51,065 bases of DNA from Flavobacteriales bacterium BRH_c54 (GTDB lineage: Bacteria; Bacteroidota; Bacteroidia; Flavobacteriales_E; Vicingaceae): assembly GCA_000961845.1 (NCBI GenBank), contig LADZ01000013.1, positions 1-51,065 of the forward strand, read 5' to 3'. A program made the translations under genes and the position numbers. The notes below the pieces were generated by a model that was not told the origin of the DNA, did no database searches, and saw nothing but the letters and a program-made list of their open reading frames with translations. Positions 1 through 51,065 of the stretch are shown here, piece after piece. Numbering within the stretch: the stretch's first letter is position 1; every line of letters begins with the position of its first letter.

Positions 1-2
1 CG

Positions 3-818
3 GCACAAAACATTAGTTTTAGAAGTCAAACAAATATTTACCCAGTAGATACTGTTTTAGTGAGTAATAATATTACAGCTGGAAGTTATAATTTACAGTT
101 GGCCTCCAACTTCGATGCTAAAGGTTTACAAGCAATTGAATACCTTATAAATGGAACAGGCAATACTGATAATGATATCGTTAATTATTTTACAGCTACT
201 CTAAATGCGAGGACTTATTTAGTTGATGTAATTAATGATATAGAAACCAACACCAATTATGTTTATAATGAATGGGTAAACACTTATCGTACTAATTTTA
301 TTTCCAATAGTGCAAGTAATGCACAAGGAAGTTCGGTTAGTAATATAGTTAACGCTATAAGTTTGCATTATGAAACCTTTATCAGAAAAGGAAAAATAGG
401 ATTACCTGCCGGAGTTTTTAATGGATTTTCTCAACAACCTATGCCTGAACATGTAGAAGCATACCACTATGCACAATCTCTACCATTTGTTTATCGTTCA
501 TTAGTTGCTGTACAAAAATTTATTAGAGGAGAGCATTACTCTTCTACTGTTAATGGAGAAGGTTTAGAAGATTATTTAAATTTTGTTAGAGCTCAATCTG
601 GTGGGCAACCGTTAGTTAATTTGATTAATAATCAATTTACTAATATTAATAATGAATTAGGAAATATTAATGACCCACTTAGCAATGAAGTGATAAATAA
701 TAATCAAGGGGTAAGAGATGTTTATCAGCAAATGCAACAAATGGTTCCTTTTATAAAAGTAGAAACCGCCAATGCATTAGAAGTGATGATTACTTACCAA
801 GATAATGATGGAGATTGA
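3..818 (+). CDS. Imelysin-family (peptidase M75-like) protein, 5' end missing
   Basis: The frame is open to the left edge of the window, so this is the C-terminal part of a longer gene; the GTG at 60 is only an internal codon. Imelysin-like proteins are periplasmic or surface-anchored helical proteins linked to iron uptake. Seen here: the block IGLPAGVFNG followed by MPEHVEAYHYAQSLPF, a helical region with GLEDYLNFVRAQ, and a C-terminus ending ITYQDNDGD. These match my memory of Bacteroidota imelysin proteins, which close with a Y-x-D-x-DGD sequence. The family's N-terminal GxHxxE motif would lie outside the window. The stop overlaps the start of the next gene by 14 nt, pointing to translational coupling with the TonB receptor. 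Family assignment is fairly sure; the ligand is unknown. Confidence 0.75.
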   Translation, partial: AQNISFRSQTNIYPVDTVLVSNNITAGSYNLQLASNFDAKGLQAIEYLINGTGNTDNDIVNYFTATLNARTYLVDVINDIETNTNYVYNEWVNTYRTNFISNSASNAQGSSVSNIVNAISLHYETFIRKGKIGLPAGVFNGFSQQPMPEHVEAYHYAQSLPFVYRSLVAVQKFIRGEHYSSTVNGEGLEDYLNFVRAQSGGQPLVNLINNQFTNINNELGNINDPLSNEVINNNQGVRDVYQQMQQMVPFIKVETANALEVMITYQDNDGD

Positions 819-3282
819 TTCATATAGAACAACTTATCTTTTAAAAAAAATTCTATGGGTAGCATTTTTCATGCTGCCCTTATTTGTTTCTGCACAAAAC
901 AAAGGAACATTATCTGGCACAGTAAAAAGCAATACCAACGAAAAATTGCCATTTTCTACTGTTTACATCAAAGAACTTAATGTTGCTACCCAAACCAACG
1001 ATAATGGTAATTACCAAATAAAAAATATTCCTTACGGTAATTATACTATTGAATTTAGTTTTGTAGGATACGAAAAACAAGCACATCAAATTATAATTTC
1101 TAAACCTGAAACCAAGTTAAATGCACAATTAAAAAATAAAGTTGAAAATCTTACCGAATATGAGGTAGAAGGCGAAAACGAAAGTGTTGGAACGATAAGA
1201 AGAATGCAATCTATTGATGGGGTTATTTTAAGTGAAGGAAAAAAAAGTGAAATAATAGTTTTAGACCAGATTAATGCAAATAAAGCAACTAATCAAGGAA
1301 GACAAATTTATTCGAGAATTCCAGGACTTAATATTTGGGAAAGTGATGGAGCTGGATTACAATTAGGAATTGGTGGTAGAGGGTTGAATCCGAGTAGGTC
1401 ATCTAATTTTAATACTCGACAAAATGGTTATGATATTAGTGCTGATGCATTGGGTTATCCAGAAAGTTATTACACTCCTCCAGCAGAAGCAATAAAAGAA
1501 ATTCAGTTTTTAAGAGGGGCTGCTTCTTTACAGTTTGGAACTCAATTTGGTGGACTGCTTAATTTTAAATTACATGATGGTCCTATAGACAAGGATTTTG
1601 AATTAACTTATAGAATAACAAAAGGTTCGTTCAATTTAAGTAATTCTTTTATAAGTGCTGCTTTTAAAGAAGGAGCATGGAAAGGTTATGGTTATTTTCA
1701 ATTAAAAAAAGGAAATGAATTTCGTCCAAACTCAGGTTTTGAAGTTTATACGGGAGCTATTAATATTACTAATCAAATAACCGAAAAGACTTCATGGAAT
1801 TTAGAATATACCAAACTTTACTATTTAGCGCAACAACCGGGAGGATTAACCGATAAAGAATTTTATGAAAACCCTTATCAATCTAAAAGAGCAAGAAATT
1901 GGTTTGAAGTAGATTGGAATTTGTTTGCAGCATCACTAACACACGAATTTAATGCTAAAACCAAGGTGAAAACACAATTTTTTGGATTACATGCCTCAAG
2001 AAAAGCACTTGGTATTTTGGGGAATATCAGTCGTCCTGATTTTGAAGGAGATCCAAGAGATTTAATTATTGGTGAATTTCAAAATTTTGGAAACGAAACA
2101 AGGTTGTTAAATGTTTATTCAGTAAAAAATAACCAATGGGCTTTTGTTCTTGGAGGAAGGTATTATCAAGGGTTAAACAAAAGTCGACAAGGAAATGCAG
2201 ATACTACTTCAATGCCGAATTTTACTTATGTAAATCCTGATAATTTAGAAGGTTCAGACTATCGTTTTCCAAGTAGAAATTATGCCGCTTTTGCAGAACA
2301 TATTTTCAGATTTAAAAACCTGAGTATTACTCCTGGAGTTAGATTTGAATACATCAATACGAATGCAAAAGGTACTTTTAGAGAAGTTGTTTATGATTTG
2401 GCAAACAATCCTATTTTTGATACTACTTTTACTGAAAATAGAAGCAGTACACGTTCTTTTGTTATTGGCGGAATTGGCTTAAATTACAAAATTAAAAACA
2501 CGGTTGATATCTACTCAAACTTTACACAAAACTACAGAAGTATCAATTTTGCTGATATGCAAATAGTTAATAAAAACTTAAGAATAGATCCTGATTTAAA
2601 AGATGAAACAGGCTATAATTTTGATGTTGGAGTAAGAGGAATAATATCTAAAAAATTAAGTTTTGATGTTTCGGGCTTTGTTTTACTGTATGATAATAGA
2701 ATAGGAAGCATTGATAAAATTGACGAAAGTACTTTTATACCATATAGATACAGAACTAATATTTCTGAGGCTGTTATAAAAGGGGTGGAATCAACTATAG
2801 AAGTAGATGTTTGGAAACTGGCTTTTTCTGATACTTCTAAAATATCATTAACAACCTTTGTTAACTTTTCACTAATAGACGCAAAATATGTTAACTCCCA
2901 AAGTGCTGCGTTAAATAATAAATTAGTAGAGTTTGTTCCTCCAATAAATTTTAAAACAGGCGTCACTTTTGGAACAAAAAACTTTGCAATCAGTTATCAA
3001 TATACTTATGTACAAGAACATTATACAGATGCAACCAATGCAGGAAAAGCCGCTGATGGAAGCCTTGTTTTTATTCCGACAGCCATTATAGGAACTATCC
3101 CGTCTTATTCAGTTATGGATTTATCTTTACGCTATACCTATGAGGTATTTCAATTTGAATTTGGAGTGAATAACCTTACAAATAGTTTGTATTTTACTCG
3201 TAGAGCAACAGGGTACCCGGGACCAGGAATTATTCCTTCTCCCGTAAGAAATTATTACTTTACATTACAAATGAGAATATAA
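805..3282 (+). CDS. TonB-dependent outer-membrane receptor, FecA-like (iron-chelate type)
   Basis: 825-residue outer-membrane receptor. In order: signal peptide at residues 1-30 (ends LFVSAQ), carboxypeptidase-regulatory-like beta domain at about 34-115, plug at about 125-255 (EIQFLRGAASLQFGTQFGG), then a 22-strand-type barrel ending in an aromatic-rich strand (NYYFTLQMRI). The plug and early barrel resemble ferric-dicitrate-type receptors, and the imelysin gene just upstream fits an iron role. Two ATGs lie in tandem at 805 and 808, inside the end of the upstream gene; both give the same signal peptide. No STN signalling domain is visible, so FecIR-type regulation through this receptor is unlikely. 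The exact substrate (ferric citrate or another chelate) is inferred. Confidence 0.85.
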   Translation: MMEIDSYRTTYLLKKILWVAFFMLPLFVSAQNKGTLSGTVKSNTNEKLPFSTVYIKELNVATQTNDNGNYQIKNIPYGNYTIEFSFVGYEKQAHQIIISKPETKLNAQLKNKVENLTEYEVEGENESVGTIRRMQSIDGVILSEGKKSEIIVLDQINANKATNQGRQIYSRIPGLNIWESDGAGLQLGIGGRGLNPSRSSNFNTRQNGYDISADALGYPESYYTPPAEAIKEIQFLRGAASLQFGTQFGGLLNFKLHDGPIDKDFELTYRITKGSFNLSNSFISAAFKEGAWKGYGYFQLKKGNEFRPNSGFEVYTGAINITNQITEKTSWNLEYTKLYYLAQQPGGLTDKEFYENPYQSKRARNWFEVDWNLFAASLTHEFNAKTKVKTQFFGLHASRKALGILGNISRPDFEGDPRDLIIGEFQNFGNETRLLNVYSVKNNQWAFVLGGRYYQGLNKSRQGNADTTSMPNFTYVNPDNLEGSDYRFPSRNYAAFAEHIFRFKNLSITPGVRFEYINTNAKGTFREVVYDLANNPIFDTTFTENRSSTRSFVIGGIGLNYKIKNTVDIYSNFTQNYRSINFADMQIVNKNLRIDPDLKDETGYNFDVGVRGIISKKLSFDVSGFVLLYDNRIGSIDKIDESTFIPYRYRTNISEAVIKGVESTIEVDVWKLAFSDTSKISLTTFVNFSLIDAKYVNSQSAALNNKLVEFVPPINFKTGVTFGTKNFAISYQYTYVQEHYTDATNAGKAADGSLVFIPTAIIGTIPSYSVMDLSLRYTYEVFQFEFGVNNLTNSLYFTRRATGYPGPGIIPSPVRNYYFTLQMRI

Positions 3283-3283
3283 T

Positions 3284-3291
3284 TAACTTTG
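3284..3291 (+). promoter_or_regulatory. Possible -7 element (TAACTTTG) for the CopD-like gene
   Basis: Exact match to the Bacteroidota consensus TAnnTTTG, 22 nt before the ATG at 3314 and just after the receptor stop. No convincing TTG was found at the expected upstream distance, so it may only supplement read-through from the receptor operon. Confidence 0.35.
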
Positions 3292-3313
3292 AGGAATAAG
3301 TCATTTAGTTTTT

Positions 3314-3757
3314 ATGTATAAACTCGTTATCATACTTCATGTACTAGCCGCAACCATTTGGGTGGGAGGACACTTGTTTCTGGCAGTAATATTATTACCA
3401 AATATTCTAAAAAATAAAGATTTTAAAGCCTTATTAGATTTCGAAAGAAAATTTGAAAAAATTGGTATCCCTGCTTTGTTAGTTCAAGTGGTAACAGGTT
3501 TTTATTTAGCTTATCATCTTTTACCTGATGTTAAAAGTTGGTTTTTGTTTGAGGGGCATTTAGCAACACACATTGGAATTAAAATATTTTTATTATTAGC
3601 AACGATAATACTTGCTCTCAATGCCAATTTTAGGTTAATACCTAATATCGAAAAAGGAAATAACTTAAAGATAATGGCGATACATATTATGTTAGTTACT
3701 TTATTTTCGCTACTTTTTTTAATTGTAGGAATGAGTGTTAGATTAGATGTTATCTAA
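3314..3757 (+). CDS. Small four-helix integral membrane protein, CopD-like
   Basis: 147 residues with four predicted membrane segments (about 3-25, 50-72, 80-102 and 122-143). Helix 1 contains LHVLAATIWVGGHLF, the H-x6-7-W-x-GG pattern of CopD/DUF2269-type membrane proteins, in which histidines may bind haem or copper. Further histidines (AYHLL, EGHLATHIGIK) lie at or near membrane ends. It follows the receptor by 31 nt and probably belongs to the same iron/metal locus. Function is not established; the CopD link rests on helix 1 and general topology. A role in haem or metal handling is inference. Confidence 0.55.
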   Translation: MYKLVIILHVLAATIWVGGHLFLAVILLPNILKNKDFKALLDFERKFEKIGIPALLVQVVTGFYLAYHLLPDVKSWFLFEGHLATHIGIKIFLLLATIILALNANFRLIPNIEKGNNLKIMAIHIMLVTLFSLLFLIVGMSVRLDVI

Positions 3758-3826
3758 CACAATAACAAAGATTTGAAAGGATAAAAAATAGTTGTTATTA
3801 TTTTTTTACTAATACTAATATTTTCT

Positions 3827-3834
3827 TACATTTG
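3827..3834 (+). promoter_or_regulatory. -7 promoter element (TACATTTG) of prs
   Basis: Exact TAnnTTTG match in a very AT-rich intergenic stretch, 26 nt before the prs start codon. Transcription would begin around 3839. The -33 element is not clear. Confidence 0.55.
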
Positions 3835-3860
3835 CAGCCCTTAAAAAACGACTGAATTTT

Positions 3861-4796
3861 ATGTCTGAAGCAAAAGTAAAATTATTTGCCGGTAGAGCAT
3901 CAATGGAATTAGCTAACAAAATAGCTGATTCTTATGGTATTCCGTTGGGTAATGTTATTATCAATACTTTTAGTGATGGTGAATTTCAACCATCATTTGA
4001 AGAATCGGTAAGAGGCTCAGATGTGTTTATAATTCAATCAACTTTTCCACCTGCCGATAATTTAATGGAACTTTTAATGATGATAGATGCTGCTAAAAGA
4101 GCATCTGCTAGAAGAATAGTTGCCATTATTCCTTACTTTGGACTAGCTCGTCAGGATAGAAAAGACAAACCAAGAGTACCAATAGGGGCAAAATTGGTAG
4201 CTAATATGTTAGCTGCTGCAGGAGTTACCCGAATTATGACTATGGATTTACATGCAGATCAAATTCAAGGTTTCTTTGAAGTACCTGTTGACCATCTTTT
4301 TGCATCTACTATATTTATACCCTATATAAAAAGTCTGAATTTAGAAAATTTAACCATGGCTTCTCCTGATATGGGAGGAACAAAAAGAGCCAATGCTTAT
4401 GCTAAATTTTTACAAGCTGAGGTAGCTGTTTGTTACAAGCAAAGAAAAAAAGCCAATGTTATAGAAGATATGTTCTTAATTGGTGATGTTGAAGGAAAAG
4501 ACGTAATTATAATTGACGATATGGTGGATACTGCAGGAACGTTGGTAAAAGCTGCTGCTATTATGAAAGAAAAAGGAGCATTAAGTGTAAGAGCTATTGC
4601 CACTCACCCAATATTGTCCGGAGAAGCTTACGAAAGAATTGAAAATTCAGAACTTACAGAGTTAATAGTTACTGATTCTATTCCATTATCTCAACAAAGT
4701 AGTAAAATAAAAGTTTTATCAGTAGCAGATTTATTTTCTCATATTATTAAAAAAGTATTTAATCACGAATCGATTAGTGAATCATTCATTTACTAA
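3861..4796 (+). CDS. prs: Ribose-phosphate pyrophosphokinase (PRPP synthetase)
   Basis: 311 residues, the usual length of class I PRPP synthetase. It makes phosphoribosyl pyrophosphate from ribose 5-phosphate and ATP for nucleotide, His, Trp and NAD synthesis in the cytoplasm. Visible motifs: the N-terminal FSDGEFQPSF region, PYFGLARQDRK in the regulatory-flexible-loop region, the cation site MTMDLHADQIQGFF, and the PRPP-binding loop VIIIDDMVDTAGTL. The gene has its own -7 element upstream and is followed after 17 nt by the L25/Ctc gene, an order common in Bacteroidota and many other bacteria (prs-rplY-pth). Confidence 0.97.
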   Translation: MSEAKVKLFAGRASMELANKIADSYGIPLGNVIINTFSDGEFQPSFEESVRGSDVFIIQSTFPPADNLMELLMMIDAAKRASARRIVAIIPYFGLARQDRKDKPRVPIGAKLVANMLAAAGVTRIMTMDLHADQIQGFFEVPVDHLFASTIFIPYIKSLNLENLTMASPDMGGTKRANAYAKFLQAEVAVCYKQRKKANVIEDMFLIGDVEGKDVIIIDDMVDTAGTLVKAAAIMKEKGALSVRAIATHPILSGEAYERIENSELTELIVTDSIPLSQQSSKIKVLSVADLFSHIIKKVFNHESISESFIY

Positions 4797-4813
4797 TCTA
4801 AAACCAATAAATA

Positions 4814-5458
4814 ATGAAAACGATAGCAATAAGTGCAGTTAAAAGAACAGAAGTAGGTGCTTCAAACGCTAAGCAGGTTAGAAAGGAAGGAAATATTCCA
4901 TGTAACCTTTACGGAGGAGAAGAAAATGTAAATTTCTTTGTAAACGAAATAGAATTCAATAAAATTATAAATTCACCAAATGTTTACTTTGTGAACCTTG
5001 ATATTGAAGGTAAAAAAGTAAAAGCTATTATTAAAGAAGTTCAGTTTCATCCAGTATCTGACCAAACGTTACATGTAGATTTCTTAGAAGTTTCAGAAGA
5101 TACTCCTGTAAACGTAGTATTGCCAATTCAAACAACAGGTGTTTCTAAAGGAATTCTTGCCGGTGGTAAATTAAGAGTTGTTACTAGAAGATTAAAAGTA
5201 AGAGCTTTAGCAAAAGATTTGCCAGAATTTATTTCAGTAGATATTACTAAATTAAAAATCGGTCAATCAGTAAAAGTTGGTGAATTATCAGTTCCTGGAT
5301 TAACTTTCTTAGATGCTGCTAATGCTGTTGTTGTTGCTGTTAAAACAAGTAGAGCTGCTGCTTCTGCTGCTTCTCAAGATGATGAAGAAGAAGAAGAAAC
5401 AGCTGAAGGTGTAACTACAGAAGCAACTGCTGAAGCAGAAGCAACTCCTGCTGAATAA
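4814..5458 (+). CDS. rplY: 50S ribosomal protein bL25, long Ctc/TL5 form
   Basis: 214 residues: an N-terminal L25 domain (about 1-92) that binds 5S rRNA and a C-terminal TL5/Ctc beta domain (about 93-182). The RKEGNIPCNLYGG stretch is the typical L25 start, and FHPVSDQTLHVDFLEV marks the domain junction. The tail (about 183-214) is an Ala/Glu-rich acidic extension, probably disordered. It lies between prs and pth with 15 nt to pth. There is no terminator in the rplY-pth spacer; the next strong hairpin is inside the pth coding region (5546-5587). Confidence 0.95.
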   Translation: MKTIAISAVKRTEVGASNAKQVRKEGNIPCNLYGGEENVNFFVNEIEFNKIINSPNVYFVNLDIEGKKVKAIIKEVQFHPVSDQTLHVDFLEVSEDTPVNVVLPIQTTGVSKGILAGGKLRVVTRRLKVRALAKDLPEFISVDITKLKIGQSVKVGELSVPGLTFLDAANAVVVAVKTSRAAASAASQDDEEEEETAEGVTTEATAEAEATPAE

Positions 5459-5473
5459 TATAGTATATAAATT

Positions 5474-6037
5474 ATGAAGTATTTAATAGTAGGATTGGGC
5501 AATATTGGCTCTGAATACGAAAATACGAGACATAATATAGGTTTTAAAATAGTGGATGCCTTAGCAAAGGCGTCCACTATTTTTTTTGAACCTAATAAAT
5601 TGGGAGACACTGCAACACTAAAGTATAAAGGAAGAACATTTATTTTGTTAAAACCTTCTACTTACATGAATCTAAGTGGAAAAGCAGTAAACTATTACCT
5701 TCAACAAGAAAAAATAAAACAAGAAAATTTATTGGTAATTACCGATGATATTGCTATTCCTTTTGGTACACTCAGGTTGAAAGGTAAGGGCAGTGATGGT
5801 GGACATAATGGACTTAAAAGTATTATTCAGGTATTAGGGAACCAAGATTTTGCTCGATTACGTTTTGGCGTAGGAAGTGATTTTGTAAAAGGTAAACAAA
5901 TTAACCATGTTTTAGGAGAGTTTGCTCCAGAAGAACAAGCTCAACTTGGAGAGAGACTAGAAAAAACTACAGCACTTATTAAAGCATTTGGTACAATAGG
6001 CTTAGGGAGAACCATGAGTGAGTTCAATAATAAATAA
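5474..6037 (+). CDS. pth: Peptidyl-tRNA hydrolase
   Basis: 187 residues, normal length. It releases tRNA from peptidyl-tRNA that drops off the ribosome. The catalytic set is present at the expected positions: Asn10 (GLGNIG), His20 (NTRHNIG) and the Asp pair 91-92 (VITDDIAIPFG). The substrate loop KGKGSDGGHNGLKSI is also present. The start at 5474 gives the canonical N-terminus. Unusually, codons 25-38 (KIVDALAKASTIFF) are encoded by an almost perfect 17-bp hairpin followed by eight T, which looks like an intrinsic terminator (separate entry). The reading frame through it is intact and protein conservation looks normal. Confidence 0.96.
   Translation: MKYLIVGLGNIGSEYENTRHNIGFKIVDALAKASTIFFEPNKLGDTATLKYKGRTFILLKPSTYMNLSGKAVNYYLQQEKIKQENLLVITDDIAIPFGTLRLKGKGSDGGHNGLKSIIQVLGNQDFARLRFGVGSDFVKGKQINHVLGEFAPEEQAQLGERLEKTTALIKAFGTIGLGRTMSEFNNK
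5546..5587 (+). other. Terminator-like hairpin inside the pth coding sequence
   Basis: Left arm 5546-5562 and right arm 5567-5583 form a 17-bp stem with one mismatch that becomes a G-U pair in RNA. The loop is AGCA (5563-5566), and T continues without a break from 5580 to 5587. This has the full form of a Rho-independent terminator, placed about 75 nt after the pth ATG and about 90 nt after the rplY stop. It may end part of the prs-rplY transcripts or act as an attenuator of pth. Function is inferred; the structure is seen directly. Confidence 0.6.
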
Positions 6038-6039
6038 TG

Positions 6040-6047
6040 TATATTTG
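6040..6047 (+). promoter_or_regulatory. -7 promoter element (TATATTTG)
   Basis: Exact TAnnTTTG match right after the pth stop and 18 nt before the TTG start of the next gene, predicting a 5' leader of about 14 nt. Confidence 0.45.
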
Positions 6048-6065
6048 CTGTAAATTCTTTTCGTT

Positions 6066-6596
6066 TTGAAAAAGACATTAAGCATATCCCTTTTAATAAT
6101 TATTGCAATAGCAACCATATTTCCTTTTGCTTATCTCAAAATGGAACGTAAAGCCATTAAAAAATCTATTAAGCATAGAATTATTGCCGGAATTGAAAAA
6201 GAAGAATTGGTGTTATTGGTTTTTCATAAAGATGAAGTTGACCAACAAGTAAAATGGAAACACAGCAAAGAATTCCAATACAAAGGAGAAATGTATGATA
6301 TTGTTGAAAAAGAAATTATAGGTAATGAAATATATTATTGGGTTTGGTGGGATAAGGAAGAAACAGTTTTGAATCAAAAATTAGCCAACTTGGTAAGACA
6401 AAATTTTGCTCAAAACCCTTATCAAAATAATAAGAATCAGGTAATTAATCATTTCTTTAAAACACTTTATTTTTCAGAAAAAACTACTATACAATTGGAT
6501 GTTGTGAAAAATGAAATTTCTCACTGTACCCTTTATTCAGAAAATTTTTCTTTATGGCAACAATCGCCAACAACTCCCCCTCCTCAGCATAGCTAA
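6066..6596 (+). CDS. Unknown membrane-anchored or secreted protein
   Basis: 176 residues, family not recognised. The N-terminus (KTLSISLLIIIAIATIFPFAYLK) is a single hydrophobic segment, so the rest is probably periplasmic. The middle is rich in charged and aromatic residues (YYWVWWDKEE), and the end is proline/histidine rich (TTPPPQHS). The start is taken as TTG at 6066 because the first in-frame ATG (residue 26) would remove the membrane segment. A -7 box lies 18 nt upstream. The gene sits 88 nt before a haem-type TonB receptor in the same direction, so a role beside that receptor is possible but not shown. The His/Cys-bearing C-terminus might bind metal, as inference only. Confidence 0.6.
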   Translation: MKKTLSISLLIIIAIATIFPFAYLKMERKAIKKSIKHRIIAGIEKEELVLLVFHKDEVDQQVKWKHSKEFQYKGEMYDIVEKEIIGNEIYYWVWWDKEETVLNQKLANLVRQNFAQNPYQNNKNQVINHFFKTLYFSEKTTIQLDVVKNEISHCTLYSENFSLWQQSPTTPPPQHS

Positions 6597-6684
6597 TTTT
6601 TTTTAAATTAATTAATCACTTTTTATTAATTAGGGAACATTCATACTACTTTTTGTAGTTGGTGTTCTTTTATGAAAATTAACT

Positions 6685-9093
6685 ATGAAACAAATCATGC
6701 TTATAGTATGGTTGTGTTGTATTTCTTTGTTGAGTACTTCACAAACCATTACTGTAAAAGATAAAAAAACTAATTTACCGATAGAAATGGTAAGTATAGT
6801 CAGTAATCAGCCTCGTGTGGCAACTTTTACCAATGCTAAAGGTCAAGCTGATATTACTGATTTTAAAGGTGCTGAAAAAATCGAATTGAGATTAATAGGC
6901 TACAAACCTGTCCAAAAATCTTATGCAGCATTAGACTCTATGTCTTTTCAAATTACTTTAGAAGATGCAGGTCTTTCTTTAGATGAAATTGTTGTTTCTG
7001 CTACACGTTGGACTCAAAATAAACATGACGTTCCGGAAAAAATCACTACCATTTCTGCTAAGCAAGTGGCACTACAGAATCCACAAACAGCAGCCGATTT
7101 GTTAGGTATTTCAGATGAGGTGTTTATACAAAAAAGTCAGCAAGGAGGTGGAAGCCCAATGATTAGAGGTTTTGCTACCAACAGGTTGCTTTATACGGTT
7201 GACGGAGTAAGGATGAATACTGCTATTTTTAGAAGTGGAAATTTACAAAACGTTATTTCTTTAGATCCGTTTGCTATTGAGAATACAGAAGTCTTGTTTG
7301 GACCAAGTTCTGTCATTTATGGTAGTGATGCCATTGGTGGAATAATGAGTTTTACAACACTTACACCACAGCTTTCTGCCGAAAAGGGGAAAGAAATAGT
7401 TGTAGGAAAAGCCGTAACTCGATATTCTTCTGCCAATAATGAAAAAACGGCTCATTTCGACATTAATGTAGGATGGAAAAAATGGGCAATAGTTTCTAGC
7501 ATAACAGCTAACGATTACGGGAATTTAAAAATGGGAACTTATGGACCGAATGAATACTTGCGTCCGTATTATGTACAACAACAGAATGATACAGACATAG
7601 TGATGGTAAATGAAGATGAGAAAGTACAAGTTCCTTCAGGCTATACCCAGCTAAATATGATGCAAAAAGTTCGTTTTAAACCAAATAATCAATGGGATGT
7701 TGAATATGGGTTTCATTATTCAGAAACGTCAAATTATTCTAGATACGACAGGCACTTACGCACTAGAAACGGATTGCCTCGCTACGGAGAATGGTATTAT
7801 GGCCCTCAAATTTGGATGATGAATAATTTAACTGTTACTCATACCAAAGACAATCCGCTTTATAATGAAATGACCATAAGATTGGCTCAACAATATTTTG
7901 AGGAAAGTAGGATTAGCAGAGATATCAACAAAAGTGAAAGAGAAAACAGGCTGGAAGAAGTTGATGCCTACTCTGTTAATATTGACTTTAGTAAAAATAT
8001 GGGCAAAAAAAATAAATTGTTTTATGGTGTTGAAGCAGTGAATAATGATGTGAGTTCATTCGGAACAAATGATGATGTTTCAACAGGAATAACCGTTCCA
8101 GGTCCTAGTCGTTATCCACAAGCAACTTGGGCGTCTTATGCGGGATACCTAAGTGCACAACTTCACTTAAGTAATAAATTGTTTATGCAAACCGGAGTAA
8201 GGTACAATGCTTTTGTGTTAGACGCTCAGTTCGATACCACTTTTTATCCGTTTCCGTTTACTTCTGCTAAACTTAATAATGGTTCTACAACAGGAAGTTT
8301 AGGCTTTAAATTTAATCCCACCGAAAAATGGTCGTTTAGCTTAAATGCATCCACTGGGTTTAGATCCCCCAATGTAGATGATGTTGGAAAAGTATTTGAT
8401 TCAGAGCCTGGAACTGTAGTAGTTCCAAATCCAAATTTAGAAGCAGAATATGCTTACAATATTGATTTTGGAATAGCAAAAGTATTTGGTGATGCGGTAA
8501 AAATTGATGCAACTGCTTTTTATACTTTGCTAGATAATGCAATGGTAAGAAGGAGTTTTTTGTTAAATGGCTTAGACAGCATAGTTTATGATGGCACATT
8601 GAGTCAGGTTCAAGCCATACAAAATGCCGCTGTAGCTCATGTTTATGGTGTGCAAGCAGGTATAGAAGTTAAGCTTCATTCCGACTTTAGTATTACCTCT
8701 CGCTTTAATTACCAAGTAGGAGAGGAAGAGTTGGAAGATGGCTCTACAAGTCCGTCTAGACATGCTGCTCCTTGGTTTGGAACAACTCGGTTGACTTATA
8801 CTAACAAAAAAACCAGCTTACAGTTTTATGTTGTCTACAGCGGTGAGCGTGCTTTTGATGACATGCCTGAAGAAGAAAAAGGAAAAACAGAGATATATGC
8901 CATTGACAAAAATGGCAATCCTTATTCGCCTTCGTGGTACACATTTAATTTTAAAACCATGCACCACCTTACAGATTATTTTGTGATAAGTGCCGGTTTA
9001 GAAAACATAACTGACCAACGTTACCGACCTTATAGTTCAGGATTGGTAGCTCCCGGTAGAAATTTAGTGTTTTCATTTACAGCTAAGTTTTAA
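6685..9093 (+). CDS. TonB-dependent receptor, haem/haemoglobin-receptor-like
   Basis: 802 residues. In order: signal peptide at 1-20, carboxypeptidase-regulatory-like domain at about 21-95, possible TonB box near DEIVVSATRW, plug at about 115-230 with MIRGFATNRLLYTVDGVRM and VLFGPSSVIYGSDAIGG, then the barrel ending in LVFSFTAKF. The plug is close to HmuR/haemoglobin-type receptors. The barrel has FRSP (about residue 559) and NPNL (about residue 581), the FRAP and NPDL boxes of haem receptors, but there is no histidine between them, where classical haem receptors carry a conserved one. The substrate could thus be haem bound in another way, or another metal chelate. A palindromic terminator follows directly. 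Confidence 0.82.
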   Translation: MKQIMLIVWLCCISLLSTSQTITVKDKKTNLPIEMVSIVSNQPRVATFTNAKGQADITDFKGAEKIELRLIGYKPVQKSYAALDSMSFQITLEDAGLSLDEIVVSATRWTQNKHDVPEKITTISAKQVALQNPQTAADLLGISDEVFIQKSQQGGGSPMIRGFATNRLLYTVDGVRMNTAIFRSGNLQNVISLDPFAIENTEVLFGPSSVIYGSDAIGGIMSFTTLTPQLSAEKGKEIVVGKAVTRYSSANNEKTAHFDINVGWKKWAIVSSITANDYGNLKMGTYGPNEYLRPYYVQQQNDTDIVMVNEDEKVQVPSGYTQLNMMQKVRFKPNNQWDVEYGFHYSETSNYSRYDRHLRTRNGLPRYGEWYYGPQIWMMNNLTVTHTKDNPLYNEMTIRLAQQYFEESRISRDINKSERENRLEEVDAYSVNIDFSKNMGKKNKLFYGVEAVNNDVSSFGTNDDVSTGITVPGPSRYPQATWASYAGYLSAQLHLSNKLFMQTGVRYNAFVLDAQFDTTFYPFPFTSAKLNNGSTTGSLGFKFNPTEKWSFSLNASTGFRSPNVDDVGKVFDSEPGTVVVPNPNLEAEYAYNIDFGIAKVFGDAVKIDATAFYTLLDNAMVRRSFLLNGLDSIVYDGTLSQVQAIQNAAVAHVYGVQAGIEVKLHSDFSITSRFNYQVGEEELEDGSTSPSRHAAPWFGTTRLTYTNKKTSLQFYVVYSGERAFDDMPEEEKGKTEIYAIDKNGNPYSPSWYTFNFKTMHHLTDYFVISAGLENITDQRYRPYSSGLVAPGRNLVFSFTAKF

Positions 9094-9100
9094 TATATTC

Positions 9101-9137
9101 ACACCAGTCAGATTTTTAAAATCTGACTGGTGTTTTT
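9101..9137 (+). terminator. Palindromic terminator behind the haem-type receptor gene
   Basis: Perfect inverted repeat ACACCAGTCAGATTTT (9101-9116) and AAAATCTGACTGGTGT (9118-9133) around a single T, followed by a T-rich run. It starts 8 nt after the receptor stop. The same kind of palindrome occurs as an intergenic repeat in Bacteroidota, so it may be both terminator and repeat element. Confidence 0.85.
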
Positions 9138-9150
9138 ATTTAGAATTTCT

Positions 9151-9158
9151 TACATTTA
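9151..9158 (+). promoter_or_regulatory. Possible -7 element (TACATTTA) giving a leaderless mRNA
   Basis: One mismatch to TAnnTTTG (final A). It ends exactly four bases before the ATG at 9163, so transcription would begin at or next to the start codon. No good TTG lies upstream because that position is inside the terminator hairpin. Confidence 0.35.
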
Positions 9159-9162
9159 TAAC

Positions 9163-9789
9163 ATGAATAAGTTTTTGGGGATATTGATTTTATTTTTTTT
9201 ATCTTGTCAGGACAATATTCAATTAAATAAAAAAGTGGTTGTTATACAACCTTTAAGTGAATTTTCTATTCATTTAACAGATACCATTCGAAAATCTATT
9301 GAGGATTATTATCAGTTTAATACTATAGTTTATGAAGTAGTAGAAATACCAAATACAAGTTATATCAATATTAAAACACCTAGATATAGAGCAGATTCAT
9401 TATTGAGGTTTTTAAGAAAGATTAAACCTGATTCTGTCAATTACATAATTGGATTAACTGTTAAAGATATTTCAACGACAAAATATGATACTAACGGGAA
9501 GGTAAAATTGCCTACTTTTAAGTATAAAGATTGGGGAATTTTTGGATTGGGTTTTTGCCCAGGAGTTAGTTGTGTGATATCTAATTTCAGAATAAAACAT
9601 CCGAATCAGGTTATTTATATTGATAGAATAAAAAAAATAACACTTCATGAGTTAGGACACAACATAGGACTTCATCACTGTGATAATAAAAATTGTTTTA
9701 TGACAGATGCTGCTGAATCTATTAGTACGATTGATCAAGTTGAACTTAATTTGTGCGAAAATTGTAAATTTATTATTGAAAAAAAATAG
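9163..9789 (+). CDS. Archaemetzincin-like zinc metalloprotease, putative lipoprotein
   Basis: 208 residues from the ATG at 9163; an upstream GTG at 9130 would begin inside the terminator and is unlikely. The N-terminus is a short lipoprotein signal (GILILFFLSC, lipid Cys about 15). The C-terminal part carries the complete archaemetzincin signature: HELGHNIGLHHC, then C-x4-C-x-M (CDNKNCFM), then exactly 17 residues to CENC. The three His of HExxHxxGxxH bind catalytic zinc, Glu is the general base, and the four Cys form a second zinc site. Family members are aminopeptidase-like metzincins, better known from archaea and vertebrates than bacteria. Substrate unknown. It stands alone between two terminator/promoter regions. 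Confidence 0.85.
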   Translation: MNKFLGILILFFLSCQDNIQLNKKVVVIQPLSEFSIHLTDTIRKSIEDYYQFNTIVYEVVEIPNTSYINIKTPRYRADSLLRFLRKIKPDSVNYIIGLTVKDISTTKYDTNGKVKLPTFKYKDWGIFGLGFCPGVSCVISNFRIKHPNQVIYIDRIKKITLHELGHNIGLHHCDNKNCFMTDAAESISTIDQVELNLCENCKFIIEKK

Positions 9790-9870
9790 ATTTAGATAAA
9801 TTTCATTTTTAACTCCTAAAACTCAAAAACCACTTGGTATTTTTTGTTTATTCTTCTGCTAATTTTTAGC

Positions 9871-9878
9871 TACATTTG
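9871..9878 (+). promoter_or_regulatory. -7 promoter element (TACATTTG) of the enoyl-CoA hydratase gene
   Basis: Exact TAnnTTTG match, 23 nt before the ATG at 9902. A TTG at 9844-9846 is 24 nt upstream, slightly longer spacing than usual. Confidence 0.55.
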
Positions 9879-9901
9879 TTTTTTTAAATAAATTAAAACA
9901 C

Positions 9902-10678
9902 ATGGACTACAACAATATTTTAATAACTCAAGAAAATAACATTGCACAGGTAACGATTAACAGACCGAATCAATTAAATGCGTTGAATTCAGTTACAATA
10001 GCAGAGTTGAGCAGTGCTTTTAAAACATTAGAAGCAGATAAAAATGTTCGTGTAATCATAATTACCGGTTCTGGCGAAAAAGCCTTTGTTGCCGGTGCAG
10101 ACATCAAAGAGTTTTACCAATTTGATGTGGAAGAAGGAAAAAAGTTATCTGCAGAGGGACATCAAAAATTATTTGATTTAGTAGAAAATTTAACCACCCC
10201 GGTAATTGCTGCTGTTAATGGCTTTGCATTAGGTGGTGGATTAGAATTAGCCATGAGTTGCCATTTTAGAATTGCTTCTGATAATGCTAAATTAGGCTTG
10301 CCCGAAGTAACCTTAGGCGTAATACCGGGTTATGGAGGAACACAACGATTGGCTCAATTGGCAGGAAAAGGTAGAGCCATGGAAATGATAATGACTGCCA
10401 AAATGATTTCGGCTGAAGAAGCAGCCAATATTGGCTTAGTTAACCAAGTAGTTACGCAAGAAGAATTATTATCAACTTGTCAAAAAATAGCTCAAAAAAT
10501 AGCTTTCAATTCATCTACAGCCATTGCAAGTGCAATAAAAGCAGTAAATGCAGGGTTTAAAGACGGTGTAAATGGCTATGAAATAGAAATTAGTGAGTTT
10601 GGTAAATGCTTTGGAACACCCGATTTTGTTGAAGGAACAAATGCATTTATTGAAAAGCGTAAACCAGAATTTAGTTAA
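9902..10678 (+). CDS. Enoyl-CoA hydratase/isomerase (crotonase family)
   Basis: 258 residues, full length for short-chain enoyl-CoA hydratase, which adds water to trans-2-enoyl-CoA in beta-oxidation. The oxyanion-hole segments KAFVAGADIKEF and FALGGGLELAMSC are present. Both glutamates used by true hydratases are in place (GGGLELAM and GLPEVTLG), followed by GVIPGYGGTQRL. This favours real hydratase activity over isomerase. It appears monocistronic: a -7 box lies upstream, and downstream is a decayed repeat cassette followed by an unrelated flippase gene. The natural chain length or pathway cannot be told from sequence alone. Confidence 0.93.
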   Translation: MDYNNILITQENNIAQVTINRPNQLNALNSVTIAELSSAFKTLEADKNVRVIIITGSGEKAFVAGADIKEFYQFDVEEGKKLSAEGHQKLFDLVENLTTPVIAAVNGFALGGGLELAMSCHFRIASDNAKLGLPEVTLGVIPGYGGTQRLAQLAGKGRAMEMIMTAKMISAEEAANIGLVNQVVTQEELLSTCQKIAQKIAFNSSTAIASAIKAVNAGFKDGVNGYEIEISEFGKCFGTPDFVEGTNAFIEKRKPEFS

Positions 10679-10680
10679 AA

Positions 10681-10858
10681 GTTTATAAAGTAGAAAGTTT
10701 GATAGATGAAAATAGATAGGTTTGAAGATATAATAGTATGGCAAAAATCGAAACAGCTTACTCTTACTATTTATAAAGAATTTAAGGATAGTAGAGATTT
10801 TGGTTTTAAAGACCAGATTCAAAGAGGTTCTTTCTGGATTAATAAAAACTTTATAAAC
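10681..10858 (+). mobile_element. Internally deleted copy of the four-helix-bundle cassette
   Basis: Begins 2 nt after the hydratase stop with GTTTATAAAGT (10681-10691) and ends with AACTTTATAAAC (10847-10858). These are the same inverted ends as the intact cassette at 26051-26437. It contains the first 40 codons and the last 9 codons of the same gene, with 194 nt missing between. It resembles a non-autonomous derivative of a small mobile unit. Mobility is inferred from two copies with shared ends at unrelated loci. Confidence 0.6.
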
Positions 10859-10864
10859 TTTTAA
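10706..10864 (+). pseudogene. Four-helix-bundle protein gene with internal deletion
   Basis: The ATG at 10706 opens a 52-codon frame whose first 40 residues (starting MKIDRFEDIIVWQKSKQ) match the intact protein encoded at 26053-26397 almost residue for residue. After QIQR, the DNA jumps to the 3' end of the gene: GTTCTTTCTGGATTA (10827-10841) equals the codons for VLSGL of the intact copy but is now read out of frame. The lost segment is 194 nt, not a multiple of three, with a short AG overlap at the joint. The product would lack three of the four helices. A relic, not a functional gene. Confidence 0.85.
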
Positions 10865-10884
10865 CTTTACAAGCTTTCTACTAA

Positions 10885-12375
10885 ATGAGCAACCCTCTAA
10901 AAAAACTTGCCGGACAAACAGCTATTTATGGGCTTACAAGCATAGTTGGACGTTTGCTCAATTGGTTTTTGGTGCCTATATATATCGGAACAGCGAAATT
11001 TACGCCCGATCAATACGGAATTATTACCGAAATGTACTCCTACGTAGCATTTTTAGTGGTGTTTCTAACCTACGGCATGGAAACTGCTTTTTTCCGTTTT
11101 TCTACCTTGCAAGAGCACGATAATAAAAAAGTATATTCTACTATTATTTATTCGCTTTTCACCACTTCTTTCGTTTTTATTGCATTGGCTTTTTTGTTTG
11201 ATCAATCTATTGCTAATTGGCTGAAATATCCCAATAATAAAGAATTTGTAACTTGGTTTGCTATGATAGTTGGTTTAGATGCCGTTGCTTCTATTCCTAT
11301 GGCGAAATTAAGAGCAGATAATCGTCCCATAAAATTTGCTGTTATCAATTTTGCGAATATTGGTGTAAATATTGGCTTAAATTTATTTTTCTTAGCCTAT
11401 TGTTTACCGATGTATAAAGCTGGAGAAACCAATTGGCTCATTGAAACTTTTTATAACCCCGAAATAGGTGTGGGTTATGTTTTCATTGCGAACCTTATTG
11501 CGAGTATTGTTAAGTTTTTATTGTTACTGCCCGATATGCTAAAAGCTAAATTTAGTGTTGAATTCGTATTGCTTAAAAAAATGTTTATTTATGCATTGCC
11601 TTTATTAGTTTTTGGATTGGCAGGAATTGTAAATGAAACTATCGATAGGATTATGCTAAAGAGAATGTTGTTTGAGAGCAAAGGTGAGTTGGAGACTATG
11701 ACTCAAATAGGAATTTATGGTGCTTGTTATAAAGTTTCTATCATTGTTACACTGTTTATTCAAGCGTTTAGATATGCCGCAGAACCTTTCTTTTTTGCTC
11801 AGGAAAAAGAAAAAAATGCCAAAGAAATTTATGCTAGTATCATGACTTATTTTGTTATTATTTGTGCTACCATCTTTTTGGGAGTGATGTTGTACATCGA
11901 TATTGTGAAATATTTTATTCCCAACGAAGCCTATTGGGAAGGATTAAAAGTTGTTCCCGTATTACTTTTTGCCAATATTAGTTTAGGTATTTATTATAAT
12001 CAATCTATTTGGTACAAATTAAGTGGAAAAACAAAATATGGAGCCTACATTGGTATTTTGGGTGCTTTTATTACAGTGTTGTTAAATTACATTTGGATTC
12101 CAGTATTTGGTTACGTTGGTTCTGCTTGGGCAACATTAATTTGTTATTCGTCTATGTGTATTATTTCATTTGTTCTAGGACAAAAACATTACCCCATCAA
12201 ATACAATTATTTTAAAATTGGGATATATTTAGGCTTAGCACTATTACTTTATTTTGCAACAACTCAATTTACCATAGAAAATTTCTATATCAAACATCTT
12301 ATACATACGTTAATAATTTTTGCATTTTTAGGATTTATTTACGCCATCGAAAGACCAAAAAAAGTGGTAATTTAG
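10885..12375 (+). CDS. Polysaccharide/oligosaccharide flippase (Wzx/MATE-like)
   Basis: 496 residues with about 13-14 membrane helices spread over the whole length, as in polysaccharide biosynthesis flippases of the MOP superfamily that move lipid-linked glycans across the inner membrane. The N-terminus (LKKLAGQTAIYGLTSIVGR) is typical of Bacteroidota members, which form a conserved group often next to dut and nucleotidyltransferase genes, as here. The ATG at 10885 is the first start after the degraded repeat cassette. No other sugar-polymer genes except the nucleotidyltransferase at 12968 are near, so the glycan is unknown. Confidence 0.85.
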   Translation: MSNPLKKLAGQTAIYGLTSIVGRLLNWFLVPIYIGTAKFTPDQYGIITEMYSYVAFLVVFLTYGMETAFFRFSTLQEHDNKKVYSTIIYSLFTTSFVFIALAFLFDQSIANWLKYPNNKEFVTWFAMIVGLDAVASIPMAKLRADNRPIKFAVINFANIGVNIGLNLFFLAYCLPMYKAGETNWLIETFYNPEIGVGYVFIANLIASIVKFLLLLPDMLKAKFSVEFVLLKKMFIYALPLLVFGLAGIVNETIDRIMLKRMLFESKGELETMTQIGIYGACYKVSIIVTLFIQAFRYAAEPFFFAQEKEKNAKEIYASIMTYFVIICATIFLGVMLYIDIVKYFIPNEAYWEGLKVVPVLLFANISLGIYYNQSIWYKLSGKTKYGAYIGILGAFITVLLNYIWIPVFGYVGSAWATLICYSSMCIISFVLGQKHYPIKYNYFKIGIYLGLALLLYFATTQFTIENFYIKHLIHTLIIFAFLGFIYAIERPKKVVI

Positions 12376-12390
12376 CCGTCAAGTTAAAAA

Positions 12391-12428
12391 GTTTGAAGTT
12401 TGATGTTGTTGAACCTCAAACTTCAAAC
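12391..12428. repeat. Intergenic palindrome of the AAGTTTGAAGTTT type
   Basis: Perfect 13-bp inverted repeat GTTTGAAGTTTGA (12391-12403) and TCAAACTTCAAAC (12416-12428), followed by CTGAAACCTCAAACC. A related element lies at 31799-31829. There is no T tail, so it is more a repeat element than a terminator. Confidence 0.7.
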
Positions 12429-12450
12429 CTGAAACCTCAAACCAATAATT

Positions 12451-12885
12451 ATGCGAATAAAAATAGTAAACAAATCCAATCATCCACTACCTCACTATGG
12501 TACGGAAGCCGCTGCCGGTGTAGATTTAAGAGCTAACATAGAAACACCAATAACGTTAAAACCATTAGAAAGAACATTGGTAAAAACAGGTTTATTCTTA
12601 GAGTTGCCTGTGGGTTACGAAGCTCAAGTTCGTCCGAGAAGCGGATTGGCCTATAAAAATGGCATTACCGTATTAAATTCTCCCGGAACTATTGATGCTG
12701 ATTATAGAGGTGAAGTTGGCGTAATTTTAGTTAATCTCTCTAACGAGTCTTTTGTAATTGAGAATGGAGAAAGAATTGCTCAATTGGTAATTGCTAAGCA
12801 CGAGCAAGCCGAGTGGGAATTAGTAGAAGAATTAGTTGAAACTGAAAGAGGAGCAGGAGGGTTTGGAAGTACAGGGAAGAAATAA
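12451..12885 (+). CDS. dut: dUTP diphosphatase (dUTPase)
   Basis: 144 residues, normal trimeric dUTPase length. It hydrolyses dUTP to dUMP and pyrophosphate, keeping uracil out of DNA and feeding dTMP synthesis. All five conserved motifs are present in order: [15 protein letters not shown], the uracil-binding [25 protein letters not shown] and the C-terminal GGFGSTG arm. The start codon comes right after the intergenic palindrome. Downstream is a short tandem-repeat spacer and then a sugar nucleotidyltransferase. Confidence 0.97.
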
Positions 12886-12890
12886 TTAAT

Positions 12891-12919
12891 AATGTACCAA
12901 TTTATTAATGTAGCAATTT
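12891..12919. repeat. Degenerate tandem repeat, unit AATGTANCAATTT
   Basis: Two copies with a 16-bp period (12891-12903 and 12907-12919); a weaker third unit continues to about 12950. It fills the spacer between dut and the nucleotidyltransferase gene. Similar AATGTA/AATTT arrays are a known kind of intergenic repeat in Bacteroidota. Confidence 0.5.
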
Positions 12920-12967
12920 TAATTTCATTGTTACACTGATAAATTGTTTAATTAAGGAATTGATATA

Positions 12968-13969
12968 ATGAAAATAATAGTACCAATGGCAGGAAGAGGT
13001 TCAAGATTAAGACCTCATACGCTAACTATACCAAAACCATTAATACCAATTGCAGGGAAACCAATTGTACAACGTTTGGTAGAAGATATTACTAAAGTTT
13101 GTGGTGAACCTGTAGATGAAATTGCTTTTATTATTGGTGATTTTGGAATAGAAGTAGAAAATCAATTAGTAAGTATTGCTGAAAACTTAGGAGCAAAAGG
13201 GAGTATTTACTATCAGGAAGAAGCATTAGGAACGGCTCATGCTATTTTGTGTGCTAAAGATAGTTTAGAAGGAAAAGTAGTAGTGGCTTTTGCCGATACT
13301 CTGTTTAAAGCAGATTTTAAAATGGATGATGCCGCTGAAGGCATTATTTGGGTCAATCAAATTGACGATCCACGAGCTTTTGGTGTTGTAAAACTTAATG
13401 AAAATAATATTATTACCGATTTTGTAGAGAAACCTCAAGAATTTGTTTCCGACCTAGCCATTATTGGAATTTATTACTTTAAAGATGGAGCTTATTTAAA
13501 AAATGAATTACAATATTTAATTGATAATGACATTAAAGAAAAAGGCGAGTACCAATTGACCAATGCCTTAGAAAATATGAAACAAAAAGGGACAAAATTT
13601 GCTCCCGGAAAAGTAATTGAATGGCTAGACTGTGGAAACTATGCAGCTACTGTTTATACTAACCAACGCGTTTTGGAGTTTATTAAAGATGAAACCATTA
13701 TTGATGCTTCACTTCAAAAAGAAAATACGGTAATTATTGAGCCATGCTACATTGGTAAAAATGTAAAAATCAGTAATTCAGTTATTGGTCCTCATGTTTC
13801 TATCGGAGATAATTGTGAAATAAATAATGCCTTAATAAGCAATTCATTAATACAAAAAAATACTCAAATACAAACAACAAACATGGTTAATTCTATGGTA
13901 GGAAATTTTGCCAAAATTACCGGAAAAGCGCAAGAATTAAGTGTTGGAGATTACAACGAACTAAGCTAA
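12968..13969 (+). CDS. Sugar nucleotidyltransferase (glucose-1-phosphate thymidylyl-/uridylyltransferase type)
   Basis: 333 residues. The N-terminal nucleotidyltransferase fold (about 1-235) opens with the signature GRGSRLRPHTLTIPKPL, and has EALGTAHAIL and FADTLF for nucleotide and metal binding, FVEKPQ, and WLDCGNYAAT. The C-terminal part (about 245-330) shows left-handed beta-helix hexapeptides (IGKNVKISNSVIGPHVSIGD), as in long forms that may form multimers or carry a second site. It activates a sugar phosphate as an NDP-sugar for cell-surface glycans. Which sugar and which NTP cannot be read from the sequence. The stop is 5 nt from the next gene, so the two are probably co-transcribed. 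Confidence 0.88.
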   Translation: MKIIVPMAGRGSRLRPHTLTIPKPLIPIAGKPIVQRLVEDITKVCGEPVDEIAFIIGDFGIEVENQLVSIAENLGAKGSIYYQEEALGTAHAILCAKDSLEGKVVVAFADTLFKADFKMDDAAEGIIWVNQIDDPRAFGVVKLNENNIITDFVEKPQEFVSDLAIIGIYYFKDGAYLKNELQYLIDNDIKEKGEYQLTNALENMKQKGTKFAPGKVIEWLDCGNYAATVYTNQRVLEFIKDETIIDASLQKENTVIIEPCYIGKNVKISNSVIGPHVSIGDNCEINNALISNSLIQKNTQIQTTNMVNSMVGNFAKITGKAQELSVGDYNELS

Positions 13970-13974
13970 TATAC

Positions 13975-15717
13975 ATGTCATTAAACACATTCATAAAACT
14001 TTTTATTCCATTATTATTTTTGGTCGCTTGTAGTTCTCAAAAAGATACAGTAAGCTCTAAGCAAAAAATTAAAGAAGCTACTGTACTTAATGAAAAACAA
14101 AAGCTAGAGTTAGATTTTTTATTCCATGAAGCTAATAAACAAAGACTGTTAGGTAATTACGAGCAAGCGTTGGTAATTTATTCTAAATGTGTTAAAATAA
14201 ATCCTAACCAACCATTTTTTCATTATGAATTAGCCAATTTGTATAATATGGCTAATCAGCAGCAAATTGCACTCCAATATGCAGAAAAAGCTGTTCAATT
14301 AGATCCTAACAATAAATGGTACAGGTTGCAATATGCCCAATCTTTGCAAGAAAGTGGAGATACAGAAAGTGCAATAAAACAGTACGAAAAGTTGATAGAA
14401 TTAGAGCCAGAGAATGTTGATTTATATTTTGACTTGGCAAGAATGCAATTATATTCAGAAAAGTATAAAGACGCCTTGATAAATTTAGATGAAATCGAAA
14501 AACGTATAGGAATAAGTGAAGAAATTGTAAGACAAAAAGAAAAAATATACATTAAGTTAAATGATATTGAAAGTGCGGCTGCTGAGGTTCAAAAATTAAT
14601 TAATGCATATCCTGATGAAATTCATTACAAAGGATTATTAGCAGATTTATACCTGGCAAACGAAATGCCCGAAAAAGCATTTGAAATTTACCAACAAATT
14701 TTAGAAAAAGACCCTCAAAATCCTTATGCACATTTGTCTTTATACGATTATTATAAAGCAAAAAATGAAAATGAAAAAGCATTGGAAGAAGCAAAATTGG
14801 CTTTTCAAAGTCCAGATTTAGATATAGATACTAAAGTGCAAATTTTACTTTCTTATTATTCTTTATCTGATAAGAGTGTAACTCTAAAAAAAGAAGCTTT
14901 TGAGTTGAATAAAATTCTTATAAAAACACATCCGGAAGAAGCAAAAGCTTATACCATTTATGCTGATTTTTTATTAAGAGAAAATAAATTAGAAGGAGCT
15001 AAAGAAAATTATTTAAAAGCCATTGAGTTTGACAACTCTCGTTATCCAATTTGGAATCAATTGTTGTTTTTAGAATCGGAACTTAACGATAAGGAAGGGT
15101 TAGAGAGAGATAGCAAGAGAGCAACAGAATTATTTCCAAACCAACCAATACCTTACCTTTTTTATGGGGTCGTACAGTTAGAAAATAAAAACTATAAAGA
15201 GGCTACTGAATATTTAGAAATAGGAAAAGACTACGTAATTGATAATCCACCACTTAAAACTCAGTTTTATGCTACCTTAGGTGATGCTTATAACAGCATG
15301 AAATTATATGATAAATCTGATGCGGCATACGAAAAAGCATTGGAAATTGATAGTAAAAATATACATGTATTAAATAATTACAGTTACTTTTTATCACTTA
15401 GAGAAGAAAAATTGGAACGCGCAGAAAAATTATCAGCTCTTTGTAATGAATTAGAACCTAACCAGCCTAATTATTTAGATACGTATGCTTGGATTTTGTA
15501 TAAACAAGGCAAATATGTACAAGCAAAAGAGTGGTTAGAAAAAGCGGTGAGTGTTGGTGGTGATAAAAATGCTGTAATATTAGAACATTTAGGAGATGTT
15601 TTGTATCAACTCAATCAGCCCAAAGAAGCATTAAAATATTGGAAAAAAGCTAAAGAATCAGGCGAAGGTTCTGAGTGGTTGGATAAAAAAATAGCTGAAG
15701 GTAAATTGTATGAATAG
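13975..15717 (+). CDS. TPR-repeat lipoprotein
   Basis: 580 residues. A lipoprotein signal peptide (FLVACSSQ, lipid Cys 19) leads into tetratricopeptide repeats across nearly the whole chain, from about residue 50 to 575. Clear repeats include ANLYNMANQQQIALQYAEKA, FDLARMQLYSEKYKDAL and AWILYKQGKYVQAKEWLEKA. TPRs build a superhelical scaffold, so it likely assembles envelope partners in the periplasm. The stop overlaps the next lipoprotein gene by 8 nt, and an EnvC-like LytM gene follows. This order (TPR, DUF4292, LytM) recurs in Bacteroidota and suggests an envelope-assembly role. No enzymatic domain is seen. Confidence 0.9.
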   Translation: MSLNTFIKLFIPLLFLVACSSQKDTVSSKQKIKEATVLNEKQKLELDFLFHEANKQRLLGNYEQALVIYSKCVKINPNQPFFHYELANLYNMANQQQIALQYAEKAVQLDPNNKWYRLQYAQSLQESGDTESAIKQYEKLIELEPENVDLYFDLARMQLYSEKYKDALINLDEIEKRIGISEEIVRQKEKIYIKLNDIESAAAEVQKLINAYPDEIHYKGLLADLYLANEMPEKAFEIYQQILEKDPQNPYAHLSLYDYYKAKNENEKALEEAKLAFQSPDLDIDTKVQILLSYYSLSDKSVTLKKEAFELNKILIKTHPEEAKAYTIYADFLLRENKLEGAKENYLKAIEFDNSRYPIWNQLLFLESELNDKEGLERDSKRATELFPNQPIPYLFYGVVQLENKNYKEATEYLEIGKDYVIDNPPLKTQFYATLGDAYNSMKLYDKSDAAYEKALEIDSKNIHVLNNYSYFLSLREEKLERAEKLSALCNELEPNQPNYLDTYAWILYKQGKYVQAKEWLEKAVSVGGDKNAVILEHLGDVLYQLNQPKEALKYWKKAKESGEGSEWLDKKIAEGKLYE

Positions 15718-16549
15718 AAGTAACCGATTAGTATATATTTTTCTACTAGTTTTAATAAGTCTTTTTGCATGTAAATCAAGGCAAAAAACTGTTACTACCG
15801 ATTTTGGTAGAATAAAACATATTTCTGATAAAAATCTAATTGACAGCCTTGAAAAAAATGAATTTCAGTTTAATGTGCTTTCTGCAAAAGCTTCTATAAA
15901 GGTTATTGATGATAAAGAAACTTCTTTTAAAGCTCATATCAGAGTAAAAAAAGACAGTGCTATTTGGGTTTCTATTACACCATTATTAGGAATTGAAATG
16001 GCTAGAGTATTAATTACTAAAGATAGTGTAATGTTTTTAAATAGAATTGATAAACAATATTTTGTGGGTACTTTTGATTATATTAATAATAAATTTGGAA
16101 CTGATTTAGATTATCAAATGTTAGAAGCTGTGATTGTTGGGAATAGTATAGAGTTTGAGAAAGAAGAGAAAGACATTATTACGAATGTGGATAAGAAAAA
16201 ACATGCTTATTATATTAGTACCGAGAAGAAAAGAAAAGTGAGGAAAGACCTAAAGAAAGATAAAAATAAATTAAAAGAACTCACTCAAGCAATATGGTTA
16301 TCACCTGAAACCTTTAAAATTATTGAGTTAATATTATCAACTCCAAAGTCTGACCATTCTTTAGTGAGTAAGTATAGTGATTTTATGGAACTAGAAGATA
16401 ATTCATTTCCCCAGAAAATTGATGTAACTTTAATCTCAGAAAAAACAGTTAATATTTTAATTGATTACTCTAAGGTATCTATTGAAAAAGAAGACATTTC
16501 ATTTATATTTAAAATTCCAGCTAAATATGAGCCTGTTCAAACAAATTAA
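15710..16549 (+). CDS. DUF4292-type lipoprotein
   Basis: 279 residues. Lipoprotein signal with LFACKS (lipid Cys 21), then a LolA/LolB-like beta-rich domain typical of DUF4292: FNVLSAKASIKV, an AHIRVKKDSAIWVSITPLLG strand pair, and late strands with PQKIDVTLIS and ISFIFKIPAKYE. Such folds bind lipid or act as envelope chaperones; the specific role is unknown. The start overlaps the TPR gene by 8 nt and its end overlaps the next gene by 23 nt, so the three are translationally linked. A basic/lysine-rich insertion lies around residues 155-190. Confidence 0.8.
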   Translation: MNRSNRLVYIFLLVLISLFACKSRQKTVTTDFGRIKHISDKNLIDSLEKNEFQFNVLSAKASIKVIDDKETSFKAHIRVKKDSAIWVSITPLLGIEMARVLITKDSVMFLNRIDKQYFVGTFDYINNKFGTDLDYQMLEAVIVGNSIEFEKEEKDIITNVDKKKHAYYISTEKKRKVRKDLKKDKNKLKELTQAIWLSPETFKIIELILSTPKSDHSLVSKYSDFMELEDNSFPQKIDVTLISEKTVNILIDYSKVSIEKEDISFIFKIPAKYEPVQTN

Positions 16550-17762
16550 TTGTAGTTATCTTTTGCTTTTTTGCTTCGGACTGCTGATGTTTTCAACAAA
16601 TGGAATTGCTCAGTCTAAATCTGAATTAGAAAAAAGAAAAAAAGAACTGAATAAGGAAATATCTCTTATTAATGGAATGCTTAAAGAAACCGAAAAAAAC
16701 AAAGCACTTACTTACGATCAATTGCTTAAACTAAAAAGTAAAATTAATGCCCGAGCTAATTTAATTTCAACCATACATTCCGAAATAAAACTGATTAATA
16801 AAAAAATTGCAGATAATGAAGCTATTATTACTGCGATGGAAAAGGATTTGGTACAATTAAAACAAGAATATGCTAAAATGATTTATTATGCCTTTATTCA
16901 TAAGAGTCAGAAGGACAAAATTATGTTTGTGATGGCTGCCGAGAGTTTTAATCAGGCATACAAAAGATTAAAATACATTCAGCAATATACTACTTACAGG
17001 CAATCTCAAGCAGAACTGATAGTTAAAACACAACAAGATCTTCAGAAAAGAAACAATGATTTAAAAAATAGTAAACAAGAAAAAGCGGCACTACTTTCTT
17101 TAGAAGAACAAGAAAAAAGCAAATTAGCAGTAGAAAAAAATCAACAGGAAACAGTAATTTCTAAATTACAAGGTAAAGAACAAGATCTTAAAGACAAGTT
17201 AAGAAAAAAAGAAGAAGCTGCTGCGAAACTACAAAAAGCTATACAGCGAATTATTGAAGAAGAAATTCGTAAAGCAAAAGAAGCGGCTAAAAAAGCCGGA
17301 AATACCACCAAAGGTTTCCCAATGACTCCGGAAGCTCAGATGCTTTCTAACTCTTTTGAAGCTAATAAAGGTAAACTCCCTTGGCCAGTTATTGAAGGCG
17401 TTATTACCGCTAAATTTGGTCAGCACAATCACCCTGTATTACCTGGAATTGTGGTAAATAATAATGGTATTGATATTAGCACTAGTGGCGGAGCAAAAGC
17501 AAGAGCAATTTTTGATGGAGAAGTAAGTTCTGTGGCAATTATTCCCGGTGAAGGAAAAGTAGTGATGGTTAGACATGGAGAATATTTATCTGTTTATTCT
17601 TATATGAGTGATGTTTTTGTGCAAAAAGGAGATAAGATTTCTACTAAACAAGAACTTGGTATATTAATTAATGATACCGGAAATTCAGGAACATCTGTTC
17701 ATATTGAAATATGGAAAGGAATGACAAAACTAAATCCTGAATATTGGATTTATAGAAAATAA
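16527..17762 (+). CDS. EnvC-like LytM-domain protein (M23 family, degenerate active site)
   Basis: 411 residues from the ATG at 16527; a longer frame upstream lies wholly inside the previous gene and would bury the signal peptide. Signal peptide at 1-29 (ends NGIAQS), long charged coiled coil at about 32-250, then a LytM/M23 domain at about 285-410. The zinc ligands of active M23 enzymes look replaced: where HxGxDI is expected the sequence is NNNGIDIS, and the HxH pair is SVHIEI. This is the pattern of EnvC/NlpD proteins, which activate cell-wall amidases rather than cut peptidoglycan. It likely helps daughter-cell separation or wall remodelling with an amidase encoded elsewhere. Confidence 0.87.
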   Translation: MSLFKQINCSYLLLFCFGLLMFSTNGIAQSKSELEKRKKELNKEISLINGMLKETEKNKALTYDQLLKLKSKINARANLISTIHSEIKLINKKIADNEAIITAMEKDLVQLKQEYAKMIYYAFIHKSQKDKIMFVMAAESFNQAYKRLKYIQQYTTYRQSQAELIVKTQQDLQKRNNDLKNSKQEKAALLSLEEQEKSKLAVEKNQQETVISKLQGKEQDLKDKLRKKEEAAAKLQKAIQRIIEEEIRKAKEAAKKAGNTTKGFPMTPEAQMLSNSFEANKGKLPWPVIEGVITAKFGQHNHPVLPGIVVNNNGIDISTSGGAKARAIFDGEVSSVAIIPGEGKVVMVRHGEYLSVYSYMSDVFVQKGDKISTKQELGILINDTGNSGTSVHIEIWKGMTKLNPEYWIYRK

Positions 17763-17769
17763 AATACTT

Positions 17770-18747
17770 ATGAAGTTTTCAATTTCAGTTGTAATTCCTT
17801 CGGTAAAAAAACTAATAGATTATAAGGATTCATTAATAATTTTAGGCTCTTGCTTTGCCCAAAATATTGGAGAAAAACTTACTTCCAATAAATTTAATAC
17901 AGTTGTAAATCCATTCGGAATAATTTATAATCCTATTTCTATTGCTAATAATTTAACTCATATCTTAAATAAGAGCAACTTTAAAGATGAGGATTTACTT
18001 TTTTTCAATGATAAATGGTTGAGTTTACAACATCATGGTAGTTATTCCAATAGTAATAAGACTGAGTGTTTGCAAACCATTAATCAATCTATTAGTTCAT
18101 CAAATAAACAACTAAAGAAAGCGAGTTATTTGTTTGTTACTTTTGGCTCTGCTTGGGTGTATAAACACGAAAAGTATGGGGTGGTTGCTAATTGTCATAA
18201 AATTCCTGCTAAGCATTTTTCAAAAAGATTACTGAAAGTAGAAGAAATAGTTGCAGCTTATACCTCCCTTATTAAAAGTATTAAAGGTAGTAATGCGGAT
18301 ATTAATATTGTTTTTACTGTTAGCCCTGTTCGTCATGTTAAAGACGGTTTGTGGGAAAATAATTTAAGTAAGTCAGTTTTGCATTTAAGCATAAAAGAAC
18401 TCACCGAAAACTTTGATAATTGCTCTTATTTTCCGGCTTATGAAATTGTAATGGACGAATTGCGTGATTATCGTTTTTTTAAAGATGATTTAGTCCATCC
18501 AACAGATTTGGCAGTAAATTATGTTTGGGAAAAATTTTCAATGAGCTATTTCTCTAAAGAGACCATCGCTTTAATAGGAAACATTCAAAAAATTAAACAA
18601 GCAGCAACGCACAAGCCTTTTGATTTTGACAGTGAAAATCATCAGCAATTTATTAAAAATCAACTCGCTATAATACAAGGATTAACTACTGAATTTCCTC
18701 ACTTCAATTTTGAAGAAGAAAAACAGTTGTTGACAAAGAAAAAATGA
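17770..18747 (+). CDS. GSCFA-domain protein (SGNH-hydrolase-like)
   Basis: 325 residues. It carries the defining LGSCFAQNIGEKL near residue 30, with an FGIIYNPISIANNL block, and FTVSPVRHVKDG in the middle. Towards the C-terminus DLVHPTDLAVNYVW supplies a D-x-x-H pair as in SGNH esterases, with Ser from GSCFA as probable nucleophile. No signal peptide is evident, so it may be cytoplasmic. Substrate unknown; GSCFA proteins are often found beside cell-wall or LPS genes. It follows the EnvC-like gene by 7 nt and is probably the last gene of that operon. It meets bioA tail to tail with one base between. Confidence 0.85.
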   Translation: MKFSISVVIPSVKKLIDYKDSLIILGSCFAQNIGEKLTSNKFNTVVNPFGIIYNPISIANNLTHILNKSNFKDEDLLFFNDKWLSLQHHGSYSNSNKTECLQTINQSISSSNKQLKKASYLFVTFGSAWVYKHEKYGVVANCHKIPAKHFSKRLLKVEEIVAAYTSLIKSIKGSNADINIVFTVSPVRHVKDGLWENNLSKSVLHLSIKELTENFDNCSYFPAYEIVMDELRDYRFFKDDLVHPTDLAVNYVWEKFSMSYFSKETIALIGNIQKIKQAATHKPFDFDSENHQQFIKNQLAIIQGLTTEFPHFNFEEEKQLLTKKK

Positions 18748-18748
18748 A

Positions 18749-20014
18749 TTACTGATTCAAATAAGCTGTAATTCCTTGATAAATCGTATTTAATTCAGCA
18801 TCGGAAATACAATAAGGAGGAATAATGGTTATCACATTTCCGAGTGGTCTGAGAATGATTCCTTTCTTCAACAAAAATTGATATGCTTCTTTGCCTTTGG
18901 AGTTAAAATAATTACTCTCACCATCAGTTTGTAACTCAATAGCAGCAATAGTTCCAAAACATCGGGCATTTCTAACCTGTTTATGGTGTTGAATGCTTTG
19001 AATAAATGTTTTTTGTAATTGGCAAATGCGTTCAATTTTCTCAAAAGTATCTTCCGATTCAAATAAATCTAACGAAGCATTGGCAGCAGCACAAGCAAGT
19101 GGATTCCCTGTGTAAGAATGTCCGTGTAAAAAAGTATGCTTAGCATTATCTGAATAAAAAGCTTGGTAAATGGTGTCAGAAACTGCTGTAATTCCTAAGG
19201 GCATAAAACCGCCTGTAATTCCTTTGGACAAACAAAAAACATCAGGTTTATGCTGAAAATAATTAGAAGCAAACCATTTTCCTGTTCTTCCAAAACCTGT
19301 AAAAACTTCATCAGCAATAGTAATTACATGGTATTTTTTACACAACCCTATCATTTCTGATAAAATTTCTGGTGAATGCATTAACATTCCGGCTGCTCCT
19401 TGAATAATAGGTTCAAAAATAAAAGCAGCTATCTCATTGGTTTTTAAATAGTTTTCAAATTCATTTAAAACTGCTAATTTGTTTTTTTCTGTTGGAGGTT
19501 CAATAAAATCAACATGGAACAATAGTGTTTCAAAAGGTTCGTTAAAACCACCTCTGGCGGTTAAACTCATACTCCCGAAAGTATCACCATGGTAATCATG
19601 CTCTAAGGCAATAAAACGAGTACGTTTTTCGCCTTTGTTGAACCAATACTGAATAGCCATTTTCAGTGCGACCTCGTTGGCAGTTGAGCCATTATCTGAG
19701 AAAAATATTTTTTCAATGTTTGTTGGTAGTAAATGAATTAATCTTTCCGAAAGCTTTACTGCTTGAGGATGTGTAAATCCACCAAAAGCAACATGTTCTA
19801 ATTCTAGTGCTTGTTCGTAAATTTTTTGAGCAATATAAGGGTGTGCATGTCCATGAATATTTACCCACCAACTGGAAAATCCATCAATGTATTGCTTACC
19901 GGCTTCATCAAAAACAAAAGCTCCCTTGCCTTTCACAATAGGAATTACATCAGCATTTTTTTGCTGGTCGAATGGATGCCAAATGTATTGTTTGTCTTTT
20001 TGTTTCAGGTTCAT
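18749..20014 (-). CDS. bioA: Adenosylmethionine-8-amino-7-oxononanoate aminotransferase
   Basis: 421 residues, a class III PLP aminotransferase of normal BioA length. It moves an amino group from S-adenosylmethionine to KAPA, giving DAPA in biotin synthesis. Visible: IWHPFDQQK at the N-terminus (BioA type), GFSSWWVNIHGHAHP, the PLP lysine in CLSKGITGGFMPLG (about residue 265), FADEVFTGFGRTG-type aspartate region (ITIADEVFTGFGRTG), and HGHSYTGNPLACAAA. No other biotin genes are in the window. It lies downstream of the M13 peptidase gene with a terminator between them, so it should have its own start signal. Confidence 0.95.
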   Translation of the reverse strand: MNLKQKDKQYIWHPFDQQKNADVIPIVKGKGAFVFDEAGKQYIDGFSSWWVNIHGHAHPYIAQKIYEQALELEHVAFGGFTHPQAVKLSERLIHLLPTNIEKIFFSDNGSTANEVALKMAIQYWFNKGEKRTRFIALEHDYHGDTFGSMSLTARGGFNEPFETLLFHVDFIEPPTEKNKLAVLNEFENYLKTNEIAAFIFEPIIQGAAGMLMHSPEILSEMIGLCKKYHVITIADEVFTGFGRTGKWFASNYFQHKPDVFCLSKGITGGFMPLGITAVSDTIYQAFYSDNAKHTFLHGHSYTGNPLACAAANASLDLFESEDTFEKIERICQLQKTFIQSIQHHKQVRNARCFGTIAAIELQTDGESNYFNSKGKEAYQFLLKKGIILRPLGNVITIIPPYCISDAELNTIYQGITAYLNQ

Positions 20015-20040
20015 AGTGGCAAAGGTAAACAGTCAAAAAT

Positions 20041-20080
20041 AAAAAAGGTCGGAATGAGTCAATTTTATTCCGACCTTTTT
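20041..20080 (-). terminator. Terminator of the M13 peptidase gene
   Basis: Arms AAAAAGGTCGGAAT (ending at 20055) and ATTCCGACCTTTTT (20067-20080) pair perfectly around a short loop. On the minus strand it begins 18 nt after the peptidase stop and ends in a T tract, before bioA. The plus strand also ends in T, so it could work in both directions. Confidence 0.9.
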
Positions 20081-20098
20081 AAGTTTATAAAACCTCTT

Positions 20099-22153
20099 TT
20101 ACCAAATAGTAACTCTTAAACTATCGGCAGCAACCATTTCTCCTTCTTTGCAACCAAAAGCATTATGGAATTCATTCATATTAACCAATGGGCCATTAAT
20201 TCTATACCTTGTTGGAGAGTGATTATCTGTTTTCACTTGGTTGATAAGGAATTCATCTTTAGCATTAGTATGCCAAACCTGAGCCCAACCTAAAAAGAAA
20301 CGTTGGTTGTGGTCAAAACCATCAATTAGTTCCGGTTTTCCTTTCTTTTCCACAGCTTTTTGTAAACCGTAATACGCTAAGGTTAATCCGGCAATATCAG
20401 CAATGTTTTCACCAAGAGTAAGTTCTCCGTTTACTTTATTGCCTTCAGCCACTTCGTAGTTATTAAACTGGTTGACTAATCTTGCTGTACGTTCTCCAAA
20501 ATTTTTCAGATCTCCATCTGTCCACCAATTTTTCAGATTCCCATCACCATCAAATTGACTTCCTTTATCATCAAAGCCATGAGAAAATTCGTGACCGATA
20601 ACTGCTCCAATTCCACCATAATTAATAGCATCATCAGCTTCAGGGTTAAAAAATGGAGGTTGAAGAATAGCAGCAGGAAAAACAATTTCGTTCATAGTAG
20701 GATTGTAATAGGCGTTGATTCTTTGTGGGTTCATTCCCCATTCATCTTTGTCAATTGGTTTTCCTAATTTGTCAATGTTTTCTTTATAATTGTGGTAGTT
20801 CATGTTCATCACATTTTGAACTAAAGTAGTTGGTTTAATATTAACAGAGCTATAATCTTTCCACTTGTCAGGGTAACCAATTTTGTAATTGAATTTGCTT
20901 AGTTTTTCTAATGCTTTAGATTTTGTTTCATCGCTCATCCAGTCCAATTGTTGTACTCGTTCTTTAAAAACATCAGAAATATTATGAATCATATCCAATA
21001 CCATTTGTTTAGACTCTTCAGGAAAATGTTTTTCAACAAATAATTTTCCTAAAGGCTGACCAACATAATTGTTAGATTTCCCTAAAGCTCTTTTCCATTG
21101 TGGTTTCATTTGTTTAACACCTTTTAGTGTAGTGGAATAAAAATCAAAATCGGCTTGTTCAAAATCTATACTTAGGTGTCCGGAAAAATCATTAATAAAA
21201 TGATAAGCAACGTAGTCTTTCCAATCTGCTAAAGGAAATTTTTTGAAAGAATTGTTTAATGCTTTAAAGAAATCAGGTTGACGAACAACTAAAGTATCAA
21301 AATCTTTAAACTCTGCGGTAGTGAAGAAGTCTTGCCAATTAATAGCAGGCATTAATTTTTGCAAACCTGCTTTATCCATTTTATGATACGTTTTATGCGG
21401 ATCTCTTAAATCTACCCTATCCATAGAGTTGGATGCCAATTCTGTTTCAATTTTGATGATGTTTTTGGCTTTTTGAGCAGCTATTTCTTCCGAATTATCA
21501 GTAAGAACAAATAGTTTAGTGATAAATTTTTCATATTCGGCAAGTATGTTTTCGCCTCTTTCATCTTTAGGAAAATAATAACTTTTATCGGGTAGCCCAA
21601 GTCCTCCTTGAGACAAGTAAGTAATGTATCTGTCACTGTTCTTTGCGTCTATGTAAACATAAAATCCAAAAAATGCACCTGAACCAATTTTTTTATTTTC
21701 TACAGAAGTAGTTATTAAATCAGCTATAGTAGCAGCTTCGTTTATTTTATCTAAATGCGGTTTTATGGGTTCATAACCTAATTTATTAATAGTGGTAGAA
21801 TCTAATGCTGAGGTGTAAAAATCTCCAACTAACTGTAAGTTTGTTCCTTTTTTGCCTTTAGCACTTGAAGCTTCTTCCACTATGGTTTTAAGTTGCAATT
21901 CATTTTCATCATGCAACACATTAAAACTTCCCCAACGGCTTTCAGATTCAGGAACAGGATTGTTTTTTAGCCAATTACCAGCAGCAAATTGTTCAAAATC
22001 ATCACAAGCAGAATGAGAGGAATCTATTTGACTAATATCAAAAGCGGGTGTAATTTCTTTTTCTGGTTCTTGGTTTTTATTTTCTTGTGTTGAACATCCT
22101 ACAGCTACTAAAAGTAAGCTAGGAATAATAATAAGAGAGCTAGTTTTTATCAT
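20099..22153 (-). CDS. M13-family zinc metallopeptidase (neprilysin/PepO-like) lipoprotein
   Basis: 684 residues, the usual M13 length. Lipoprotein signal with VAVGCSTQ (lipid Cys 20), so it is anchored at the envelope. The alpha-helical N-terminal half is followed by the catalytic domain with VIGHEFSHGFDD (zinc HExxH near residue 520) and GENIADIAGL, which holds the third zinc ligand Glu and the Asp that orients it. INAYYNPTMNEIVFPAAILQ is the M13 substrate-binding stretch. It degrades short peptides. It is transcribed alone: a terminator follows, and a gene of opposite direction starts 165 nt upstream. Confidence 0.95.
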   Translation of the reverse strand: MIKTSSLIIIPSLLLVAVGCSTQENKNQEPEKEITPAFDISQIDSSHSACDDFEQFAAGNWLKNNPVPESESRWGSFNVLHDENELQLKTIVEEASSAKGKKGTNLQLVGDFYTSALDSTTINKLGYEPIKPHLDKINEAATIADLITTSVENKKIGSGAFFGFYVYIDAKNSDRYITYLSQGGLGLPDKSYYFPKDERGENILAEYEKFITKLFVLTDNSEEIAAQKAKNIIKIETELASNSMDRVDLRDPHKTYHKMDKAGLQKLMPAINWQDFFTTAEFKDFDTLVVRQPDFFKALNNSFKKFPLADWKDYVAYHFINDFSGHLSIDFEQADFDFYSTTLKGVKQMKPQWKRALGKSNNYVGQPLGKLFVEKHFPEESKQMVLDMIHNISDVFKERVQQLDWMSDETKSKALEKLSKFNYKIGYPDKWKDYSSVNIKPTTLVQNVMNMNYHNYKENIDKLGKPIDKDEWGMNPQRINAYYNPTMNEIVFPAAILQPPFFNPEADDAINYGGIGAVIGHEFSHGFDDKGSQFDGDGNLKNWWTDGDLKNFGERTARLVNQFNNYEVAEGNKVNGELTLGENIADIAGLTLAYYGLQKAVEKKGKPELIDGFDHNQRFFLGWAQVWHTNAKDEFLINQVKTDNHSPTRYRINGPLVNMNEFHNAFGCKEGEMVAADSLRVTIW

Positions 22154-22318
22154 AGTTTTAGTTGGTTAGTGATTTACAACGGGTTAAAGATAACAAAAAA
22201 ATAAATATAGTTTATTCATCTAGGAAGATTAAAAAAAATTAAAAATTTTATGGAATTTAGAAAGTAGTTGCATCTAAAGGGCAAACAAAACATAATATTC
22301 ACCTAAAACCTAGAAATT

Positions 22319-23107
22319 ATGAAAACTAGAAATTACAAAAACAATCATCTAAAAGCTAAAATGATGAATAGAAAATTAACCTTATTTAGAAATGCAACTA
22401 CAAAACTGATTGCTTTAGGTTTTTCAGTATTAATAATGTGTTCGGCAGCCTTTTCTCAGAATGGAGAAATAAAAGGAGTTGTAAAAGATAAAGTTACAGG
22501 AGAGCCAATTTTTAATGTTTCTGTGTATGTAGAAGTAGGAGGGACATTGAAAGGAGCGGTAACTGATTTTGATGGAAAATATACTATAAAACCTTTGAGT
22601 ACTGGAGTTTATACAGTAACAGCAAAATCTACTGGGTTTGGAACAATTGAAACAAAAGAGGTTAGGATTACTTCTGATAAAATTACTTATGTAGATATGG
22701 CTATGGAACAAACAGCAACAATGTTAGATCCGTTTGTAGTTACAGAAGTTATGCACGTAATACCGCTAATAAATAAAGATGAGCCACATGTGCAAGCGTT
22801 AACTATCGAAGAAATTAGTAACAGTCCAAATATTAAAGATCCTATTAAAATAGCCACCATGTTGCCAGGGGTTACATTAGCTAACAATGGTAAAGATGTT
22901 TATATAAGAGGAGCACGACCAACTTCTACTCAGTTTATTACAGATGGAATGAAATCAATAAATGGAGAGATAGGTATTCCCGGATTAGCTATTGGAGCAA
23001 TGAAAGTTTATACCGGAGGCGTTCCTGCAAAATACGGAGATGTTAATGGTGGAGTAATTGTAGTAGAAACTAAAAGTTATTTCGATTTAGCTCAGGAATT
23101 TAAGTAA
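22319..23107 (+). CDS. Plug-only TonB-receptor-like protein (no beta-barrel)
   Basis: 262 residues. The N-terminus is long before the hydrophobic signal core (KLIALGFSVLIMCSAAFSQ), so the real start may be Met15 or Met16. Then come a carboxypeptidase-regulatory-like domain (about 49-130: GVVKDKVTGEPIFNVSVYV) and a TonB plug domain (about 150-255: VYIRGARPTSTQFITDGM, KVYTGGVPAKYGDVNGGVI). The chain stops at the plug-barrel junction (ETKSYFDLAQEFK). A perfect 17-bp terminator follows at once and no barrel remnant lies downstream, so it looks like a complete gene and not a broken receptor. It precedes an ECF sigma/anti-sigma pair. A sensory or adaptor role is inference. Confidence 0.8.
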   Translation: MKTRNYKNNHLKAKMMNRKLTLFRNATTKLIALGFSVLIMCSAAFSQNGEIKGVVKDKVTGEPIFNVSVYVEVGGTLKGAVTDFDGKYTIKPLSTGVYTVTAKSTGFGTIETKEVRITSDKITYVDMAMEQTATMLDPFVVTEVMHVIPLINKDEPHVQALTIEEISNSPNIKDPIKIATMLPGVTLANNGKDVYIRGARPTSTQFITDGMKSINGEIGIPGLAIGAMKVYTGGVPAKYGDVNGGVIVVETKSYFDLAQEFK

Positions 23108-23113
23108 ATCCCT

Positions 23114-23158
23114 AAAAGTTCAAGGTTTAACTTTTACTATTAAACCTTGAACTTTTTT
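23114..23158 (+). terminator. Terminator behind the plug-only protein gene
   Basis: Perfect 17-bp stem AAAAGTTCAAGGTTTAA (23114-23130) and its complement (23140-23156) with a 9-nt loop, ending in a T-run, starting 7 nt after the stop codon. Its GTTCAAGGTTTAA core resembles other intergenic palindromes in the window. Confidence 0.9.
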
Positions 23159-23199
23159 AATACCTTTATCAATTCATTTTTAGTGACCAAACTTTATCA

Positions 23200-23784
23200 A
23201 TGAATATCTTTAAGAAAAATAGACCTCAGAAATTGTCCGACAACGAGCTTATTGTAACATATAAGAGCAATGGAGATGGAATATATTTGGGTGAATTATA
23301 TAAAAGATATTCTCACTTGGTGTTTGGTGTTTGCCTTAAATACCTGAAAAACGAAACCGAATCTGAAGATGCAGTTTTGCAGATTTTTGAAAACTTAATG
23401 GAAGACCTTAAAAAGCATGAAATAGTGAACTTTAAATCATGGTTACATAGCGTTGCACGAAATCATTGCTTAATGCATTTAAGAAAAATGAAATCGGTGT
23501 TGAGAAAAGTAAACGAATATGAAGCAGCTTATGAACATGAAGAGACTTTTGCAGCTCCATTTGAAATAAGCGAAAAATTTGAGCAAGAATTAATATTAAC
23601 TGATTTAGAGAAAGCAATTGCAGTATTAAAAGAAGAACAGCGAATTTGTATTGAATTGTTTTTTCTGAAAGAAAAATGCTACAACGAGGTAGCTGAAGAA
23701 ACAGGTTACTCTGTAAAACAAGTAAAAAGTTACATACAAAACGGAAAAAGAAATTTAGCCATACAAATGAATAATTTGAAGTGA
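23200..23784 (+). CDS. ECF-type RNA polymerase sigma factor
   Basis: 194 residues. Region 2 spans about 25-95 (ELYKRYSHLVFGVCLKYLK, SEDAVLQIFENLMEDL, FKSWLHSVARNHCLMHLRK) and region 4 about 130-190 (EEQRICIELFFLKEKCYNEVA followed by the helix-turn-helix GYSVKQVKSYIQNGKRNL). There is no region 3, as in ECF sigma factors, and the region 2/4 linker is acidic. It is followed after 15 nt by a zinc-finger anti-sigma protein, so the pair is almost certainly one regulatory unit. Target promoters are not evident from this window. Confidence 0.92.
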   Translation: MNIFKKNRPQKLSDNELIVTYKSNGDGIYLGELYKRYSHLVFGVCLKYLKNETESEDAVLQIFENLMEDLKKHEIVNFKSWLHSVARNHCLMHLRKMKSVLRKVNEYEAAYEHEETFAAPFEISEKFEQELILTDLEKAIAVLKEEQRICIELFFLKEKCYNEVAEETGYSVKQVKSYIQNGKRNLAIQMNNLK

Positions 23785-23799
23785 ATAATTGAAAATGAT

Positions 23800-25224
23800 A
23801 TGAAAGAATTACATAACCATATATTTTCTGCAACCACATGCATTTCTAAAGAAACGATGATGAAGTATATTAAGCATCAGCTTTCTAAGAAAGAGTTGCA
23901 CGAGGTGGAAAAACACATGCTCGATTGTGATTTGTGTTCTGATGCGATGGCAGGAATGAAGTATGCCACAAATAGTGCTACTATTTTGGCTATTGATAAT
24001 AAAATCGACAATAGAATTGCAACCGGAGAGTCAAATCCTTTTTTTAGAGGAGGTTGGCTTATGGCAGCAGCATCTCTTGTAGCCATAATTTTTGGAGCGT
24101 ACTTTTTATTTAATTTGTTTGATGAGAATAAGTTTGCACAAAACGAAATGGCTGTTCATCAGCAAATAGAAGAAGAGCAAAATGACCCTGCTCCAACAGA
24201 GAATTATATTAAAGAAGAAAGAATTGATGAAGATAAGAAAGAAGTCGTTGATAGAAGTCAAAATAAAGATGAAGCTACTGAAGATAATACTTTAAAAATG
24301 GCAGAAACAGTAACTGAAAATTTAGAACAACCTATTCCACCAAGTGTTTTTGATAAGCCGGGTTATAGAGGAACGCCAAGTGATATAGATGATATTGAAA
24401 ATGATATAGTATTGGCAGATGAAGCTCCTGAAAGTATGGATGCAGAAGTTGTTGAGGAGGAGGTGTTTTCAAAAAATGACAAGAATGCTACTTATTACGA
24501 CAATGAAGTGTTGAATAACAATCAGCAAGTTATTTCATCAACTGTGACTTCTGAAGAAAGTGAACCTGATGTTGATAAAGTGGTGACGGAGAAACAAAGA
24601 AATGAAACCAATAGAAAAAAAGCAAAATTTGCTCAAGCACCAGCTGCTAAACAAGAAGCTGTAGCATCTGGAAATTCTTTGTCTGCCAGAATAACAGCTC
24701 AAAATACTTACTATCTGTATGATTATAAAGTGGTAGATTATGCTGTTGAATATCAGAATGAAGAAGATTTTAAGAAATTAGCTGAAACAGATGCTACTCC
24801 GGTTGATTTTCTTAACAAAGAGCAAAAAGCTGAAGCTGAAAAATCGTTAGACCAAACTGTAGTTAAAGAAACCTATAAAGATGTATTAGAAAGAGCTATT
24901 ATAAACTTCAAAAAGTTGGCATATAAAGAAGCTTTAATTGATTTTGAAATGATTCTTGTTAAACATCCAAAAGATGTAAATGCTTTGTTTTATGGGGCTT
25001 TATCAGAATATAATTTAAAGAATTATAAAAGAGCCTTAAGTAAACTTGATGCGGTTTTAAAAAATCCTCAAACAGAGTTTAATCAGGAAGCAAAATGGAA
25101 TAAAGCCCTTACATTAATAGAGCTGAAAGAAACAAGTAAAGCTAAAATATTGCTTCAGAAAATTATTGATGAAAAAGGATTTTACCAGCAAAGAGCTCAA
25201 GATAAATTGAAAACATTGAATTAA
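23800..25224 (+). CDS. Membrane anti-sigma factor with zinc finger and C-terminal TPRs
   Basis: 474 residues. The cytoplasmic N-terminus has the anti-sigma zinc motif H-x3-C-x2-C (His39, Cys43, Cys46; EKHMLDCDLC), which holds an ECF sigma at the membrane. One transmembrane helix follows at about 87-107 (GGWLMAAASLVAIIFGAYFL). A long acidic, low-complexity periplasmic linker (about 110-300) leads to TPR-like helices at the C-terminus (about 360-474: AIINFKKLAYKEALIDFEMI, YGALSEYNLKNYKRALSKLD). The TPR part could bind an envelope partner that controls sigma release. The plug-only protein upstream is a candidate partner by neighbourhood only. Confidence 0.85.
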   Translation: MKELHNHIFSATTCISKETMMKYIKHQLSKKELHEVEKHMLDCDLCSDAMAGMKYATNSATILAIDNKIDNRIATGESNPFFRGGWLMAAASLVAIIFGAYFLFNLFDENKFAQNEMAVHQQIEEEQNDPAPTENYIKEERIDEDKKEVVDRSQNKDEATEDNTLKMAETVTENLEQPIPPSVFDKPGYRGTPSDIDDIENDIVLADEAPESMDAEVVEEEVFSKNDKNATYYDNEVLNNNQQVISSTVTSEESEPDVDKVVTEKQRNETNRKKAKFAQAPAAKQEAVASGNSLSARITAQNTYYLYDYKVVDYAVEYQNEEDFKKLAETDATPVDFLNKEQKAEAEKSLDQTVVKETYKDVLERAIINFKKLAYKEALIDFEMILVKHPKDVNALFYGALSEYNLKNYKRALSKLDAVLKNPQTEFNQEAKWNKALTLIELKETSKAKILLQKIIDEKGFYQQRAQDKLKTLN

Positions 25225-25236
25225 AGACTTATTTTC

Positions 25237-25578
25237 TTACATAAATCCTAATTCAAACTTAGCTTCTTCACTCATCATGTCTTTGTTCCAAGATGGCTCC
25301 CAAACCATGGTAACTATACATGATTTTACTGACCAAAGTGCTTCAATTTTTTGGCGGACTTCTTCAGGTAAACTTTCTGCTACAGGACAAGAAGGGGATG
25401 TTAATGTCATTAAAATTTCGGCATTAAACTCCTCATCTAATTTAATTTCATAAATTAATCCCAATTCATAAATATCTACAGGAATTTCAGGGTCATATAC
25501 TGATTTAAGTACTTCTATAATTTGCAACTCCACATCTTGTTTGGAGAGTTGGTTGGTATGTTCTTTATTTTCTTCCAT
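25237..25578 (-). CDS. DUF59/MIP18-family Fe-S assembly protein (SufT-like)
   Basis: 113 residues from the ATG at 25578; a TTG further upstream would translate an intergenic repeat remnant. DUF59/MIP18 domain with SVYDPEIPVDIYELGLIYE and the conserved Cys in LTSPSCPVAESLP. In other bacteria SufT helps maturation of Fe-S proteins. It is the last gene of the suf operon, after sufE, and meets the anti-sigma/TPR gene tail to tail. The ending (VTMVWEPSWNKDMMSEEAKFELG) is the usual one for this family. Its exact partner proteins are unknown. Confidence 0.9.
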   Translation of the reverse strand: MEENKEHTNQLSKQDVELQIIEVLKSVYDPEIPVDIYELGLIYEIKLDEEFNAEILMTLTSPSCPVAESLPEEVRQKIEALWSVKSCIVTMVWEPSWNKDMMSEEAKFELGFM

Positions 25579-25602
25579 CTTTTTCAATTTATAAACTTTC
25601 AA

Positions 25603-26031
25603 CTAGGCCTTAGCTTGTGTATTGAATGCAATAGCATACATTCTAATTTGTTTTAACATTGATAATAATCCATTACTTCTGGTTGGCGACAAGTGTTCTT
25701 GTAATCCAATTTGATCTATGAAAAATAAATTGGCATCAATTATTTCTTGTGGGGTATGGTTGGAAAATACTCTAATCACTAACCCAACAATTCCTTTAGT
25801 AATAATAGCATCACTATCGGCAGAAAAAATTATTTTACCGTCTTTTAGTTCTGCATGTAACCAAACCTTACTTTGGCAGCCTTTTATTAAATTTTCGTCT
25901 GTCTTATATTGTTCATCAATCAACGGTAAATCTTTGCCTAATTCAATGATGTGCTCGTACTTATCCATCCATTCATCAAACAGAGCGAATTCTTCTATTA
26001 TTTCTTGTTGTATTTCTTTAATGGAGTTCAT
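25603..26031 (-). CDS. sufE: Cysteine desulfuration protein SufE
   Basis: 142 residues. It accepts persulfide sulfur from SufS and passes it to the SufBCD scaffold. The acceptor Cys is in LIKGCQSKVWL (Cys52), and the downstream IITKGIVGLVIRVFSNHTPQEI block is typical. It lies in the suf operon, but is separated from sufS by the four-helix-bundle cassette, whose right repeat ends just before this start codon. Any loss of read-through there would uncouple SufE from SufS. Confidence 0.95.
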   Translation of the reverse strand: MNSIKEIQQEIIEEFALFDEWMDKYEHIIELGKDLPLIDEQYKTDENLIKGCQSKVWLHAELKDGKIIFSADSDAIITKGIVGLVIRVFSNHTPQEIIDANLFFIDQIGLQEHLSPTRSNGLLSMLKQIRMYAIAFNTQAKA

Positions 26032-26050
26032 AAAGTTGAAAGTTAGTAAA

Positions 26051-26437
26051 GTTTATAAAGTTTTTATTAATCCTGAAAGAACCTTGGATATTTCTTCAGC
26101 AAGTTGATATTTTTCATCAAAACTTTCTTTAGAAATGGTGTTTAATTCTTTAGCCAAATAAAGCATAGAACGTACTTCTCCACAAGAACCTTTAGCAATA
26201 TATAAAAAGTATTTAAATTCATTATTGGATTTTCTTTCAAATCCTTCAGCAATATTATTCATAACAGAAACAGCAGCTCTTTGAATTTGGTCTTTAAAAC
26301 CAAAGTCTTTACTGCCAGCAAAATCTCTATAAATAAGTATAGAAAGTTGTTTAGCTTTTTGCCATGCAATAATATCTTCAAATCTATCTATTTTCATTTT
26401 TTACTTTCTAACTTTTTACTTTACAAACTTTATAAAC
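26051..26437 (-). mobile_element. Four-helix-bundle gene cassette with 12-bp terminal inverted repeats
   Basis: The cassette is bounded by GTTTATAAAGTT (26051-26062) and AACTTTATAAAC (26426-26437), exact reverse complements of each other. One end abuts the sufS stop codon; the other overlaps the stop of the enclosed gene. It holds a single gene and degenerate AAAGTT/AACTTT repeats inside the ends. The same ends flank a deleted copy at 10681-10858. No transposase is present, so mobility would need help from elsewhere. Calling it mobile is inference from duplicated ends and position. Confidence 0.65.
26053..26397 (-). CDS. Four-helix-bundle protein (S23/23S rRNA IVP family)
   Basis: 114 residues, full family length. 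Starts MKIDRFEDIIAWQKAKQLS, contains FKDQIQRAAVSVMNNIAEGFER and a third/fourth-helix region GSCGEVRSMLYLAKEL. All are hallmarks of the family first found in intervening sequences of 23S rRNA genes and related to the Avd accessory protein of diversity-generating retroelements. Biochemical function is unknown; the basic pentameric relatives bind nucleic acid. It sits inside the suf operon between sufS and sufE in the operon's direction, and so is probably co-transcribed, with no known link to Fe-S assembly. It is flanked by inverted repeats (see cassette). Confidence 0.9.
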   Translation of the reverse strand: MKIDRFEDIIAWQKAKQLSILIYRDFAGSKDFGFKDQIQRAAVSVMNNIAEGFERKSNNEFKYFLYIAKGSCGEVRSMLYLAKELNTISKESFDEKYQLAEEISKVLSGLIKTL

Positions 26438-27709
26438 TCACAATAACATTTTCAGTGCTCTTTCCAAAGCAAGTATAAAAGTATCAATTTCCTCTTTGGT
26501 ATTATAAAAAGCAAATGAGGCTCTTGCTGTTCCGGGAATATCAAAGCGATTCATTAGCGGTTCGGTACAATGGTGCCCGGTTCTAATAGCTATTCCCAAT
26601 TTGTCTATAATCATCCCAATGTCAGATGGATGTATGCCATCTACCAAAAAAGACAATACACTTGCTTTGTTGGCAGCTTCTCCTATTATTCTAACCCCTT
26701 CTATTTTCTTTATTTTTTCGGTGGCGTAGTTTAATAACTCATGCTCGTAAGCTTCAATGTTGGTGATACCAATCTTATTCATATAATCAATGGCAGCTGC
26801 TAAACCCAGTCCACCAACAATGTTGGGTGTTCCTGCTTCAAATTTATGAGGTAGTTCGTTGTAAGTTGTTTTCTCAAAAGTTACGGTTTTAATCATATCT
26901 CCACCACCTTGGTAGGGAGGTAACTCATTTAAAATGGCTTCTTTTCCATATAAAATACCTACACCTGTGGGGCCGAACATTTTATGCCCCGAAAAAGCAT
27001 AAAAATCGCAATCTAGCTCTTGAACATCAACTTTGGTATGAGGAACTGCTTGTGCTCCATCAATCAACACAAAAGCTCCAGCCGCTTTAGCCAATTTAAT
27101 AATTTCTTTAACAGGATTTATGGTTCCTAATGTATTGGAAACATGTGTTACAGTTACTAATTTTGTTTTAGGCGAAAGCAGTCTTTTAAACTCCTCCATC
27201 AATAATTCACCTTTGTCATTGATTGGAATTACTTTTAAAATAGCTTTTTTTTCTTCGCATAACATTTGCCACGGAACAATATTAGAATGATGTTCCATGG
27301 TGGAAATAATAATTTCATCGCCTGCCTGAATGTGTTTTTTTCCAAAGCTAGAAGCTACTAAATTCACGCTTCCTGTGGTACCGCTAGTAAAGATTACTTC
27401 GTGATGATGTTGGGCATTAATAAACTGTTGTATTGTTTTTCGGGCTTTTTCATAAGCATCGGTAGCCTCCTGACTTAAGGTATGAATTCCTCTGTGGATA
27501 TTGCTATTTTCGTGTTGGTAATAACGATTGATAACATCAATTACTTGTCGAGGTTTTTGCGAAGTAGCTCCATTATCAAAATAGATTAATGGTTTCCCGT
27601 TCACTTGGCGGTGAAGGATGGGGAAGTCTTTTCTAATTTCTTCTACATTTAACTTATATGTTGTTGCTTCCACAGTTTTTATTTTTATTCTTTTAACTCC
27701 ATTGTCCAC
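26438..27709 (-). CDS. sufS: Cysteine desulfurase SufS
   Basis: 423 residues; a PLP enzyme (NifS/CsdB group) that takes sulfur from cysteine for Fe-S clusters. The N-terminal core starts at VEEIRKDFPILHRQVNGKPL. The PLP lysine is in FSGHKMFGPTGVG, and the persulfide cysteine is in RTGHHCTEPLM. The ATG at 27709 overlaps the upstream unknown ORF by 25 nt and adds about 20 residues before the core; a GTG at 27673 is an alternative that avoids most of the overlap. The stop codon directly abuts the left repeat of the four-helix-bundle cassette. Confidence 0.96.
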   Translation of the reverse strand: MDNGVKRIKIKTVEATTYKLNVEEIRKDFPILHRQVNGKPLIYFDNGATSQKPRQVIDVINRYYQHENSNIHRGIHTLSQEATDAYEKARKTIQQFINAQHHHEVIFTSGTTGSVNLVASSFGKKHIQAGDEIIISTMEHHSNIVPWQMLCEEKKAILKVIPINDKGELLMEEFKRLLSPKTKLVTVTHVSNTLGTINPVKEIIKLAKAAGAFVLIDGAQAVPHTKVDVQELDCDFYAFSGHKMFGPTGVGILYGKEAILNELPPYQGGGDMIKTVTFEKTTYNELPHKFEAGTPNIVGGLGLAAAIDYMNKIGITNIEAYEHELLNYATEKIKKIEGVRIIGEAANKASVLSFLVDGIHPSDIGMIIDKLGIAIRTGHHCTEPLMNRFDIPGTARASFAFYNTKEEIDTFILALERALKMLL

Positions 27710-28038
27710 TTTAAATCTCCATTTGTTTCACTACAAATTTCAACACTACTTTTTTCAATATCAAAACTTAAATAAAATCTAATTTCTCTTCCTTTTATGA
27801 AATCAAGAAGTTCAGGGGATGTTAAACACATTTTATTAAACAATTCCTTGGTTTCTTTTAACTCAGATAGAGCAGTCTTTTTTGTAATGTTTTTAATGTC
27901 ACTCTTTAATGACCAACCGGTTACATCAAAATAATCATTTTGACACTTAAGAGTCAAGTCGCCAACTTTAAATGAATGTCCATCAGTTAACAATACAATT
28001 GCATTTTTAATTCTATGTTGCAATTCCTCTTTGTCCAT
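27685..28038 (-). CDS. Unknown 117-residue protein inside the suf operon
   Basis: Starts at the ATG at 28038 (a TTG at 28044 is less likely). I do not recognise the family. No signal peptide, membrane segment or cysteine motif typical of Fe-S factors is seen. The sequence is mixed alpha/beta with a Lys/Glu-rich middle (KKTALSELKETKELFNKM) and a beta-rich end (FYLSFDIEKSSVEICSE). It is placed between sufD and sufS, overlaps sufS by 25 nt, and is preceded by a TCACATT-type repeat spacer. The neighbours on both sides are standard suf genes, so this looks like a passenger gene or a lineage-specific accessory factor. Confidence that it is a real gene is moderate. Confidence 0.6.
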   Translation of the reverse strand: MDKEELQHRIKNAIVLLTDGHSFKVGDLTLKCQNDYFDVTGWSLKSDIKNITKKTALSELKETKELFNKMCLTSPELLDFIKGREIRFYLSFDIEKSSVEICSETNGDLKWTMELKE

Positions 28039-28061
28039 TATCAATTTAAAATTTTGTTCAG

Positions 28062-28125
28062 ACTTACATTAATTCTCACATTAAGTAATTCTCATATCTG
28101 CACATTTGCTCATTCACACATTAAA
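28062..28125. repeat. Degenerate TCACATT-type tandem repeat between sufD and the unknown gene
   Basis: Units such as CTTACATTAA, TCTCACATTAA, TCTGCACATT and TTCACACATTAAAC follow one another with small changes. Such arrays occur as intergenic repeats in Bacteroidota. No coding potential. Confidence 0.5.
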
Positions 28126-28128
28126 CAA

Positions 28129-29412
28129 TCACTCCAATTCTTCCTCAATTTTAGCATCAATATACTCGTGCAAGGTCTCAATAGATATTCTCTCCAAGGC
28201 ATCTTTAGCAAAAGCATTAATCATTAATTTTAAGGCTCCTTTTTTCGAAATTCCTCTCGATTGTAAGTAAAAAATCGCTTCTTCATCAATCTGTCCAGTT
28301 GTTGAACCATGGCTACATTTTACATCATCGGCATAAATTTCTAACTCAGGCTTTGAGTTTGCAGTTGCATTATCAGAAAGTAAAATATTGTTGTTTTGCT
28401 GAAAAGCATTAGTAATTTGAGCATCTTGTCTAACAAACACTTTTCCGTTAAATACTCCTGTTGATTCATCATCTAACACACCTCTATAAACCTCATTAGA
28501 ATTACAGTGTGGTTTTTTATGGTCAACTACGGTGTGATTGTCAATATGATCTTTGTTTTTCCCTAAATACAATCCGTTAAGGTTAGTTTCGCAGTTGGAC
28601 GCATCTACTTCAATGTTTAGGTTATTTCTTACCAACGCACCATTAAAGATAGCAGTATTGATGGTGAAATTACTATTAGCATCTTGGTAAACTTGTTCGG
28701 TAGCAATGCTAAAGTTATTTTCTTTTTTATCCTGAATTTTATTGTATTCTAAATGGGTATTTTCAGCAACAAAAAATTCTGAAACGTGGTTGTTAAAATT
28801 CTTTTCACCACCAACATTAATAAAAGATTCGATGATTTTTACCTGACTACCAGCATTGGCAACAAATAAATTTCTGCTTAGCGAAATCGTATTATTTCCA
28901 GTAGTAATGTTGATAATATGGAAAGGTTTTTCAACGATTTTGTTTTTAGCCACTTCCAAATAAATACCATCGGTATGAAAGGCATTGTTGAACGCTAAAA
29001 ATATTTCTTTTTTATCTTGAGTAAACTGATTGAAATGTTTTTTTAATCCTTCAAAATTTTGCTTTTTAGCGTGAGAAAGTGAAGTTAATGTAATGCCATC
29101 TACTGAAGTGAAATCAGATAAATCGGCAACTACATGTCCGTTAATAATTACCAATACTTGTGCATCCAAATTTGGAATTAAAAAATTGCTAACATCAATT
29201 TTCTCAGGTTGACCCAAGGTGTAGGTATTGTTTACAATTTTGCCCACACGTGTATATTTCCAATATTCTGTTTTAGAAGTAGGAAAGTCTAATTCGTTAA
29301 GTTCGTTTTTTGCATTATTTCGTAAGCCTTCAAAATAACCGTCTTCATTAAACTGAAGAGGTGATAATGTGGCTAAGAAAGTATCTTTTTTTGTTAGTTC
29401 TGCTGTTGTCAT
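28129..29412 (-). CDS. sufD: Fe-S cluster assembly protein SufD
   Basis: 427 residues. SufD pairs with SufB and SufC as the scaffold on which Fe-S clusters are built. N-terminal helical part with FPTSKTEYWKYTRVGKI; the central beta-helix holds the SufBD core. The C-terminal DDVKCSHGSTTGQIDEEAIFYLQSRGI is diagnostic, followed by LMINAFAKDAL. Length and architecture are normal. It follows sufC closely in the operon. On its 3' side a repeat spacer and the unknown 117-residue ORF separate it from sufS. Confidence 0.96.
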   Translation of the reverse strand: MTTAELTKKDTFLATLSPLQFNEDGYFEGLRNNAKNELNELDFPTSKTEYWKYTRVGKIVNNTYTLGQPEKIDVSNFLIPNLDAQVLVIINGHVVADLSDFTSVDGITLTSLSHAKKQNFEGLKKHFNQFTQDKKEIFLAFNNAFHTDGIYLEVAKNKIVEKPFHIINITTGNNTISLSRNLFVANAGSQVKIIESFINVGGEKNFNNHVSEFFVAENTHLEYNKIQDKKENNFSIATEQVYQDANSNFTINTAIFNGALVRNNLNIEVDASNCETNLNGLYLGKNKDHIDNHTVVDHKKPHCNSNEVYRGVLDDESTGVFNGKVFVRQDAQITNAFQQNNNILLSDNATANSKPELEIYADDVKCSHGSTTGQIDEEAIFYLQSRGISKKGALKLMINAFAKDALERISIETLHEYIDAKIEEELE

Positions 29413-29470
29413 TTTTGGAATGTTAAATTTTAAGTTTTGAATTTTAAATAATAGATGTGTAACCTAACAT

Positions 29471-30226
29471 TTATAATTCAACATTTTCAGATTTTATCCA
29501 ATCATATCCTTTTTCTTCTAATTCTATCGCTAATTCTTTTCCTCCGGATTTGACAATTTTTCCGTTGTATAATACATGCACAAAATCAGGAACAATATAA
29601 TCTAACAAGCGTTGGTAATGCGTAATAACAATCGTTGCGTTATTAGGCGACTTCAACTTATTTACTCCATTGGCAACAATTCTTAAGGCATCAATGTCTA
29701 ATCCTGAATCAGTTTCATCCAAAATAGCCAATTTAGGAGCTAACATTGCCATTTGGAAAATTTCGTTTCTTTTTTTCTCACCACCAGAAAATCCTTCGTT
29801 TACCGAGCGGTTAGCCAATTTAGTATCTAATTCTACCAAAGCAGATCTTTCTTTTACCATGCCTAAAAATTCTTTTGCAGAAACAGGCTCTTGGTTAAGG
29901 TAAGCTCTTTTTTCGTTGATTGCTGTTTTTAAGAAGTTGATATTGCTCACTCCCGGAATTTCTACCGGATATTGAAAAGCTAAAAACAACCCTTCTCTAG
30001 CTCTATCTTCAGGAGCTAAATCCAGTAAGTCTTTACCATCAAACTCCACTGAACCTTCAGTAACTTCAAACTCTTCTCTTCCAGCTAAAACAGAGGATAA
30101 GGTACTTTTTCCTGAACCATTTGGCCCCATAATAGCATGTACTTCACCTGCTTTTACTTCTAGGTTAATTCCTTTTAAGATTTCTTTACCATCAATACTG
30201 GCGTGTAAGTTATTTATTTTAATCAT
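29471..30226 (-). CDS. sufC: Fe-S cluster assembly ATPase SufC
   Basis: 251 residues, an ABC-type ATPase that drives conformational change in the SufBCD scaffold. Walker A is GPNGSGKST, the signature is NEGFSGGEKKRNE, and Walker B is KLAILDETDSGLDID. The SufC-typical FLAFQYPVEIPGVSNINFL lies between. It has no membrane domain, as expected. It lies between sufB and sufD. Confidence 0.98.
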   Translation of the reverse strand: MIKINNLHASIDGKEILKGINLEVKAGEVHAIMGPNGSGKSTLSSVLAGREEFEVTEGSVEFDGKDLLDLAPEDRAREGLFLAFQYPVEIPGVSNINFLKTAINEKRAYLNQEPVSAKEFLGMVKERSALVELDTKLANRSVNEGFSGGEKKRNEIFQMAMLAPKLAILDETDSGLDIDALRIVANGVNKLKSPNNATIVITHYQRLLDYIVPDFVHVLYNGKIVKSGGKELAIELEEKGYDWIKSENVEL

Positions 30227-30241
30227 TTCACTTATTTTTAT

Positions 30242-30275
30242 AGAACACGGATAATACTGATGTAACCGATGCTCA
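30242..30275. repeat. ACACGGAT-type intergenic repeat between sufB and sufC
   Basis: Short degenerate units GAACACGGATAATACTGATG followed by TAACCGATGCTC fill part of the 100-bp sufB-sufC spacer. The ACACGGAT/GATGTAAC words recall dispersed intergenic repeats known from Bacteroidota. Only one partial array is present here. Confidence 0.35.
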
Positions 30276-30326
30276 CTTATATTTATATTTTTGTTATCAA
30301 TAATTTTAAATTTCTCAGCCCTATTC

Positions 30327-31769
30327 TTATCCTACTGATCCTTCTAAACTAATTTCCAATAGTTTTTGAGCTTCAACAGCAAATTCCATTGGTAATTTAT
30401 TTAATACTTCTTTGGCGTAACCATTAACAATTAAATTAATCGCTTTTTCGGTATCTATTCCTCTTTGGTTGCAATAGAATATTTGGTCTTCGCCAATTTT
30501 TGAAGTGGTGGCTTCATGTTCTATTTTAGCAGTACTGTTTTTTGCTTCAATGTATGGAAAAGTATGTGCTCCACATTGATCACCCATCAACAATGAATCA
30601 CATTGTGTGAAATTCCTTGCATTGCTAGCATTTTTATGTATTTGCACCAGTCCTCGGTAAGAGTTGTTGCTATGTCCGGCCGATATTCCTTTAGAGATAA
30701 TGGTACTTTTAGTATTTTTTCCTAAATGAATCATTTTTGTTCCTGTATCAGCTTGTTGGTAGTGGTTGGTTACCGCTACTGAGTAAAATTCGCCAATAGA
30801 ATTGTCGCCTTTTAAAATACAAGATGGATATTTCCAAGTAACAGCAGATCCTGTTTCAACTTGTGTCCACGAAATTTTAGCATTCTTGTGGCAAATACCT
30901 CTTTTGGTTACGAAATTATATACACCACCTTTACCTTCTTTATCGCCAGGAAACCAGTTTTGTACCGTTGAATATTTTATTTCGGCATTGTCTAAAGCAA
31001 TTAGCTCAACAATAGCAGCATGTAATTGATTTTCATCTCGAGATGGAGCAGTACACCCTTCTAGGTAGCTTACATAACTTCCTTCATCAGCTACTACCAA
31101 TGTTCTTTCAAACTGTCCGGTGTTGGCTTCGTTTATTCTAAAATAAGTAGAAAGCTCCATAGGGCATCGTACTCCTTTTGGAATGTAGCAAAAAGAACCA
31201 TCAGAAAATACTGCGGAATTTAATGCAGCATAGAAATTATCAGAAGTTGGAACTACTGTTCCAATGTATTTTTTCACCAATTCAGGATGATTTTGAACAG
31301 CTTCGCTAAACGAGCAAAAAATTATTCCTAACTCTTTTAGTTTTTCTTGAAAAGAAGTTTTTACAGAAACTGAATCAAACACGAAATCAACGGCAACACC
31401 CGATAGTGCTTTTTGTTCATCCATAGAGATTCCCAATTTATCCATAGTAGCTTTCATTTCAGGGTCTATGTCTTCCCATTTTACATCTCCTTTGTTTTTA
31501 GGAGCTGAATAATAAGACAATGCTTGAAAATCAATCTTTGGGTAACGTACATGAGCCCATTCTGGTTCAACCATTTTTTGCCATGCTCTAAAAGCATTTA
31601 AACGGTATTCCAACATCCATTCCGGCTCATTTTTCTTGGCAGAAATTAAGTGTATCACCTCTTCGTTTAATCCGGGAGGAAGTTTATCTGCTTCAATGTT
31701 TGAAGTAAAGCCGTATTTATATTCTTTATCTTTTAATTCTTCTTTTAAATCGTCTTCTGTGTATGCCAT
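30327..31769 (-). CDS. sufB: Fe-S cluster assembly protein SufB
   Basis: 480 residues, normal length. Main scaffold subunit of SufBCD. Visible are [20 protein letters not shown] at the start, the core [19 protein letters not shown] with [29 protein letters not shown], and the cluster-site region near [20 protein letters not shown] and [19 protein letters not shown]. Second gene of the operon after the A-type carrier, with an intergenic palindrome in the 67-bp spacer before it. Confidence 0.97.
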
Positions 31770-31798
31770 TTTATTAGTTTAAAAGTTTAATGTTCAAA

Positions 31799-31829
31799 GT
31801 TTGAAGTTTATTAATATTGAACTTCAAAC
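31799..31829. repeat. Intergenic palindrome of the AAGTTTGAAGTTT type between sufA-like gene and sufB
   Basis: GTTTGAAGTT (31799-31808) and AACTTCAAAC (31820-31829) form a 10-bp inverted repeat, followed by CTGAAAC just as in the element at 12391-12428. Degenerate AAGTTTAATGTTCAAAG continues on its other side. Confidence 0.65.
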
Positions 31830-31836
31830 CTGAAAC

Positions 31837-32163
31837 TTACAGCGAGAAACTCTCCCCACAACCGCAAGTTCTATTAGCGTTAGGATTTTTAAAAATAAAG
31901 CCTTTACCATTAAGTCCACCTGAAAAATCAAGTTCTGTTCCGGCAAGGTATAGAATGCTCTTTTTGTCGCAAACGACTTTCATTCCGTTATCTTCAAAGA
32001 TTTTATCATCATCGTTCATAACATGGTCGAATGATAAATCGTAAGTCAAACCAGAGCACCCACCACCTTTAACACCCACTCTAATAAAGCTTCCTTCAGG
32101 AGCATTATCTTCTTGCATTAACTTAATTGCTTGTCTTTTTGCGTTTTCTGAAACTGTTATCAT
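31837..32163 (-). CDS. A-type Fe-S carrier (IscA/SufA/HesB family)
   Basis: 108 residues. The three conserved cysteines are at GVKGGGCSGLTYDL and the C-terminal TCGCGESFSL, which bind an Fe-S cluster for delivery to target proteins. First gene of the suf operon: the promoter at 32197-32228 predicts a leader of about 28 nt before this ATG. Whether it acts as SufA or ErpA cannot be decided from the sequence alone. Confidence 0.95.
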   Translation of the reverse strand: MITVSENAKRQAIKLMQEDNAPEGSFIRVGVKGGGCSGLTYDLSFDHVMNDDDKIFEDNGMKVVCDKKSILYLAGTELDFSGGLNGKGFIFKNPNANRTCGCGESFSL

Positions 32164-32196
32164 AATTCAATTATTTAGATTAATTCTAAATTAGGA

Positions 32197-32228
32197 CAAA
32201 AGTACCTAAAATGTGGTATTGAAACAAA
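32197..32228 (-). promoter_or_regulatory. Promoter of the suf operon
   Basis: On the minus strand: TTTG (32228-32225), exactly 20 nt, then TACTTTTG (32204-32197). Both elements match the Bacteroidota consensus. Predicted transcription start is near 32192. No clear palindromic operator was seen around it. Confidence 0.8.
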
Positions 32229-32264
32229 GAAAAAGTGAAAAAAGTAAATCTAAATTTAAATAGA

Positions 32265-32293
32265 TTGTTCAATAAATGAAATTCTTACCTTTG
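32265..32293 (+). promoter_or_regulatory. Promoter of thiL, leaderless type
   Basis: TTG (32265-32267), 18 nt, TACCTTTG (32286-32293), then only four bases to the ATG at 32298. Transcription would begin at the start codon itself. It is divergent from the suf promoter, about 40 bp away. Confidence 0.65.
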
Positions 32294-32297
32294 CCTT

Positions 32298-33359
32298 ATG
32301 TTTGAAGATAAAAATAACCCCAAAGAAATTGAGAATCTTGGTGAATTTGGATTAATCAATCACCTTACTTCTCAAATAAAATTAAAAAACCCAACTTCTG
32401 TTAAAGGTGTTGGTGATGATGCTGCTGTAATTGCACCGTCTAAAAATAAACAAATCGTGGTAACTACTGATATGTTGGTAGAGGGCATCCATTTTGATTT
32501 GATTTATACACCATTTAAGCATTTAGGATATAAGGCTGTTACAGTTAATCTTTCTGATGTTTATGCTATGAATGCAGTACCTACTCAAATTACTGTTTCT
32601 ATTGCTGTTTCTAATAAAATTTCTATTGAAGCTTTAGAAGAATTGTATGAAGGAATGTTGTTGGCTTGCGAAATTTATGGAGTTGACTTGGTTGGTGGCG
32701 ATACTACTTCATCAAATTCGGGGTTGATTATAAGTATAACTGCTGTTGGTGAAGCAGAAAAGAAAGAAATAGTTTACAGAAATGGAGCTAAAGAAAATGA
32801 TTTAATTTGTGTGTCGGGCGATTTAGGTGGTGCTTTTATGGGCTTACAGTTGCTAGAAAGAGAAAAACAAATTTTTAATGAAAATCCATCTATTCAACCT
32901 GATTTTTCGGGATACGATTATGTGTTAGAAAGACAACTAAAGCCTGAACCACGACAGGATGTTATTGAAATGTTTAAAGAATTGGGAGTTCAACCTACTT
33001 CTATGATAGATATTTCTGATGGACTTTCTTCTGAAATTATTCATATTTGTACTCAATCGGGAGTGGGGTGTACTATTTATGAAGACAAGCTTCCTATTGA
33101 CCCTTTAACGGTTTCTACAGCTGAAGAAATGAATTTAAACCCTTCTGTTTGTGCATTAAATGGTGGTGAAGATTATGAATTGCTTTTCACCATTTCTTTA
33201 GAGGATTATGAAAAGATAAAAGAACAAAAAAGAGTTGCTATTATCGGACATATAACTTCTGATAAAGGTAAGTACGAGTTTGTTTCTAATGGAGATACGG
33301 TTCATGAACTTACTGCTCAAGGGTGGAATGCCATCTTGAAAAAAGAGGATGAAAACTAA
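32298..33359 (+). CDS. thiL: Thiamine-monophosphate kinase
   Basis: 353 residues, full length. It phosphorylates thiamine monophosphate to the active cofactor thiamine pyrophosphate. Metal and nucleotide sites are visible: GVGDDAAVI, VVTTDMLVEGIHFDLIYTP, VNLSDVYAMNA, GVDLVGGDTTSS, then DISDGLSSEIIHI and ALNGGEDYELLFTI, all typical. No other thiamine genes lie near. The promoter leaves essentially no leader, so no TPP riboswitch precedes it. Confidence 0.96.
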   Translation: MFEDKNNPKEIENLGEFGLINHLTSQIKLKNPTSVKGVGDDAAVIAPSKNKQIVVTTDMLVEGIHFDLIYTPFKHLGYKAVTVNLSDVYAMNAVPTQITVSIAVSNKISIEALEELYEGMLLACEIYGVDLVGGDTTSSNSGLIISITAVGEAEKKEIVYRNGAKENDLICVSGDLGGAFMGLQLLEREKQIFNENPSIQPDFSGYDYVLERQLKPEPRQDVIEMFKELGVQPTSMIDISDGLSSEIIHICTQSGVGCTIYEDKLPIDPLTVSTAEEMNLNPSVCALNGGEDYELLFTISLEDYEKIKEQKRVAIIGHITSDKGKYEFVSNGDTVHELTAQGWNAILKKEDEN

Positions 33360-33399
33360 GGTGTTGATTAAGATGTATTTTACATCAATTTGTTTTCAT

Positions 33400-33407
33400 T
33401 AACTTTA
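33400..33407 (+). promoter_or_regulatory. Possible -7 element (TAACTTTA), leaderless spacing
   Basis: One mismatch to TAnnTTTG, ending exactly four bases before the ATG at 33412, the same geometry as thiL and the archaemetzincin gene. The -33 element is unclear. Confidence 0.35.
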
Positions 33408-33411
33408 CCAA

Positions 33412-34437
33412 ATGGCACTTTTGAAACATGATAATATTAGTATTTTAAAGAAAATCACTTTTGTCAGAGGGATTAATATTATCGGATTATATTTCAGTTA
33501 TCATCTTTCAAAACTTACCAAATCGGGAAAAATAGTAGGCTTACCTATGAGTTTAACTATTGAACCTACAACAGCTTGTAATTTGGGTTGTCCTGAGTGT
33601 CCGAGCGGACTAAAACAATTTTCTCGTCCCGAAGGGAATCTTAAAAATCCATTTTACCAACAGACCATAAATAAGGTAAAAAAACATGTTTTTTACCTGA
33701 ATTTTTATTTTCAGGGAGAGCCGTTTATTAATCCTAACTTTTTGGATATGGTAACTTATGCCAATCAACAAAATATTTATACGGCTACATCAACCAATGC
33801 ACATTTTTTTACAGATGAAACAGCTAAAAAAACTATAGAATCGGGATTGGACAGATTGATTATTTCTATTGATGGTATTACTCAAGAAGTGTATGAGAAT
33901 TATCGTATTCATGGAAAGTTAGATAAGGTGTTGGCTGGAACAAAAAATATCTTGAAATGGAAAAAAGAGCTTCAATCTAAAACGCCTTATGTTATTTTTC
34001 AGTTTTTGGTAGTAAAACCCAATGAGCATCAAATTGAAGAAGCAAAGTTATTGGCAAAAGAGTTGGGTGTTGATGAAATTCGTTTTAAAACGGCTCAGGT
34101 ATATAACTACGAAAACGGAAATCCACTTATTCCGGAAAATGAAAAATATTCCCGCTATAAAAAACTGCCTAACGGAAAATTCACTTTAAAAAACAAAATG
34201 CTCAATGAATGTTGGCGTATGTGGAGTTCATGTGTAATTACATGGGATGGAAAGGTGGTGCCTTGTTGTTTTGATAAAGATGCGCAACATCAGTTAGGCG
34301 ATGTGTCAATATCCAATTTTAAAGAACTTTGGAAATCTGAGGTGTACCAATCGTTTAGAAAAAACATATTGACTAACAGACAAGCTATAGATATTTGTAA
34401 AAATTGCACCGAAGGAACTAAAGTTTTTGAAGGGTAA
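33412..34437 (+). CDS. Radical SAM protein with SPASM domain
   Basis: 341 residues. The radical SAM cluster motif C-x3-C-x2-C is in TTACNLGCPECPSG (about residues 58-68), with the GEP-type stretch FQGEPFINP for SAM binding. The C-terminal SPASM part has CWRMWSSCVITWDGKVVPCC and a closing CKNC, which bind auxiliary Fe-S clusters. SPASM enzymes modify peptides or carbohydrates. No precursor-peptide gene lies beside it, so the substrate is unknown. It is preceded by thiL after 52 nt, with its own weak -7 box. Confidence 0.88.
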   Translation: MALLKHDNISILKKITFVRGINIIGLYFSYHLSKLTKSGKIVGLPMSLTIEPTTACNLGCPECPSGLKQFSRPEGNLKNPFYQQTINKVKKHVFYLNFYFQGEPFINPNFLDMVTYANQQNIYTATSTNAHFFTDETAKKTIESGLDRLIISIDGITQEVYENYRIHGKLDKVLAGTKNILKWKKELQSKTPYVIFQFLVVKPNEHQIEEAKLLAKELGVDEIRFKTAQVYNYENGNPLIPENEKYSRYKKLPNGKFTLKNKMLNECWRMWSSCVITWDGKVVPCCFDKDAQHQLGDVSISNFKELWKSEVYQSFRKNILTNRQAIDICKNCTEGTKVFEG

Positions 34438-34468
34438 ATTTTGACAATTATTTTTAATATTGAAAGTA

Positions 34469-34499
34469 TTGTTATAATTATTAAAAAGCATTATTATTG
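34469..34499 (+). promoter_or_regulatory. Putative promoter of the first T9SS cargo gene
   Basis: TTG (34469-34471), 20 nt, TATTATTG (34492-34499; one mismatch to TAnnTTTG). The predicted start near 34504 leaves a leader of about 23 nt before the ATG at 34527. Confidence 0.45.
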
Positions 34500-34526
34500 C
34501 AATAAACCAAAAATTAAATCAAACCT

Positions 34527-35840
34527 ATGAAAAAAAATTACAAATTTTTATTATTAGCTTTAAGTATTGTTGGAGTTACATCTTTTACAAAAGCACAATT
34601 GGCCATAGACACATTAGCTATTCAAGATTTTGAAATAACACCTGCAACACCTACGTGGAATTTTACTGGTCCAGTTGTTTATAATAGCGGAACAAGTTCT
34701 GCATCAGCAGCACCACCAAATAGTCCTATTGGCATAAATAGTTCAAGAGCATGGGAAACAACTTCAGTTTCAGGAGGGCTTATTTTAGACTTTGATAACA
34801 TTACCATTCCTTTGGGCTACGATAGTGTACGTGTAAATTTTAGATTGGCAGCAATGAACCTTAATGGTAGTACTGGAGGTCCCGATAATTTAGATTATGT
34901 TTTGGTGGAGTATAGTATTGATGGAGGAAATACTTTTGTAAGTCGACTACGAATTAGAGGAGCTACTGCAAATAATAGCTTTTGGGGATATGACGCAACG
35001 GGTGTTGCAAAAGTAAATTATTTACCCGCTTCTGAAACGATGTTTCAACCAGCAAATTCAGGACTGCAAACCACAGAGGGTTATAGTATTTGTGAAATTG
35101 CTTTTCCGGGTTCTATTACGCAAGTTCAGATAAGAATAACTGGTCGTTCAAGCTCAAGTTCAGATACTTGGTTGGTTGACAATTTAATATTAACGGGTGA
35201 GAACTCATGTAGTCCTGTAACTTCAGGCGTTAATGAGAATGTTTGTTTTGGTTCTGACTTTACCTATGCTGATGGAACGATTTCTACTAACATTGTTACA
35301 AATGAAAATCATACTTCTATATTAACTGGGGCAGCAGCTAATGGTTGTGATAGTATTGTAACAGAAAATTTAACAGTTATTCTTGTTGATGTTTCAACTA
35401 CATTAAATGGAAATGATATTACAGCAAACGCTACAGGGGCAAGTTATAATTGGATTGATTGTAATGGAATGAATTACACAGGAACAACAACACAAACTTT
35501 TACAGCAGCAATTTCAGGTGATTATGCTGTTGAAGTAACTCAAAACGGATGTATTGATACCTCAGCATGTACAAATGTAAATGTGGTTGGTATTGCTGAA
35601 AACTCTTTTCAGTTAATATCACTTTTCCCGAACCCTACAAATGAAAATATAACTATTAATGCTCAAAAAAGCTTGGTTAGTAGTGTGGAAGTATATAATG
35701 AATTAGGTCAATTGGTATTGGTAAAACAATCGGTAAATTCATCTACAATAAATATTATGATGCCTAAGAAAAATGGTATTTATTTTGTTAAAATTATCCT
35801 TGAACATGACACCTTAGTTCAACGAGTGATAAAGTTTTGA
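34527..35840 (+). CDS. Secreted protein with T9SS type A sorting domain
   Basis: 437 residues. Signal peptide at 1-24 (VGVTSFTKAQ). The N-terminal half is a beta-sandwich, jellyroll-like region (about 30-230: SVSGGLILDFDNITIPLGYD and VLVEYSIDGGNTFVS, ending DTWLVDNLILTGE). A short cysteine-bearing linker domain follows (CSPVTSGVNENVCFG, GCDSIVTENLTV), then the C-terminal T9SS sorting domain from about 365 (LFPNPTNENITIN, VEVYNELGQLVL, GIYFVKIILE, VQRVIKF). The protein would cross the outer membrane through the type IX machinery and be attached to the surface or released. No catalytic motif is seen; a binding or adhesive role is likely. Confidence 0.85.
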   Translation: MKKNYKFLLLALSIVGVTSFTKAQLAIDTLAIQDFEITPATPTWNFTGPVVYNSGTSSASAAPPNSPIGINSSRAWETTSVSGGLILDFDNITIPLGYDSVRVNFRLAAMNLNGSTGGPDNLDYVLVEYSIDGGNTFVSRLRIRGATANNSFWGYDATGVAKVNYLPASETMFQPANSGLQTTEGYSICEIAFPGSITQVQIRITGRSSSSSDTWLVDNLILTGENSCSPVTSGVNENVCFGSDFTYADGTISTNIVTNENHTSILTGAAANGCDSIVTENLTVILVDVSTTLNGNDITANATGASYNWIDCNGMNYTGTTTQTFTAAISGDYAVEVTQNGCIDTSACTNVNVVGIAENSFQLISLFPNPTNENITINAQKSLVSSVEVYNELGQLVLVKQSVNSSTINIMMPKKNGIYFVKIILEHDTLVQRVIKF

Positions 35841-35860
35841 TATAAAAAACAAAATTTATT

Positions 35861-35893
35861 AAAAGTGGCTATTTTACAATAGCCACTTTTTTT
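35861..35893. terminator. Bidirectional terminator between two convergent T9SS cargo genes
   Basis: AAAAGTGGCTATT (35861-35873) and AATAGCCACTTTT (35878-35890) form a perfect 13-bp stem with a 4-nt loop, flanked by A and T tracts. The stop codon of the minus-strand gene (35869-35871) lies inside the stem. Confidence 0.88.
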
Positions 35894-38800
35894 ATTTCTT
35901 TCTCTCCGTTGTTATCTAGTAATGTCACTAAATATACCGCTTCGCTCCAGTTGGTTGTATTAATTTTTTCATAAGTTGAATTAGCTATGTTTTTGGAAAA
36001 AATTAATTTGCCGGATAAATCTCTAATTTCAACTTCAGTATATTTTTTAGTAGCTAAAAACTCCATTTGGATATAGTTATCTATTGTCCATATTTTAATT
36101 TCATTTGATGTTATTTCATCAACAGATACAACGGTATTACTAACGGTAATCAGCTTGTCAATTTCCTGATAACAATTGCTGTTTTGAGAAGCTCTTAGTT
36201 TTGCTAAATACGAACCAGGTTGCATGTAAGCATGTGCTGGACTGGCTAACGTTGAAGTATTTCCATCACCAAAATTCCACAAATAATTGATTGCATTAGT
36301 TGATTGATTATTGAAGTTAACTTGCTCGTTAATAGCAAAAGTATCTTTAGCAGTGGTGAATGTTGCAACTATTGGTAACGGATTGGTTAGTTCTACTGTG
36401 TCTATTGTATTTCCACAAAGTGCATCTGTGGTTTCAATAGTATAGATTCCATTAGCAAGGTTACTTAGTGTATCATACATCAATACATTGTTTTTGGATG
36501 ACACTACATTATTGTTAGCATTTCTCCACGTAATATCAAAAGGAGAAGTGCTGTTTTTTGCAAAAGCTATTTCACCATCTTGTTGGTTTACACAGCTAAT
36601 TTCATTGATGTCGATATTTTTTGGAGCTCCAATGTGTAATAAAAACCTAGCAGAAACAGTAGTGTCGTATAAGGTAATATTTATAGTGTTGATTTGATTC
36701 AAATCATACATGTTTCCTGTTTGTAAATCTTCCAAAATCAAACAAGAAATATTGCCTAAGTCTGAAATGTTTTCTATTTCGATAGTATGTGTTCCTGTAA
36801 CACCTGTAAGTATTTTTATGGGTACATTAATTTCTTGTTCAGGTAGTTGATTAATAGAAAACATATCATTATTCATAATACTTGCTATCATGGGTAATAG
36901 CGTGTTGTCAGAAGGCAATTTATGAGCATCAAAACCACCATCATATTGGTTAGTGGTGTTATTATTAAAATGAATTATCATTTCGTCACTTCCATTAGCG
37001 TTAGTAGTAATAATTTTGAATGGTTGGTTATTTATTGTTTTCAAAAAACTACCGGTTGTACTTGTTTTGGAAGCTTCTCTAAATGTAATAGTTGCTGAGC
37101 CATTAGCACTTTGTACCCAAAAAGCCTGAGAAGAAGCAATAATATTAGAGCCTCCGTTGGTGCCAAAGCCTGCAACATAACTGGCAAATTGTTGATTGTC
37201 AGGGTTCCAAATGTAAATTGCTGCATTAATTCCTGTTTTTAAAATGTTGGTATTATCCCAATCAATAGAAGATGGATAAGGGTTTGCTACCATGTTCCAA
37301 CCATCTTCTGCTGGTAATCCGGAATTAGTATATGAGAGTGGTAAGTTTATATTACCAACATTTGGTGGGCCTGTAACATCAACGGTAAATGGTTGAGTTC
37401 CTGTAATGGTATCTCCACTCCAAACCCAAAGTCCTTCGCCAACTCCAATAATATCTGAAGCACTGCTAGGAGGTACAAAACCATTGCTTTGAGCTCCCGG
37501 TAAACTTTCATCATAAAAATAAATAGAAGGCCAAGGGTTAGCAGCTGTTGGCCAATTTGGAAAATCCGATCCAGGGAAGCCACTAGTAATAAAGCTACTA
37601 CTTAAATCGGCAATAGAAGCTCCTGCAACAGATGAACCTAAAAATCTCCAATTAGTAGCTCCTGCATCTATATATCGTTGCATGGTAATGTTTCCAGATA
37701 TAGGATTAAAGAAATTACAAGTTGCAATAGTGCTAAACACATTGTTTCCCGTTGAAGGATTTGGTCCATCACTAAAAATTACTGTATTATTTAAGGAAAG
37801 TGTATAAGTGTTTTCATTTTCATAAATACCAGCTGTATATCGAAGTCTTAATGTTGATCCTGCAGGAACATAAATATCGCTTGATGAGTTAGAACGTTTG
37901 GCAAAGAAATCACCTACAGGCACATTATCAATGTAAGCGGTAATATAAGCACCATTCCAACTGTCGCCATAACTGTCAAACATGTCTAATGTATATTTAC
38001 ACTTTGTAGTTAGTTCGTCAATTCTGGCCGTTCCGGCTGAATCAGAGATAAGTGTTAAAGCATTATTAGTATTAAAATTTCCGGTGGCAATTCCAATTTT
38101 TAAAGTACCTGTTAAATTTACATTTCCTGAAGCAATAACAGCTCCATTTATATTATCAATAGTTAAATCATAAATTTTTTGTGTACCGTTTAAGTTTAAA
38201 TTATTTACTACATCACCTTTAAATGTTATGTTTCCTGTTGAAGGAACAAAAGCACCATTATTTGTAAAATCAGCATGTACATTTATATTCGATCCTGGAG
38301 TAAAAGAAAGAGTTGCCCCATTATTTAAGGTTAAATTTTTACAAACAGCAGTTATTCCTGTTACAACTGGTGAGTTTGGCGTTCCTGCAGGAATTAATGC
38401 ATTCATTTCTGCTGTTGGTACTTTAGCATCCCAGTTATTTTGGTTAAACCAATTATTGCTTACAGAACCATTCCATGTGGAAGTTGATTTAAAAATAAAT
38501 TGAATTTGAGGTTTGTAGTTGACTCTAGTAGTTGTTGTTTGCCCACATATACTTCCTCCATTATCATCTAAACGGTACCGATACCCTCTATTAGAAGTAA
38601 AAATTCTACATTGACCTGACGCATCCCAACTAGGTTGTACTTGTGACCAACAAATTTCAATAGCAATATTTTGTGTTCCATTCCAATTAAAAGGTGTGTC
38701 AAAAATAATCATGTCATAATCTCCCGGTTCCGGAGCGTAGGTAAAAGCGTTTTTAACGGTTGTCCAACCCGTAGTACCTAAACTATTAGATGCATTTGCA

Positions 38801-39084
38801 GCATTAGTATGTTTAATTTTAACCGTATATCCGGGGATGTTAAATAATGGATTGGTAGTAATAAAGAAACCTAATTGGGTTAACGTATTTGCTCCGGTTA
38901 CACCTGCTGCATTTATTTCTGTTCTTGTGTAAACAAATTGAGCCACTTGCCTTCTATAATATGTATTTATGGGAGAGGCTTGGGTGATAGTGTTTTCGGC
39001 TGTACCTGTACCTATTTGTATGGCTTGGCTATTAGCTTCTGAATAAAATATTACAGCTATAAGAATAAGTATAAATCGTTTCAT
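35869..39084 (-). CDS. Large secreted multidomain protein with PKD domain and T9SS sorting domain
   Basis: 1071 residues. Signal peptide at 1-20 (IFYSEANSQ). Order of regions: an N-terminal beta domain (about 20-195), a repetitive strand region with GNITFKGDVVNNLNLNG (about 205-330), a DSYGDSWNGAYITAYIDN module (about 345-435) resembling Ca-binding CUB-like folds, a long region typical of Bacteroidota surface proteins (DGWNMVANPYPSSIDWDN, about 450-680), a PKD domain (about 900-985, YLWNFGDGNTSTLASPAHAY), and a C-terminal type A sorting domain (about 1000-1071, VEIRDLSGKLIFS ending KVAIVK). Probably a surface adhesin or matrix protein. A TAATTTTA box at 39098-39091 on the minus strand lies almost directly before the ATG. 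Confidence 0.85.
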   Translation of the reverse strand: MKRFILILIAVIFYSEANSQAIQIGTGTAENTITQASPINTYYRRQVAQFVYTRTEINAAGVTGANTLTQLGFFITTNPLFNIPGYTVKIKHTNAANASNSLGTTGWTTVKNAFTYAPEPGDYDMIIFDTPFNWNGTQNIAIEICWSQVQPSWDASGQCRIFTSNRGYRYRLDDNGGSICGQTTTTRVNYKPQIQFIFKSTSTWNGSVSNNWFNQNNWDAKVPTAEMNALIPAGTPNSPVVTGITAVCKNLTLNNGATLSFTPGSNINVHADFTNNGAFVPSTGNITFKGDVVNNLNLNGTQKIYDLTIDNINGAVIASGNVNLTGTLKIGIATGNFNTNNALTLISDSAGTARIDELTTKCKYTLDMFDSYGDSWNGAYITAYIDNVPVGDFFAKRSNSSSDIYVPAGSTLRLRYTAGIYENENTYTLSLNNTVIFSDGPNPSTGNNVFSTIATCNFFNPISGNITMQRYIDAGATNWRFLGSSVAGASIADLSSSFITSGFPGSDFPNWPTAANPWPSIYFYDESLPGAQSNGFVPPSSASDIIGVGEGLWVWSGDTITGTQPFTVDVTGPPNVGNINLPLSYTNSGLPAEDGWNMVANPYPSSIDWDNTNILKTGINAAIYIWNPDNQQFASYVAGFGTNGGSNIIASSQAFWVQSANGSATITFREASKTSTTGSFLKTINNQPFKIITTNANGSDEMIIHFNNNTTNQYDGGFDAHKLPSDNTLLPMIASIMNNDMFSINQLPEQEINVPIKILTGVTGTHTIEIENISDLGNISCLILEDLQTGNMYDLNQINTINITLYDTTVSARFLLHIGAPKNIDINEISCVNQQDGEIAFAKNSTSPFDITWRNANNNVVSSKNNVLMYDTLSNLANGIYTIETTDALCGNTIDTVELTNPLPIVATFTTAKDTFAINEQVNFNNQSTNAINYLWNFGDGNTSTLASPAHAYMQPGSYLAKLRASQNSNCYQEIDKLITVSNTVVSVDEITSNEIKIWTIDNYIQMEFLATKKYTEVEIRDLSGKLIFSKNIANSTYEKINTTNWSEAVYLVTLLDNNGEKEIKKVAIVK

Positions 39085-39274
39085 AATAAGTAAAATTACG
39101 TAGTAAAATCAGATGTAAATTAAGTAAAAATATTTCAAACAACCTAATAAATAAGTAATTATACTTATGTTAAATGAGATGAAAGGCTGTTAATTATTGA
39201 TGAAAAACCTTTGTTTGTCGATTAATTTTTCTAAGAAGTATGCGAAATGAGAAATGTAGTTTAAAAATGAATAG

Positions 39275-39282
39275 TAATTTTG
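39275..39282 (+). promoter_or_regulatory. -7 promoter element (TAATTTTG) of mfd
   Basis: Exact TAnnTTTG match ending six bases before the mfd ATG at 39289, so the mRNA would have only about two leader bases. Confidence 0.5.
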
Positions 39283-39288
39283 TACTTA

Positions 39289-42200
39289 ATGAATTCAAGC
39301 AATATAAAATCTATTTATCTTAACACATCTCAGACTAAAAGAATAGTTCAGCAATTTCAAGAGAATGAACTTTCTCATATTCATTTAAAAGGATTGTTAG
39401 GTTCTGCAACTGCATTTTATGTAAATGCCGTTTACGAAAATTTGCCTCTTAATTTTTTTATTGTTCTTAACGATAAAGAAGAAGCAGCTTATTTTTTTAA
39501 TGATTTAGAGCGAGTTGTTGGCGGAGATAAAGTACTTTTTTTTCCTAATTCATACAGAAATCCTTATCAGGTAGAACAAACAGATAATGCTAATGTATTA
39601 ATGCGTGCTGAGGTGCTTGGCGCATTAAGCAAATCATCATCTACCAAGCTTGTAGTTACTTATCCGGCAGCACTTTCTGAAAAAGTAATTACCAAAAAAA
39701 TACTCAAAAAAAATACGCTTAAACTAAAAGTGGAAGAAGAAATTCCATTAAGTAATTTAATAGAAAAATTAAACGAATATCAGTTTGAACGGGTTGATTT
39801 TGTGGTAGAACCCGGACAGTTTTCTATAAGAGGAGGAATTGTAGATGTGTTTTCTTTCTCCAACGAAAACCCCTACAGAATTGAATTTTTTGGTGATGAA
39901 ATTGCCTCTGTAAGAAGTTTTGACCCCGTTTCGCAATTGAGTATAAAAAATTATCAGAAAGTAACTATTCTACCAAACATTCAGAATTCGATGTTGGAAG
40001 AAATGAGAATCTCTATTTTAAACTATTTACCTAAAAATACTATAGTTTGGACTAAAGATATTGCACTTATTACAGCTCAATTAGAAAAAGATTTTACTAA
40101 TGCACAAGAAGCATATAAAAAAGTGGAAAATTCTCCTTTGGCACATTTAATTCCCGAAGAAATCTACTATCAAAAAAATAACTTCTCAGAAGATATTGTT
40201 GCTAAAAATACCATTGAGTTTGGCAATCAATTTCAGTTACAAACTGATTTAGAAATTCAATTTAATCTGCAAGTTCAGCCTATTTTCAATAAAAATTTTG
40301 ACTTATTACATCAAGATTTATTAGAAAAAAGAGAACAGGGATACAAAGTGTCTGTTTTGGCTGATAGTTCTAAACAAATAGAACGTTTGTCTGCTATTTT
40401 TGAAGATATTGGCAAAGCCTTAGATTTTAATTCTATTTTGCTTACACTACATGAAGGATTTATTGATAACGACAACAAAATTGCACTTTATACCGACCAT
40501 CAGATTTTTAATCGATACCAACGATTTCATCTTAAAGATAGTTATAAGAAAAAATCAGAAAGCCTTACTTTAAAAGAGCTTCATGGCTTGTCTCCCGGAG
40601 ATTTTATTACTCATATAGACCATGGTGTTGGGCGATTTTCCGGCTTAGAAAAAATTGATGTGAACGGCAAACAACAAGAAGCCATTAGAATTGTTTATGC
40701 CAATAACGATTTGCTTTACGTAAGCATTCATTCTTTGCATAAAGTAACCAAGTTTGTCGGAAAAGATGGAATTCCTCCAAGTGTGAACAAATTAGGTTCT
40801 CCACAGTGGCAAACTGCCAAACAAAAAACTAAATCTAAAATAAAAGAAGTAGCTTTTGATTTAATTAAACTTTATGCCGAAAGAAAATCAAAAAAAGGCT
40901 ACCAATTTATGCCTGACACGTATTTGCAAGACGAGTTGGAAGCTTCTTTTATTTATGAAGATACGCCTGATCAGCTTAAAGCTACACAAGACGTGAAAAA
41001 AGATATGGAAGCAGATTTTCCTATGGATAGGTTAATTTGTGGGGATGTTGGTTTTGGTAAAACTGAAGTAGCCATAAGAGCAGCTTTTAAGGCAGTTGCT
41101 GATAGTAAACAAGTCGCGATATTAGTTCCAACTACTATTTTAGCATTACAGCATTATAAAACGTTTAAAGAAAGATTGAAAGATTTTCCTTGTAAGGTAG
41201 ATTACATCAATCGTTTTAAAACAAAAAAACAACAGACAGATACGCTAAAAAAATTAAGTGAAGGTCAGGTAGATATTTTAATTGGCACACACAGAATTGT
41301 TGGAAATGATGTGAAATTTAAAGATTTAGGGTTGTTGATAATTGATGAAGAACAGAAATTTGGTGTTTCGGTAAAAGATAAATTGAAAACCATAAAAGCT
41401 AATGTAGATACCCTTACACTTACAGCAACACCAATACCTAGAACTTTGCAGTTTTCATTAATGGCAGCAAGAGACTTGTCTAATATTAATACACCACCAC
41501 CCAACCGACAACCTGTAGAAACCAAATTGGTTACTTTTAATGAAGAACTTATTCGTGATGCTATTATTTATGAAACTTCAAGAAGAGGACAGGTTTTTAT
41601 CGTAAACAATAGAGTGGAAAACATAAAAGAAGTTGCGGGCATGGTTCAGCGTCTTTGTCCGAATGTAAGTGTTTTAACTGCTCACGGACAAATGAAAGGA
41701 CCTGAGTTAGAGCAAAAAATGGCAGCTTTTGTGGAAGGTCAATATGATGTGTTGATTGCTACTACTATTATTGAGTCCGGATTGGATATTCCAAATGCTA
41801 ATACCATTATTATTTTAAATGCCAATCATTTTGGGATGAGTGATTTGCACCAAATGAGAGGTAGGGTAGGAAGGTCTAACAAAAAAGCATTTTGTTACTT
41901 AATGGCACCTCCATTACATACCTTAACTATGGAAGCCCGAAAAAGATTAACAGCTCTTGAGCAGTTTTCTGAATTGGGTAGTGGTTTCCAAATTGCTATG
42001 CGAGATTTAGACATTAGAGGAGCTGGAAATTTATTGGGAGCCGAGCAAAGTGGTTTTATTTCTGAGATTGGGTTTGATGTATATCAAAAAATATTGCAAG
42101 AAGCCATAGATGAGCTGAAAGAAAATGAATTTAAAGAGTTGTATGCCGAAGAATTAAAAACCAAAAACTTTGTAAAAGATTGCCAAATAGAAACTGATTT

Positions 42201-42636
42201 TGAAATTTTAATTCCAGATGATTACATCACCAACATTGCAGAAAGACTTTCTATTTACAAGGAGTTAGATGAGTTGGATAATTTAGAAGAATTAGAAAAA
42301 TATAAAATGCAATTGGTAGATAGGTTTGGAAAAATTCCTTACGCTACAGAACAACTTTTTAAAGCCATCCAACTAAGGTGGATAGCCAAAGAAATTGGTT
42401 TTGAGAAATTGGTATTAAAACAGAAAAAATTGATAGGCTATTTTATTAGCAATCCTAATTCGCCATATTTTCAATCTACAAGATTTACCAATGTATTGAA
42501 TTTTGTTCAACAGAATCCTCATTTATGCAAAATGAAAGAAAAGAATGACAAGCTTTCGTTAGTTTTTGAAAACGTAACTTCAATACATCAGGCAATAACA
42601 TTTATAGAACCTATGTTAAACCCTGTTTTAGTATAA
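39289..42636 (+). CDS. mfd: Transcription-repair coupling factor
   Basis: 1115 residues. It removes RNA polymerase stalled at DNA damage and recruits UvrA. The ATG at 39289 is chosen over a TTG at 39280, which lies in the -7 box. In order: UvrB-like D1-D2 region (about 1-330, FPNSYRNPYQVEQTDN and FSIRGGIVDVFSF), the CarD-like polymerase-interaction domain (about 440-500, LSPGDFITHIDHGVGRFSGL), the RecG-like translocase with Walker A GDVGFGKTE, DEEQ and TATPIPRTL, GRVGRSNKKAFCY, and the C-terminal TRCF domain. All key motifs are intact. Confidence 0.97.
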   Translation: MNSSNIKSIYLNTSQTKRIVQQFQENELSHIHLKGLLGSATAFYVNAVYENLPLNFFIVLNDKEEAAYFFNDLERVVGGDKVLFFPNSYRNPYQVEQTDNANVLMRAEVLGALSKSSSTKLVVTYPAALSEKVITKKILKKNTLKLKVEEEIPLSNLIEKLNEYQFERVDFVVEPGQFSIRGGIVDVFSFSNENPYRIEFFGDEIASVRSFDPVSQLSIKNYQKVTILPNIQNSMLEEMRISILNYLPKNTIVWTKDIALITAQLEKDFTNAQEAYKKVENSPLAHLIPEEIYYQKNNFSEDIVAKNTIEFGNQFQLQTDLEIQFNLQVQPIFNKNFDLLHQDLLEKREQGYKVSVLADSSKQIERLSAIFEDIGKALDFNSILLTLHEGFIDNDNKIALYTDHQIFNRYQRFHLKDSYKKKSESLTLKELHGLSPGDFITHIDHGVGRFSGLEKIDVNGKQQEAIRIVYANNDLLYVSIHSLHKVTKFVGKDGIPPSVNKLGSPQWQTAKQKTKSKIKEVAFDLIKLYAERKSKKGYQFMPDTYLQDELEASFIYEDTPDQLKATQDVKKDMEADFPMDRLICGDVGFGKTEVAIRAAFKAVADSKQVAILVPTTILALQHYKTFKERLKDFPCKVDYINRFKTKKQQTDTLKKLSEGQVDILIGTHRIVGNDVKFKDLGLLIIDEEQKFGVSVKDKLKTIKANVDTLTLTATPIPRTLQFSLMAARDLSNINTPPPNRQPVETKLVTFNEELIRDAIIYETSRRGQVFIVNNRVENIKEVAGMVQRLCPNVSVLTAHGQMKGPELEQKMAAFVEGQYDVLIATTIIESGLDIPNANTIIILNANHFGMSDLHQMRGRVGRSNKKAFCYLMAPPLHTLTMEARKRLTALEQFSELGSGFQIAMRDLDIRGAGNLLGAEQSGFISEIGFDVYQKILQEAIDELKENEFKELYAEELKTKNFVKDCQIETDFEILIPDDYITNIAERLSIYKELDELDNLEELEKYKMQLVDRFGKIPYATEQLFKAIQLRWIAKEIGFEKLVLKQKKLIGYFISNPNSPYFQSTRFTNVLNFVQQNPHLCKMKEKNDKLSLVFENVTSIHQAITFIEPMLNPVLV

Positions 42637-42737
42637 AATAACTCGTACAACAAAAGTCATTTTTCAATGAAAAAAAATAAGTAGTTTTGGAACGTATTTT
42701 GATAACACCAGAAAACAAAAACTTAAAAATTTAAGAC

Positions 42738-43283
42738 ATGAGAAAATTAGGATATTTAATGATGTTGGTTGTTGTAGCAGGTTTATATGCGTGCAGCCCA
42801 AGCATTCCATTTACAAACGAGGATAAAATAAAGTATAACTTAACTGAAGAAAGAATTAAAAAACTACAGTTTTTTGTTTCTAGAGACATTGTTTTGCAGC
42901 GTGGAGAGCGTACTGATGAAGCTCAAGAATTTGATAAAGACGGTAAATTAGTAGTTTCAAGTTCTGCATTATTAGATGAAATTTATATTAAAGAAGGAAC
43001 TCCTGGAGTTGTAGTTAAAGTAATTGATGAAAACAAAGTGGCAGTAAGTTTTGATGCTACCGATGATAATAAATACTTAGTTTTTGGAGATCCTAATAAT
43101 AGAGGAAGGTACAATTTAATGGGTGCAGAATGGAATAACGGAAAAGGTAAAATTAATTATGGCGGGAAAGTTTATTATGTTATGCCGGGTGGAGCAAGTG
43201 CTTACTTAAAATACAAAATGAAGAAAAGTAACGAAAGCAGAAAAAGCCAGAGTGCTGCCAAAGGTAGAAAAGTTAATAACTAA
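42738..43283 (+). CDS. Unknown lipoprotein
   Basis: 181 residues. Lipoprotein signal ending GLYACSPS (lipid Cys 19). The mature part begins IPFTNEDKIKYNLTEERIKKLQFFVSRDIVLQRG (34 residues from about 24), then beta-rich sequence with TPGVVVKVIDENKVAVSFD and a basic, Ser/Lys-rich tail (KKSNESRKSQSAAKGRK). I do not recognise a named domain; similar single-domain lipoproteins are frequent in Flavobacteriia. It stands alone between mfd and a purine phosphorylase gene, with its own strong terminator. Envelope location is well supported; function is not known. Confidence 0.75.
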   Translation: MRKLGYLMMLVVVAGLYACSPSIPFTNEDKIKYNLTEERIKKLQFFVSRDIVLQRGERTDEAQEFDKDGKLVVSSSALLDEIYIKEGTPGVVVKVIDENKVAVSFDATDDNKYLVFGDPNNRGRYNLMGAEWNNGKGKINYGGKVYYVMPGGASAYLKYKMKKSNESRKSQSAAKGRKVNN

Positions 43284-43304
43284 AAATAATAGCTCACATA
43301 TTAT

Positions 43305-43338
43305 AAACTGCTTCAAAAATTTTTGAAGCAGTTTTTTT
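43305..43338 (+). terminator. Terminator behind the unknown lipoprotein gene
   Basis: Perfect 30-bp palindrome AAACTGCTTCAAAAA (43305-43319) with its complement (43320-43334), followed by a T-run. It lies 22 nt after the stop and 14 nt before the next start codon. Confidence 0.9.
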
Positions 43339-43351
43339 ATACAATAAACTC

Positions 43352-44164
43352 ATGGAAAATCAATTAAAAGAAACGCTTAACTTCATTAAAGGACAAGGAG
43401 TTGAAAATGCAGTAGTAGGAATAATTTTAGGAACAGGCTTAGGCGGATTGGTTGAGAAAATTGAAATACTAAAAGAAATTTCTTACGATAAAATTCCTCA
43501 TTTTCCTGTTTCAACAGTAGAATCGCATGTAGGTAAATTAATTTATGGAAAAATTAATGGTAAAACTGTAATAGCTATGCAAGGTAGATTTCATTATTAT
43601 GAGGGGTATGATATGAAACAAATTGCTTATCCTGTAAAAGTATTGAAAAACTTAGGGATTAATTATTTACTTATTTCTAATGCTGCCGGGGCGGTAAATT
43701 TGGCTTTCAAAAAAAGCGAGTTAATGTTAATTACTGATCATATAAACATGTTTCCGTCTAATCCATTAATTGGTAAAAACAATAATGAGGAAGGACCAAG
43801 ATTTCCCGATATGAGCTGTGCTTACAATAAAAAGCTCAACAAGTTAATTGAAGAAATTGCTCAAGAAAAAAACATCACACTTAGAAAAGGCGTTTATGTT
43901 TCTGTTCCTGGTCCTAATTTAGAAACCAGAGCAGAATATAAAATGCTTAAATTACTAGGCGCAGATGCTGTGGGTATGAGTACTGTTCCGGAAGTTATTG
44001 CAGCCAACCATTTAGGATTGCCTTGTTGTGCAATTTCTGTATTGACAGATGAGTGCGATCCAGAAAATTTGGTTCCTGTTGCGTTGGAAGAAATTTTAGC
44101 AGCCGCAACTGTTGCTGAACCTCAGATTACAACACTTTATGTAGCACTTATTCATAGACTTTAA
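43352..44164 (+). CDS. punA: Purine-nucleoside phosphorylase
   Basis: 270 residues, trimeric (PNP/MTAP) class. It splits purine ribonucleosides with phosphate to free base and ribose 1-phosphate for salvage. Visible: ILGTGLGGL phosphate loop, ESHVGKLIYG, QGRFHYYEGYD, SNAAGAVN, and the substrate region GPNLETRAEYKML with GADAVGMSTVPE. The start follows a terminator by 14 nt, so the promoter overlaps the hairpin or the gene depends on read-through. The next gene, panD, has its own -7 box. Confidence 0.95.
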   Translation: MENQLKETLNFIKGQGVENAVVGIILGTGLGGLVEKIEILKEISYDKIPHFPVSTVESHVGKLIYGKINGKTVIAMQGRFHYYEGYDMKQIAYPVKVLKNLGINYLLISNAAGAVNLAFKKSELMLITDHINMFPSNPLIGKNNNEEGPRFPDMSCAYNKKLNKLIEEIAQEKNITLRKGVYVSVPGPNLETRAEYKMLKLLGADAVGMSTVPEVIAANHLGLPCCAISVLTDECDPENLVPVALEEILAAATVAEPQITTLYVALIHRL

Positions 44165-44210
44165 TTTTTTTTAATTCATTATATTAAGCAACTATATTAA
44201 AGGAGTTTGT

Positions 44211-44218
44211 TAATTTTG
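44211..44218 (+). promoter_or_regulatory. -7 promoter element (TAATTTTG) of panD
   Basis: Exact TAnnTTTG match, eight bases before the panD ATG at 44227, predicting a leader of about four bases. The -33 element is unclear. Confidence 0.45.
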
Positions 44219-44226
44219 CCTCCGTT

Positions 44227-44577
44227 ATGAATATTCAAGTATTAAAATCTAAAATTCACCGTGTAAAAATTACGGAAGCTGATTTGAACTATATTGGCAG
44301 CATTACTATTGATGAAACATTAATGGAAGCTGCGAACATTATTGAGGGAGAAAAAGTGCAAATCGTAAACATTAATAATGGTGAACGCTTAGAAACTTAT
44401 GTAATTAAAGGCATAAGAGACTCGGGAAATATTTGTCTTAATGGACCCGCAGCCAGAAGAGTAGCAGTAGGGGATATCATCATTATCATCACCTATGCAT
44501 CAATGGATTTTGAGGAGGCTAAAACATTTAAGCCTACTATTATTTTCCCAGACGAAACAACCAATAAATTGAAGTAG
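44227..44577 (+). CDS. panD: Aspartate 1-decarboxylase
   Basis: 116 residues. It makes beta-alanine from aspartate for pantothenate and coenzyme A. The self-cleavage site Gly24-Ser25 (YIGSITID) creates the pyruvoyl cofactor, and the [12 protein letters not shown] and [10 protein letters not shown] strands are typical. No panB or panC is nearby. It is followed after 55 nt by an integral membrane protein gene in the same direction. Confidence 0.96.
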
Positions 44578-44632
44578 TTTTCGTTTCTTTACACTGTTTT
44601 TCAAGCCAATAATGATTTCTCTAAAAAAGTAG

Positions 44633-45631
44633 ATGCAAAAAAATGTAATATCGATATTAAAAATTATCTTACCACTTGGTTTAGGATTGTTTTTAATTTG
44701 GCTGGTTTTTAAAGATTTAACTCCTGTTGATATTGCTGAAATAAAAGCTTCATTTAACGAAATCAATTATTCTTTTCTTATTCTATCGGTAATATTTGGT
44801 GTTATCAGTCATTTAAGTAGAGCTTGGCGTTGGAAATATCCTTTAAACCACTTAGGTTACCAACCAAAATTACATAATAGTTTTTTTAGTACCATGATAG
44901 GTTACTTTGCTAATTTAGGCATTCCTCGTAGTGGAGAATTATTACGTTGTGGCGTAATGAGCAAATACGAAGATATTCCTTTTAATAAATTGGTTGGAAC
45001 TGTTATAGCTGAACGTATGGCAGATTTATTAGTGCTTTGCAGTTTTATTGCTATGGTGTTTTTCTTACAAATTGATTTGCTTACCGGTTATTTAAAGGAG
45101 ATAGGTTTTTTTAAACAAATTTCGTTTACCAAGATGTTTATTTTAGGAGCCGCTTTTTTCGTTGTAGTAATTGTTTCCTATTTGGTATTAAAACGTTCTA
45201 AACTTAGTTTTTTCGAAAAACTAAGAAAGTTTCTTTCGGGTATTAAGCAAGGTCTAATTGCTATTTTAACCATGCCCAACAGAGGTAAATTTATTTTACA
45301 TACGATATTTATTTGGACAATGTATTTTTTAATGTTTTACATTACTATTTTCAGTTTACCTGAAGTAGAAACATTACCAATTTCAGGCATTGTAACTGCC
45401 TTTGTTTTAGGAGGAATAAGTATAGCAGCAACCAATGGAGGTATTGGCGCTTATCCCTTAGCCATAAGTTCTGTGTTAATGCTATATGGAGTAGATCATA
45501 ATATTGGTTATGCTTTTGGTTGGGCAACATGGATAGCTCAAACAGCCATGATTGTTATTGTAGGATTAATTTCATTGGTATTAGTTCCTAAGCTAAATGA
45601 AAAACAAGAGACTTTAGTAACTAAATCATAA
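44633..45631 (+). CDS. Flippase-like membrane protein (UPF0104/LPG-synthase transmembrane family)
   Basis: 332 residues with about eight membrane helices and no soluble domain. The family pattern is present: LSRAWRWKYPL in the second helix region, FANLGIPRSGELLRC, GTVIAERMADLL, and the late GGISIAATNGGIGAYPLAI. Members include the membrane part of lysylphosphatidylglycerol synthase and transporters of lipid-linked substrates. Without the catalytic MprF domain it is more likely a lipid translocator. The start codon lies 5 nt past a stop-rich spacer after panD; the rfaE2-like gene follows after 20 nt, so both may serve envelope lipids. Confidence 0.85.
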   Translation: MQKNVISILKIILPLGLGLFLIWLVFKDLTPVDIAEIKASFNEINYSFLILSVIFGVISHLSRAWRWKYPLNHLGYQPKLHNSFFSTMIGYFANLGIPRSGELLRCGVMSKYEDIPFNKLVGTVIAERMADLLVLCSFIAMVFFLQIDLLTGYLKEIGFFKQISFTKMFILGAAFFVVVIVSYLVLKRSKLSFFEKLRKFLSGIKQGLIAILTMPNRGKFILHTIFIWTMYFLMFYITIFSLPEVETLPISGIVTAFVLGGISIAATNGGIGAYPLAISSVLMLYGVDHNIGYAFGWATWIAQTAMIVIVGLISLVLVPKLNEKQETLVTKS

Positions 45632-45651
45632 AATTATTGATAAGTTTGACT

Positions 45652-46170
45652 ATGGAAACCTCACATTTAACATCAATTAAAAATAAAATTATTAGCCGCT
45701 CATCTCTACTGGTGTTAAAAGAACAGTGGCAAAATAAAAAAGTGGTTTTTACCAACGGATGTTTCGATATTTTACACCAAGGACATATTACTTATTTAGC
45801 ACAAACTGCCGATTTAGGCGATAAACTCATTATTGGAGTTAACTCAGATGCTTCTGTAAAAATGTTGAATAAAGGTACTGCTCGTCCGTTGCAAGATGAA
45901 TATTCTCGTGCATTAATTATTGCATCATTAAGTTTTGTAGATGCCGTTATTATTTTTGATGAAGCTACTCCTTTACAATTAATTTCAGCTATTCAACCAC
46001 AAGTATTGGTCAAAGGTGGCGATTATGATAGTGCTATTAACGATCCTTCTGACAAAAAATACATTGTAGGCTCGGATATAGTAAAACAAAATGGTGGAGA
46101 AGTAATTGTAGTTCCTTTTTTACCAGGATATTCTACTACAAGTATTGAGGAAAAAATAAAAAGGGGGTAA
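45652..46170 (+). CDS. rfaE2: D-glycero-beta-D-manno-heptose 1-phosphate adenylyltransferase (stand-alone RfaE/HldE C-terminal type)
   Basis: 172 residues from the ATG at 45652; a TTG 15 nt earlier is a weaker choice. A single cytidylyltransferase-like domain with FTNGCFDILHQGHITYL (HxGH nucleotide motif), KLIIGVNSDASVKMLNKG and a C-terminal PGYSTTSIEEKI (the ISTTxI-like signature). It corresponds to the C-terminal half of HldE, which makes ADP-heptose for lipopolysaccharide. The kinase half is not in the window. Related nucleotidyltransferases with other substrates exist, so the heptose assignment is probable, not proven. Confidence 0.85.
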   Translation: METSHLTSIKNKIISRSSLLVLKEQWQNKKVVFTNGCFDILHQGHITYLAQTADLGDKLIIGVNSDASVKMLNKGTARPLQDEYSRALIIASLSFVDAVIIFDEATPLQLISAIQPQVLVKGGDYDSAINDPSDKKYIVGSDIVKQNGGEVIVVPFLPGYSTTSIEEKIKRG

Positions 46171-47460
46171 TTATTTTCCTACCACCACTTCAATTAAATC
46201 TTCTTTTTTAAGGTAGTTCTCAGCTAGTTTTTTTAATTCTTCAGCATCAATATTTTTTACTTTTTCGATGTAGTTGTTGTAGTATTCAAAATTAAAACCG
46301 AAGAAGTGAACATTTTCAAAAAGAGAAGCCATATTAAAAGGACCATCACAGCTTCTTAGTACTTGTCCAAGAATGTAGTTTTTTACTAACGCTAATTCAT
46401 CATCACTTACCAAAACGGTTTGAAGCAATTCAATTTCCTTATAAATTTCTGCCAACGCATTATCGGCTACATTTACACCAACTTCAGTATTAATATAGAA
46501 AAAAGCCGCCTGTTGCATACTCATAATTCCGGCATTTATACCGTAAGTATATCCTTTGTCTTCTCTAATATTTTTCATTAATCGAGAGCCAAAATAGCCT
46601 CCTAATATGGTAGTTAAAATTTGTAAGCTAAAATAATCAGGATGGTTTTTATTAGGCATTACCCTACCAATTCTTATGGCAGATTGCATGGCACCGTCTT
46701 TAGAAATGTGCTTTGTTTTTTCTGAGCTAGATTCTTCAGTAATGCTTGGGTGGTTAATTTCAGGAGTGAAAGGCGTTAACAAATCTTTTCTTCCCATTTG
46801 TTGATTCAGCACTTTAAGATCATGTTCGGTTACTTTTCCGGAAGCAATAATGGTAGTATGAGCAAAATTATAATGTTGTTGATGGAATTTTTTAATAGCT
46901 TCCAAAGAAAGCTGCTCAAAATGGTGTGCTTCTGTTTTCTTTCCGTAAGGATTGTTTTTTCCTAACAACATTTCCATAAATGCTGTGTGAGCAACAAAAC
47001 TTACTTTTTCGAGGTTAATTTTAAACTTTTCGTAAGCATTTTGTTTATACACTTCAAATTCATGTTCGGAAAAAGCAGGAAAAGCAATTACTTCTTTAAC
47101 AAATGGCAAAACATGGGGCAAATGTTTAGACAAGGTATAAACCGTAACATTAGCATTGTCGTAAGCAAACTCGGCATCTAAAAAAGCTCCATATTGATCA
47201 ATTCCTTCGGCAATCTCGGCAGAAGTAAAGTTTTTAGAACCCTCTTGCATTAGTTTGTTGGCAGAAGCAGCAATTAGAGGACTAGGTTGATGCCATTTAC
47301 CGGCTTTAAAAATAAAACTGATTTTTAGAATTTCTTCACTACCACCTGAAATATAATAAACCGGCACACCATTGTCTAGCTGTGTTTTAACAGGCTCTAA
47401 AAAAGCAATACTTGATACTTGATTAAATGGAGGTGCTTGTGTTCTATTAATTTCAGTCAT
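46171..47460 (-). CDS. M16-family peptidase homologue without the zinc site
   Basis: 429 residues with the two-domain M16B fold (about 1-225 and 226-429). The typical C-terminal-half motif EDKGYTYGINAGIMS is present. At the place of the catalytic HxxEH, where active members read like LAHFLEH, this protein has IAASANKLMQEGS, so it cannot bind the catalytic zinc. Bacteroidota often encode an active and an inactive M16 subunit side by side, but here no active partner is adjacent. It is probably the non-catalytic subunit of a heterodimer with a partner elsewhere. A TACTTTTA box (47483-47476) precedes it, and no signal peptide is seen. Confidence 0.88.
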   Translation of the reverse strand: MTEINRTQAPPFNQVSSIAFLEPVKTQLDNGVPVYYISGGSEEILKISFIFKAGKWHQPSPLIAASANKLMQEGSKNFTSAEIAEGIDQYGAFLDAEFAYDNANVTVYTLSKHLPHVLPFVKEVIAFPAFSEHEFEVYKQNAYEKFKINLEKVSFVAHTAFMEMLLGKNNPYGKKTEAHHFEQLSLEAIKKFHQQHYNFAHTTIIASGKVTEHDLKVLNQQMGRKDLLTPFTPEINHPSITEESSSEKTKHISKDGAMQSAIRIGRVMPNKNHPDYFSLQILTTILGGYFGSRLMKNIREDKGYTYGINAGIMSMQQAAFFYINTEVGVNVADNALAEIYKEIELLQTVLVSDDELALVKNYILGQVLRSCDGPFNMASLFENVHFFGFNFEYYNNYIEKVKNIDAEELKKLAENYLKKEDLIEVVVGK

Positions 47461-47620
47461 ACAATATATTTTTTGTAAAAGTAATTAATGTTGTTGGGCT
47501 GATATTGTGAATAGAATTAAAAATTGATAGAAGTAATCTATTTTTTTAATTATAAATAGTAGTTAAAGACAAAAAATCAATATAACTATCAGATTACAAG
47601 TATTTTAAAATTTTTACATT

Positions 47621-47654
47621 TTTGCTAAAGCGATTAAAACTTAGAATAGTTTTG
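47621..47654 (+). promoter_or_regulatory. Promoter of the small Ala/Glu-rich lipoprotein gene
   Basis: TTTG (47621-47624), 22 nt, TAGTTTTG (47647-47654). Both match the Bacteroidota consensus. Predicted leader about 22 nt. The good match fits a highly expressed gene. Confidence 0.65.
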
Positions 47655-47680
47655 CGTACAATTAATAACTAAATTTATTT

Positions 47681-47941
47681 ATGAAAAAAATGTTTATTCT
47701 ACCAGTTGCCTTAGTTGCATTAATGGTAGTTTCTTGTGGTCCAACCCAAGAAGAAGTTGAAGCTAGAGAAAAAGCAGTTGCTGATTCTGTTGCTACTTAT
47801 AATGCTCAAGTTGAAGCTGAGGCTGCTGCCGCTGCTGAAGCAGAAGCTGCTGCAAAAGCTGAGGCTGAAGCTGCCGCTGCAATTGAAAAAGCTAAAGCTG
47901 ATTCTATTGCTGCTGCTGAAGCTGCTCCTAAGAAAAAGTAA
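47681..47941 (+). CDS. Small Ala/Glu-rich coiled-coil lipoprotein
   Basis: 86 residues. Lipoprotein signal with LMVVSCGPT (lipid Cys 19). The mature part is one long helix, almost only Ala, Glu, Lys and Asp (VEAEAAAAAEAEAAAKAEAE), ending in APKKK. Size, lipid anchor and basic C-terminus recall Murein lipoprotein (Lpp) of proteobacteria, though there is no sequence homology I can claim. A strong promoter and a strong terminator suggest an abundant, monocistronic product. The repetitive GCTGAAGC codons create spurious open frames in the other frames. Confidence 0.75.
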   Translation: MKKMFILPVALVALMVVSCGPTQEEVEAREKAVADSVATYNAQVEAEAAAAAEAEAAAKAEAEAAAAIEKAKADSIAAAEAAPKKK

Positions 47942-47962
47942 TTTATTTTCTGAAGAAAACAC

Positions 47963-47995
47963 AAAGGCTGAAAACCAAGTTTTCAGCCTTTTTTT
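47963..47995 (+). terminator. Terminator of the small lipoprotein gene
   Basis: AAAGGCTGAAAAC (47963-47975), loop CAA, GTTTTCAGCCTTT (47979-47991), then further T. A perfect 13-bp stem starting 22 nt after the stop. Confidence 0.92.
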
Positions 47996-48068
47996 ATTAT
48001 GATAGTTAATAGTTAAGATTAATATAAACTTATCATCTCATAAACTAACTTCAAACATTGAATCTTAA

Positions 48069-49511
48069 TTAGAATTCCGCATTTTTTGGAGTTCTTGGAA
48101 ATGGAATTACGTCACGAATGTTAGTCATTCCGGTTACAAAAAGCAACAAACGCTCAAAACCTAAACCAAATCCTGCATGAGGAACTGTTCCAAATTTTCT
48201 GGTTTCTAAATACCACCAAACACTTTCGTGAGGAATGTTAAACTGCTCAATTTTTTGCTTCAATACATCATATCTTTCTTCACGCTGAGAGCCACCAACA
48301 ATTTCTCCAATGCCCGGAAATAAAATATCCATTGCTTTAACGGTTTTTCCGTCATCATTTAATTTCATATAAAAAGCTTTAATTCCGGCAGGATAATCTG
48401 TAATAATTACCGGTTTTTTAAAGTGCTTTTCAACTAAAAATCGTTCGTGTTCCGATTGTAAATCAGCTCCCCAATCTTCAATAATGTAATTGAATTTTTT
48501 GTTTTTATTAGGCTTAGAATTTTTTAGAATTTGAATTGCTTCTGTGTAAGTAATTCGCTCAAAATTATTTTCTAACACAAATTGCAACTTTTCAATCAAC
48601 TCCATAGAACGTTGGTCTTGTGGTTTTGATTTTTCTTCTTCTGTTAGTCGTGAACTTAAAAATTCAAGATCATCTTTACAGTTTTCTAAGGCATATTTCA
48701 CACAATATTTTAGCATTTCTTCAGCCAAATCCATATTGTCATTGTTATCTGCAAAAGCAACTTCAGGTTCTATCATCCAAAATTCCGCTAAATGACGGGT
48801 TGTGTTAGAGTTTTCTGCTCTAAATGTTGGTCCGAAAGTATATACCTGACTTAAAGCCAAAGCAGCTAACTCCGCTTCTAACTGTCCTGTTACAGCAAGG
48901 TTGGTAGGCTTTCCAAAAAAATCTTCTTTATAGTTAATTGTGCCATCTTCATTTTTTGGAGGGTTAGTAATGTCTAAGGTAGTTACCTGAAACATTTCTC
49001 CAGCACCTTCGGCATCTGTTCCTGTAATCAAGGGTGTATGGATGTTGTAAAATCCTTTGTCATTAAAAAATTTATGTATCGCAAAAGTCATGGCATGACG
49101 AATTCTACCCACAGCACTAAATGTATTGGTTCTGTAACGCAAATGCGCTATTTCTCTTAAAAACTCTAAGGAGTGTTTTTTTGGCTGTAAGGGGTAATCT
49201 TCGGGATTAGCCTCTCCTAAAATTTCAAGAGTAGTACAATTTATTTCTATGGCTTGTCCGCTACCTTGAGAAGCTACTACTTTTCCATTCACAGCAATTG
49301 CTGCTCCTGTTGTTGCTTTGTCCACTAAGCTTTCATTGTTCGTATTTAACTCTACAACAATTTGGATGTTTTTAATAGTAGAACCGTCATTTAATGCAAT
49401 AAATGCAACGTTTTTACTACCTCTTTTTGTTCTTACCCAACCCATTACGGTAATTTCTTCGCCAATAGGTTGTTTCTCAAATAAATCTTTAATCTTTATA
49501 CGTTGTGCCAT
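48069..49511 (-). CDS. asnS: Asparaginyl-tRNA synthetase
   Basis: 480 residues, a class II synthetase of the AspRS-like group. N-terminal OB fold for anticodon binding (about 1-110, [20 protein letters not shown]), then the catalytic core with motif 2 [21 protein letters not shown] (cut here as [15 protein letters not shown] plus WMIEPE) and motif 3 [16 protein letters not shown], followed by [12 protein letters not shown]. The residues favour Asn over Asp. A tRNA-Asn gene lies about 1.5 kb away on the other strand. Confidence 0.97.
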
Positions 49512-49564
49512 GGTAAATTGAATTTTTGACGAAATTACTTTTTTACAATTAATGACAAGTGTTT

Positions 49565-50698
49565 TTATTCCACAGTTTTTTTATAAATAATACCTCTTTC
49601 TTCTAGATAATTCATAAAATAGTTGAAACATGGTTCGTGTTTGCCAACCAATTCGGGTGGAAAAACACCTTTTTCGGAAAATAAGCCTTCTAAAAACATA
49701 TTGGCTGCGGCAGTTGCTGTATAACCTGTAGTTCTCGCCATAGAAGAAGTATTGGTTTTAGCACAATATTCATCATGTAAATTGTAAATGACGGTTGTTG
49801 CTTTACCATCTTTATCCGTGCCTTTTACGGTAACGCGCATCACTGTAATTTCTTCTTCGGTTTCGCCTAATTTCCATTCGTTGAATAAAATATTACAGGT
49901 AAAATCTAGAGGAACTATAGCTGTTCCTTTTACATTAATGGGTTTCGTATCAAAAAAACCACTTGATTTTAATACTTTCACATACTCTACATGTCTGGGA
50001 TAACGCAAGGTTTTTTCTTTCATATTGTTGATGTGTGGCATTGTAAAAATAATGGAACGTAATCCATCACTATTAAAAGATTCTAGTGTACCAACACCAT
50101 CAAACTCTACATATTCACAATCGGTAAGGGCTTCTTTGGTAATCATTTCTCCATTCTCTACATAACGGGCAGAACGAGTATATTCTTCTATCACATCAAT
50201 TGGCGAAAATGGAGCTTTGTAGCAGAAAGGCCATTTTTTCACTTTGGGCAAACCGCCCACTAGGCATTCAAAATCGGTTAGTTGTAATTGTTCGTTATAG
50301 TAGCCTAAAATAATATTGTCCATTCCGGGAGCAACACCACAATCAACTATTGCGGTAACATTTTTTTGTTGGGCAAGTTCATGTAGTTCCAATGCATTTT
50401 CAGGGAAGAAAGAAATGTCGATTACATTTTTTTCTGCTTCAATGATATTTTTTAAGGTGTTGAAACCTAAGAAACCGGGTACAGCACAAATTACCAAATC
50501 AAATGGTTGTAGTGTTGTTTTTAATGTTCCTGTTTGCGTAACATCTAACTGTAATGTGTTTAATTGAGGACATTTATTTTTCACATGTTGTAAGGTGGAG
50601 GTGTTTACATCGGTAAGGGTTACTTCATGTTTTTTAGCTAAGTCGATAGCTATAGCGCTGCCTACCATTCCGGCACCTAATACAATAATTTTGCTCAT
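49565..50698 (-). CDS. Saccharopine-dehydrogenase-family oxidoreductase
   Basis: 377 residues. The Rossmann N-terminus has [20 protein letters not shown] for NAD(P), followed by [13 protein letters not shown] and [15 protein letters not shown]. The C-terminal catalytic domain spans about 125-350 ([28 protein letters not shown]-like [10 protein letters not shown]). The family includes saccharopine reductase and lysine 6-dehydrogenase; the exact substrate (saccharopine, lysine or a related amino acid) cannot be decided here. It is transcribed on the same strand as asnS, 53 nt upstream of it, possibly together. No lysine-pathway genes are adjacent. Confidence 0.85.
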
Positions 50699-51016
50699 AA
50701 GTTTAAAAATTTAAGAAATTGAAAAATGAAATTAATTCTCCTAATTGGAGGGAAAAAAGTGTTTGTCTTTAGAAACAAACGTATGCAAAAAATAGCAGCG
50801 TTACATACCGGGAATAAATACCCAGGGCATATTATCAAGTGCTATTTTTAGATGAGATTGCATGGTGTAAACCTAAGCAAATTTTTAGTACTAGAATAAA
50901 TTTTAATACTAAATTGCTCAAAATCTTAATATTCAAAAAAAGTATCTATTTTTTTAATAAAAAGAGTTGTGTATTTCAAAAGTTTCTGCTAATATTGCAT
51001 CCCGTTTTACGGAGAT
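50699..51016. other. Gene-free spacer of about 318 bp with hairpins
   Basis: No credible gene. It holds a small hairpin at 50761-50780 (GTTTGT...ACAAAC), a 10-bp inverted repeat AAAAATAGCA/TGCTATTTTT at 50788-50797 and 50840-50849 enclosing 42 nt with the GC-rich word ACCGGG, and a tRNA promoter near the right end. Part of it is the leader of the minus-strand dehydrogenase gene. Confidence 0.6.
50967..50997 (+). promoter_or_regulatory. Promoter of tRNA-Asn
   Basis: TTG (50967-50969), 20 nt, TAATATTG (50990-50997; one mismatch to TAnnTTTG). The predicted start near 51002 gives about 15 nt of 5' leader before the mature tRNA. Confidence 0.5.
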
Positions 51017-51065
51017 TCCTCCTTAGCTCAGTTGGTTAGAGCATCTGACTGTTAATCAGAGGGTC
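51017..51065 (+). tRNA. tRNA-Asn (anticodon GTT), 3' part beyond the window
   Basis: Seen: acceptor strand TCCTCCT, TA, D-arm GCTC...GAGC with AGTTGGTTA loop, anticodon stem TCTGA/TCAGA around loop CTGTTAA, and the start of the variable loop. Anticodon GTT reads Asn codons. The T arm and acceptor 3' strand lie past the edge. Other tRNAs may follow. Confidence 0.95.

Follow-up and report, generated by a model that had tools for sequence, protein, structure and literature searches.

A four-helix-bundle (S23/IVP) gene between sufS and sufE of Flavobacteriales bacterium BRH_c54 is bounded by two inverted arrays of short degenerate words, and inverted heptamer-array ends of this kind are the usual architecture of the S23/IVP genes sampled here from many phyla, typically with each gene having its own word on both arms. 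The explanation that best accounts for the observations jointly is a mobile insertion unit of about 0.4 kb that has inverted heptamer-array ends, encodes a ring protein recognizing its own array, and is joined to its target in trans. We give this reading a probability of roughly 0.6. Positions below refer to the window, the whole stretch of 51,065 nucleotides that was analysed (contig C56 of the window's own genome, G000); other G numbers denote relatives and L numbers denote loci.

The four-helix-bundle gene (26053-26397, minus strand) encodes 114 amino acids and matches PF05635 (122.1 bits against a cut-off of 33.8; 1.5e-35) as well as the 'four helix bundle protein' model TIGR02436 (116.3 bits against a cut-off of 24; 6.9e-34). 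It lies between, and is co-directional with, its upstream operon neighbour sufS (26438-27709, minus strand; TIGR01979, 617 bits) and its downstream neighbour sufE (25603-26031, minus strand; PF02657, 5e-48). The cassette codes for this protein only, and no transposase is encoded. Its 5' arm (26398-26440, minus strand) reaches from the sufS stop codon to the start of the gene and is an array of 7-9-nt words (GTTTATAAA GTTTGTAAA GTAAAAA GTTAGAAA GTAAAAA). Similar words are found inverted in the 3' arm (26023-26062, minus strand), which includes the stop codon of the four-helix-bundle gene (26053-26055) and the start codon of sufE (26029-26031). The inverted alignment of 26398-26440 with 26023-26058 has a score of 17, which is matched by 3 of 5000 random window pairs of equal geometry, and the cassette thus possesses terminal inverted repeats in the sense used for MITEs and insertion sequences. 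An array-like stretch is also present upstream of sufS (28044-28130; CACATTTGCTCATTCACACATTAA).

The initial annotation recognized this unit by perfect 12-bp inverted ends, and exact reverse complements do occur around the gene at 26051-26062 (the right copy, reading GTTTATAAAGTT on the plus strand) and 26426-26437 (the left copy). These 12-mers are the best-matching portion of the two inverted arms, each of about 40 nt and made of degenerate 7-9-nt words. The right copy overlaps the gene's stop codon and so does not lie outside the gene as had been supposed, and the unit is about 418 bp long counting the sufS stop codon, rather than 387 bp, with its right arm passing through the sufE start codon. 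When one mismatch is permitted, the 12-mer has five matches in the window compared with 2.0 expected, and 7 of 100 shuffles reach five. As a general cassette end the exact 12-mer was rejected, with 5 copies in the 2.9-Mb genome and 2 copies of the reversed control pattern. The proposed family of repeat-bounded cassettes survives in a different form: the architecture surrounds four-helix-bundle genes generally, but the exact 12-bp ends are not common to them. The meaning given to the unit in the initial annotation was roughly right, with the 12-mer being incidental and the general sign being an inverted heptamer array that typically has its own word.

Ten PF05635 matches occur in the window genome, nine of them above the curated cut-off and the tenth (10724-10849) in an internally deleted copy. 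Judged by eye, most of these cassettes are flanked on both sides by an inverted word array, with words that differ from one cassette to another; L013 is a clear exception and L008 falls at a contig end. S23/IVP genes were found in all 47 genomes of this bacterial class that were searched (the window genome and 46 relatives) and in none of 14 well-known control genomes. Two sets of cassettes were assembled. The relatives set was drawn from the better-scoring rows among the matches listed, not at random, and consists of 98 loci that yielded 97 four-helix ORFs in 95 loci; 85 of these ORFs have two same-strand neighbours and entered the flank analysis. The named-genome set comes from a scan with a six-protein alignment and comprises the best 80 of 585 confirmed loci, 78 of which gave an ORF. 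Because the sets include the window genome (9 loci) and near-identical orthologues (such as L112/L113, L114/L115 and L079/L084/L085), their counts are not fully independent.

The flanks of the 85 relatives' cassettes have a strong 7-nt period. Identity at lag 7 is 0.439 in left flanks (0.301 when shuffled, z = 25.6) and 0.428 in right flanks (0.299 when shuffled, z = 20.6), with harmonics at 14 and 21 and a weaker signal at lag 8. The two arms of one cassette align in inverted orientation with a mean score of 17.0, compared with 8.6 between cassettes and 10.4 in the direct sense, and a cassette's own arm comes first in 28 of the 85 cases, is in the top five in 53 and falls below rank 20 in 17. 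Mean inverted flank similarity is 19.0 for 98 four-helix genes and 11.0 for 57 control genes (10.2 versus 11.6 in the direct sense), and a score of at least 14 is reached by 79 of the former and 14 of the latter. Among 12 hand-listed genomes, different cassettes of the same genome have an arm score of 11.5 (n = 97) and own arms one of 18.3 (n = 51), which argues that arm matching is not mere genome composition.

With one threshold applied throughout, arrays are recognized in 78 of 145 relatives' flanks (54%) and 72 of 109 named-genome flanks (66%), with the remaining 46% and 34% below the array score. The same threshold is passed by 12 of 124 other co-directional gaps in G004 (10%), a single AT-rich genome whose gaps are longer (median 73.5 versus 52-53 nt) and which is not matched to the named-genome set, where shuffling is the control. 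Four-helix flanks from the window's own genus score in 24 of 54 cases. The G004 control is a 400-kb stretch that replaced a first one of 27 gaps, which was too small; 4 of those 27 scored, at least two being true arrays and one of them a four-helix flank. Arrays with words of 8-9 nt, as in the suf and L012 cassettes, are missed by the 7-nt score.

Of the 78 named-genome cassettes, 59 have one or both arms scoring, compared with 1.4% of shuffled flanks. Grouped into phyla by record title, these are Bacteroidota and relatives (23/34), Bacillota (12/13), Patescibacteria (5/9), Planctomycetota (5/5), Acidobacteriota (4/4), the Verrucomicrobiota group (3/3), Pseudomonadota (2/3), Chloroflexota (2/2), SAR324 (1/1), Desulfobacterota (0/1), one archaeon (0/1) and unassigned records (2/2). 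Among 19 loci from a viral collection (L215-L233), putatively of phage origin, 18 have a four-helix ORF, and 16 of these exceed a 7-nt array score of 10.5 in one flank or both, as computed on 90-nt flanks with no shuffle control.

The consensus of 170 phase-aligned arrays is TTAGTNA, and it is identical for left arms and reverse-complemented right arms. The logo contains 161 arms per side for 163 cassettes, since two loci with two ORFs share an identifier. The median array length is 5.4 words, with flanks cut at 80-160 nt. Variation within arrays is lowest at the G (0.16, compared with 0.27-0.29 at the loosest positions and a lowest random-phase value of 0.18), although the phase was fitted on the same data as the logo and this constancy is consequently partly built in. 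At one locus of the window genome (L394, contig C1) the word drifts gradually along the array from AGTCTTC to AATTTCT, as if neighbours were slightly altered copies of one another. At another (L353, contig C51, near 42362) a heptamer array appears by eye to lie within coding sequence and to be read in frame.

Most units are sense-oriented and occupy operon junctions. Both neighbours are on the same strand and in the same sense as the four-helix gene in 85 of 97 cases among relatives and 57 of 78 among named genomes, and both are opposite in only 2 and 3 cases, respectively. Median gaps among the relatives are 52 and 43.5 nt. Sites that recur, with neighbours named by eye, include sdhA-sdhB, sufA-sufB, sufB-sufC and pairs of fatty-acid oxidation genes. 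Within the genus, a given junction may have or lack the suf unit or one of its relatives. A survey of 40 loci fetched for eight junctions, which excludes some junctions already known to hold the gene, found a four-helix gene in 9, and where one congener has a particular word at a junction, others often have another word or an array with no gene. Some of these operon junctions are occupied in relatives (L297-L300, L307 and L308) by repeats of a distinct family (CCTCCCC...CCCCTCCGAAGGAGGGG and similar).

The sufS-sufE junction was compared in 30 loci, namely that of the window genome together with the 29 that matched best out of 88 genomes having SufE. The cassette is found in two of them, G000 and G004, which belong to one genus; it is consequently carried by one of 29 relatives and absent from 28, which is contrary to the refuting case foreseen in the initial annotation, where all relatives would carry the gene at this place and other such genes would be without the ends. 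Three loci have gene-less arrays here (L019, L024 and L034) and three have other genes (L017, L020 and L043), with an arm-like stretch before sufE in L017 and L020. The remaining 22 have a gap of at most 51 nt between BLAST ends and hence no insertion, and in 14 of these 22 TAATG can be read at the junction by eye. In both L017 (G002) and L020 (G003) a different ORF (172 amino acids in L017) with no Pfam match begins at the sufS stop, and the arm-like stretch then ends in the sufE start codon. The sufE gene of the window begins with ATGAAC (MN), while MT or MS is found in most of the relatives compared; across the loci, ATGAAC starts sufE in L016, L017, L018, L020 and L034, and ATGACAATA is kept in the array-bearing L019 and L024.

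A comparable situation exists at the L006 junction. Among eight genomes the cassette is present there in G000 only and absent from six, and in G003 a different gene lies between arrays of the same words. This G003 gene (L289) encodes 322 amino acids, has no Pfam match and is located between GTTTGA/TCAAAC arrays, so that cargo of another kind can also be bounded by arrays. None of the three proteins that replace a four-helix gene between or beside arrays has a Pfam match. The N-terminus of the next gene is derived from the array, being new in G000 and reading MNLKPQTSNSFFAHET in G003, while in the six genomes without the insertion it reads MKNYFAHET, MKDYSAHET, MSDFFAHET, MKDFFAHET, MNNYFAHET or MKSETFFAHET. 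Where a cassette lies upstream of sufS (L079 in G004, L084 in G001 and L085 in G002), SufS begins MNFINSDK, and this start is apparently arm-encoded too. On inspection by eye, the suf and L006 junctions show neither a target duplication nor a fixed target, and the original spacer has been replaced.

Mobility is well supported by this presence and absence at junctions together with the occurrence of one unit at three sites, in agreement with the mobile unit proposed initially. Members of the subfamily to which the suf cassette belongs have the same words, similar ends and full-length proteins that are 87-100% identical. They are found directly upstream of sufS in G001, G002 and G004 (the neighbour being confirmed as SufS); G000 and G004 have one between sufS and sufE, and a further one lies at 10673-10890 (plus strand) of the window. 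The last of these is the internally deleted copy, which retains both arms, about the first 40 codons and the last bases of the gene; its residual ORF (10706-10864) has 52 amino acids and its profile match falls below the curated cut-off.

Similar proteins at non-homologous sites, defined by neighbours without BLASTP similarity, also tend to carry similar words. Arm similarity at such sites is 10.7 when the proteins are less than 40% identical (n = 8162), 11.0 (n = 3297) and 11.5 (n = 762) in the successive intermediate classes below 60%, and 14.4 at 60-75% identity (n = 59). It rises to 21.4 at 75% or more (n = 5), although these high-identity pairs are few and non-independent, with three of the five sharing L145.

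Arrays also occur with no gene. In the window, a palindromic heptamer array of GTTTGAA/TTCAAAC words is found at 12389-12443, and two more gene-less arrays lie in the suf operon, whose ORFs were here identified by eye. One, at 29419-29456, separates the presumed sufC and sufD, and the other, a palindromic array at 31779-31838, separates the presumed sufA and sufB. Two relatives (L319 and L320) have a four-helix-bundle cassette at the sufA-sufB junction that is occupied by the gene-less array in the window. In the 400-kb G004 stretch, 20 of 207 gaps (those of at least 25 nt and away from its sole four-helix gene) reach a stricter score, one of them through masked bases. The score is also attained by 5 of 206 shuffled gaps and by 14 of 4464 coding tiles, and by eye some seven of the G004 gaps resemble true gene-less arrays. 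Gene-less arrays thus look commoner than the genes. Array formation may consequently be a separate process, which counts against the mobile-unit explanation.

The initial annotation further proposed that the units are moved in trans, and this is hinted at by a comparison of four words with the genes present in 12 genomes, the words having been picked after the arrays were seen. GTTTGA fits, having 20 matches at 8 places in G000, which has the gene with this word (4 for the reversed-pattern control), and 0-4 matches in the 11 others. TTAGAAATTAGA fits in part. The cassette-bearing G005 (13 matches) and G027 (9) lead and the ten others have 0-3, with the exception that G000, G002 and G004 have a cassette of the TTAGAAA type (L011, L113 and L112, respectively) and just 1-2 matches. 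There is no fit for GTTTATAAAGTT (20 matches in G001, 5 in G027, 4 each in G003 and G005, 2 in G002, 1 each in G000, G004 and G017, and 0 in the other four) or for CAGTTnAC (6 in G027 and 1 each in G001 and G003, yet 0 in G005 despite such words in its L118 cassette). With two words that fit, one of them in part, and two that fail, action in trans is no more than a possibility.

The protein itself is predicted with confidence. The AlphaFold model of the window protein has a pLDDT of 97 and four helices, and it superimposes on ten chains of the homologues 2gsc and 2rld, which have five chains each, with query TM scores of 0.80-0.91, as appropriate for the four-helix fold. The Xanthomonas homologue is described as a toroidal homopentamer in passages of PMC4990558. 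The four-helix-bundle protein has no catalytic domain.

According to the mobile-unit explanation, the gene would be the cargo of a small insertion unit whose ends are two inverted arrays of a degenerate TTAGTNA read inward from the outer ends, and the gene and its arms would travel together as a single unit at the level of DNA. The encoded protein may recognize its own array, perhaps with one word for each subunit of a five-chain ring, and the joining could be performed by an enzyme supplied in trans. Gene-less palindromic arrays would then be non-autonomous or decayed relatives, and the intervening sequences (IVSs) of 23S rRNA may be members of the class that landed in an rRNA gene. Reading of this kind, with a word for each subunit of the ring, would agree with the median of 5.4 words per array and with the constant AG of the word. 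The ring protein TRAP, which binds UAG/GAG repeats, offers an analogy for such reading. The protein's want of a catalytic domain and the absence of a target duplication or fixed target by eye count against the explanation, as do the flanks that miss the array score, the own arms of low rank and the words that fail to track their genes. A broader version extends it to a mobile class that spans phyla, in which each private word is read by its own ring protein, arrays are made or extended during insertion, gene-less arrays are non-autonomous products and rRNA IVSs are members. This version is plausible but tentative, and we would sooner bet against all its parts holding together.

Alternatively, the arms might act in RNA, as a stem in the mRNA that is cut by RNase III, so that the insert is tolerated through excision or serves to separate messages and selection operates on the stem. 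Passages of PMC4990558 describe a Coxiella IVS of the same plan that RNase III cuts in vitro. Matched arms pair with -28.8 kcal/mol compared with -10.0 kcal/mol for mismatched cassettes, and they pair better than word-order-shuffled arms in 67 of 84 cases, as a common origin of the two arms likewise predicts. The suf cassette RNA has a fold z-score of -2.54 with its arms partly paired. However, G.U is not in excess over A.C among arm mismatches (102 versus 121, p = 0.23), and this wobble test on 93 cassettes consequently detects no selection for an RNA stem. The AG of the word is also equally constant on both arms and gives no sign that RNA pairing is selected. Together, these two observations favour recognition or generation at the DNA level, and we consider the RNA explanation unlikely. 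It is quite unlikely that the arrays are ordinary slippage-prone heptamer repeats of operon gaps and that the protein is the product of an immobile host gene and exploits them, for example in autoregulation, as binding sites comparable to the UAG/GAG repeats bound by TRAP. The frequency of gene-less arrays and the position of the 5' arm immediately before the start codon agree with that explanation, as do heptamer arrays published with no such gene mentioned in passages of PMC4679880. It does not account for the matched inverted arms, for presence and absence at junctions, for the gene and arms at three sites or for the correlation of word and protein at non-homologous sites. It also fits poorly with the 3' arm, on which AG varies no more even though the message there bears the complement.

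A retroelement-like origin seems highly improbable. In this reading a reverse transcriptase would act in trans with the protein as its Avd-like partner, and slippage in target-primed synthesis would generate the arrays at the junction. It draws on the match of the model to Avd (4dwl, TM 0.77) and to a DGR ribonucleoprotein (8ub7, TM 0.78), which has E values of 0.008-0.03 and about 10-12% sequence identity, and on arrays that point inward on both sides, an arrangement that extension of the two 3' ends at a break could produce. On the other side, RVT_1 is found in 2 of 12 genomes carrying four-helix genes and in none of the other 10, some of whose assemblies are incomplete, and a resident reverse transcriptase as required partner is consequently unsupported. 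The only RVT_1 match in G000 (L325, contig C41, 5410-6069) lies on a different contig from the window's.

If the mobile-unit explanation is true, it would unite the S23/IVP proteins and the rRNA intervening sequences with the heptamer repeats known from Beggiatoaceae, Cyanobacteria and some Bacteroidetes. A recognition code would be predicted, in which protein variants read different 7-nt words by means of a ring, with many natural protein-word pairs available. Operon junctions are also rewritten here, an inserted repeat supplying start codons and N-termini.

The design of the cassette, compared with known systems, points to a widespread and largely undescribed small mobile element. MITEs and REP/RAYT elements are likewise short, inverted and intergenic with many gene-less copies, but the ends of the present cassettes are arrays of varying words rather than one fixed sequence, no transposase is encoded and no target duplication is seen by eye. 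The Avd protein of diversity-generating retroelements has the same fold, whereas the suf cassette locus has no neighbouring reverse transcriptase. The homology of PF05635 and Avd is remarked on in passages of PMC10053308, and passages of PMC11637426 and PMC10910872 mention the family in passing. Passages of PMC4679880 describe direct repeats of the heptamer TAACTGA in Beggiatoaceae, Cyanobacteria and five Bacteroidetes. Like the cassette arms, these are intergenic, have a 7-nt unit and lie near start codons, and the reverse complement TCAGTTA fits TTAGTNA except at the second, loosely kept position. That paper focuses on a single word, present in 169 direct sets plus one indirect repeat, and the terms 'S23', 'four helix' and 'intervening' have no occurrences in it.

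The closest likeness is to the 23S rRNA IVS of Coxiella. The initial annotation knew of no description of S23 genes as repeat-bounded cassettes, and for S23 genes outside rRNA as heptamer-bounded cassettes we likewise found no account in the titles, abstract openings or passages of the open-licence literature; within rRNA, the plan has a precedent. Passages of PMC4990558 describe an S23 ORF between complementary termini in Coxiella, with tandem heptamers (GACAGAT) of strain-variable copy number just before the S23 start codon. The suf cassette shares the S23/IVP ORF, the complementary termini and the heptamers before the start codon. According to the same passages, the Coxiella IVS is situated in helix 45 of an rRNA gene and is excised by RNase III, whereas the cassettes occupy mRNA operon junctions, and its repeats are described as a local feature of the 5' side only, while the arrays here are on both arms with words that are typically cassette-specific. 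The authors also judge that Coxiella probably makes no S23 protein in vivo and that the ORF is in decay, which argues against an essential role for the protein there. The suf cassette is thus built like an IVS, yet by its location between sufS and sufE, outside any rRNA gene, it is not one, and, to judge from the match, the rRNA intervening sequences seem to be the already familiar part of a broader class.
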